From a virus, in IMG/VR virus record IMGVR_UViG_3300042470_000577, positions 1-37,116 of that record: a stretch of DNA of 37,116 nucleotides. One strand, written 5' to 3'. Each line of letters starts with the position of its first letter. The stretch's first letter is position 1. The position numbers and the translations under genes are program-made. Shown here piece after piece: positions 1 to 37,116 of this stretch. Below the pieces are notes generated by a model. That model searched no databases. It was not told the DNA's origin and saw only the letters and a program-made list of their open reading frames with translations.

Positions 1-611
1 CGAACATCATCGTCAATGACTTCTCGAACGATGTCTCGTTTATGTTCTGGAGGTACGTAAACTGAATCACTTTTCTCAGGAACTTGTGGAGTTTCTTTTT
101 TGACTTTAGGTTTTCTAAGAGGACTAGATTGAGGAATTAAAGGTGCTGATTCTTCTTGTTCTGCAAAGGCTTGTAGATCTTGATTTAACTGTGCTAGACG
201 ACGATCTGTATCGTCTGATAGATCGGTGAGTAGTTTTTCATTAGCTGCAGTAAGAGAGGCTAATGCTTCTTGATTGGTACTAGCTAATGCACCAATAGGG
301 TCCAGTTGGGCAAGAAGTAGATTCTCTTGAGATTCATCCCAAGAACCAATGAGAACTGGGACTACGGGTTCTTTATTCTTGATCGCCTCGTCTACTCTCA
401 TGTGACCATCAACAAGACGACCAGTGGTTTCATTATAGAGACATGCACCTGCCCAACCTACTTTAGCTTTTAAAGCTTGATAAGCTTGTCGTTGACGACG
501 AGGGTGCTGCCTCCAATTCTTTTCATTAGCTTTGAGTTCTCTGGGATCTCGATACTCTAAACGCAATTGACCTAATGGGGAATCAGACTTGGGGAGTTTA
601 CGTGTTACCAT
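1..611 (-). CDS. ParB-like nuclease-fold protein, C-terminus cut by window edge
   Basis: The frame opens with an ATG at 611 and stays open to base 1, so about 203 codons are visible and the end is missing. Residues ~20-75 resemble a ParB/sulfiredoxin-fold domain: an LKANEKNWRQHPRRQRQAY stretch is followed by LVDGHMRVDEAI, the form of the G-H-x-R motif in ParB-like domains. In phages such domains are often fused to DNA methyltransferases. After residue ~130 comes a charged, Lys/Glu-rich linker that runs off the edge, so a methyltransferase half could follow but is not seen. A minus-strand terminator lies just upstream of the ATG, so this gene probably depends on read-through or a promoter not identified. 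The ParB-like call is from motif resemblance. Confidence 0.6.
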   Translation of the reverse strand, partial: MVTRKLPKSDSPLGQLRLEYRDPRELKANEKNWRQHPRRQRQAYQALKAKVGWAGACLYNETTGRLVDGHMRVDEAIKNKEPVVPVLIGSWDESQENLLLAQLDPIGALASTNQEALASLTAANEKLLTDLSDDTDRRLAQLNQDLQAFAEQEESAPLIPQSSPLRKPKVKKETPQVPEKSDSVYVPPEHKRDIVREVIDDDV

Positions 612-625
612 ATTTGTCTCTTTAT

Positions 626-664
626 AAAAAAACCCTGGCATGTAACTGACAACATACCAGGGTT
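626..664 (-). terminator. Rho-independent terminator after the small Lys-rich gene
   Basis: A 13-bp inverted repeat (631-643 with 652-664) has one non-Watson-Crick position. It is a G-U pair in minus-strand RNA but a C-A mismatch in plus-strand RNA. Seven Ts follow on the minus strand (626-632). Both points say it acts on minus-strand transcripts, ending the unit that contains the genes at 705-3996. Confidence 0.8.
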
Positions 665-704
665 GGGAAAGTCGTAGATGTGACAACTACGAGAACTTAA
701 TCTT

Positions 705-827
705 TTACTTTCCCTTTTTCTTTTTTGGCATAGCTTTCTTTGGTGCAGACTTTTTGTACGGCATTTTCATGTCGTCTTTGTCTTTTCCATTCTTCTTGCC
801 ATTACCACAACTTTTTCCGTAAGACAT
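705..827 (-). CDS. Small Lys-rich basic protein, 40 aa
   Basis: The ATG at 827 follows the ribosome-binding sequence AGGAG with good spacing (GATAGGAGAAAGT ATG). The product is 40 residues, with a Gly/Lys/Asp N-terminus (SYGKSCGNGKKNGK) and a strongly basic C-terminus ending in KKKKGK. The same frame is open further upstream, but that stretch overlaps the gene at 836-1075 and has no ribosome-binding site, so the short start is preferred. Function is unknown. It is similar in style to the small basic proteins at 23659-24149, which may be nucleic-acid-binding or virion-internal. A terminator follows directly. Confidence 0.6.
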   Translation of the reverse strand: MSYGKSCGNGKKNGKDKDDMKMPYKKSAPKKAMPKKKKGK

Positions 828-835
828 ACTTTCTC

Positions 836-1075
836 CTATCGACAACGTAGACCAAACACACGACGAAACGGACGGAACGCAACCACGCGACGAACGGGTT
901 GAGATTGGATAACTTTTGCAGTAGCTCGGACAGGAGCAGTGGCAACTTTTTGCACTGGTCCAGAGAATGGAGCATTGCAATTTCCCGTTAGGCATTCTTC
1001 CTGGGAAAATACCGATTGAGTTAAGCACCCCAGGATAAAAACAATGGCTAAAAGAGAAATTTGAAAAGTCTTCAT
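836..1075 (-). CDS. Small secreted Arg/Val-rich protein, 79 aa
   Basis: The first 24 residues look like a Sec signal peptide: MKT, a hydrophobic core (LLAIVFILGCL), then SVFS before QEE. The mature part is basic, rich in Pro-Val-Arg and ends in Cys-Arg. GGAG lies 8 bases before the ATG, and the start sits a few bases from the stop of the zinc-ribbon gene. Small secreted proteins with repeated PVRRVV-like stretches are, from memory, common in planctomycete genomes, which supports that host group. The signal peptide overlaps one copy of the TTCCTGGGAA repeat (998-1007), which encodes FSQE. No function can be assigned. Confidence 0.65.
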   Translation of the reverse strand: MKTFQISLLAIVFILGCLTQSVFSQEECLTGNCNAPFSGPVQKVATAPVRATAKVIQSQPVRRVVAFRPFRRVFGLRCR

Positions 1076-1078
1076 GAT

Positions 1079-1291
1079 TCAATCTCCGATATGTTTTTCT
1101 AAGTTACTTCCTAATACGCGAGTAGGATCTTTCCTACAAGTATGAACATTGTTTCTATTACATTCACCACAAATTCTGTTCCCTGGTCCATCAGACTTGA
1201 ATACTTCGTTACATTTTAGACACTTCCTTTCTGTCTTCTTTGGACGTACTTCAATGTACGGAGATTTATACTCACCTTCTTTGTTTACCAT
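1079..1291 (-). CDS. Zinc-ribbon protein, 70 aa
   Basis: The product has two CxxC knuckles (CLKC and CGEC, residues ~24-41) separated by SDGPGNRI, with further Cys and His near the C-terminus. This is the pattern of a small zinc ribbon found in phage and bacterial proteins, often with the consensus C-x2-C-x10-C-x2-C. It may bind nucleic acid or a protein partner. It lies between the peptidase gene (5 bases downstream of its stop) and the small secreted protein, so it is probably cotranscribed with both. Confidence 0.65.
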   Translation of the reverse strand: MVNKEGEYKSPYIEVRPKKTERKCLKCNEVFKSDGPGNRICGECNRNNVHTCRKDPTRVLGSNLEKHIGD

Positions 1292-1296
1292 ATCTC

Positions 1297-3369
1297 TTAC
1301 TTCATTGCAAAATTAGGTGCTACTAATCTCCATGCATCAAATCCAATCATTGCTAAACAATAGCAACCTGATTGACGAACCCATTTATCAAAAAACTCAG
1401 CAGGAACCCAACCACCACCGCTTGGACCATCGAGTTGTCCAGGGTGGGCACCATAGCTCCATTGATTACCAACATAGATTCGTGGGTTCTTCATGTTGTA
1501 ATCAAGTCCAGATAAGTGCATTTGATGCATCCATGTGCCGGATGGGATAAACCAGGAACAACCTGCTTCCTGGTCATGGCGTAACTGCATTTGGAAACCT
1601 TGACCTGATGCAATACATGGAAATGCTTTAGCAATGATTATTGCCTTAGCAGCGTCATCGAAGTTCTTGACCTCGATGTACTTTTCAACTTTGGTTTCAG
1701 CAGCTTTAGCTTTCCACTTGTCGAGTACTGATCGAGAAGATCCCCATTCACGACCAATAGCGGTTGAGTAACCAGGAACACCCTGCTCATCTTCAGCAAG
1801 AACACCATAATCAGTGAGTGCTTGATACTGCCATGTGATAAGAGAACCATCACCTCGAATCTTATTACCACCAACGAGTACACGACCTGCACCGTATAAC
1901 CAAGGACGGAATACAGGTCGGTACTGTTGGAGATTACCACTTCGAACGATCTGATCGGCAAGTAGGTACTCCAGCCCCATTTCAGTTGCAGCAGCAACGC
2001 AGTTATGAACAGCAAGTCCATCTACTTGAAATGAGTGGTTATGTTCAACTTCTAAGCAATATACAAAACCTTCGTAATGACTGCTAGTTATTGCGGTAAC
2101 TTCTTCAAGAGTACCTTTCGATGTTATATCAGCATGTAGCACATCAATACTAACTTCAGATGATATAGCTGGTTTTAATCGAACTGCTTCAGATCCATTG
2201 AATTGAAGATCATAAGCAATTTTTGATTGCTTACGAGGTTTACGCTGCGATATTCTTGGTCGAATAAGTAAGTTATTGCAGATTCTATAGAAATCTGAAA
2301 TCAGATTTTTATTAACACTGACTCCTGTGATCTTACAATTTTTAGAAGGCTTCCTATTTTTTCGAATAATTGATTTCGTATCAATATGACCGTCACCATC
2401 AATCCAACCTTCTAATACTGCATATTGATACCTAGCAGCTTGTAAAAATACCCATGCTGGTATTCGTTTAGTGTAGGTATTACCTTTAATCCAATTATTA
2501 AATAATTGAGATAAGGGTGTGTTACTTATCCTGCAATATAAAACAGAAGGTTTGCTTTTTCTTTTGTAAATTTTACATTCAATACCTAATGAATTCATGT
2601 AAGCTTCTATGCGTTTAGCATGAATAGCTTTCTTATCACTAAGATTGAAAGTAATTCGATTACGTTCTAAAGATCCATCAGCTAAAAATAATCCAAGCAT
2701 CCATGCAAGATCTGAATCTAAGGCAATATAACGAGGACACGTATTTCTAGAACGACCGAAAGTAACACGATCATCTGATATAGGAATGCAATTTGCATCT
2801 TTAACTAGATCGAATTCAGTAATCCATTTATCAATCTGAGTTCTATCTTTAGGTTGTAGAAGTTGACAAGATGGTTTTAGATTCCTTGCTTCAACCCACT
2901 CGAACCCACCTTTAACATCGTCGTAGACATACATACGATGATCTGGAGTGCAGTTGATTTCTTTAATTTTGCATCTAAATTCGAATTTTAAGATATCACC
3001 TGAATATGGTTTTTTGATTACTCGAATTACCTTATTTGGTGATCCAATATGATCCAGCACCTCTTCACCAACTACAACATCTTCAATTGCTTTTTCTGTA
3101 CCATCAGCCATACGAACTTGACTGCTTGGCACAAAACAATCACCTAGTAACTGATTGGTGTTGGGTAAATGCTTACCAGTTAATTTGACAACAGCATCCC
3201 AGAAAGCAAACCTTTTACCCTTTGGATCAGAGTCGGTTTGCATGGCACTTGCTAGACCATCCCAGTCGATCATACGGGTATCGACGATTGGATGATCGGG
3301 TTGTGCTGCAAATGCTTCTAAAGCAGGTTCTTCTTCTTTAGGACCTGCCCAACCAAATTGATATTTCAT
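1297..3369 (-). CDS. Papain-like cysteine peptidase interrupted by a LAGLIDADG intein
   Basis: The 690-residue precursor contains an intein at residues 78-456. Removing it leaves a 311-residue protein with the layout of a C1 (papain-like) peptidase. The N-part ends in NQLLGD; the C-part resumes with CVAAATEMG, giving a Q-x4-C active-site segment. Later come H615 in MHQMHLSGLDY and N635 in VGNQWSYGAHPG, matching the His and Asn of papain-type triads. The catalytic Cys is therefore the intein +1 residue. The ATG follows AGGAAG with 7-base spacing. Neighbours are small proteins and a membrane protein, so a lysis, injection or host-takeover role is possible but unproven. The peptidase call rests on motif order. 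Confidence 0.75.
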   Translation of the reverse strand: MKYQFGWAGPKEEEPALEAFAAQPDHPIVDTRMIDWDGLASAMQTDSDPKGKRFAFWDAVVKLTGKHLPNTNQLLGDCFVPSSQVRMADGTEKAIEDVVVGEEVLDHIGSPNKVIRVIKKPYSGDILKFEFRCKIKEINCTPDHRMYVYDDVKGGFEWVEARNLKPSCQLLQPKDRTQIDKWITEFDLVKDANCIPISDDRVTFGRSRNTCPRYIALDSDLAWMLGLFLADGSLERNRITFNLSDKKAIHAKRIEAYMNSLGIECKIYKRKSKPSVLYCRISNTPLSQLFNNWIKGNTYTKRIPAWVFLQAARYQYAVLEGWIDGDGHIDTKSIIRKNRKPSKNCKITGVSVNKNLISDFYRICNNLLIRPRISQRKPRKQSKIAYDLQFNGSEAVRLKPAISSEVSIDVLHADITSKGTLEEVTAITSSHYEGFVYCLEVEHNHSFQVDGLAVHNCVAAATEMGLEYLLADQIVRSGNLQQYRPVFRPWLYGAGRVLVGGNKIRGDGSLITWQYQALTDYGVLAEDEQGVPGYSTAIGREWGSSRSVLDKWKAKAAETKVEKYIEVKNFDDAAKAIIIAKAFPCIASGQGFQMQLRHDQEAGCSWFIPSGTWMHQMHLSGLDYNMKNPRIYVGNQWSYGAHPGQLDGPSGGGWVPAEFFDKWVRQSGCYCLAMIGFDAWRLVAPNFAMK
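2002..3138 (-). other. Intein with LAGLIDADG homing endonuclease inside the peptidase
   Basis: Residues 78-456 of the precursor form a 379-residue intein. It starts with Cys (CFVPSSQVRM), has block B as TPDH at 141-144, and ends CLEVEHNHSFQVDGLAVHN before Cys457, the classical His-Asn/Cys junction. The centre carries two dodecapeptide motifs of a LAGLIDADG endonuclease (LGLFLADGS at ~225-233 and LEGWIDGDGH at ~319-328). All residues needed for splicing are visible, so it should be active. It is a complete intein with homing potential and inserts between Asp77 and the predicted catalytic Cys of the host protein. Confidence 0.92.
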
Positions 3370-3391
3370 AGGTTTGCTTCCTGGGAAAAAA

Positions 3392-3829
3392 TTAGATCGA
3401 GTCTAGTTCTTCAACAACTGCAGCAACTTTGATAGATCCAGAGCTATGAGCTACATCCAACATTGCGTCTGCCAGTTGTTTAGGATTTCTTGGATAGCCA
3501 GCTTGTTTAGCAGCTATCCATACTCGACTACGAAAAATAGCCAATAGTATTTGATTGCGAAAACGTGCATTCTCTGAAAATTGAGAAGGCTTGCCGCAAC
3601 CATTCTTCAGCAAATCCATGACTTGGATTATGGCAGTGATAATTGCCAAAATAGTCATGGGATCGATAGAGTATACCTGGAGATCTTTTTCAAGAGTCTC
3701 TGTATTCTCCTGAGAAGAAACGTATCCAGGTGAGTTAACAGTCATAACAGTTTCAAGCATTCCTAATGGAACACCTGTAACTTGTTCTGCTACTCGTAAT
3801 GCGAATTCAGTTACGTTTTTTGTACTCAT
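3392..3829 (-). CDS. Protein of unknown function, 145 aa
   Basis: The start at 3829 is chosen because its ATG overlaps the TGA of the upstream 56-aa gene (ATGA) and because AAGG lies 10 bases before it. The frame is open 14 codons further, but that part has no ribosome-binding site and overlaps the small gene. The protein has a mixed N-terminal half, a hydrophobic helix around DPMTILAIITAIIQVMDLL, and a basic C-terminal half. It carries the recurrent SSQEN peptide discussed in the findings. It was not recognised as any family. It lies upstream of the peptidase and is probably cotranscribed with it. Confidence 0.65.
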   Translation of the reverse strand: MSTKNVTEFALRVAEQVTGVPLGMLETVMTVNSPGYVSSQENTETLEKDLQVYSIDPMTILAIITAIIQVMDLLKNGCGKPSQFSENARFRNQILLAIFRSRVWIAAKQAGYPRNPKQLADAMLDVAHSSGSIKVAAVVEELDSI

Positions 3830-3996
3830 TTGAATAGTACCTTGATAACGTAACGAACACGATCTTCCCATGAAAGTGACAGCAGGTAATCATGATATGC
3901 TTTGATTACTCGCTTGGTTTCTGCGACATTGATCGCAGTTCCATTTGTGTCTGTTCTACGAGACACCTCATTGTAGACTTCATTCTTGTCTGCCAT
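3826..3996 (-). CDS. Small protein of unknown function, 56 aa
   Basis: The ATG at 3996 is preceded by AGGAG with 6-base spacing, and the stop overlaps the next start as ATGA, a good sign that both genes are real. The 56-residue product is mostly helical by composition, with an acidic/polar N-terminus and a C-terminal segment SLSWEDRVRYVIKVLFK that looks amphipathic. No family was recognised. The leader contains a degenerate copy (CCCCAG) of the repeat found in other gaps. Confidence 0.65.
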   Translation of the reverse strand: MADKNEVYNEVSRRTDTNGTAINVAETKRVIKAYHDYLLSLSWEDRVRYVIKVLFK

Positions 3997-4018
3997 AAAA
4001 AACTCCTACTGGGGAAAA

Positions 4019-5071
4019 CTACTCTGGCTGTTTACCAATGGATGCCAGCAATCCAATTTGAATCTCACGAAAGACTTCGGCAATATCAGATCGATTATTC
4101 AGTTTCTTACTTGACCAATCCTGATTTACTTTGAGTCCTAAATCATCGAACCAAGAAGACCATGCTGTAAATGATGTACTGGTAGATAATTGACGATTAC
4201 GAGATCGAATCTCTTCAAACGCTTTATTGACATCTACTAAACCACCGGCAAAGATTGCTGCAGATACACTGCCATAGTTATCCGCAATAGCTTGAGCTAA
4301 CTCTGTTCGATCTTTTACAGGAATCTTTAGAGCTTGATCGTAAGCAAGTTGCGAGAATCCAAATTTGCCAAAAGGTTTTGGTAATGGGTTAACTGGAGAT
4401 GGATTAGGATTGGGATTGGGATTAGGTGGATTTGGATTATCGGGAGTTGGAGTGGGAGTTGGGGTAGGGGGCAATGCTCCTTCGATTACCACTCTGGTAA
4501 AGAGTTGCTGCAGAATACCATCTTTATCGGTGTATATGGTATCGACATCGTATGATCCTGGAGGTCCTGTCCACACCAGTTCTTTTCCATTATTAACTCG
4601 TACTGAATCAGGTCGAAAACCGTCTGGTAGTCTGCGTATGATCCAAATGAACGATTTCGCATCATTTTCACATTCCAAACGAATTAGAGTATAGGGTTTG
4701 AAACTAGATTTTTGTTCTTGATCTGAACCTTGATACGTTGCAACTTGTGCCGATGATTCTCCTGGGAAAAACAGGATTAGTAAAAACATGATAGATGCCA
4801 TAGGTGGCAGAGGTGATTTGTCGTCTGCTTCCTCTTCTATTTTTTTCCTAGTATCCGACAAGTATTGAACAAGCCATACCAATAAAGGCAAAACAATACT
4901 TGTGATTATTGGTGCATACTTTTCAGGAATTAGGGATTTAACTACATCAATTTGCTCAATACCAATACCGATTGCAGAAGCTAATGCTGCTAATCCTGCA
5001 ATCTTGACTAAAAAGATCCAATCCTTCTTGTTGGTCTGTAGGGACTTCGACCCTGTTTCAACTAATACCAT
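4019..5071 (-). CDS. Membrane protein with Pro-rich stalk and C-terminal domain, 350 aa
   Basis: AGGAG lies 6 bases before the ATG. Hydrophobic segments occur at residues ~20-40, ~55-70 and ~92-104; the last is followed by a signal-peptidase-like SSAQ. A globular stretch (110-200) leads into a Thr-Pro and Asn-Pro repeat linker (~203-231) and a C-terminal domain of ~120 residues rich in helices. The N-terminus alone would look like a small holin, and the part from Met91 alone like a secreted protein. However, there is no stop between them and no ribosome-binding site before Met91, so it reads as one fused protein. A lysis or envelope role is a guess from topology and from the neighbouring peptidase. 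Confidence 0.6.
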   Translation of the reverse strand: MVLVETGSKSLQTNKKDWIFLVKIAGLAALASAIGIGIEQIDVVKSLIPEKYAPIITSIVLPLLVWLVQYLSDTRKKIEEEADDKSPLPPMASIMFLLILFFPGESSAQVATYQGSDQEQKSSFKPYTLIRLECENDAKSFIWIIRRLPDGFRPDSVRVNNGKELVWTGPPGSYDVDTIYTDKDGILQQLFTRVVIEGALPPTPTPTPTPDNPNPPNPNPNPNPSPVNPLPKPFGKFGFSQLAYDQALKIPVKDRTELAQAIADNYGSVSAAIFAGGLVDVNKAFEEIRSRNRQLSTSTSFTAWSSWFDDLGLKVNQDWSSKKLNNRSDIAEVFREIQIGLLASIGKQPE

Positions 5072-5084
5072 GATATGCTCCTAT

Positions 5085-5408
5085 TTACTTGAGATGAATT
5101 TGAATCACTACACCGTCATCAGTTGGGTGTTTAGTGAGAGTTACGGATTGCTGTTTGATCTTTCCAGATTTAATCTCATTAACCAGTAATTGCAGATGAG
5201 AAGCTGAAACTATTTCTTCAGGAGCAACTGCAAGAGTCGGACGGGTAGCAAACTTGTGTTTTAAATGTTCAATCTGCTGTATCACTGCCTGATCAAACGC
5301 AGGTGAATAGAGATGTTCTGATTCAAAAGTATAACCCTGCACCGAGCAAATCACGACTGGACTGTTCGGTGCAGGAAATTGAAGGATACGAGTATTGAGA
5401 TGGTACAT
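5085..5408 (-). CDS. Protein of unknown function, 107 aa
   Basis: The start codon overlaps the stop of the primase-helicase gene as TAATG, so translation is probably coupled to it. The protein is soluble, without obvious motifs, membrane segments or cysteine clusters. Its C-terminal third has alternating Lys and Thr/Val (KIKQQSVTLTKH) that suggests beta structure. Position next to a replication protein could mean a small accessory factor, but no family was recognised. Confidence 0.6.
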   Translation of the reverse strand: MYHLNTRILQFPAPNSPVVICSVQGYTFESEHLYSPAFDQAVIQQIEHLKHKFATRPTLAVAPEEIVSASHLQLLVNEIKSGKIKQQSVTLTKHPTDDGVVIQIHLK

Positions 5409-7576
5409 TAGACTTTTTGCCTACGAATGCGTCTGGGGATTTCTTGTTTCAAAGGCTCAGGTGGCAAGGGATTGTCGTTGTAATCCTCTTCTACACTTTT
5501 GGCCCATAACTTCTGTACATTGTAATCCAAATAATACAGTACTACTGGGCGACCAACTTTACCTGCTTTTATCTGCTTCATTCTTATCAGACCTAATTGC
5601 ATTAAATCAGTCAATAGTCTATGCACATTAGTTGCTGGTAACTGTAATTGCTCAGCAAGATCGTTACGTGTAATTCCATCAGGATAAGCATACATACGTT
5701 TGGCAAATTCTATATTAAATGGAATGCAAGAATCTATAGCCAGTTTACGAATTGTTAAATAAAGTTGATTATCTGGTTCTGTTTTATTATAGACAATCAT
5801 CAAACATTGGGCCATTTTCTTAAACTGTACCGCTAACCGAGAAGCTACCTCCCATTCAGGTCGATATAGCAAAGATTCATCTCGCCTACGTTCTACTTGA
5901 GATCGTAAACGTGCAACCAACATAGCAAGATGACTAATCTTGTATTCGAATCTTCCATTTAGATTTGGTAAGAAATCAGGGAGATTATTCATCAGGTAAT
6001 CTAAGTATCCAAGAGAATGCTCAATGAGTATCTTAGTTCTTTGAGCTTTGGTACTTACCGACGACATAGCAGATTGTATGTGTAGATACTCATCAAACTC
6101 TGATTTGTCGAGATATTCGATCTTGAGGAAGCGTTCGCCCAATGAAGATCGGTTTTGAGCATGGATAGCTTTGGTGACACCTGCAACCAAACCAAATTTG
6201 AGATCCTTATAGAATCGATGCTGGTTGTTACCATATTGTTTCTTGTAACTACCATCGAAAGCATCTCGAAGGATACCAAAGAGTTCATCTTGCTCTTGAG
6301 CCGATTTGGTCAAGATCGTAGTAAAGTCTTTGATCATCAATGTTCGATTGTTGAGAGTCGGCAAGTAGCTGATGTCTTTACCGTCAGAAGTCTTGTAACC
6401 CGATACCAGAGATCTAGCACTGATTTCAGATTGAGCATCAACATACATATTCGAATCACCGAAAGATTCGATGAGAGTTGTCTTCCCTGAGCTTGCAGGA
6501 CCAACGAGGAATAACCATATCGGCTCACCAGGAAAGTGTGGAGAGATCGAAGTAGACAAAACACAAGCTAGTGCATGTTCATTGCTAGGTGTGAGATACA
6601 GGTTATCACGAAAGACTTTAATGTAATCTTCCCAGGAAGTAACGGTAGCAACTGGTGGTAAAGAAAACCTTTCACTTAGGTAGCTATCCGTAGTCCCTTG
6701 ATCTGTTTCAGGTGAAATACACTGAAGAATGATTGCCCCCCAAATCATTGTCGATAGCTTGGGTTTTCTCTTAGCAGTCATACCTTTATGTTCTGTTGTT
6801 TTCGATACAACAAAGTCTCGTAGATCCTTACCGAGGTCTTCTTCACCCTCAGCACTGGAGAACTTTTCATCAGTATCCCATTTAAGGAAACGAATTGAAG
6901 CTGCGACATCGTTTAGTTTTCTTGAAACTTTGGCAATACCCTTCTTACCAGCATCATCCTTGTCGTACATCAAGATGACATTCTTACCTTTGAAATTTTC
7001 TAAATACTCATCTTTGAATGTGTTAGATCCAGGTACGGCACAAATAGAAAAATTGGGTTCGCATTCTTTCATGTGCGAATAGATCGATAAGAGGTCCCAT
7101 TCTCCTTCGCAGATCACCACGGTTTCCTGGAAAGATTTCTTATCAAAAGGTCGATACAGTTTTAATCCCAATCCTGGACCCTTGTAGATTCTAAATCCGT
7201 TATCAGGATTGAATTTACCTAAGTTATTCAAATACTTACTCCCATTTTGATATGGGACATACCATGTACCTGAATCACGATCCAAAGCAAATTCTGCACT
7301 CTTTAATGCGTCTGCAGTAACACCAGGACGCAAAGATGCTAAATTTAGATAGTCTTCATCCTTAGTGGTTTCCAAATACATTTTATGCAAATCAGTGATG
7401 AAGGTTAGGTTGTTACCTTCAGCACCACATTTTTTACAATCGAATAATCCTTTGGTGGGATCGACATAAAAGTGCTTTTCTTTACCACAAAAAGGACAAT
7501 CTCCTTTGTACTGATCTTTAGACATCTCCGAAGCTGGAGAAAGAAACACACCATAGTAATCAAAGAAATCAATCAC
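5408..7576 (-). CDS. Primase-helicase: zinc finger, TOPRIM and P-loop ATPase domains
   Basis: The 722-residue protein begins with a CHC2-like zinc-binding fold (Cys27, 30, 47, 50). A TOPRIM domain follows, with EGEWD at ~157-161 and the acidic motif YDKDDAG at ~204-210. An ATPase domain has Walker A GPASSGKT at ~359-366 and a Walker B-like LMIKDF at ~413-418. The C-terminus (~640-690) looks like a winged helix (DLAEQLQLPATNVHRLLTDL). This order matches phage primase-helicases that make primers and unwind DNA at the fork. The helicase half resembles SF3/D5-type ATPases more than DnaB-type, but this is not certain. It lies directly after the polymerase gene, within the replication block. Confidence 0.85.
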   Translation of the reverse strand: MIDFFDYYGVFLSPASEMSKDQYKGDCPFCGKEKHFYVDPTKGLFDCKKCGAEGNNLTFITDLHKMYLETTKDEDYLNLASLRPGVTADALKSAEFALDRDSGTWYVPYQNGSKYLNNLGKFNPDNGFRIYKGPGLGLKLYRPFDKKSFQETVVICEGEWDLLSIYSHMKECEPNFSICAVPGSNTFKDEYLENFKGKNVILMYDKDDAGKKGIAKVSRKLNDVAASIRFLKWDTDEKFSSAEGEEDLGKDLRDFVVSKTTEHKGMTAKRKPKLSTMIWGAIILQCISPETDQGTTDSYLSERFSLPPVATVTSWEDYIKVFRDNLYLTPSNEHALACVLSTSISPHFPGEPIWLFLVGPASSGKTTLIESFGDSNMYVDAQSEISARSLVSGYKTSDGKDISYLPTLNNRTLMIKDFTTILTKSAQEQDELFGILRDAFDGSYKKQYGNNQHRFYKDLKFGLVAGVTKAIHAQNRSSLGERFLKIEYLDKSEFDEYLHIQSAMSSVSTKAQRTKILIEHSLGYLDYLMNNLPDFLPNLNGRFEYKISHLAMLVARLRSQVERRRDESLLYRPEWEVASRLAVQFKKMAQCLMIVYNKTEPDNQLYLTIRKLAIDSCIPFNIEFAKRMYAYPDGITRNDLAEQLQLPATNVHRLLTDLMQLGLIRMKQIKAGKVGRPVVLYYLDYNVQKLWAKSVEEDYNDNPLPPEPLKQEIPRRIRRQKV

Positions 7577-7587
7577 GGTTCACCTCA

Positions 7588-9513
7588 TTATAAATCTAAT
7601 TCCAATTCTTTCTTGTCTCCCCAGTGAGTCGTCACCAGGGATGCACCGACAGGAGTTGTCCAACCTACTTCTCTTGCCGGTCCCATCATCAATTGACAAA
7701 TTGTGGATAAAGGAAAATCCTTATCCTTCGGACATTCAAAAACTAGCTCATCATGAATCTGCATGATCAAGCGAGATTTAGAGGGATGAAGACTCAAATA
7801 GCGATTTGTTAAATACATCGCTTGTTTGACAATGTTGCCTTCATCTCCTTGAACAATGTAGTTAACACCCTTGTAAGGTTGTTCTCTTGGTACATTCAGA
7901 GGATACCCAAAAGCAGTCTTTACTTGCCCTGTTTTACGAACTTGATAGCTGATCTTCGCCATATACTCAGCAACAATAGGAAATTGATTCTGATAGAGTT
8001 GATAAGCTCCATCCATTCCTGCTGTCGCATCAACACGTTCAGCACCAGCACCAAAAATCAAAGCGTAGTTCACATTCTTGGCAATACGTCTTTCTGTTTT
8101 TGTAGGTTCTTCAGTATTGAATAATCCTTTAGCAACGTAATTATGGAAGTCGTAACCCTTAGCAAATGCGTCTATCATCCCTTGATCATTTGCTTCGTAT
8201 GCGAAAATAATCAACTGCAGAGATGAATAATCAATCGCGTACCATACGTATCCAGGTGGTGGACCAAACAGTTCTCGCAAATTAAACCGTTTGATCTTAT
8301 GTCCTGTGTCGTCTTCCTCTTCTTTACCTGTAGATATATTTTGCCCATTTGGGTTACTACAGCTAAAGCGAGTAGTTTTAGTACCTGTCTGATTTAGGTT
8401 AGGATAAAGCGTGTAGTAATTTCTTTTTCCCTTTGTAGAAGGGATTGCAAAATGCAAATAATTTCTAATGTATTTACTACTGGTAAGATTTAGCTTTAAC
8501 TCTTTTAGATAAACTAGAAAATCTATATTGGGATGATCAGGACAGCAATTGATTAGATGCTGAAGTGTGCTTGCGTCTGTAGAAGGTTTACCTTTATCCG
8601 TCAAAGACACAACAGGGAACTTCATCTCCTGATAAAGCAGACTTTGGAGTTGCATAGGACTCTCAAAGTTAAACTCCTCTAGACCGAATGAATTTACTAT
8701 AGACATGAGTTTCTGGGAATAAGCATCTATCTGTGAATCCAAATCTGACAACACAGAAGCAGCTACAGGTCGCAAAAAGTTCATGCCTCTGGATTGGATA
8801 TCGAGAACCACTTTGAGAACATTGATCTCTCGAAGATAGACTCCGAGCGTATCCCTACTAAGTAGTAGGTCTTTAAACAGCGTATAAAGCGATATGGTGC
8901 GTTCAACGTCTTTTAGGGCATACGAGAGGCATACGTTCTCCCAGGAAGGCTGTGCGAGGTCTGGAAAGGCTTTAAACATAAGCCTGGGTAGCCAATAGTC
9001 TGCTTCTGTCTCGTCATGGATCTGCCAATCAGGAATTTCCCCCTTTCGGTGGAGGGATCGAACTAAACGTCTAGCAGCTTTGGTTGCATCTTTAAGTTGG
9101 TCCTCATCGTCTTTTGGAAATTGGAGATAACGAACCGATAGATCTTTCAAACCATGTGATCGTTGATTATCGAGAACATGAGACATCAGTAAGGTATCGT
9201 GAATGTGATACCAGAAGGCATCTGGATGTTTGTGGAGTTTAGAAACTTCTTGAACAGATATTTCAAAAAGTGTAGCGATAGCTCGAAGATCAAAATTGGC
9301 GTTGTGAAACACCCAATCATCGTATTGCCGCAAAGTCTCTCGTATATCTTTGAGAGTTGTGCGATTGCGTTTAATCTTTTTAGTTATTGGATCAATGTCG
9401 AATTCCCAATAAAAGAGATTTCCTTCTAAGTCGCAAGCAGTCACCATGAATGGTTCTGCACCTAATAGGAAATTTAATCCCGTGGTTTCTGTATCTATAG
9501 CAATGATGGACAT
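7588..9513 (-). CDS. Family A DNA polymerase with 3'-5' exonuclease domain
   Basis: Numbering is from the ATG at 9513 (641 aa), which has GGTGAG 7 bases upstream; an in-frame TTG at 9528 is less likely. The exonuclease domain shows Asp7/Glu9 in IAIDTETTG, NANFD near 72-75 and YALKD near 198-202, so it should proofread. The polymerase domain has motif A (DYSSLQL, ~428), motif B (RRIAKNVNYALIFG, ~475-488) and motif C (HDELVFE, ~587), all with the catalytic acids present. It is the replicative polymerase of this phage. A terminator-like hairpin sits 13 bases before the ATG, suggesting that expression is set by attenuation or read-through. Confidence 0.93.
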   Translation of the reverse strand: MSIIAIDTETTGLNFLLGAEPFMVTACDLEGNLFYWEFDIDPITKKIKRNRTTLKDIRETLRQYDDWVFHNANFDLRAIATLFEISVQEVSKLHKHPDAFWYHIHDTLLMSHVLDNQRSHGLKDLSVRYLQFPKDDEDQLKDATKAARRLVRSLHRKGEIPDWQIHDETEADYWLPRLMFKAFPDLAQPSWENVCLSYALKDVERTISLYTLFKDLLLSRDTLGVYLREINVLKVVLDIQSRGMNFLRPVAASVLSDLDSQIDAYSQKLMSIVNSFGLEEFNFESPMQLQSLLYQEMKFPVVSLTDKGKPSTDASTLQHLINCCPDHPNIDFLVYLKELKLNLTSSKYIRNYLHFAIPSTKGKRNYYTLYPNLNQTGTKTTRFSCSNPNGQNISTGKEEEDDTGHKIKRFNLRELFGPPPGYVWYAIDYSSLQLIIFAYEANDQGMIDAFAKGYDFHNYVAKGLFNTEEPTKTERRIAKNVNYALIFGAGAERVDATAGMDGAYQLYQNQFPIVAEYMAKISYQVRKTGQVKTAFGYPLNVPREQPYKGVNYIVQGDEGNIVKQAMYLTNRYLSLHPSKSRLIMQIHDELVFECPKDKDFPLSTICQLMMGPAREVGWTTPVGASLVTTHWGDKKELELDL

Positions 9514-9525
9514 AGTACGACTCAC

Positions 9526-9560
9526 CAAAGAAAAGGGTGTAGCAGTTTCCTACTACACCC
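9526..9560 (-). terminator. Terminator or attenuator between SSB-like gene and DNA polymerase
   Basis: A perfect 8-bp stem (9535-9542 with 9553-9560) encloses a 10-base loop containing AGGAAA and is followed on the minus strand by TTTTCTTT. The polymerase ATG is only 13 bases beyond, leaving no room for a promoter, so polymerase mRNA must come from read-through. Confidence 0.75.
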
Positions 9561-9587
9561 ACGATTAAACTACAGAGATAGAAAGAT

Positions 9588-10415
9588 TTACAGTACGTCA
9601 CTAACTTCAATATCGTAAGTGTACGTGCCATCGCTGACGGTCAGTGTTTCTCCTTCTATCGATTCAATGGTAGCTGAAATAGTTTCTTGATTACCATCTT
9701 CATCTTCAAATTTAAATTTGATGGAATCACCAACAGCAGGAGATTTCTTCTTCGCTGCTTTGGTCTTTGTAACTTTGGTCTTTTCAGGAACAGGATCAGG
9801 CTCCTTAGTCATAGCTGCTTCAAGCCCATCATCGAGGGAATCTTCCTCTTCCGAGTCTCCCGTAGTTTCCTGGGAAGAAACATCATCAATCAATCGACTG
9901 ATGGAGTAATTGACTGCTACATCTCCAGCACGTTTACCTGCTTTGATCTCCGAGGCACGAATCGAGAGCATGATGGTTGGTTTTTCTGAATCCAATTCTT
10001 CTGCTGCAGATTCTAATTCTGAAGGATCGTTAGCCCAAGATCTGGTATCGAAACCACAAGCTTGAAACTCTTGGAAGATCCAACCTAATGCTGCACCATC
10101 AATAACCATCGTTTTGCGATTGTATGCTGGTTGATAGTTACCGATCAGCATTCCCTTTCCAGGAGCCTCTAGTGGAGCAAACACCCAATTGACATAGGGA
10201 AGACCCTTTCTGTCACCTTCTTCGTGTGTGGCACATTTGACACTGACGAGTTTGCAAGGAACCGATACTCGGTCCCCTTTCTTATTGAGTTTGTAAACTT
10301 GCTGCACTTCAGATTGATCTGCAAGTGATGCTCGTTCCTTTTCTGCTGCCTCCTTGAGAGCTTCCTTATTCGATGCCAAACCAGTTACGAATGCTGATTT
10401 CTTTGCTTTTGCCAT
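9588..10415 (-). CDS. Candidate ssDNA-binding protein, 275 aa
   Basis: The function is inferred mainly from position between the RecA-like ATPase and the DNA polymerase. Residues ~1-190 form a globular part with beta-rich stretches (SVPCKLVSVKC, GLPYVNWVFAPL) and ending NYSISRLIDD. A very acidic linker (SEEEDSLDD) and a basic KTKVTKTKAAKKK segment follow. The last ~50 residues form a small beta domain (SIKFKFEDEDGN...) that resembles a KOW/SH3-like fold. An acidic region is common in phage SSBs, but here it is internal, and no direct OB-fold signature was recognised. The repeat TTCCTGGGAA (9867-9876) encodes SSQET in the linker. Confidence 0.5.
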   Translation of the reverse strand: MAKAKKSAFVTGLASNKEALKEAAEKERASLADQSEVQQVYKLNKKGDRVSVPCKLVSVKCATHEEGDRKGLPYVNWVFAPLEAPGKGMLIGNYQPAYNRKTMVIDGAALGWIFQEFQACGFDTRSWANDPSELESAAEELDSEKPTIMLSIRASEIKAGKRAGDVAVNYSISRLIDDVSSQETTGDSEEEDSLDDGLEAAMTKEPDPVPEKTKVTKTKAAKKKSPAVGDSIKFKFEDEDGNQETISATIESIEGETLTVSDGTYTYDIEVSDVL

Positions 10416-10482
10416 TACTATGTACCTTTGTGAAACTGGGAAAAAATTTGAGTCAAAACTGTAATCTGTAAGGGAGTGTAAA

Positions 10483-11373
10483 TCAAGATCGCTTGCGTGT
10501 TGTTTTCTTTTCTACTGTCGGTTGTTCTTCTCCATGATCATATAGTTCGTTATTGAAAGCTTTTTGAAGTAAAGTCCATCCTTTGATCTCACCTTCAGGG
10601 ATTTCAACTAATTCGAGTGATTTACCAGATGGTGAAATGAAGTGGTTCGGAACACCACAAGCAGTCCAGATGTTTTCATAACCACGTAGATGAAGACATC
10701 GTTCTTGACTTGCTGTATAGCCATAAAAGAAAGCATAGTCACATGCTGCTTTCAGGTACTTCAGTGCAGCACCAGAGCAACTAGGACCGTACTGAACTGC
10801 TTTACCACCAGTGACAACTTCAATATCAGATTCTTTGGTATGGGAAATAAGGATCAAACCTTTACCCATGTCGCGGATCGAGTTGAGAGTCTTTTCAAAA
10901 TCATCTTTGATGACTGCCCACAATTTACCAAAGTCATTGAGTCCTCCTGGATGCCGGACACCCTCAATAACGCAGTGATGGGTAAGACAAGCATCGTAGA
11001 TTCGATCTACAGTATCGCCAATGATGCACTGAACTGTGTTGTCGTTCTCACATTTATCAATAAATGATTTGAACTGTAACCAAGCATCAGGTTTACCTTC
11101 GTCACGAATTTGAGTGACATCGTAACAACGGAAAGGTAATTGACGAATAGGTAGGTTCTTTCGCAGTGGTTCAAACATAGCCACGATACTATTGGGTATC
11201 GAACTAGCTAGAGTAGTCTTACCGATACCCTTAGTACCGTAAAGACAGATGGTGTATTCCAAAAGATCGGAAGGAGGAACATTAAGATCGTTAGGACCAG
11301 GGATGCTGGTGATCTCATTGAGATCTGCTGATCGTTGAGGAGCAGCACGACGAGGAGTTGCAATACGAGACAT
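10483..11373 (-). CDS. RecA-like phage ATPase (Sak4/AAA_24 type)
   Basis: The 296-residue protein has Walker A GTKGIGKTT at ~46-54 after a hydrophobic strand (YTICLY). A Walker B strand, QCIIGDT, lies at ~117-123, and ISHTKESD later looks like the RecA-family sensor region. The N-terminus is basic and disordered. Phage proteins of this type (Sak4/AAA_24) take part in single-strand annealing recombination and replication. The gene is flanked by a PD-(D/E)XK nuclease upstream and an SSB-like gene downstream, a typical recombination set. AAGGAAA lies just before the start. Confidence 0.8.
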   Translation of the reverse strand: MSRIATPRRAAPQRSADLNEITSIPGPNDLNVPPSDLLEYTICLYGTKGIGKTTLASSIPNSIVAMFEPLRKNLPIRQLPFRCYDVTQIRDEGKPDAWLQFKSFIDKCENDNTVQCIIGDTVDRIYDACLTHHCVIEGVRHPGGLNDFGKLWAVIKDDFEKTLNSIRDMGKGLILISHTKESDIEVVTGGKAVQYGPSCSGAALKYLKAACDYAFFYGYTASQERCLHLRGYENIWTACGVPNHFISPSGKSLELVEIPEGEIKGWTLLQKAFNNELYDHGEEQPTVEKKTTRKRS

Positions 11374-11404
11374 AAATTTTTCCTTAGAGACTGGGGAAAT
11401 GAAA

Positions 11405-12394
11405 CTACTTACTTTTGTTTTCTTCTGGGGTTAGTTCTGGAAATACCGAATCGATTAAAGTTAAACCGTGATCGACTCCGCGAGTTATTAGATCGAAATA
11501 CTCTCCCCTTCCGTTTTTGAAGCTGTCGTACACGCCGAACGGACGAGAGAAGTGGTGAGGATTTGTGGACCCGTCCGGTAGGGTCCACGGTTCGAAAGGG
11601 TCTGCTTTTATTGACTCCCACCATAGGCATACTTGTTCCAGTAGTGGGAACAGCGTGCGTTTAGCAAAGTTGTCAATATCAGCAGAACCAAAAGAGATAC
11701 GATAACGAACGTAGTACCATTCAGGTCTAGAGTTGATATCCGATGTGATTCGTTTTAAGAAATCACTGTCAGTCTCTTTGACTTTTTGTTTAAGTCCTGG
11801 TTTACGAATGATGTTGTAAAGAACACCCGCTGGTGCTTCTTTGTAGATTGCACGAATGCAATGACAATAAAGCATAGTCTGGAGATCAAAAGGTAAGGTA
11901 TGCTCAAGAGAGATTTCATCAATTTGAGATTTAGTTTTATTCTCTTGTAGCCAGAGCTTACCTTGATCTCTGAACACCTCGTCAAATTTACCCCTTAAAT
12001 CCACTTTACGTCCTGATGGTAAATAGACGGTTGTACGAAAAACTTCTTCTTGCGATACATACTTGATTTGACTGTCTTGATCTTTCCAAGTCAGTATGTA
12101 GATACGGAAGATTTCTAGGGCCAATCTTCCCAAGAAACTTGTGGCTACTCCGTCCTGGGATAACAGCCTTTCGAGTTGAGCAAAAGAATACCCTTTAGCA
12201 TGATACTCAAGTAACTTGTGAAAGATTGTGCCGAACTCTAAAGAGTCAGTAGTATCTACTGGAGTTAAACCTTCTACAGTGTAGATTCGGAATCGCTCAC
12301 GACAGTTAATGAATCTGGATAGCAGAGAATAAGAGATCCCATCTCTGTACAGATCCCAAGCAGGTTGTTTACGTTGTTTTCTACGAATTGGCAT
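11405..12394 (-). CDS. PD-(D/E)XK nuclease, RecB/Cas4-like
   Basis: The ATG at 12394 overlaps the stop of the upstream gene as TAATG, giving 329 residues; an ATG four codons earlier is also possible. The N-terminus has the SYSLLSRFINCRERF segment typical of RecB-family nucleases, then FGTIFHKLLEYH. The active-site strand is DLRGKFDEV with Asp138, followed by the E-x-K motif QENKTK (Glu151, Lys153). The C-terminal half has few cysteines, so there is no clear Fe-S cluster. It probably resects DNA ends together with the RecA-like ATPase downstream. Confidence 0.8.
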   Translation of the reverse strand: MPIRRKQRKQPAWDLYRDGISYSLLSRFINCRERFRIYTVEGLTPVDTTDSLEFGTIFHKLLEYHAKGYSFAQLERLLSQDGVATSFLGRLALEIFRIYILTWKDQDSQIKYVSQEEVFRTTVYLPSGRKVDLRGKFDEVFRDQGKLWLQENKTKSQIDEISLEHTLPFDLQTMLYCHCIRAIYKEAPAGVLYNIIRKPGLKQKVKETDSDFLKRITSDINSRPEWYYVRYRISFGSADIDNFAKRTLFPLLEQVCLWWESIKADPFEPWTLPDGSTNPHHFSRPFGVYDSFKNGRGEYFDLITRGVDHGLTLIDSVFPELTPEENKSK

Positions 12395-12987
12395 TATTCC
12401 ATCCATTCAAGTTCAAGCATTGCAATTTCGATTGGATTGTCATCTGCAATACCAAAAAGGGTTGATCCAAATGGGAATTTATTCCGTAGTTCCTGAGAAG
12501 GAATAGTACATCGCATGTACCACTCGTTCCCTTCTTCAATTTGATCATCAATCCATACCAACTCTTCTTCAGAAAAGAAGCGAGGATCGATTTTGTAATA
12601 GTGGTAGCAGCGTTTCCTACATTCGCTTAAAGACATTGCTTTACCACGATTGATAGGAAAGCCATTATCACTGTAGGCAAAAGAGATAAGTGGGTAGCTA
12701 TCTTCTTTATTGAACCTTGATCTCTCTGATGCAAGCTTACTTGGCGTATGAATCAGAGAGCGTACTAGAGCAATTGACTTGGTGTATTCTGCTGACATAG
12801 TAGAAACTATCGTTATATCGGTTAGTTTATCTGATGTAGAGAATTCTTCGTTTGCTCGAAAGATGTGAGTCAACCATTGATAAACGGGTAGTTTGGTTGT
12901 CTTACCTACGTTTAGCCGTTTGGTTTTTGGTTCCCTTGGTTTGTGCTTTTTTTGTAAGCTTTTTCGAATTTTGTCGAACGAGTCCAT
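12394..12987 (-). CDS. Protein of unknown function overlapping csrA, 197 aa
   Basis: The ATG at 12987 lies inside csrA in another frame, so 86 bases are shared. AAGGA sits 8 bases before it. The frame is open 33 codons further upstream, but that stretch is fully inside csrA and hydrophobic in an artificial way, so the internal start is preferred. The product starts with a very basic region (KIRKSLQKKHKPREPKTKR), followed by a mixed domain ending in an acidic tail (IEIAMLELEWME). No family was recognised. Two adjacent GGA motifs at its ribosome-binding site make it a candidate CsrA target. Confidence 0.6.
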   Translation of the reverse strand: MDSFDKIRKSLQKKHKPREPKTKRLNVGKTTKLPVYQWLTHIFRANEEFSTSDKLTDITIVSTMSAEYTKSIALVRSLIHTPSKLASERSRFNKEDSYPLISFAYSDNGFPINRGKAMSLSECRKRCYHYYKIDPRFFSEEELVWIDDQIEEGNEWYMRCTIPSQELRNKFPFGSTLFGIADDNPIEIAMLELEWME

Positions 12988-13141
12988 TGATCCTGTCCTT
13001 GACCTCCTCTCGAAGAATGAGACAACTTTTTGGTGCATCAATGCCAATACGAACTTGATTACCGTGGCAATTAACAATCTGAACACAGATGTCGTTACCG
13101 ATGAAAATACGCTCGTTAATTTTCCGTGTTACTACTAACAT
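12902..13141 (-). CDS. csrA: CsrA/RsmA-type RNA-binding translational regulator
   Basis: Residues 1-50 align by eye with bacterial CsrA: the start MLVVTRK, the core GNQVRIGIDAPK, and LREEV. The RNA-contact residues Leu/Val4, Arg6 and Arg44 of the Escherichia coli protein are at the same positions (Val4, Arg6, Arg44). CsrA is a dimer that binds GGA motifs, usually in hairpin loops near ribosome-binding sites, and blocks or activates translation. Here the C-terminus is extended to 79 residues by a basic tail (SKKLTKKAQTKGTKNQ), compared with about 61 in enterobacteria, and the tail overlaps the next gene. Its own leader carries a near-consensus CsrA site over the SD. A csrA gene in a lytic-type gene cluster is unusual. 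Confidence 0.93.
   Translation of the reverse strand: MLVVTRKINERIFIGNDICVQIVNCHGNQVRIGIDAPKSCLILREEVKDRINGLVRQNSKKLTKKAQTKGTKNQTAKRR
12991..13000 (-). promoter_or_regulatory. Tandem AAGGA-CAGGA at the start of the gene overlapping csrA
   Basis: Directly before the ATG at 12987 the minus strand reads AAGGACAGGATCA. This gives two GGA triplets in back-to-back CsrA-like cores, one of which also serves as the ribosome-binding sequence. It is a possible CsrA repression site; no hairpin is obvious here. Confidence 0.35.
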
Positions 13142-13145
13142 GATG

Positions 13146-13157
13146 ACTTCCTTGTAG
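13146..13157 (-). promoter_or_regulatory. CsrA-like binding site over the csrA ribosome-binding site
   Basis: The minus strand reads CTACAAGGAAGT, ending 4 bases before the csrA ATG. The published SELEX consensus for CsrA is RUACARGGAUGU; this matches at 10 of 12 positions, including the GGA core. It also contains the SD (AAGGAAG), so bound CsrA would block its own translation, as in known autoregulation. Confidence 0.55.
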
Positions 13158-13170
13158 AGAAATGAAACAG

Positions 13171-13287
13171 ATCAGTCGGGAGGATTCGAACCTCTTGATT
13201 GCCGTAGGGTGGTTTCTCGACACCCTTGTAGCGAGCTACCAATCAGACTGTTTCGTTGCCTTGCGGTTCCCACCCGCTGCCGACCGA
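13171..13287 (-). ncRNA. tRNA-like RNA without a recognisable anticodon arm
   Basis: The 5' end TCGGTCG (13281-13287) pairs over 7 bp, with one G-U, with CGACTGA (13172-13178). This acceptor-like stem is immediately preceded by a T-arm with loop TTCGAAT (13184-13190) and stem AGAGG/CCTCC, which has one A-C mismatch. A D-arm-like hairpin GCGG-GTGGGAA-CCGC lies at 13263-13277. The total is 117 bases, too long for a normal tRNA. I checked the 67 bases between the D- and T-like arms for a 5-bp stem with a 7-base loop and U33 and found none. The best hairpin is GGGTG/CACCC with a 9-base loop. Phage tRNA with an insertion, decayed tRNA or a tRNA-mimic regulatory leader are all possible. It sits between a promoter-like sequence and csrA. 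Confidence 0.5.
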
Positions 13288-13294
13288 TGTAAGA

Positions 13295-13323
13295 AGAATA
13301 TCGGCACTTGAGATCGATTTCAA
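13295..13323 (-). promoter_or_regulatory. Sigma70-like promoter for the tRNA-like RNA and csrA
   Basis: Minus-strand TTGAAA (13318-13323) and TATTCT (13295-13300) are separated by exactly 17 bases. The expected start of transcription is at about 13287-13288, the first base of the tRNA-like fold. It lies in a 254-base gap after a terminator-like hairpin, a sensible place for a promoter. Confidence 0.5.
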
Positions 13324-13354
13324 GAGGAGTTTTGCAATTTTTTGATAGAAATTT

Positions 13355-13375
13355 GGAAAGGGGGAGTTACCCCCC
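13355..13375 (-). terminator. GC-rich hairpin, probable terminator after the GT32-methyltransferase gene
   Basis: Minus-strand GGGGG(G)TAACTCCCCC is followed by TTTCC. The stem is strong but the T run is short, so it may be a partial terminator. It separates the glycosyltransferase unit from the promoter for the tRNA-like RNA and csrA. Confidence 0.5.
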
Positions 13376-13395
13376 TAGTTCCTGGGAAAGTACAA

Positions 13396-14682
13396 TTACT
13401 CTTTTCTAACAAACCAGCAGTAATCTCCGTCCAATTCTAATTTTAGATTTTTCTCTTTTACGAATTCATCTACTGCTCGTTTAACTCCAAAAGGCAAACT
13501 TGGGTAGTCGTAATCATGACCACCTAAGTAACCCCCTTTGATTACTTTAGTCCACCAGCATTGAATGTCTTTCATTACTCCTTCATAGGAATGATCACCA
13601 TCTAAGTAAACAAGATCTACTGATTCATTTTCAAAATTGATACATGCTTCTTCAGATTTCATTCTATGAGCATGTAATCTTTTTTGTGATGTAAGAAACC
13701 AAGAACGAGCCATAAAAGTTTGATAATGACTTTCGTGTTGTTCGTTTGATGAATGAGCTAAGTAGTCATTTGTATTTTTATATTCTTGGGAAGATACATT
13801 AGCCCAAGGATCAACACAATGTACTTCTGCATAATTTCTTTGTTGACCTATGATTGTAGAAGTTGCTCCTTCGTATACTCCAACTTCTACATATTTATAG
13901 TTCTGATGAATATTCGGCAACCTATCTAAAATTGCTTTATGTCTAGTGCCTTTAAATCCATTTGTTATTGCTCTGATAATTAAAAAAGATAGAAATGTTG
14001 ATAATGATAAAAGATGCTCTTTAGTATCATTTTTTGCAAAATCAATTACTGCATTAGTAAGATGATAGCAGTAAGCATTGGGATTATATATACCACGATC
14101 ATGTTGGAAGTTTTCCCAATGTCTTTGCTGAACAAACCAATCTTTTTTATGCCAAGGGATATAAGAATACTCCCAATGGGGTGCAATATAAGGTTGTAAA
14201 CCTGTAGTATGTCTTATATGATCAATAGACCAAGAACCAAGGTCTAAATAAGATAAACTACCTGGGCTTTTATCTCTAATTAGTTGTTTTTGTCTTTCTA
14301 GTATTAAACCTAAAAATTTATCTTTAGGTTTTGGAGAATATATTAAACATTGAGTCAATCTATCACATTGACCATCTTCAAACATAAATGAGCATCTGTT
14401 ATCAATAACTTCATAGGGAAACTCAATTGGTCTTAAATGAATACAATCAGCATCGACCCAAAAACCACCGAAGTTATATAAATACCATACTCTAAAAACA
14501 TCTGAAAAATGAACCATACTTAAACCATTAAATTGCTCTAATAGTTCTTTACCACCAGGAATAGTTGGTATAGTTTCTTTAGTATAAATTTTTACGTTAG
14601 GATTATGTATTTTTAAAGATTCAATACAAATTTTTTGTATTGGTAAGTCATAATTATCAGCTAAAGTAAATAAATTGTTCAT
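13396..14682 (-). CDS. GT32-like glycosyltransferase fused to a class I methyltransferase
   Basis: The N-terminal half (1-220) has the GT32/Gly_transf_sug signature: DVFRVWYLYNFGGFWVDADC at ~61-80, with the DxD-type DAD at 77-79 that binds the metal and nucleotide sugar. The C-terminal half (~250-428) is a Methyltransf_24-like domain with motif I VEVGVYEGAT (265-274) and DLVYLDGDHSYEGV (356-369). The two together suggest adding and then O-methylating a sugar on a phage or host surface. The start overlaps the GT25 stop (ATGA). The gene is extremely AT-rich: the 60 bases from 14581 are only 17% G+C, unlike neighbours, pointing to separate acquisition. Confidence 0.82.
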   Translation of the reverse strand: MNNLFTLADNYDLPIQKICIESLKIHNPNVKIYTKETIPTIPGGKELLEQFNGLSMVHFSDVFRVWYLYNFGGFWVDADCIHLRPIEFPYEVIDNRCSFMFEDGQCDRLTQCLIYSPKPKDKFLGLILERQKQLIRDKSPGSLSYLDLGSWSIDHIRHTTGLQPYIAPHWEYSYIPWHKKDWFVQQRHWENFQHDRGIYNPNAYCYHLTNAVIDFAKNDTKEHLLSLSTFLSFLIIRAITNGFKGTRHKAILDRLPNIHQNYKYVEVGVYEGATSTIIGQQRNYAEVHCVDPWANVSSQEYKNTNDYLAHSSNEQHESHYQTFMARSWFLTSQKRLHAHRMKSEEACINFENESVDLVYLDGDHSYEGVMKDIQCWWTKVIKGGYLGGHDYDYPSLPFGVKRAVDEFVKEKNLKLELDGDYCWFVRKE

Positions 14683-15377
14683 ATCGTTGCTGCACCTACC
14701 ACAAAAGGTTGTTGTTTAGCTCGAACACATTTATAAGGATCATCAAATAAAGTTGAGCCTGTTTGTTTACCGCTAATATTAGAAGAACAAGCTATCTGAC
14801 CTACAAGCCAAATATGGGGGCAATAGATCTTCAGCATTCTTCGTTCGTGCAACAAACCTAAATGATGATCAATATGGTAATGCTGCTCAAAAGGTACTGC
14901 GTTCAAAAACTTGTATAAGATTTCCATACCTCGTCTAGAACGTACCATGAAAGCATGAGTACGGTTGACATTATAGGGAATCAATACTTTAGGATTGACT
15001 TCTTCAGGTGGATGATTGTTGGTATGAAGAAGTTGACCTCCGATATAGACCATTTCCCAATCTTGAGGAAGATTGGAATAAAAGTCTAACATGAGGTGAT
15101 TGAAGTTATCTCGAAAGAAAGCATCATCTTCGAATACTGTATAAGAATCGTAATGATTGTTCATACAGTGTTCTAGAATGTTGAGATGAGATTTGTAGCA
15201 CCCCCATGCACCATTACCTGCTGACCACCAATCAGGATGCTTTACAGAATCGCCATGAATGGCTTGCCAGCGTTCTGGAACACCCCAAGGAAAATCAACA
15301 GGCAATCTTTTATAGAATGCTTCTAAACGATCTTTACGATGATCTAGATTGATGACGTAGCATTTTTCTGTGTACAT
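14679..15377 (-). CDS. Family 25 glycosyltransferase
   Basis: The 232-residue protein starts with the GT25 signature VINLDHRKDR (8-17), continues with GCYKSHLNILEH (59-70) and has VFEDDAFF (81-88) with the conserved acidic pair. GT25 enzymes transfer hexoses onto lipopolysaccharide or, in viruses, onto virion proteins. The gene overlaps the Cys-rich gene upstream by 34 bases and the GT32-methyltransferase downstream by 4, so the two glycosyl genes are translated as a pair. The ribosome-binding site is weak (CAGAAG). Targets could be the virion or the host envelope. Confidence 0.85.
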   Translation of the reverse strand: MYTEKCYVINLDHRKDRLEAFYKRLPVDFPWGVPERWQAIHGDSVKHPDWWSAGNGAWGCYKSHLNILEHCMNNHYDSYTVFEDDAFFRDNFNHLMLDFYSNLPQDWEMVYIGGQLLHTNNHPPEEVNPKVLIPYNVNRTHAFMVRSRRGMEILYKFLNAVPFEQHYHIDHHLGLLHERRMLKIYCPHIWLVGQIACSSNISGKQTGSTLFDDPYKCVRAKQQPFVVGAATI

Positions 15378-15874
15378 GCTTCTGCTCTGGAGATAGCTAG
15401 AAGAACTAATTGTTTAGCAATAATAGTAACGAAGGGGATCCCACGATTCTTAGCTTCTTCTTGCAACCAAATAAGAATCGTATCAATGTTCTTTCGGCAA
15501 CCGTCAGGACCCCAACTGTTCATTGTATTAGCTCGATCTAAACATTTGCAACTTGGGGTATCGACTGCAAACCAAGATAGAATTTTTTTAAGTTCTGATC
15601 CTGGTCCATTGCTTTTTAAGGTTTGTTCCCGATCTCGAACTTCAAATAAATGACGAAGATCTTTAATGATCTCTTGTACTTTCTCAGGAGCGTGTTCTTC
15701 AACTGCTGAGACTGCATGAGATGCTGTCACTGAGTTTGGAGATCTTGCGTTCGATAACGTTATACATACTGCACAAGCTTCTGGTGATGTCTTTGATTTA
15801 TAACCTCCAGATAATTCTTGAGCTATACGACAGTAACCTTGTTCTTTTTCTTTAAAGTAGTAATTGCATTCCAT
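15344..15874 (-). CDS. Cys-rich protein of a planctomycete-associated type, 176 aa
   Basis: The ATG at 15874 is chosen over a GTG three codons earlier because an AAGTG-like sequence sits 6 bases before it. The central part GSELKKILSWFAVDTP is followed by CKCLDRANTMNSWGPDGC and then IDTILIWLQEEAKNRGIPFV. From memory, this order of motifs belongs to small proteins widespread in planctomycete phages and genomes. Their function is unknown to me; the Cys pattern (CxC ... C) could bind metal. Its location upstream of the glycosyltransferases and downstream of tail genes suggests a late accessory role. Confidence 0.6.
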   Translation of the reverse strand: MECNYYFKEKEQGYCRIAQELSGGYKSKTSPEACAVCITLSNARSPNSVTASHAVSAVEEHAPEKVQEIIKDLRHLFEVRDREQTLKSNGPGSELKKILSWFAVDTPSCKCLDRANTMNSWGPDGCRKNIDTILIWLQEEAKNRGIPFVTIIAKQLVLLAISRAEACTQKNATSSI

Positions 15875-15894
15875 AAAAATCACTTATTGGGGAG

Positions 15895-17829
15895 TTAAGG
15901 AGTTTCTACGCGAGTACATACCCATAGTATTCTTTGTCCAATCCACTCTCCTGGAAAGAACGGTGGTAGACATTGGCAATCCGGATAGGGAGAACATTCT
16001 GTAAGTACCACCCAACTAGAACCATCCCACATGATGAAACATTCTGTACAGGATGGTCCGCCACCTCCACCACTTCCAGAACCTCCACCTGATCCACCAC
16101 TGCCCTGTGATCCTGATCCACCGCTACCCTGTGAACCAGAACTCGCAGATCCAGAAGAAGCACTCGAAGCACTTGAACTAGAAGAACTAGAAGAACTGGA
16201 ACTTGAACTAGAACTAGAACTAGAACTGGAACTTGAGCTAGAGCTTGAACTAGAACTCGAACTAGAAGAACTAGAGCTAGAAGGGCTGGATACACTCGAA
16301 CCACTAGAACTACTGGAAATGGACTCGACACAACATTCAGCATAATAATATGCACCAACTTGGTTGCATACTCCTGATGATCCAATTCCTAAATCTTTTA
16401 AGTTTCTAGTTAGATCGTATAAAGTAATTGAAGTACGGCGAGGAGTACCGATAATCGGATAAAAAATGTCAGCAGTAGCAACGCCATAGGAATATCCATC
16501 TGAGTAAACAAATGGGGAAGTGAGAACATACTTCCATTTCTCTCGAATAAGTTCTTTTTCATACTGTTTAAACTCCGGTGTTAGATAATTCAGTTCGTGC
16601 TTAGGAACGCCAATAACTTCGGTTGTTAAGCCTTTACCTGTGTTGGAATACACAATCTTGTCTGCTTCAAATCGAGGGGTAAAACTAAACCTGCCTCGAA
16701 TACGGCGATAAGATATTCTGGGATGGATCGATGCCCTTGCTCGTTCTGCTACATCACCGTAAATCTGATTATTCCAGTAAGAAGTATCATTAGGTAGATA
16801 GTTTACTGTAGAACCACCAGGATTGACCCATGCGTAATGATGAGGAAGAGTTACCTGTAAACTCGAATTAGAATCACCTGATGTATCACTAGCTTGATAG
16901 AACCCTTCAGGATAGTTGTTGACATCTAACTGAAGAACTATATCTGATTCATTATTGTAGAATTTAGGAATCAAAGATTCGTTTGCAATAAACGTAACTG
17001 GGAACTTGAGTTTTTCAATCGGTTCTGCTGGACTTGGAAAAAAAACTACTAAGTTCTGCATCTGGTTAATCATATACGCAGCAGAGTAGTCGGAGTTCTC
17101 TGCACGTAAACCATCGAAGACTAAATTGCCAAGTCGATCTACATAGTAATAGCAACGAAAGATTTCAGCACATCTTGAACACCATTCAAGAAATGTCATG
17201 TCTCCAGAATGGACATTAAGAAGATAATAGTTTTGAAGAAATGTTGTATTAAGTAAACCTGTTACTGCAGGATTAGCAGCAGCTTCAAGCATATCATTCA
17301 ATATAGCTGATGCTGTCCATAGAGAAGTTCCATTAAGAGTTTCTTCGTAATATCGATTAGTACCAGCAGATACTCCAACATTCTTTTCAGTATGACGAAT
17401 CTTATTGTAGACTTTGTTTTTAGTATGGACTTTACCAAACCAATGTCTCATGTCCTCTAAGATAATATAAACAACTGAATCAGGATTATCTGGATGCCCT
17501 AAAATATTAACTGCATCAACTATCGTCCATTTGAAATAGTTAGTCCCTACTCCTCCAGAGTATTGATCTCGAATACGAATGGTAACATTAGGGTAGAAAT
17601 AACTGGTAGATATAGGTCCTGATAAACCACCCGCTTCTATACTTAGATTATCGTAATCTGATTTAGTAATAAGCAAATGACAACATGCTGGTTCAGGACC
17701 ATGTTTGAGTTCAAGGGAATTGCATTTGGAAATCAACGAAGGATCCATGTCCATTTTCTGCATGTGGGCACGTACAGAAACAGGATCGATACAAGAAAAC
17801 TGACTTCCGTTAGCTGTTAACTCAAACAT
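15895..17829 (-). CDS. Large virion protein with poly-serine linker and Cys-rich C-terminus
   Basis: The protein has 644 residues. Residues 1-500 are a globular region without a family I recognise, with aromatic-rich and beta-like stretches. An almost pure serine tract (~505-556) follows, then a Gly/Ser linker (~557-590) and a short C-terminal domain with many Cys and Trp (CTECF, ECSPYPDCQC). Poly-Ser linkers before small Cys-rich ends are, from memory, frequent in planctomycetes and their phages. The start overlaps the portal-like gene's stop by a base. A tail tip, fibre or baseplate role is plausible from position. The poly-Ser region probably acts as a flexible spacer. Confidence 0.6.
   Translation of the reverse strand: MFELTANGSQFSCIDPVSVRAHMQKMDMDPSLISKCNSLELKHGPEPACCHLLITKSDYDNLSIEAGGLSGPISTSYFYPNVTIRIRDQYSGGVGTNYFKWTIVDAVNILGHPDNPDSVVYIILEDMRHWFGKVHTKNKVYNKIRHTEKNVGVSAGTNRYYEETLNGTSLWTASAILNDMLEAAANPAVTGLLNTTFLQNYYLLNVHSGDMTFLEWCSRCAEIFRCYYYVDRLGNLVFDGLRAENSDYSAAYMINQMQNLVVFFPSPAEPIEKLKFPVTFIANESLIPKFYNNESDIVLQLDVNNYPEGFYQASDTSGDSNSSLQVTLPHHYAWVNPGGSTVNYLPNDTSYWNNQIYGDVAERARASIHPRISYRRIRGRFSFTPRFEADKIVYSNTGKGLTTEVIGVPKHELNYLTPEFKQYEKELIREKWKYVLTSPFVYSDGYSYGVATADIFYPIIGTPRRTSITLYDLTRNLKDLGIGSSGVCNQVGAYYYAECCVESISSSSSGSSVSSPSSSSSSSSSSSSSSSSSSSSSSSSSSSSSSSSSSSSSASSASSGSASSGSQGSGGSGSQGSGGSGGGSGSGGGGGPSCTECFIMWDGSSWVVLTECSPYPDCQCLPPFFPGEWIGQRILWVCTRVETP
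16165..16318 (-). repeat. AGY-TCN hexanucleotide microsatellite encoding poly-Ser
   Basis: Serine codons alternate mainly between AGY and TCN, so the DNA is an imperfect 6-bp tandem repeat (AGTTCT-like). The alternation breaks up perfect repeats yet keeps the amino acid, but slippage could still change the linker length between isolates. Confidence 0.8.
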
Positions 17830-19127
17830 TAGTTATTCAATGTGTTAGGTGTTCCAGATTCAGTCTTCTCAATCTTAGAAGATGGGGGTGTTTCACCCTT
17901 GGGAATCCCCTTGGTTTCTTGGGAAAAATTCCCTTGCTTCATTTCATCGCCGTAAGCTTCGATTGGGATCAATGGCACTACTTCAAATTCAGGTAATTTC
18001 CCAAAGCTAAGAGGAATAAGGAAATTCAAAATTTGATTGATAAAATCACTGATCAAGAAGTCAACAATTTGTTGCAAAGTAGAATAGAAAGCTACCATAG
18101 GAATCTTACGACCTGTAGCAGCACCAAGACCACCTCCACCACCTTGAATCACTTCAGGAGGAATACCAAGACCTTCAAGTTCTTCGTTGGTCAGGAAGAT
18201 CATGTATTCAGCCATACCAGGAGGTGCTACTGACGATGATGGTGCTTCATAGTCCCAAATTTGTCTTCCATCAGCACCCGTCTGATTAGGGAAAATAAGA
18301 TAACCACCAGATCGTTTCTTAGCTAACATCTCAATAGCTAAATCTCGATTAGAGATACGACCGCCATTCTCTAAACTGGTGTAGCCTAGAGGGTATCGCA
18401 TGATACCACCATCGTATGCGTTACGATGGAACCAAAGACGACGAATATCACGAACACCACCTTCAGTCCAGATTTCCCACCATGCTGCGTATGCACCGAA
18501 TAGGCGAGATAATCCGTAATACTTCTGACGATCACGTTCGTGGGTATGCCAGAAGACTTTTGGAATACCAATATAGAACTGTTTTAGATTACCTGAGTTG
18601 ATCTCAGTGCCGACTAATCCACCATTTACGGTGACTGCAACACAGTCAGGAGGATTGAAGTCTAGTAGATTGTCAAAATTGAGTACTCTACGCTTCCGAC
18701 CATCAACTGAGGTAGATTCCTTGTAGATCACCTCACCTGCACTGTAGCCCCATTCTAGGGCTTTTAATGCCTTAATAGCACCTACTTGCCAGAACCTCTT
18801 CAGATTCTTGGTAATGAAATCGGCAACCTCCTTATCTTCACATTTCACAACGTAAGGAAAGGAGGTATCCGATGACACAATCCAGCGATGAATGGCAGGA
18901 TTCTTTGCTTCTTCTTCAGTAAAGAATTTAGTGAAAGCATGGATAGGACCTTTGATGAGTCCCAAACCAAAGCAGATACGTGGATCTTCAAGCATCTGTT
19001 TAATCGCAAACCGAGAAAAGATCGGTCTGTGATGTGGTGCATACGAGTAATAATTCTGGATGTATCCAGTTGGGTCGTATGGGACAGATTGAATTTGAAG
19101 TAAGTCTTCTTTGGTTATTTGTGCCAT
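17829..19127 (-). CDS. Portal-like protein
   Basis: The 432-residue protein resembles DUF935-type portals. It has a KALEWGYSAGEVIY segment (~121-135), then YIGIPKVFWHTHERDRQKYYGLSRLFGAYAAWWEI in parts (~185-219), a motif common just before the portal core. A Gly-rich loop, QGGGGGLGAATGRK, lies near 327-341, and a long hydrophobic helical stretch follows. Portals form the 12-fold ring through which DNA enters and leaves the head. Its position is odd: about 15 kb downstream of the terminase and after the tail genes. The C-terminus contains FSQETKG, one of the recurrent peptides. Alternatively it could be another ring-forming virion protein. Confidence 0.65.
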   Translation of the reverse strand: MAQITKEDLLQIQSVPYDPTGYIQNYYSYAPHHRPIFSRFAIKQMLEDPRICFGLGLIKGPIHAFTKFFTEEEAKNPAIHRWIVSSDTSFPYVVKCEDKEVADFITKNLKRFWQVGAIKALKALEWGYSAGEVIYKESTSVDGRKRRVLNFDNLLDFNPPDCVAVTVNGGLVGTEINSGNLKQFYIGIPKVFWHTHERDRQKYYGLSRLFGAYAAWWEIWTEGGVRDIRRLWFHRNAYDGGIMRYPLGYTSLENGGRISNRDLAIEMLAKKRSGGYLIFPNQTGADGRQIWDYEAPSSSVAPPGMAEYMIFLTNEELEGLGIPPEVIQGGGGGLGAATGRKIPMVAFYSTLQQIVDFLISDFINQILNFLIPLSFGKLPEFEVVPLIPIEAYGDEMKQGNFSQETKGIPKGETPPSSKIEKTESGTPNTLNN

Positions 19128-19632
19128 GATTGCTTTTGCGTCTGTTGAAGAAGTAAATTAGCTCTTGCCGATTCTGCTTCCGATTCTTTCACACCTACTT
19201 GAATCAAAAGATTGTAGTACCTGTCTGGAGTTAAGGCACTATCAAGCATTCTGTGCCTGAGTTCTTCTTCAGCTTCAAGTTCTGGTATGACTAGGGAGTA
19301 ATATTTAAGTAATCTACTCTCCAGAGGCAAAGGAATCTTATAGAACCTTATTGCTTTTGCTCTGGAGAACAGAAGTTTTTTATTGTAGTCAACTTCGAAA
19401 CAGCTTGTTCTACTAAAAGAACTGAAGCAGTACGTGTTAACTCTACATCGAATTTCTCTTTCATGTTTTTCATGAAATGAGGGATCCAATCTTTGCTGTC
19501 TAATTTGTCAGCATCGTTACCTGCATTTTTCCAAAATTCGTAAATGTCGATAACTTCGATGTTGGTTCGGTTTTCACCTTGAACAATCGAAAGAGTTGCT
19601 TCTTCGACACTAGGGAGAAGGAAATCGCTCAT
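19115..19632 (-). CDS. Predicted -1 frameshift fusion product of the tail chaperone pair, 172 aa
   Basis: Reading starts at 19632 in the frame of the 94-aa protein and slips back one base at A-AAA-AAC (19375-19381). It then continues in the -1 frame through KLLFSRAKAIRFYK to the TAA at 19115, giving about 172 residues. The extension is rich in Leu/Glu and helical (LESRLLKYY, ELEAEEELRHRM). This matches the G/GT arrangement of tail assembly chaperones in many tailed phages, where a fraction of ribosomes make the longer form. The extension has no plausible start of its own, which supports frameshifting. Confidence 0.7.
19318..19381 (-). promoter_or_regulatory. Programmed -1 frameshift signal: slippery heptamer plus stem-loop
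   Basis: The heptamer A AAA AAC lies in the correct phase for -1 slippage (codons 84-86 of the 94-aa gene). After a 6-base spacer, TCTCCAGAGCAAA (19356-19368) pairs with TTTGCCTCTGGAGA (19318-19331): 9 bp, one bulged G, then 4 bp. Slippery site, spacer and stem together fit a classic frameshift element. Confidence 0.75.
19348..19632 (-). CDS. Tail assembly chaperone-like protein, short (zero-frame) form, 94 aa
   Basis: The 94-residue product is acidic in the middle (DIYEFWKNAGNDADKLDSKDW) and ends soon after the slippery site as NFCSPEQKQ. The ATG overlaps the stop region of the large virion gene upstream. Size, helical composition and the frameshift element near its end are the features of phage G-type chaperones, which hold the tape-measure protein during tail assembly. 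No sequence family was recognised, and the gene lies after the tape-measure-like gene, not before it as usual. Confidence 0.6.
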   Translation of the reverse strand: MSDFLLPSVEEATLSIVQGENRTNIEVIDIYEFWKNAGNDADKLDSKDWIPHFMKNMKEKFDVELTRTASVLLVEQAVSKLTTIKNFCSPEQKQ

Positions 19633-21776
19633 TAAGTCAAAACTCCTGAAAATCCTGAAGATGTTAAATCTTTGAAGAAATTAGTATGAACACTGGTGTT
19701 AACATAATAAGGAATTGACCAAGTTGCAAGATAGACTGGAACAATACCTTTACCAAGTTGCTTTAGAGTAACTATGGATTGTCCTGAACGAACTAAAGGA
19801 TGTGTTTTGTATTGGAAAGCACATGGTATAGTTGGTGGAAACCCTACTCTAATTGCATAACCTGACATAACTATAGTGGTAACAGGTTGGCTGTTGTAGC
19901 TAGTTGTATAATCTTGATCACTTGGGTGTAAGCCTTCTGAAACTGCTTGCATATTATGCAAGGCAACTGTTCTATTTTCTTTACCTACAATGTTGTCACC
20001 TAAGGCTGATTTCATAGCACGATCAATGTTTACGTCATATCTCTGTCTTACAACTTGAAAAGTGTTTACATCTTCCAGAATTTGAAAAGAATTTTCATGC
20101 ATTATGTAAGAGCGTTTAGCTAGGTCTACTGAATACTCTTGCTGAGTTGAGGGTTGAGTAGTGTCTTCATTTGGAGGATATACCCAAGCAGGTAAGTTAA
20201 TACCATGAACTGCTTTATTTATTTTTACGTTTTGTATAAGCTGATCATCAGGATAGTAAAGATAAGGCCCATCATCTTCAGATATACCAGTATACCCATA
20301 AACATCCCAGGCACATAACATATCAGAATTAAAATAATTAGGATTTCCAGCAAATTGATCTTTATATTCACTCCATTGACTAAATAAAGACGCATCAGTA
20401 GTTAATGGGTTTGTAGATGAAGTTGGACGGGTAAAACCAGCATGCCACGGTTCTCGATCATCTGGATTAGCAATGTCAACATACCAATATTTGTAATTGC
20501 CTGATTGGTTTTCTTTATAATTGTATAGAGGTGTAAACAAACCTGATTGTTGAATCAATTTATCTCGATCATAAACACCTACATATTCAAGACGAAAGCT
20601 ATGAGTTCTATCGAATAAATTCTCTTTGTAAGAAACTTTAGTAATAATATTTCTTGCATACTCTGATTCTTCTTCTGGATTAGAAGCATCATCCAGTTTT
20701 TCTTTTTTCAATCGACCAACTTTATCATAAGCTATTCCTCCTGGTTCTGTTCTAAATAATCGTTGCCTAGCATAAAACCAAAAAAGGAAAAAAGCTGTTG
20801 AAAATGCTTGTCCAGGAGGCAAAGTAATATTGCCTTGAATAACATTATTCCATTGATGAAAACCCTTACCCTCTAAACGACCACCGAACAAAGAAGAACT
20901 TACTTCATGAGACATATCCATTTTCATTGCCTTTGGTGGCATAGCATTTTCTGTTGGAAACTGCTTATCAACTAAAGTGAAAGTGCAAGATAATGAATTA
21001 GGATCATGCTGAAATCGTTGTGATACTCTTCGGCAATAAAGAGGAACAGGAAAGGCAACTAGATATCTTACTCTATCTGGATGTAATCTGCCTATTACAT
21101 TTGTAATAACATTTTGTCCTTTTGCACAACTAGATATACTGTATTTTCCAGAAGTTGTAACAGTAACAGAACCGATTTCATCAATATCATAAGATCTTGA
21201 CCATGATAGTTCTGTTAAACCTATGTTTTCTGGATTTACTAAAATTGTATTAGCATTATTAAATATAATCTGATTATGGGTACAGAAAGTAACTACCCAA
21301 GTGAGTTCAACTGCTTGTTGTGCTGCTAAATTCTTCCATTTAAAATCTGTTGGTATTGGTCCAAAATTTACATCAGTTGCATCATTGATTACAAATCCAT
21401 AATTGGTCGCGTTATTTGTAGGACCTAAACCTTGATAAGTGCAACGTAGTTCTTTTCTAGGTTGCATCAGAACAGCACGAATTTGCTGAACAGCAGTATC
21501 AATAGTTATTGGAGATGGGCTAATACCATCAGGCATGTTAGCAGGATTTTGTCTTGTGAAGATGTATTGATAAGGCAAATACCATACTACCGTTAATTCA
21601 CTTTTAGTGTACTTAAAGTTAACTCCGTTATCACTTAGTACTGGTTTAGAATTAAATGATAGTGTGTAAGTTGGTGGGAATTTATAAATACCAGCTTCAG
21701 TACCTAACCTGCTTTCTACATCACCATAGGATAATTCACCAAATGTTCTTATACTATTAAAGCCCTGAACAGTCAT
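19632..21776 (-). CDS. Large virion protein, probably tail or baseplate, 714 aa
   Basis: The protein starts MTVQGFNSIRTFGELSYGD and is rich in aromatic, Asn, Thr and beta-type residues throughout, with no membrane segments or enzyme motifs. A few hydrophobic stretches (FFLFWFYARQRL) occur near the middle. It sits between the tape-measure-like gene and the frameshift chaperone gene, so a tail or baseplate role is likely from context. The DNA is AT-rich compared with the head genes. No family was recognised. Confidence 0.6.
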   Translation of the reverse strand: MTVQGFNSIRTFGELSYGDVESRLGTEAGIYKFPPTYTLSFNSKPVLSDNGVNFKYTKSELTVVWYLPYQYIFTRQNPANMPDGISPSPITIDTAVQQIRAVLMQPRKELRCTYQGLGPTNNATNYGFVINDATDVNFGPIPTDFKWKNLAAQQAVELTWVVTFCTHNQIIFNNANTILVNPENIGLTELSWSRSYDIDEIGSVTVTTSGKYSISSCAKGQNVITNVIGRLHPDRVRYLVAFPVPLYCRRVSQRFQHDPNSLSCTFTLVDKQFPTENAMPPKAMKMDMSHEVSSSLFGGRLEGKGFHQWNNVIQGNITLPPGQAFSTAFFLFWFYARQRLFRTEPGGIAYDKVGRLKKEKLDDASNPEEESEYARNIITKVSYKENLFDRTHSFRLEYVGVYDRDKLIQQSGLFTPLYNYKENQSGNYKYWYVDIANPDDREPWHAGFTRPTSSTNPLTTDASLFSQWSEYKDQFAGNPNYFNSDMLCAWDVYGYTGISEDDGPYLYYPDDQLIQNVKINKAVHGINLPAWVYPPNEDTTQPSTQQEYSVDLAKRSYIMHENSFQILEDVNTFQVVRQRYDVNIDRAMKSALGDNIVGKENRTVALHNMQAVSEGLHPSDQDYTTSYNSQPVTTIVMSGYAIRVGFPPTIPCAFQYKTHPLVRSGQSIVTLKQLGKGIVPVYLATWSIPYYVNTSVHTNFFKDLTSSGFSGVLT

Positions 21777-21792
21777 TACATAAATTCCTTAG

Positions 21793-23568
21793 TTAACGTA
21801 ATTGAACGAATGCTGCTGGATTATTAGCAAAGAACTTGGTACTACCTTGATTTGCAATAGATGCTATTTCTAAAGGATCCTCTGTACCTAATTTTTTAGC
21901 AATATCGCTAACATCAACTGCTATTGGTCCAATTAGATTCAGTGCAGCAGGTAGCCAAGGCGCAAACAACTCAACTAAACCTTGAACATATTTTATTGAT
22001 TGACCAGATACCTCAACAATTTGTGTTAGTAAATCTAAGATATTTACTAAATAAGGTTCTGTTGTGATCAAAAACTTATCAAATGCTTGACGAGTTGCTA
22101 ACTCAAATTTGGTTTGAGCTTCCGTTATTCTCGCAATTTGTGGACCAATCAGTGCTGCTCTACGGAAGTCATCTTTTAATATAGCAATCTCTTTAGCAAC
22201 AACTGCACCTGTGATCTGAGGAGAAAATCCAACTAGATTACCAGCAATTTGAGTTACACTGTTATTGATAGAAATCAAAGTTTGTGCTGCTATATTCAAA
22301 GGAGCCAGAATAGTTTCAGTTACAGCTTTCCCTACAAAACTACCAACAATAGGACCTAATACTGGACCTAATACTGGAACAAAAGAGGCGGCAACTGCAC
22401 CAACAACTGCACCAGCTTCCGAAGCTAGCTTAGTTCCAGAAGAAACTACCTCACTAGCCCTACCTAAAACCTGACTACTTGATCCTCCAGTCAATGGTGT
22501 AAGAGCAAGATTAGCTAACGCACTTCCTAAGTTTGTTATATCTGAAGTAATTTTTGGAAGTTTATCTACTACAACAGATGTGAAAGCACCTAGACCTGCA
22601 ATACCTGCAATTGTTTTTGCCTGCTGTTGCACTTCTTGTGTTTTCTTAATTTCTCTTGTTCTTTCATCAATAAGATTTTCTCTAATCTTAGGTGCTTCTT
22701 CTTTTAAAGATTTTAATTCTACTTGAAAATTCTCTGTTAGTTTATTTGTTTGCTCTGGGTCTAGTAAATTTAGAAATTCTTTTAGAGAATCATTGATCGA
22801 GTTGATACGTCCTTTTAAAGTATCTAACAGCAATGTCTCTTCCTTGCTTGCTGCTCCTACTTTCTCAAGTGCCATTACATACATAGCAAGCTTATTGACA
22901 TCATCGATATCTAATTTGTTAAGTTCTTCTTTTGTCATCTTCAAAGCAGAACTTAACTCTTCTTTTGCTTTTGAAAGAGCAGGAGCCAATTCTTTTTGAA
23001 TATCGATTTCATCTTGCTTACTTAATTTGTAAGCTTGAATTGATTTTGTTAACTCATCAACTTTGGGATCAAGTAATCCTACTTGCACTCCAATGTTCTG
23101 AAATATGTTTTGTATAAGCTCGCTAGTTGAATCGTTAACGAACTTGATCATATCCGAAACTTTGAGTTCACTTTGAGGTGTGCCTGTAGCTGTAGCTACG
23201 CTCTCTCTAGCAACTCGAAATGCAGATAGAACAGGATAGAAGCTTGTACCAACTAACCTACTTAAAACTTCAGATATGATTGTTTCAGAAGCACGAAACG
23301 TATTTGATGCTAATCTGTCTTGATCAGCTTGAGCAATAAGTGCTTTCTTACGAGCAGTTTCTAAATCTTTTTTTGATACGAATTTTTCTAAATCAGCAAG
23401 AATTTCTGAAGAAGATTTATTTTCCGATTTTTTAGATGAAGCATCTTCGACTTTACCTAGAATCTTATTAAGAATCTCAAGCTTCTCAGAATTCTCAGCA
23501 ATAGATTTTGCAAGTGAATCTAGTCTAGATGAATCGTCTCCACCTAAAAAACCGGAACTGTCTGCCAT
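21793..23568 (-). CDS. Tape-measure-like protein, 591 aa
   Basis: The N-terminal half is highly charged and helical with coiled-coil character (many Lys/Glu and Leu heptads up to residue ~320). The centre has hydrophobic, Ala/Gly-rich segments (TIAGIAGLGAFTSVVVD, then GAVVGAVAASFVPVLGPVLG), and the end returns to helices. This pattern is usual in tape-measure proteins, which set tail length and enter the host membrane. It is shorter than most, which would imply a short tail of perhaps 80-90 nm if the standard ratio of 1.5 angstrom per residue applies. The ATG follows an AAGGTAA sequence and a copy of the TTCCTGGGAA repeat. Confidence 0.55.
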   Translation of the reverse strand: MADSSGFLGGDDSSRLDSLAKSIAENSEKLEILNKILGKVEDASSKKSENKSSSEILADLEKFVSKKDLETARKKALIAQADQDRLASNTFRASETIISEVLSRLVGTSFYPVLSAFRVARESVATATGTPQSELKVSDMIKFVNDSTSELIQNIFQNIGVQVGLLDPKVDELTKSIQAYKLSKQDEIDIQKELAPALSKAKEELSSALKMTKEELNKLDIDDVNKLAMYVMALEKVGAASKEETLLLDTLKGRINSINDSLKEFLNLLDPEQTNKLTENFQVELKSLKEEAPKIRENLIDERTREIKKTQEVQQQAKTIAGIAGLGAFTSVVVDKLPKITSDITNLGSALANLALTPLTGGSSSQVLGRASEVVSSGTKLASEAGAVVGAVAASFVPVLGPVLGPIVGSFVGKAVTETILAPLNIAAQTLISINNSVTQIAGNLVGFSPQITGAVVAKEIAILKDDFRRAALIGPQIARITEAQTKFELATRQAFDKFLITTEPYLVNILDLLTQIVEVSGQSIKYVQGLVELFAPWLPAALNLIGPIAVDVSDIAKKLGTEDPLEIASIANQGSTKFFANNPAAFVQLR

Positions 23569-23658
23569 TTGGGATTACCTTCATTTCCTGGGAAAATATC
23601 ACTTCATGCTCTTTTTATTTTAAGAACTCTTCTAGAGTTTATAAACAGAATTTTTCAT

Positions 23659-23883
23659 TCATTTTTTGTACGATTTTTTACCTTTACAACCCCAACGTGA
23701 ACGACTTATCGTATTTGGGCAAGGAGGATTCTTACATTTAGGAATACCAGAAGATCGGGCACAGTACCGATCTCCACGTTCCGTTCCAGGTTGCGGTGTT
23801 TTACCTGCTTGTCCAACACTTCGAGTTTTACCACCTACAGTAACTCGAACTGCTTTACCTTTAGCTGGAGATTTCTTAGGCAT
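23659..23883 (-). CDS. Small basic phage protein with conserved C-terminal motif, 74 aa
   Basis: The N-terminus is Lys-rich; residues ~35-72 read GDRYCARSSGI, then CPNTISRSRWGCKGKKS. From memory, this resembles a family of small virion-associated proteins in other phages that contain PNALSRKKWKCRGKKS. The many Cys could bind metal. It is the last of three small basic genes in a row and starts 1 base after the stop of the 38-aa gene. A DNA-binding or virion-internal role is likely but unproven. Confidence 0.7.
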   Translation of the reverse strand: MPKKSPAKGKAVRVTVGGKTRSVGQAGKTPQPGTERGDRYCARSSGIPKCKNPPCPNTISRSRWGCKGKKSYKK

Positions 23884-23884
23884 C

Positions 23885-24001
23885 TCATTTACCCTTTTTA
23901 GGTTTAGGTTTAGCAGATTTTTTACAACTACCTGGAGAATATGGTTTCTTACCCTTTACAGGTTCATAACCTTTCCAGCATCGGCCTTTATCTTTAGCCA
24001 T
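23885..24001 (-). CDS. Small Lys-rich protein, 38 aa
   Basis: A 38-residue frame (MAKDKGRCWKGYEPVKGKK ... KPKPKKGK) runs from the ATG at 24001 to a TGA at 23885. It fits tightly between its neighbours (4 bases after one stop, 1 base before the next start), which argues that it is real. Cys8 and Cys26 and the KGYEPVKGKKPYSPGSC stretch are its only features. It belongs with the two flanking basic proteins; function is unknown. Confidence 0.65.
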   Translation of the reverse strand: MAKDKGRCWKGYEPVKGKKPYSPGSCKKSAKPKPKKGK

Positions 24002-24005
24002 GTTT

Positions 24006-24149
24006 TTACTTCTTTTTCTTAGCTGGTTTACTCTTACCTGCTTTGCTTAACGCGATAGCTACAGCTTGTTTCTGCGGCTTTCCACGTTTCATTTCAGATT
24101 TGATATTGGCTGAGATAACTTTCTTACTAGAACCTTTTTGAAGAGGCAT
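24006..24149 (-). CDS. Small phage protein of the SSKKVISANIKSEM...KQAVAIAL type, 47 aa
   Basis: The 47-residue product contains SSKKVISANIKSEMKRGKPQ and KQAVAIALSKAG, a pattern I know from small, widespread phage proteins of unknown function (N-terminal SxK(K/T)xSxNI, then a (P)QxQAVAxAL helix). The C-terminus is basic (SKPAKKKK). It follows the tail-tube-like gene; an AAGGA sequence lies upstream of its ATG. Its conservation and place in a virion block suggest a structural or DNA-binding role. Confidence 0.75.
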   Translation of the reverse strand: MPLQKGSSKKVISANIKSEMKRGKPQKQAVAIALSKAGKSKPAKKKK

Positions 24150-24182
24150 TGGGGATATCCTTGGACTGGGAAGAACTAAAAA

Positions 24183-24677
24183 CTATCCAACAGTAAATAA
24201 CCGAAGAAGTTCACATTGCTGCAAGTTAGCAACACTATCCAAGCCAATTGGAAGAATTCTCATTTGCAAAGGAATCTTGCGATGCTTATTAGCCCATAAT
24301 GTTGATACACTAAATCCAGGTGCTAATATTGCAGATTGAAAAGTAATCGTTGTAGGTGCAGCACTTGTGTTTGCACATTTAGTTAAAACTAAAGTTTTAG
24401 CTAAACTAGAAAGCAATGTACCGATTCGTCCAACTTCACCAATAGTAGTAGCAAAAGGCCAAAACGCTGACTGTGCTGCTGCAGCATCCCATTCTGATAA
24501 TGTAAAAGATACTTGCATTTCTAAACCTTGGTAAACACCATCTATTGGTGCAGTTCCACCAACGTCTGCAACAATGTCTTCTGCTCTTGATACCCAATCA
24601 ATAGTAAAACCATCTTCAATAATACCAAGGGCAAGATTGTTATATGTCGCAGTATAAGAACCAGCTACAAAAGTCAT
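24183..24677 (-). CDS. Major tail tube-like protein, 164 aa
   Basis: The protein begins TFVAGSYTATYNNLALGIIEDGFTID in parts, with repeated Ala/Thr and beta-type stretches. It contains DGVYQGLEMQVSFTLSEWD and AILAPGFSVSTLW, and ends with a short C-terminal strand. Length, composition and position upstream of the small proteins and the tape-measure-like gene fit a tail tube protein. The start overlaps the stop of the zinc-binding gene (ATGA). The call is from layout and resemblance, not a firm motif. Confidence 0.6.
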   Translation of the reverse strand: MTFVAGSYTATYNNLALGIIEDGFTIDWVSRAEDIVADVGGTAPIDGVYQGLEMQVSFTLSEWDAAAAQSAFWPFATTIGEVGRIGTLLSSLAKTLVLTKCANTSAAPTTITFQSAILAPGFSVSTLWANKHRKIPLQMRILPIGLDSVANLQQCELLRLFTVG

Positions 24678-25021
24678 TGCGGACTCTCCGAATTATCGGG
24701 TAATGGATGTAATTGCCTATACACTTTTAGGCATTGAAAACAAGTAGCAGCAATAGGCAAACTCGTCAAATGACGAGGTAATCTTGGACCAAATCCACAA
24801 GCAATTTTTTGAGGTGGTATGGATTGTCCCATGAATTTAAATTCATTTACGAGATCTGGATGTGCATCACTTGAATCACATGGGATTTGCAAATGAATGA
24901 TCGCTACAGGTTTCCCTTGACTACCACAAGCAGGGCAAGGAGTTAAAAAATCTCTCCCATGAAAGATCCCGTTATACCCAGGAATTTTTGATTGACAGTT
25001 CAGACACATCATGGGGAGCAT
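24674..25021 (-). CDS. Cys-rich zinc-binding-like protein, 115 aa
   Basis: Two CxxC pairs lie at the N-terminus (CLNC at residues ~6-9, CPAC at ~29-32) and another at CFQC (~93-96), with an extra Cys at ~75. They would make at least one rubredoxin-like zinc knuckle. The ATG at 25021 has GAGG about 7 bases upstream. It overlaps the tail-tube-like gene downstream by 4 bases. Its role is unknown; small zinc proteins inside tail operons can be assembly factors. Confidence 0.6.
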   Translation of the reverse strand: MLPMMCLNCQSKIPGYNGIFHGRDFLTPCPACGSQGKPVAIIHLQIPCDSSDAHPDLVNEFKFMGQSIPPQKIACGFGPRLPRHLTSLPIAATCFQCLKVYRQLHPLPDNSESPQ

Positions 25022-25586
25022 GAATAACCTCTTGACTTTCTGTAAGGGGGTTTCTATTGTGATAAACGAGATTCAACTTCGAGCGTGAATCGGCATCCTC
25101 GATATTGGGCGGGAAAAGACGCTGGCGATATCGAGTGTACGTTCTACCAGGGGACACAGCAATAGAACTAGCCGTGGACTGGTCACGGGAAAGGCGATAG
25201 CTGTCGGGATTTGGCCTCGATCTCGTAAAGTAGCCCGTGAGTAACAACGCTCGCCAAGCCACTGTGGAAAGAATGAAATCCGTTCATTCCGCTATGTCCC
25301 AATAGTCATGGTTTTTTCTTTTAAAAACCCTGCCTATAGGACGAAGTTATGCAAATAACTTCACGGACATGGAAGAATGAATTCCATTAGTTACTTTAAA
25401 TAGTAATAAAGTTAAATAGTCTTAGTTACCTAGTAGAATTAGGAATTTATTAGGTACTTAGTAATTGATTTCCAAAATACTTAGGGTATATTCTAATCCA
25501 GTCCTTCAGGATGAATCCCTTGGTAAAAATTTCTCAGGATGAGAACATCAACAACCTCCCTTGGTTTTTAATCAGGGGAGGTTTCT
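25022..25586. other. 565-base stretch without a confident minus-strand gene; repeats and structure
   Basis: A minus-strand frame from a GTG at 25262 (96 codons, Arg/Ser-rich) has no ribosome-binding site and overlaps the zinc gene, so I do not call it. The block 25070-25262 is richer in G+C than its surroundings and has an 8-bp inverted repeat (CTCGATAT/ATATCGAG, about 25098-25135). Perfect hairpins follow at 25271-25289 (GAATGAA/TTCATTC), 25310-25329 (GGTTTTT/AAAAACC) and 25343-25362 (GAAGTTAT-GCAA-ATAACTTC). The rest, to 25464, is AT-rich. The region could be a replication or regulatory site; the plus-strand elements are listed separately. Confidence 0.5.
25465..25492 (+). promoter_or_regulatory. 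Sigma70-like promoter on the plus strand
   Basis: TTGATT (25465-25470) and TATATT (25487-25492) are separated by 16 bases. The -10 box matches the consensus at five of six positions, the -35 at four. It points away from all neighbouring genes and toward the hairpins at 25504-25588. Chance occurrence in AT-rich DNA cannot be excluded. Confidence 0.4.
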
Positions 25587-25588
25587 TT
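25499..25588 (+). ncRNA. Candidate CsrB/RsmZ-like small RNA with two CAGGATG hairpins
   Basis: From a start predicted near 25499, about 90 bases lead to a terminator-like hairpin. Within it, TTCTCA-GGA-TGAGAA (25531-25545) is a 6-bp hairpin with GGA at the tip, and TTCA-GGA-TGAA (25505-25515) is a weaker 4-bp one. Both contain CAGGATG, the repeat unit known from Escherichia coli CsrB (CAGGA(U/A/C)G in hairpin loops), which sequesters CsrA. The phage has its own csrA. There are only two sites plus GGGGA in the terminator stem, fewer than CsrB, so it would be a minimal decoy. The RNA is antisense to any minus-strand read-through. All of this is inferred from sequence alone. Confidence 0.4.
25553..25588 (+). 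terminator. Plus-strand terminator hairpin
   Basis: AACCTCCC (25553-25560) pairs with GGGAGGTT (25576-25583) over a 15-base loop, followed on the plus strand by TTTCTTT. On the minus strand no T run follows, so it fits an RNA made from the plus strand. It abuts the stop codon of the minus-strand gene at 25587. Confidence 0.6.
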
Positions 25589-26117
25589 ATGCACCAGCAC
25601 CACAACCTATCGCAGTGATCTTTCCTGCACCGGTAAATATTACCTCCATAGAGTATCCCGCTGGTTGAGCATCCCCATCATTGGGGTCTACAGATCGATA
25701 CCAATCTTTGAATTGTTCATTAGGTCCCATACAAGCAGTCCACCGTAAAGGCTCTATACGCCCTGCTGACACTGCCAAAGCAGTATTGCCATGCAAAGTA
25801 GTCATAACCTGTTCTGCGATGTCTGTGAGGCCCCTAGAGGCTTTTATGAGGACACTATCTGGATCTCTATCTTCTGGATTTCTTCTGGAACGAATAGAGA
25901 TGGTTACAATAAGCCCTGTCTCCTGCTTTAGGAGATTCGTCAACTGGGGGTCTGGGTTAGTCCACTCTCGAAGATGAACTGCAAGGTAAATACCCCCCGC
26001 TGTAGGGATAGGTTGCCCATTCATTCCTAGACGGATGTTTTGATCGGGAGAATCGACTTGGGTGAGAACTTCTTTGAGCTTATCTCGAACAACAACTAGA
26101 AGGGTTCCAACACTCAT
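25587..26117 (-). CDS. Tail completion or terminator-like protein, 176 aa
   Basis: The protein starts MSVGTLLVVVRDKLKEVLTQ, has Pro/Asp-rich turns and a beta-rich centre (GLIVTISIRSRR), and ends with a Gly/Ala segment (TGAGKITAIGCGAGA). It overlaps the upstream morphogenesis gene by ATGA and lies just before the tail genes, the usual place for a tail terminator or minor tail protein. No specific family was recognised; the position is the main argument. Confidence 0.45.
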   Translation of the reverse strand: MSVGTLLVVVRDKLKEVLTQVDSPDQNIRLGMNGQPIPTAGGIYLAVHLREWTNPDPQLTNLLKQETGLIVTISIRSRRNPEDRDPDSVLIKASRGLTDIAEQVMTTLHGNTALAVSAGRIEPLRWTACMGPNEQFKDWYRSVDPNDGDAQPAGYSMEVIFTGAGKITAIGCGAGA

Positions 26118-26719
26118 CGTAAGCCTACCTTTCGTTTAGCCATGATTCTGGCTTTCGTGATCCAAGGAGTAAGATTTTTTGGGAAGATGGGACGGGCTTC
26201 TGCTAGTTTGTCAGAATAAGGAACTGTCGTTCTGACGATTAAACGATTCCCATCAATCTCAAATTCTTGTTCTAGAGATGGGATGTACTGGCCTTGAATG
26301 ACTTTCCCAGGACGCAGGGAACGCTCTAAACGACGAGTCAAAATTAGAATTGGAACTTCTCGATTGGATAATGTACCAATTTTAGTTTTTGCTCCTGCAG
26401 CTTTAACGATACCCCAAGCAATACTAGCAGCTTGAGCAGGTGTCTTACCTCGACGAAGCTGATAACCGTAAATAGCTCTCCAGCGTTTATCCTGAGTTGG
26501 AGTTAAAAGTCCTTTAGTAGATTTGAAGTTACGAACATTATAAAGCTGGGCATCACCTCTAGCTAAAGGACGATAAGCAATAGTACGAGGGGATAACGGT
26601 TTCCAGCGTATCCCTGCTGAATCCGTACCCCCTCTACTCTTCACCAGAAATTCCTCATGAATTATCTGGAAAGTATAGTAAATAGTCCAAGCTAAAAGTT
26701 CTTTGGAATATCGAGCCAC
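26114..26719 (-). CDS. Virion morphogenesis protein, Mu gpG / HK97 gp10-like
   Basis: The 201-residue, strongly basic protein has TDSAGIRWKPLSPRTIAYR at ~32-50, which resembles the D-x-G-x-x-W-x-P-L-S-x-x-T motif of Mu gpG-like tail-completion proteins. The C-terminal part contains beta-like segments (EFEIDGNRLIVRTTVPY) and ends with a basic patch. It lies between a head-tail connector-like gene and the tail terminator-like gene, consistent with head-tail joining. Confidence 0.65.
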   Translation of the reverse strand: MARYSKELLAWTIYYTFQIIHEEFLVKSRGGTDSAGIRWKPLSPRTIAYRPLARGDAQLYNVRNFKSTKGLLTPTQDKRWRAIYGYQLRRGKTPAQAASIAWGIVKAAGAKTKIGTLSNREVPILILTRRLERSLRPGKVIQGQYIPSLEQEFEIDGNRLIVRTTVPYSDKLAEARPIFPKNLTPWITKARIMAKRKVGLR

Positions 26720-26722
26720 ATC

Positions 26723-27229
26723 CTACATCCAATCGTATGGGAATGGAGACATGAGATATTCTCTCCCAGAAGTATCAGTGGATGCTGTACGACGAATGCG
26801 AATTTTATTTTGAAGATAACGCATATCGATCATAGGTGACTGCATAACTGCCAGCATACCTGCCGAGAATGGGATATCAGGGATTTGTATAATACCGTCT
26901 GAAACTTGTTCTAATTCCAAAATAGCACGCTGGTAATCTTCTCCATAAAGACCTGGATCACCTCGTCGTTTGGTGAAGTGATAAGCAGCTATATAGGTAG
27001 CTCTACGACGAACCCAGTAAGATTGGTAGAGATCATTCGCATCGTGTTTTAAACCAATGTACTGAAGACAAGTTAGAGTAGCATCTGAAATAACTTCAGA
27101 TAGATAATCTTCGTAATCTTCCTTAGTTAGATCATCAACCCATTGGTTGCTGCCATCAAAGGATATCAATCGAATGACTTCTTCAGCAGAAGTGAATTGG
27201 TATTGTGGGACATTACCGTAAAGAGTCAT
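26723..27229 (-). CDS. Head-tail connector-like protein, 168 aa
   Basis: The protein is mostly helical: TSAEEVIRLISFD, then LSEVISDATLTCLQYIGLK, then RRRATYIAAYHFTKRRGDP and a long acidic helix. This resembles gp6-like or DUF1320-like connectors that bind below the portal. It sits 3 bases downstream of the virion morphogenesis gene's start and 4 bases after the fibre-like gene, within the head-tail joining genes. Support is composition and context. Confidence 0.5.
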   Translation of the reverse strand: MTLYGNVPQYQFTSAEEVIRLISFDGSNQWVDDLTKEDYEDYLSEVISDATLTCLQYIGLKHDANDLYQSYWVRRRATYIAAYHFTKRRGDPGLYGEDYQRAILELEQVSDGIIQIPDIPFSAGMLAVMQSPMIDMRYLQNKIRIRRTASTDTSGREYLMSPFPYDWM

Positions 27230-27232
27230 AGG

Positions 27233-28387
27233 TTAATCCTTAGTAGCTACTTGTTTTACAATCCAATCCCCATGAGCAAATACGAAGTTATCAGAAACTC
27301 TTCGAAGTGCCCATGAATGAGTTCCTGGAATAAGGGTAGCTCCAGTACTTGAAAAAGAAAACTGATTGTTGTTAACACCTGATCTACTTATAGATCCGTT
27401 TGGAATTATTAGGATATCACCCCTGTATTTTCTGGAAATAACTATTTCACAAGTTGCTGATAAATCTACAGATCCACCTGTTGAATCGAATACGGCTATT
27501 GGACCTACTGTTATATTTTCTCCCAGGAAAACACGGATAGTTGTTTCATTAACTCGATCTTCTACTGTTGATGATAAAGGAGTTATTGTGATATTGCTTC
27601 CACCGCTGGCATCTCGAATCTTCTCCAGCGTATCCGTCCCACTTGACCAAGCTGCACCCTTAATTTCCGTGAACGCTGCTGTGACACCATTGCTTGTTGC
27701 AAGCCCTGCTTGTATATCCACAATTGCATGAACGTGACTCGTTGCATCAATAAAAATTGTATCACCTGCGATTGGTGCTGCCGTTCTGGCTTCTTCCAGA
27801 ACAATCGTTTGGGTTCCGTTGCCGTTGTTCACGAACGTCAATATCGGTGAGTTCTGCTCGGCTAGCGTAGCGTCATCAGCAAAGAACAAAACAGCATGTT
27901 CAAACGCACCAGTCGGGTAATTAAGTCCTGATACATTGAATGTCGTTGTGGTTGGTGTTGGACTTGCAAGAACAGTACCTTCGACAACCATGTTTGCTTT
28001 GCGAAGTAAATCTATCAACTTGCCAAACGAACCTGCTGTTGTATGACCAGCATAGGGTTCATCCCAAACAGCATCCGCAATACCCGTGGTCATCAATTCT
28101 TCGTACGTATCGGATGGTAAAACATCGTAGCGATGATTACTCATGCTCATCGCGGAGTTGTTCACGATGATGTCTAACCGTCCAAGACTGTTTGTGTTGG
28201 AAACGGTCAACGCGATTAAGTAGTAACCATTCGTCGAATGCGTTACTGTTGCTCCGGTAAGCGTTGCCACCGAACCATTCTTAGCGATCGAGAAATCGGC
28301 AAGCACTGCCGTTGTCACGGCAACACCATCGGCATCTAGTACTGGGCCAATCGTAACAGTCGTTGCTGTGCTTAGTTTAAGTAACAT
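27233..28387 (-). CDS. Fibre- or decoration-like virion protein, 384 aa
   Basis: The protein is rich in Thr, Val, Ser and Asn with repeated beta-strand patterns, starting LLKLSTATTVTIGPV and including TTTTFNVSGLNYPTG. No transmembrane or enzyme motif is visible. It may be a fibre or decoration protein. Its 5' two thirds (27600-28387) is noticeably richer in G+C than the last third, so the gene looks mosaic: an acquired N-terminal part joined to a resident C-terminal part. Confidence 0.5.
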   Translation of the reverse strand: MLLKLSTATTVTIGPVLDADGVAVTTAVLADFSIAKNGSVATLTGATVTHSTNGYYLIALTVSNTNSLGRLDIIVNNSAMSMSNHRYDVLPSDTYEELMTTGIADAVWDEPYAGHTTAGSFGKLIDLLRKANMVVEGTVLASPTPTTTTFNVSGLNYPTGAFEHAVLFFADDATLAEQNSPILTFVNNGNGTQTIVLEEARTAAPIAGDTIFIDATSHVHAIVDIQAGLATSNGVTAAFTEIKGAAWSSGTDTLEKIRDASGGSNITITPLSSTVEDRVNETTIRVFLGENITVGPIAVFDSTGGSVDLSATCEIVISRKYRGDILIIPNGSISRSGVNNNQFSFSSTGATLIPGTHSWALRRVSDNFVFAHGDWIVKQVATKD

Positions 28388-28388
28388 T

Positions 28389-29132
28389 CTATGGCATACC
28401 TGTTAGGATTCGTCGTCGTCGTGCGCCACTTGGAAACTGGTAAAACGTGTTGCGGTGTGACTCTTGGCGTAGGCCGATGCCACGTTTGGAGGCTAGAAGT
28501 TTGATTTCGGCAAGGCTTAGGTTTCTATCATAAATACGAACGTCATCTAAATACCCTTCCAATGCACCCCAGTAATTATTGCCTAACAAAAAGTTTGTTT
28601 GTAGTCCCGGTGAGATCCCCTGTTGATTTGCTGTATTACTAAACACTCCGTCAATGTAGTAGCTTGTGTTATTGCCATCACTAAACACAAAAATATGTTG
28701 CCAACGATTCGTCGATAACGCTGCCGTACTTTGCGTATTTTGACCTCGATATACTTCAAGCGTACCGTTTGTCAGTAGGGTAAGTGCAAACCTTGGGTTT
28801 GTATTATTCGGCCAACTTGCACAAATACCTCGCTTGTTCAAAGTTATTGCGTTGACCCATGCCGAAAAACCTACAACGTCAACGCCAAAATCTTTGTTTA
28901 GTGTAACTCGATTTTGAGAATCATTACCGCCTGATGTATCATCTCCATCGAACTGCAGCGCCCGCCCATCACCACTAGCAACCCAGTCGCTCGCATCCAT
29001 GTTCGTCAGCGTTCCATGATTACCCCCAACGAGGTCAGGAAGCACGTTGCCTTGTCCGCTGATCGATGGACAATACGCCGCGACGAGGCCTTGGCGAAGA
29101 TTGGCGAACGCATTGCTTCCGTTGTAGTACAT
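28389..29132 (-). CDS. LamG/concanavalin A-like carbohydrate-binding virion protein
   Basis: The 247-residue protein has a LamG-type fold signature: LQFDGDD near 60, FSAWVNAIT near 88-96, WQHIFVFSDGN near 142-152, and GYLDDVRIYDRNLSLAEIKLLAS near 193-215. Such domains bind glycans. In phages they occur on adsorption proteins, so this could help recognise the host surface. The start MYYNGSNAFANLRQGLVAAYCP is, from memory, a form common in planctomycete genomes. The G+C content is high, as for the next three genes. Confidence 0.8.
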   Translation of the reverse strand: MYYNGSNAFANLRQGLVAAYCPSISGQGNVLPDLVGGNHGTLTNMDASDWVASGDGRALQFDGDDTSGGNDSQNRVTLNKDFGVDVVGFSAWVNAITLNKRGICASWPNNTNPRFALTLLTNGTLEVYRGQNTQSTAALSTNRWQHIFVFSDGNNTSYYIDGVFSNTANQQGISPGLQTNFLLGNNYWGALEGYLDDVRIYDRNLSLAEIKLLASKRGIGLRQESHRNTFYQFPSGARRRRILTGMP

Positions 29133-29140
29133 TGGCTCGC

Positions 29141-29644
29141 CTAGCTGATGGTATCGTAAATCGCTTGCACGCGTATAAAATGATTTCCGGCAGTCGCATT
29201 TAACGCGATGCCTGCATTATGGACAACAAAAACGGTGAACTGCCCAGGAAGCCTGCCACCGAACGCCTGAGCAACACTGACCGGCCCAAAATAATAATCT
29301 TCGTTGCTCGATGCAGTGATCGTGATGTTGGCGCAGAATCGGCAGATAGCGTTTTTCACGTTACTCAAACTGATGGTTCTATTGGCATCAGAACCCAAGA
29401 AAACATCTGGCCAGCCGCTGCCGTCCCAGCCAATTAGCCAGATTTCAATGGAACGACTAACAGTGGGTGAGGTGCCCGTGGTGATTTTTCCGCTGACTAG
29501 ATAATCGGCATAGCCATTGGTTCTAGTGTCTATGGCTGTGGCTTCGCGTCCTGCCAATAAATTAACATCACTGGCCAAACTAGCCAGCGTGATGGTCATG
29601 TCTGCTGCTGTGACAAAATTCTGCTTCGCGGTATAGGTCGGCAT
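29141..29644 (-). CDS. Virion-associated protein, 167 aa
   Basis: The protein has a Ser/Thr/Ala-rich sequence with GKITTGTSPTVSRSIEIWLIGWDG near 52-75 and repeated beta-type strands, without enzyme motifs. I associate this motif with small phage structural proteins but cannot name a family. The GC-rich genes around it (28389-30096) suggest a single accessory cassette for surface binding. The stop is 8 bases before the LamG gene start. Confidence 0.5.
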   Translation of the reverse strand: MPTYTAKQNFVTAADMTITLASLASDVNLLAGREATAIDTRTNGYADYLVSGKITTGTSPTVSRSIEIWLIGWDGSGWPDVFLGSDANRTISLSNVKNAICRFCANITITASSNEDYYFGPVSVAQAFGGRLPGQFTVFVVHNAGIALNATAGNHFIRVQAIYDTIS

Positions 29645-30096
29645 TAAACCAAAACCTCACTTGCTTCCATCTCTTTGCGTGCGTTGATTACCAATCCAAT
29701 TCCAATTTCGGGTAGGCCAACGGTTGATGTCCATGAGACAACCTTGCTGCCCATCGCAATGATGTCGGCGGCTTGTGCCTGCGTTAGAAGCGTTGCGCCG
29801 ACAAGCTGCGAGAGCATCGCTTGCACTTGCGGCAGGTTGACATCGACGGTCGAGATTCTCGGATCATCGACCCACGCCACGACACTTTGGCAAAGTCCGG
29901 CCACTTGCGGATTGGATGAATTTTCGCCGGCAAGCAGTTTCGGCCAAATGCCCTGAAATATCGCGTAGGTTTTCAGGTCGCGTATAACTACGGATTGCTG
30001 CACCACAACCGTTTTTGCGTTGATTGCGTCGGCGGCTTGCTGGTCGGTTAACGTGCTGTATGACTGTTTGGATAGTTCGTCGGATAAAATGCTCAT
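29644..30096 (-). CDS. Protein of unknown function, 150 aa, in the GC-rich cassette
   Basis: The ATG at 30096 overlaps the TGA of the upstream gene (ATGA), which is why the start five codons further is rejected. The sequence is helical, Ala/Gln-rich (QQAADAINAKTVVVQQSVV), with repeated Leu. Two 60-base lines inside it, from 29761 and 29821, are 63% and 58% G+C, against about 40% for most of the window. It may be a tail-fibre chaperone or a small virion protein; nothing decisive is visible. Confidence 0.5.
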   Translation of the reverse strand: MSILSDELSKQSYSTLTDQQAADAINAKTVVVQQSVVIRDLKTYAIFQGIWPKLLAGENSSNPQVAGLCQSVVAWVDDPRISTVDVNLPQVQAMLSQLVGATLLTQAQAADIIAMGSKVVSWTSTVGLPEIGIGLVINARKEMEASEVLV

Positions 30097-30434
30097 GTTA
30101 CATCTCGGCAAATAATTTTGATGATTCGATCAGCACCTTCATTACCTGAAGACTTAACTTGTATTTCTTGAATACCCATAAAGTCTTCTTTATTCAAAGC
30201 ACGAAAACTACTGTTTACTTTTGTGATAGTAACGACATTACCATCTCGACCAACAACCGGATACCAGTTAGTACCATCGTCTGTCATTTCAAAGGTGATG
30301 CCTGTACCTGTCATAGCAGCAGGAAATATCACTGCAACAGGAGTAGATTTAAAACCAGTTCGAGAACTGTTACTGGTTTGAGTACCAGCAGCAATGGTAA
30401 GAGGGACAGATAAAATTCGAGTACCTAGACTCAT
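30093..30434 (-). CDS. Small beta-rich virion-like protein, 113 aa
   Basis: The protein starts MSLGTRILSVPLTIAAGTQTS and consists of beta-type strands with a TGFKSTPVAVIFPAAMTGTGI stretch. It is probably a minor virion component. It lies after the major capsid gene, separated by a 98-base gap holding a large RNA hairpin. G+C content returns to the phage average here, marking the edge of the GC-rich cassette. Confidence 0.5.
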   Translation of the reverse strand: MSLGTRILSVPLTIAAGTQTSNSSRTGFKSTPVAVIFPAAMTGTGITFEMTDDGTNWYPVVGRDGNVVTITKVNSSFRALNKEDFMGIQEIQVKSSGNEGADRIIKIICRDVT

Positions 30435-30470
30435 GGTTACATCCCTAAGAAAGAAAGATCAGAATAAATT

Positions 30471-30524
30471 GGGAGACACTACCCCATACCCAATAAGAGC
30501 ATGAGGTAGTGCTAGGGTTCTCCC
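30471..30524 (-). other. Long RNA stem-loop after the major capsid gene
   Basis: Minus-strand GGGAGA (30519-30524) and CACTACC (30505-30511) pair with GGTAGTG (30477-30483) and TCTCCC (30471-30476). A 7-base bulge lies on one side and a loop of about 20 bases at the tip. No T run follows, so it looks like an mRNA-stability or partial-termination structure. Confidence 0.5.
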
Positions 30525-30532
30525 CAGTCCCC

Positions 30533-31684
30533 TTAGAAGTTCGCTACTTTTGCATAGTAAATAGCGTATGGTTCATAAAGAACAGGCAAGAAATTATCTA
30601 CCTGCTTAACTTCACGACCAGGAGGATCAATAACTGGAGTAGCCCAGGCATTGAATCCATAAACTTCTCGCATGTCTGAAGTGACGTTCTCTCGAACATA
30701 TTCAGAACCAACAATCGAACCACACCACTCACCAGGATCAGGAGTGATAATGACATGATCATCTGGGATGAAATATTCAAAGTTCGATGCATTGATTTGC
30801 GAATCGAAATCTTCAGCCGTACCAGCTTTAACCAAACCACCATTGTAAACGTGGAATCGATAAAGAGGTAACGCACCAAATACGATGTCGTAACCAGTAT
30901 CAGGGTACTTCGAAGCAGGATCGATTTCTCGACGAGTTAGCGAGTCGAAGATACGTACCGACGTACCAACGATTTGTGCTAACTGACTGTTTTCGAGAAG
31001 GTATCGAGCCGTGAAACCGTTCATCCATAAATGACGAGGTGGACGACCGTTGACGCGAGATGCATATTTCTCAAGTTCCATCAACTGACTAACAATGTCG
31101 GTTGAACTGGTTGCCCAAGAAGCACCGATGATACCACCAAGCTGATTGAGATGAGCAGCAGGAAGTGCGTAATCGACATCGAATACAACTCCACCTGCAC
31201 CCTTCTCAACTAACTGCATATCATCGCCAACAACCTTGACTCCGAAACCACCACGAAACATGCGTGACCACATGAATTCGCGTGCGTTACGGAATACTTG
31301 AGCAAAGTAACCCAATTGCTGACGAACATAGGCTTGACCATTGGTATCAATAGCACCAACAGGACCTCCTGGTGGTCGATATCGCATCAAGTCTTCGTCT
31401 GCGATAAACATCTTCTCATGCAAACGAATCAATTGACTTGATCGATTGCCATAAGGTTTACGAGATCGCAAGTTAGGACCAGTGCGAGGACCACGAACTG
31501 TAGCAACGCTACGAGTTGCATTGTAAATATCCCAAGATGCAGTTCGACCTTGAACTCGGTCGTTCATACCTGCACCGCCATAAGTACGCTGGAACAACGA
31601 ACCAGGAGTGTCTAATTGGGAAATAATCCCAGTGATGACCGGACTCTGGAAAAGTTGTTCCCGTGTTACGTAAGGAACACCCAT
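30533..31684 (-). CDS. Major capsid protein, gpE-like family
   Basis: The 383-residue protein fits the phage major capsid protein E family: a basic N-terminal arm (GRTASWDIYNATRS, RGPRTGP), an acidic middle, EYVRENVTSDMREVYGF, then NAWATPVIDPPG near 346-357 and a conserved end (QVDNFLPVLYEPYAIYYA). The gene follows the decoration and protease genes, as in lambda-like heads. No delta domain is evident, consistent with a separate scaffold in the protease gene. This protein forms the shell lattice. Confidence 0.85.
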   Translation of the reverse strand: MGVPYVTREQLFQSPVITGIISQLDTPGSLFQRTYGGAGMNDRVQGRTASWDIYNATRSVATVRGPRTGPNLRSRKPYGNRSSQLIRLHEKMFIADEDLMRYRPPGGPVGAIDTNGQAYVRQQLGYFAQVFRNAREFMWSRMFRGGFGVKVVGDDMQLVEKGAGGVVFDVDYALPAAHLNQLGGIIGASWATSSTDIVSQLMELEKYASRVNGRPPRHLWMNGFTARYLLENSQLAQIVGTSVRIFDSLTRREIDPASKYPDTGYDIVFGALPLYRFHVYNGGLVKAGTAEDFDSQINASNFEYFIPDDHVIITPDPGEWCGSIVGSEYVRENVTSDMREVYGFNAWATPVIDPPGREVKQVDNFLPVLYEPYAIYYAKVANF

Positions 31685-31731
31685 ATTGTTTACTCTCTTC
31701 TGTTACTAATAAAAGAAATGAAAAACCCAGA

Positions 31732-32556
31732 TTAGGTTGCAATGGTTGGGGTCTGAGTTTCAGCACCCAAATGAACCAAAGTCAACCATCCAGTACCATC
31801 ACCGATGATTTCAATCATACCACCGATTTTTTCAGATGAAGTGCTGAATGCAATCGAGTCAGCAGCAGCATCATTGAAGACAACCATAGTATCTGCTGTA
31901 CCTGCGGTAACAGTTACGTTTTGGTCAGCTACAACGAAGAAACCATAGCGAAGACCTTTACGAGCGTTTGCTGGTAGAGTGAAGTTCACTGCACCTGATG
32001 CACCACGATTGGTAAAAAGGATATCAGTATCATCTGTTGTAACAGTGTAGTTAGCAGTCTTCGCAACAACATCTCGCCAAGTGCCATTACGAACACCAGC
32101 AAAGTTGTTGTAGAAAGTAATACGAGGCCAAAGCTGAGAACGAATAGCGAACTCGTTTGCATTGCCAGAAATACCTAATGCCGTAGTTCCTGGAACGATC
32201 AGTTTAGCAGGATCGACCATCCCACCAACCAAGATCATCCCAACAAAACGATCAATGGTAGTTGTACCAAAGGTTGTTCCGACCATCGGCCCAAGAACAC
32301 CGTAAATAAGTTCCGAACCATCGGTTGCTGTTGGATCCCACTGCTTTAGTTTTCCTGTTGCAGTGACACGACCCAAAAGCAAACCTGATCGCAAATTTGC
32401 AGTACCATTCGTATTACCAGCATCAACTGAGGATGCCAGAATTACACCTTGGTCCCAAATCTGGTTTTCAAATCGACCAACCCAGAATTGGTTCTCTGTT
32501 GTCTCCAAGACATCTCGGAGACCTGGAACCATGTTCGCACCTTGAAAAGTAATCAT
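31732..32556 (-). CDS. Head decoration protein, gpD-like with extra C-terminal domain
   Basis: Residues ~30-120 resemble lambda gpD-type cement: VILASSVDAGNTNGTANLRSG, then LLLGRVTATGKLKQWDP and LIYGVLGPMV. The last ~110 residues form an additional beta-type domain (NYTVTTDDTDILFTNRGASG ...) not found in gpD itself. It would cap the capsid three-fold sites and display the extra domain outside. Its place next to the major capsid gene agrees with this. Confidence 0.75.
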   Translation of the reverse strand: MITFQGANMVPGLRDVLETTENQFWVGRFENQIWDQGVILASSVDAGNTNGTANLRSGLLLGRVTATGKLKQWDPTATDGSELIYGVLGPMVGTTFGTTTIDRFVGMILVGGMVDPAKLIVPGTTALGISGNANEFAIRSQLWPRITFYNNFAGVRNGTWRDVVAKTANYTVTTDDTDILFTNRGASGAVNFTLPANARKGLRYGFFVVADQNVTVTAGTADTMVVFNDAAADSIAFSTSSEKIGGMIEIIGDGTGWLTLVHLGAETQTPTIAT

Positions 32557-32594
32557 TTATTTTCTGACCTCTTTTGAGGAATAAGGAAATGAAT

Positions 32595-33821
32595 TTAGAA
32601 ACCAGCAGGAACCGATTTCAAAACAGCATTGATGATATCGTCCACAGCACCATCACTAGAATTATCTTCTAGTGGATTTGGTTCTTTTGAAGCATTAGCA
32701 GGAGTACGTCCCATGTACTGAGCAGTATTTACACTGCCTCGATTTTCCTGGGAAGATACAGGCAGTGCTTCAAGAGCTTTCAAAGTAAGATCTAGATGAT
32801 TCTCATCTGCCTTACCATTCTTGAAAGACATTTGAATGCTGTTAACCATCGGTAAAAGATGAGTATCAGCATAGTTTTGAGAGACACGATTGCTGCTAAC
32901 CAAAGAAGCAATACGGTCTTTGTAACGTTCTTGATAAATGCTATTAAGCTGAACGCTCATCATTTCTGCAGCTTTCTTATACTGTTCAACGTCTGAAGGA
33001 ACATCCTTCAAATCATCGGCAGTGAAAGGTGCGTTGGTCTCTGGATTGTGCAAGTTAGCAGCAACAATTGCATCTACTTGCTTCTTCGTAAGACTCATCA
33101 TAATAGGATAACTCTCCACTTTTCCGGTACTGGGTTTCTGACTTAGAGGACTTGTAGATGTTTTTTGTGATTGCATTAAAGCAACTAAAAGCCTATCTAA
33201 AAAGTTCTCATTTGTGGTATCAGCAGGAAGACTAATACCTTTGTCTTTTAAAAGTGTCAATACTTGGGAAACATTCCCAGTCATCTTCCTGGACATAGCA
33301 ATAACCTCGTAATCTTCTGCTTCAACATCAGGTAGAGGAATGAAATTAGTTTGATCTGGTTCGATTGGATCTACAGGTAATGCTATGTGAGCAACAGCAT
33401 ACTCTCCCCAACTTCGGCCTTTACCATCCTTAAATCCTGGAAGAAGACCTATGGAAGTATCTTTAACAGTGCGTGATACTTTATAAGCTGGAGATTCAGC
33501 ATCTTCTTCTTTCCCAGGAGCATCGATAACTCCATAAAGACTGACAGTTCCATGCTCATTCTTTTTTGCATAGATTCTTTCCCAAAATCCTGCATTCTTA
33601 GCTGGATCAGGAGAATCTGTTACTTCCTCAACCGGAGTAATGAACACACCTTCCTGAACATGCTTGAAAGGAGCAGGGATTTTAATACCTGCTTTAAGCA
33701 TCTTAGAAGCTGTCGATGCAATCTTTTTAAGATCAGAACCAGTGAATTGTTTTTTCTTTGATCCTTCAAAAGTTGATACCTCGTACTCACCTTCAGTAAG
33801 AATTTCCTTTACATACTTCAT
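32595..33821 (-). CDS. Head maturation protease with scaffold-like C-terminus, Mu gpI-like
   Basis: The N-terminal ~170 residues resemble Mu gpI-type prohead proteases, with KIPAPFKHVQ at ~46-55 (candidate catalytic His), NAGFWERI at ~76-83, SIGLLPGFKDGKGRSWGEYAV (Ser, in parts) and VAHIALPVDPIEP near 142-154. The remaining 230 residues are charged and helical, as in fused scaffolding domains. It would cut scaffold and coat during head assembly. A copy of the TTCCTGGGAA repeat (32745-32754) encodes SSQEN near the C-terminus. Confidence 0.72.
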   Translation of the reverse strand: MKYVKEILTEGEYEVSTFEGSKKKQFTGSDLKKIASTASKMLKAGIKIPAPFKHVQEGVFITPVEEVTDSPDPAKNAGFWERIYAKKNEHGTVSLYGVIDAPGKEEDAESPAYKVSRTVKDTSIGLLPGFKDGKGRSWGEYAVAHIALPVDPIEPDQTNFIPLPDVEAEDYEVIAMSRKMTGNVSQVLTLLKDKGISLPADTTNENFLDRLLVALMQSQKTSTSPLSQKPSTGKVESYPIMMSLTKKQVDAIVAANLHNPETNAPFTADDLKDVPSDVEQYKKAAEMMSVQLNSIYQERYKDRIASLVSSNRVSQNYADTHLLPMVNSIQMSFKNGKADENHLDLTLKALEALPVSSQENRGSVNTAQYMGRTPANASKEPNPLEDNSSDGAVDDIINAVLKSVPAGF

Positions 33822-33835
33822 AGATATACCTTTAC

Positions 33836-34138
33836 TTAAGTAAGATGTTTATTTTTAAGATTTTCAACTTCTTGTCTTAAATCTTTTCGATCTTCTTCAC
33901 ATTCATCAATTCTTGTTTTAGCAACATTCAAATTAACTTTTAAATTGTTGTTTTCTGTTTCTAACTTTTTGTAGTTTGCTTCAATCTTTCTCCATAAGAT
34001 TGCAACAGCACCAGCTAGAATCGTGATAATGGTATTCGTTACCAAGGAATCATCTCCATCAGAAAAAGCAAGGATGGTTTGAATAGATGTGAATACAGGG
34101 AAGCAAGTTGTAATAAAAGTAAATAAATTATCATTCAT
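33836..34138 (-). CDS. Small membrane-anchored coiled-coil protein, 100 aa
   Basis: Residues ~28-50 form one membrane-type segment (TNTIITILAGAVAILW), and residues 50-98 a coiled coil with regular Leu/Asn/Lys heptads (KLETENNNLKVNLNVAK). It starts within the stop of the upstream gene (TAATG). Size and layout resemble an i-spanin or a holin-like protein, but its place in the head operon is unusual for lysis genes. Confidence 0.6.
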   Translation of the reverse strand: MNDNLFTFITTCFPVFTSIQTILAFSDGDDSLVTNTIITILAGAVAILWRKIEANYKKLETENNNLKVNLNVAKTRIDECEEDRKDLRQEVENLKNKHLT

Positions 34139-34560
34139 TACAAAGTAATCCCAGTCGGATATGGATTAAAAAAGAATTGGCTTGTAGTAAATGCGTACCC
34201 CATATTTACTGAATACTGACCTGCAATTAAATCACCATGATCAGCAATTTTTCCAGCAGTTGCAGAAAGAACATACCAAAGACCTTTAGTTAGAACTGTA
34301 CCAACAGATACCAAAGATCCAGGTTCAGCAAAAACAATAGGCTGGTTTGCTGCAGCATCAGCTAAAGCCAATCTAAGATTTTGAGCATTAGCATTTCCTG
34401 ATTTCTCAAGTGTTGTAGCGTCTGCTTTGTACCACTTGTTATCAGAAGATTTTACATAAATAAATTGACCTGCTTCTAAAGCTTCACCTGCAATACCTGT
34501 ATTGCGAGTTGTGTTAGCTGTAGGAAGCACGTTTGCTTTAGTAATCGTAATAGTAGCCAT
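34138..34560 (-). CDS. Capsid-associated protein of DUF2190-like type, 140 aa
   Basis: The protein is rich in Ala, Thr and beta strands: TITKANVLPTANTTRNTG, then LEAGQFIYVKSSDNKWYKAD, and GTVLTKGLWYVLSATAGKI. It looks like the small decoration or head proteins that often follow the terminase. AGGAGG lies before its ATG, the best ribosome-binding site in this part, so it should be well expressed. Confidence 0.6.
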   Translation of the reverse strand: MATITITKANVLPTANTTRNTGIAGEALEAGQFIYVKSSDNKWYKADATTLEKSGNANAQNLRLALADAAANQPIVFAEPGSLVSVGTVLTKGLWYVLSATAGKIADHGDLIAGQYSVNMGYAFTTSQFFFNPYPTGITL

Positions 34561-34609
34561 TTGGTATCCTCCTGGTAAGAAACTAGAAATTTATGCCGTA
34601 TCTGTCAAA

Positions 34610-37021
34610 TCACATCTTTAGGTAGAGTGGTCCATCAGAAAATACCTGATATTCCTGGGAAGAAGTCCCATCTCTATCATCTCCTGCTTCCCATAAAATA
34701 TCGTTGCAAGCATCGGATAGAGTATCCACAATGTCGTCTTTCTGATTCCCATCTCCAGTCCAATTAAATACTTCGTCTTCTGCTGCTTTAAGCCAATGAG
34801 CATGTTCTGGAAACCATACTCGTCCATGTTCCATCTTTACTTGTGCAGTAGTACTATTAACAACTTTATCTGCTTGTTTCGTAATAGGTTTTACATTTAA
34901 TCCGTAAACTTGGCAGTATTGAAACACACCTCTACCAGCACCATTAGCTTCAATTTTTACATACTGAGGTCTCCATTTTTTGTACATGATTTGGATACGC
35001 TTTACGACTTCAGGAATCTCATCCTGGAACCTATCCATATCAAGCCACAACAAATGAAAATCCTGAGTTAATCCCCATACCGATATAACAGTGTAGGATG
35101 GGTCTTTTCCTTTAGTGAATTCCGCCATACCAGAACGAAGACTAGCTGCAGGGTCCACTGTGATAAAGATCTTTTGAAGAGATTTCCAATCTATAGGACG
35201 ACCAACCCCATTCTTTCCCAGAACAAAGTAATCTCCTCGAACACTGTAATAACGCGACCATGCTCGTTTAAAACGACTATCAGGGTTAACTGCCCAGTTA
35301 CCATACTTGAGTCGGGCACGTTCAACAGGTGCTAATTCTTCTAGAGCTTTAGCATAAGCTTGCTGATCAATATAGGGATTATCACGATAAGAAGCTTGTA
35401 AGAAAGGTTTATCAGGATGACGACCAACCCAAACTACCGTGGTATCATCTTCTGGAATGGTATAGGGATCTCGACCATCTTGGGGTTCGATCTTGAATCT
35501 ATTACGAACCCATTCATGTCCTATGCCTCCAGGGTTTGTAGCACCTCGAACCCGAAGAGGTAATGACTTATAAAGTTGACACCATTCACAATTATCTACA
35601 TAGATAGGAGTTCCTTTATCATCTAACCTATGCTTAGGACATACTAATTTTCTCAAACGAGAAAACATATAAGTATAGTTAGATTCTTCATGCTGAGTGA
35701 CTTCGTCAAACAATATGCAATTTCGATTGACTAATCCCTCTTTTGTGATAAAGTGATTTTCATCGGCAACTGTTATATCGTAAACAGTTCTTTCTCCAAC
35801 ATACTCTGGATAATAAGTGACAAACGATGGGAAGACCTCTGAAGAATGAAGGCTGGATAAGTTATACGGGTGGTTGTACCAAAAAAGGTTCTTGTGGTTA
35901 TATATTTGAAAACGCGAAGTGGCATCCAAAAGCAAGAATGAATGGATGGGTTCTTCAGCACAGGCTAGTGATGGAGAAGAAACTTGGTAGGTTTTTAGAA
36001 GATGATGAAATTGTGCATCATATTGATCATGATAAGACGAATAACAATCCAAAGAATTTGATGATAACTGATAGGTATAATCATCATACCGATCACCATC
36101 CAGAGATGTTTCAAGGCAAGTTACATGATGTGACTGATACGGATGTTCTGGAATTTGTTGGAAAAAAGACAACTTTGGAGATAGCAGAATATTTTGGGGT
36201 AACTCATATGACTCTCCGAAGAAAATTTGGTCATTTGTTAATTTATCGTAGAAGTCCTCGAACAGTGGATGATCCTGAAGCGATTGAAATTGTTCGTAAA
36301 TATGGACCTGATTCAAATTGGGGATATCGTGATATGTTAAAGAATTTTGGTTTGTCTTTAAGTTTAATAAATCAGATCTGTGAAAAATACAACATTCAAT
36401 GGGTGAAGAAGAAACGAGACTCCATTGCCCAGTTGAAGTAAGAACCTTATGAGTAACACCTTGAACTTGATTCCCAATTCTTACACATTCCTTTTTCATT
36501 GATGGAAAAGTATGAGTAACTGGTTTAGGTCCAGATAAAGTCATTACCAAGTCATTGACTTTAATTAACTCTATTGCTTTATAGCTACCATCTCCCATTA
36601 AAACTTCAGTACCTTTTGCTACACATTGATATTCAGCAGATTGGTAACGAGTGTAAGCATTACTCTCACCGATATAACCAAACTGAAGACGAGCAGGATG
36701 TCCTGGTCTACCATCTGGATTAGTAGTAGGAAAATACCAGCAATGTTCATCTCCCTGCCATTTAGCATCGGTATCTGATAACCATTTAAATGATCTATCA
36801 ATAAGTGCTGATGGTTGTTTTAAATCTGTAAGAGTTCTTCTAAATACAATAGCTGCGTAACCAGGGATATGAACATACTGAAGTGCGATAGATAGTAGAA
36901 TATCAGACTTACCACCTCCAGCTTGTCCACCATAGAGAGCTTCCATGTGAGGTAACATCAAAAAACCAAGTTGTTTTGGAAATGGTTTATTCTTAATGTA
37001 TTTATTCAGAAGTGGTATCAT
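34610..37021 (-). CDS. terL: Terminase large subunit interrupted by an intein
   Basis: Numbered from the ATG at 37021 (803 aa). The ATPase half has Walker A YGGQAGGGKS (30-39) and, after the intein, Walker B CILFDEVTQ. The nuclease half has IFITVDPAAS, then KDPSYTVISVWG and DDIVDTLSDA, matching three acidic clusters of the RNase H-like nuclease. Terminase cuts concatemers and pumps DNA into the prohead. The intein occupies residues 133-434, directly before the Walker B strand. Without it the protein is 501 residues, a normal terminase length. A TTG codon one step earlier is an unlikely start; the gene overlaps its upstream neighbour by about 20 bases. Confidence 0.93.
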   Translation of the reverse strand: MIPLLNKYIKNKPFPKQLGFLMLPHMEALYGGQAGGGKSDILLSIALQYVHIPGYAAIVFRRTLTDLKQPSALIDRSFKWLSDTDAKWQGDEHCWYFPTTNPDGRPGHPARLQFGYIGESNAYTRYQSAEYQCVAKGTEVLMGDGSYKAIELIKVNDLVMTLSGPKPVTHTFPSMKKECVRIGNQVQGVTHKVLTSTGQWSLVSSSPIECCIFHRSDLLNLKTNQNSLTYHDIPNLNQVHIYEQFQSLQDHPLFEDFYDKLTNDQIFFGESYELPQNILLSPKLSFFQQIPEHPYQSHHVTCLETSLDGDRYDDYTYQLSSNSLDCYSSYHDQYDAQFHHLLKTYQVSSPSLACAEEPIHSFLLLDATSRFQIYNHKNLFWYNHPYNLSSLHSSEVFPSFVTYYPEYVGERTVYDITVADENHFITKEGLVNRNCILFDEVTQHEESNYTYMFSRLRKLVCPKHRLDDKGTPIYVDNCEWCQLYKSLPLRVRGATNPGGIGHEWVRNRFKIEPQDGRDPYTIPEDDTTVVWVGRHPDKPFLQASYRDNPYIDQQAYAKALEELAPVERARLKYGNWAVNPDSRFKRAWSRYYSVRGDYFVLGKNGVGRPIDWKSLQKIFITVDPAASLRSGMAEFTKGKDPSYTVISVWGLTQDFHLLWLDMDRFQDEIPEVVKRIQIMYKKWRPQYVKIEANGAGRGVFQYCQVYGLNVKPITKQADKVVNSTTAQVKMEHGRVWFPEHAHWLKAAEDEVFNWTGDGNQKDDIVDTLSDACNDILWEAGDDRDGTSSQEYQVFSDGPLYLKM
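35720..36625 (-). other. Terminase intein with antisense homing endonuclease
   Basis: The 302-residue intein starts CVAKGTEVLMGDG (block A), has GVTHKVLTSTGQW with the block B Thr-His near residues 190-191, and ends VYDITVADENHFITKEG-LVNRN before Cys. The C-terminal Asn and +1 Cys are normal, but the penultimate His is replaced by Arg. Between the splicing blocks there is no sense-strand endonuclease motif; instead ~205 residues of odd composition are the complement of the plus-strand HNH gene. Splicing blocks alone amount to about 95 residues, similar to a mini-intein. Confidence 0.88.
35827..36441 (+). CDS. HNH homing endonuclease encoded antisense inside the terminase intein
   Basis: A plus-strand frame of 204 codons starts at the ATG at 35827. 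It encodes HRLVMEKKLGRFL (45-57), EIVHHIDHDKTNNNPKNL (61-78) and NHH (85-87), the HNH nuclease core of many phage homing enzymes. A helix-turn-helix-like C-terminus follows (TLEIAEYFGVTHMTLRRKF). It is entirely inside the intein and oriented against the terminase, so it needs its own transcript. A GATAAT about 12 bases before the ATG could be a -10 box, but no good -35 is seen, and the ribosome-binding site (AAGTG) is weak. It is the only confident plus-strand protein gene. Confidence 0.9.
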   Translation: MGRPLKNEGWISYTGGCTKKGSCGYIFENAKWHPKARMNGWVLQHRLVMEKKLGRFLEDDEIVHHIDHDKTNNNPKNLMITDRYNHHTDHHPEMFQGKLHDVTDTDVLEFVGKKTTLEIAEYFGVTHMTLRRKFGHLLIYRRSPRTVDDPEAIEIVRKYGPDSNWGYRDMLKNFGLSLSLINQICEKYNIQWVKKKRDSIAQLK

Positions 37022-37116
37022 CAATATCTTTCAAATCAAGGATGTCTGTATTCTTATCCAACTTAACCCCAAATTCGTTAGCAAAAGCTTTAGCAATTTC
37101 TTTAGAACGAAATATG
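37002..37116 (-). CDS. C-terminus of an upstream protein, possibly small terminase
   Basis: The last 37 codons of a frame open to the window edge are visible, ending in a TAA at 37002 that overlaps the terminase start. The visible end is charged (RSKEIAKAFANEFG, then DLKDIDDTTSE). A small terminase subunit is expected here by gene order, but no motif is visible to prove it. Confidence 0.45.
   Translation of the reverse strand, partial: IFRSKEIAKAFANEFGVKLDKNTDILDLKDIDDTTSE

Follow-up and report, generated by a model that had tools for sequence, protein, structure and literature searches.

Phage terminase inteins with an HNH endonuclease gene on the opposite strand: an apparently undescribed class

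Introduction

Inteins are conventionally described with the endonuclease in frame with the splicing domains. Can an intein instead carry its endonuclease as a separate gene on the opposite strand? The question is raised by the gene for the large terminase subunit (terL) in IMG/VR virus record IMGVR_UViG_3300042470_000577, of which a stretch of 37,116 nucleotides (hereafter the window) was analysed. A sequence-only reading of the window had proposed that a free-standing HNH gene was inserted, in reverse, into a mini-intein within terL, and that the terminase strand had to stay open across it. Here we examine the locus and its relatives.

The intein in terL and the HNH gene opposite to it

The terL ORF, intein included, lies on the minus strand at 34610..37024 and encodes 804 aa, with matches to phrog_979 (1.4e-57) and Terminase_6C. 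Its start is likelier the ATG at 37021 than the TTG one codon upstream at 37024; the protein of a relative, L005, begins MIPVL. The N-extein, from the Walker A region to just short of Walker B, occupies 36626..37024 (minus strand) and is followed by an intein of 302 aa, or 906 nt (35720..36625, minus strand; terL residues 134-435), identified by TIGR01443 and by the empty site in L005, L006 and L007. The junctions read YQ/CVAKGTEV (C1) and VNRN/C (N302, then a +1 Cys), and the insertion point lies directly upstream of the Walker B motif (C-I-L-F-D-E).

The N-terminal splicing half, with Hint blocks A-B, covers intein residues 1-71 (36413..36625, minus strand; Hom_end_hint, 8.5e-7); the N-terminal junction residue is as required (CVAKGTEVLMGDG at residue 134, in block A), and the block B His, whose codon is at 36449-36451 (minus strand), is present in GVTHKVL and invariant in all 26 aligned members of the class described below, the Thr of TxxH being Gly here. 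The C-terminal half, with blocks F-G and the ending VNRN, covers residues 248-302 (35720..35884, minus strand; TIGR01443 intein_Cterm). Its penultimate residue is Arg rather than His. Terminase and intein form a single unsplit ORF, and the criterion for a fractured gene or split intein is thus unmet.

An AlphaFold model of the intein, built with 17 related inteins, has high confidence from residue 1 to about 60 (pLDDT about 80-95) and over most of residues 271-302 (82-92 for 271-300), with values below 50 for residues 72-247. Searched with Foldseek, the model matched the gp41-1 intein (E 1e-4, the nearest solved fold) and the PI-SceI, DnaB and Npu DnaE inteins. A Hint fold is therefore predicted at both ends, with predicted disorder between.

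The disordered middle (residues 72-247; 35885..36412, minus strand) has no family match and is the complement of the HNH gene, which runs on the plus strand at 35827..36441 (204 codons and a stop; HNH_3 of Pfam, 2.2e-10; phrog_10730, 3.3e-17). The HNH protein consists of an HNH domain (about residues 24-90) and a helix-turn-helix-like C-terminal part, is modelled by AlphaFold with a mean pLDDT of 82, and has all of the family-invariant H/N/H residues. Compared with solved structures its sequence gave no meaningful match; its model weakly matched I-HmuI in Foldseek. The sense-strand protein over the same stretch matched no endonuclease in Pfam, NCBIfam or PHROG scans, so the criterion of a bifunctional intein, an in-frame endonuclease domain, is not met. 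The element is an intein by its splicing domain, yet it lacks the defining in-frame feature of endonuclease-bearing inteins.

Assembly error can be excluded, because contigs L003 and L004, which come from other samples and are 99.7% identical to the window over 6-7 kb, are fully identical to it across terL from position 34944 on, through the intein. Separately, 18 of the 20 differences between the window and these contigs sit in 33863-34943 (1.1 kb); as far as nucleotide comparison can tell, this cluster suggests a recombination tract beside the intein-bearing gene.

Register of the two frames and the empty alleles

Each minus-strand codon spans positions 2 and 3 of one HNH codon and position 1 of the next, which bars the junctions NTT-A, NCT-A and NTC-A from the HNH gene. 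Across this gene the terL frame contains no stops, the other two antisense frames containing 8 and 14. When the HNH protein was recoded synonymously with the codon usage of the window, the terL frame stayed open in none of 20,000 trials. The sequence-only reading had described the opposite-strand arrangement, the 204-codon gene, the open minus strand and the three barred junctions; all of these hold exactly, coordinates included. Its view of the sense-strand middle, which it described as Ser/Tyr/His/Gln-rich, as complement-coded filler is supported by the comparative data below and has escaped one refutation it had named, a sense-strand endonuclease motif, which the profile scans did not find.

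Relatives with empty alleles place the insertion precisely. At the intein position L005, whose terL is 94% identical, reads GAATATCAA/ACAGTTTTATTTGATGAG, a clean empty site; the intein is likewise absent from L006, L007, L013 and L014, and L005 lacks the HNH gene too. The intein is thus an insertion at an exact point just ahead of the Walker B residues, where the +1 residue is Cys in the intein-bearing allele and Thr in the empty one. No clear co-conversion tract surrounds the insertion in the comparison with L005, the only one possible. The arrangement in the window is old, and was inherited or homed as a unit. Measured from the Asp-Glu of Walker B, the insertion point varies by one to three codons among Walker-B-site inteins of the class described below (window 35717-35722 compared with L182, L033 and others).

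A class of inteins with antisense HNH genes

We scanned IMG/VR and GTDB with an alignment of HNH relatives and found, unexpectedly, that many viral HNH matches lie antisense within long ORFs. Two further scans used HNH alignments of two groups and tested the enclosing ORF with a Hint profile. Together the HNH-based scans gave at least 125 loci with an antisense HNH gene in a Hint-positive ORF, every one in the same register; in GTDB genomes, none of 80 HNH loci among the matches listed was nested in such an ORF. A fourth scan was made with the N-terminal splicing block of Walker-B-site inteins as its only query: among the matches listed, 76 of 80 close relatives have an antisense HNH gene, always in register 2, and the other four are mini-inteins without one. 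The total is at least 201 IMG/VR loci (125 + 76) with an antisense HNH gene inside a Hint-bearing ORF, all in register 2. At 90% HNH identity these collapse to at least 111 clusters, a number to be preferred over that of loci, since some loci are the same contig fetched twice.

The splicing features recur throughout. A terminal Asn followed by C, S or T was located in 106 of the 111 cluster representatives; of the remaining five, four end in a related form (QKN/S) and one is cut by the contig end. Pfam detects Intein_splicing or related Hint families in many members of the class, not all. By a strict regular expression, at least 93 of 111 clusters keep an intact catalytic pattern in the HNH protein, and several that it missed differ only in spacing. 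L343 is among the few relatives that look degraded.

Host genes are mostly terminases, with a few helicases, and insertion occurs at two positions in the Walker A loop and at the Walker B motif. The layout of the HNH protein differs by site, with about 51 residues before the motif and 175 after it at Walker B, and about 107 before and 60-75 after at Walker A; this fits site-specific enzymes and also simple descent. In L193 (2388-3422 and the part of the ORF upstream of it) a single terminase ORF holds both a LAGLIDADG-type in-frame intein at Walker A (judged by eye) and an antisense-HNH intein at Walker B.

Inteins lacking the HNH gene (152 aa in L381 and L383, 190 aa in L368, 172 aa in L373) demonstrate that the splicing half exists without it. 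The HPY motif that faces the HNH N-terminus (intein residues 252-254 in the window) is kept in these four mini-inteins; the ends of the HNH gene may therefore overlap true intein sequence. HNH relatives were also found in named phages, where all those inspected are free-standing genes and none is antisense in an intein. Because HNH-less mini-inteins and free-standing HNH relatives both exist, insertion of an HNH gene into a mini-intein is plausible, although it is not established whether the mini-inteins are the ancestral state or deletion products. The proposal of the sequence-only reading survives to this extent, and the two kinds of relative it had suggested looking for, the intein without the insert and the HNH elsewhere, both turned up. 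The locus is, moreover, no unique accident: it belongs to a large class of divergent members that all use one register.

The survey also returned HNH genes overlapping other kinds of ORF. In L084:1-5236, L101:1610-3529, L114:1-3460 and L128:1-3358 (-), the HNH gene is antisense in register 0 (codon-aligned), and the enclosing ORFs encode giant non-intein polyvalent phage proteins (Kinase-PolyVal, LPD1/5/23/37); the L101 insert appears to split an inorganic pyrophosphatase domain. In L086, L098, L127 and L181, HNH genes on the same strand overlap a longer open frame and are possibly ShiLan-like (see below).

Selection on the overlapping frames

HNH codon position 3 lies opposite intein position 2, and HNH position 2 opposite intein position 3; opposite substitution patterns are therefore predicted depending on which protein is under selection. 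Because the source intein is known from three identical copies, measurements of selection had to come from relatives. The 45 pairs among ten close relatives have 1417:754:3221 substitutions at positions 1:2:3 of the HNH codons, and mean identity is 0.85 for the HNH protein vs 0.60 for the filler, with the HNH protein better conserved in 45 of 45 pairs. The wider set repeats the pattern: conservation is higher in the HNH frame than in the filler for all 392 pairs, and position 3 has changed more than position 2 in every one of them (the pairs share sequences and are not independent tests). On these substitution patterns, selection preserves the HNH protein, and the terL frame is here merely kept open.

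The register itself is informative. Under synonymous recoding 0.23 of 102 would be expected to be open in register 2, and 102 of 102 are (the set was chosen as such). Of 152 free-standing HNH cores, register 0 is open in 33, register 1 in 4 and register 2 in 13. Register 0 is thus easier to keep open, and the fact that the class uses register 2 alone suggests common descent or an unknown constraint.

Expression of the HNH gene

Across the class, a Shine-Dalgarno (SD) match of at least 5 nt precedes 34% of first HNH ATGs vs 2.4% of out-of-frame control ATGs at the same loci. The enrichment shows most clearly among Walker-A-site inteins; at Walker B, part of the matches (GAGGTC) may reflect only the conserved Asp-Leu codons of block F. 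In L050, L066, L076 and other Walker-A-site inteins, a Pro-Pro that recurs in the intein frame just before block F is the complement of the HNH SD sequence GGAGG. The HNH start of the source phage has only a weak SD, and a promoter scan of the window found promoter-like sites no more often than in shuffled sequences. All other long ORFs of the window lie on the minus strand, from which we infer that transcription of the HNH gene depends on a dedicated antisense promoter or on readthrough.

Proposed mechanism and alternative explanations

We interpret the element as a mobile intein with its homing endonuclease in a gene of its own, encoded in antisense; the strand complementary to that gene would be kept free of stops, which allows production and splicing of the host protein. 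We assign this reading a probability of roughly 0.87; splicing, antisense transcription, cleavage and homing are inferred. Translation of TerL would include the entire intein, Hint blocks A/B would fold together with F/G while the complement-coded middle loops out, and the intein would excise itself to leave an intact terminase. The HNH enzyme, made from its own antisense transcript, would cut intein-less terL alleles near the Walker B codons, and repair off the intein-bearing copy would move intein and endonuclease jointly. In the middle segment selection would act on the HNH protein, the terL strand being barred only from stop codons. Against this reading stand the weak SD and the lack of a promoter above chance in the window, the Gly in block B and the Arg before the terminal Asn, and the absence of a clear co-conversion tract.

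It is unlikely, though worth keeping in mind, that the HNH gene is an independent selfish endonuclease gene that targets other DNA and uses the intein as a safe harbour, the intein itself being immobile or passively moved. Free-standing HNH relatives are common in phages, and on the HNH tree the antisense label needs at least 12 changes, four of them forced by well-supported branches, so that several gains or losses are possible. Against this, the nested HNH genes share one register and one within-intein position across several insertion sites, their architecture differs between Walker A and Walker B inteins as expected if the enzyme fits its site, and the intein-less L005 has no HNH gene either. 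From sequence alone, a passenger HNH with another target cannot be excluded. Still harder to sustain is the view that the HNH frame is a non-expressed relic whose openness was inherited by chance. The weak SD and the lack of a clear promoter in the window would suit it, as would the few relatives that look degraded, but protein-level selection on the HNH frame in all 392 pairs, the catalytic pattern kept in at least 93 of 111 clusters and the class-wide SD enrichment contradict it for the class. The sequence-only reading had named proof of such an artefact as a refutation; for the class, the evidence runs the other way.

Two further readings deny that the element is a splicing intein at all, and we give both almost no credence. 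Nuclear group I introns can harbour endonuclease genes in antisense (PMC9548176), and the insert could be such an intron or another RNA element; yet terL is a continuous ORF with canonical intein blocks and a predicted Hint fold, and the criterion of a ribozyme structure is unmet, with no Rfam match in 35300-37116. Alternatively, the insert could stay in TerL unspliced, as proposed for the ShiLan methylase insertion: insertions of that type encode an overlapping HNH and are thought to remain in the protein (PMC11855218). ShiLan, however, has no splicing motifs, whereas Hint blocks A, B, F and G are conserved across the class described here, and retention of an insert at Walker B or Walker A of an essential ATPase should be lethal.

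Within the reading as a mobile intein, the number of origins is harder to judge, as the HNH tree, short of columns, does not separate a single origin followed by losses from several origins. We consider it an even bet that the class is a single ancient superfamily, in which a reversed endonuclease gene entered an intein once, in a fixed register; from there the two-strand element would have reached several motifs of terminases, and some helicase genes, in uncultured phages, the endonuclease diversifying to suit each site.

Relation to known systems

Dassa et al. (2009) reportedly described fractured genes in which split inteins flank a free-standing endonuclease gene (the gp41-1 type). Such loci share with ours a separate endonuclease gene between two Hint halves, and gp41-1 is the nearest solved fold; here, in contrast, host gene and intein form one unbroken ORF, over which the endonuclease gene lies in antisense. 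Phage HNH_3 endonucleases (phrog_10730 and relatives; I-HmuI-like) have the same HNH domain and HTH-type extensions, but those of named phages in our data are ordinary free-standing genes. Bifunctional inteins with an in-frame endonuclease domain, for example PI-SceI and the LAGLIDADG TerL inteins of mycobacteriophages Bethlehem and BAKA (PMC5050341), likewise combine a Hint splicing domain, which sits in TerL in the mycobacteriophage examples, with a homing-type endonuclease placed between blocks B and F. In the inteins described here, however, the endonuclease lies outside the intein polypeptide, in its own gene on the opposite strand and in a shifted register, and the in-frame middle is filler.

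Two systems resemble ours in gene layout. The ShiLan domain is a hidden out-of-frame HNH in phage methylases (PMC11855218), so that here too an HNH gene overlaps a long open host frame in a phage gene; its HNH is on the same strand, in a non-essential methylase and without a splicing element, whereas ours is on the opposite strand, inside an intein. I-DsqI of Didymium is encoded antisense within a nuclear group I intron, is expressed and cuts the empty site (PMC9548176). It shares the placement of an endonuclease gene antisense within a self-splicing mobile element, but that element is an RNA intron in rDNA whose sense strand is free to have stops, whereas the complement of a protein element must be stop-free. 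We found no description of an intein with an antisense endonuclease in the open-access literature, which agrees with the sequence-only reading, according to which no example was known; subscription papers and preprints were outside the scope of the search. Inteins with antisense HNH genes are apparently a widespread and so far undescribed class in uncultured phages.

Implications

A class with reverse-encoded endonucleases changes how inteins are recognized and annotated: annotation readily overlooks antisense HNH genes, since a longer gene overlaps them, and may list the inteins that carry them as lacking an endonuclease. For intein engineers, a middle that is disordered and freely replaceable is of practical interest, too. 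More than 100 independent sequences have two long antiparallel frames, one under protein-level selection and the other held mainly stop-free, and the class is a clean system for the study of overlapping genes; if it is indeed a single superfamily, few known sets of long protein genes that overlap antiparallel under selection would be larger. For the phages themselves, the arrangement suggests how a homing enzyme could be expressed apart from the host protein, possibly at another time.
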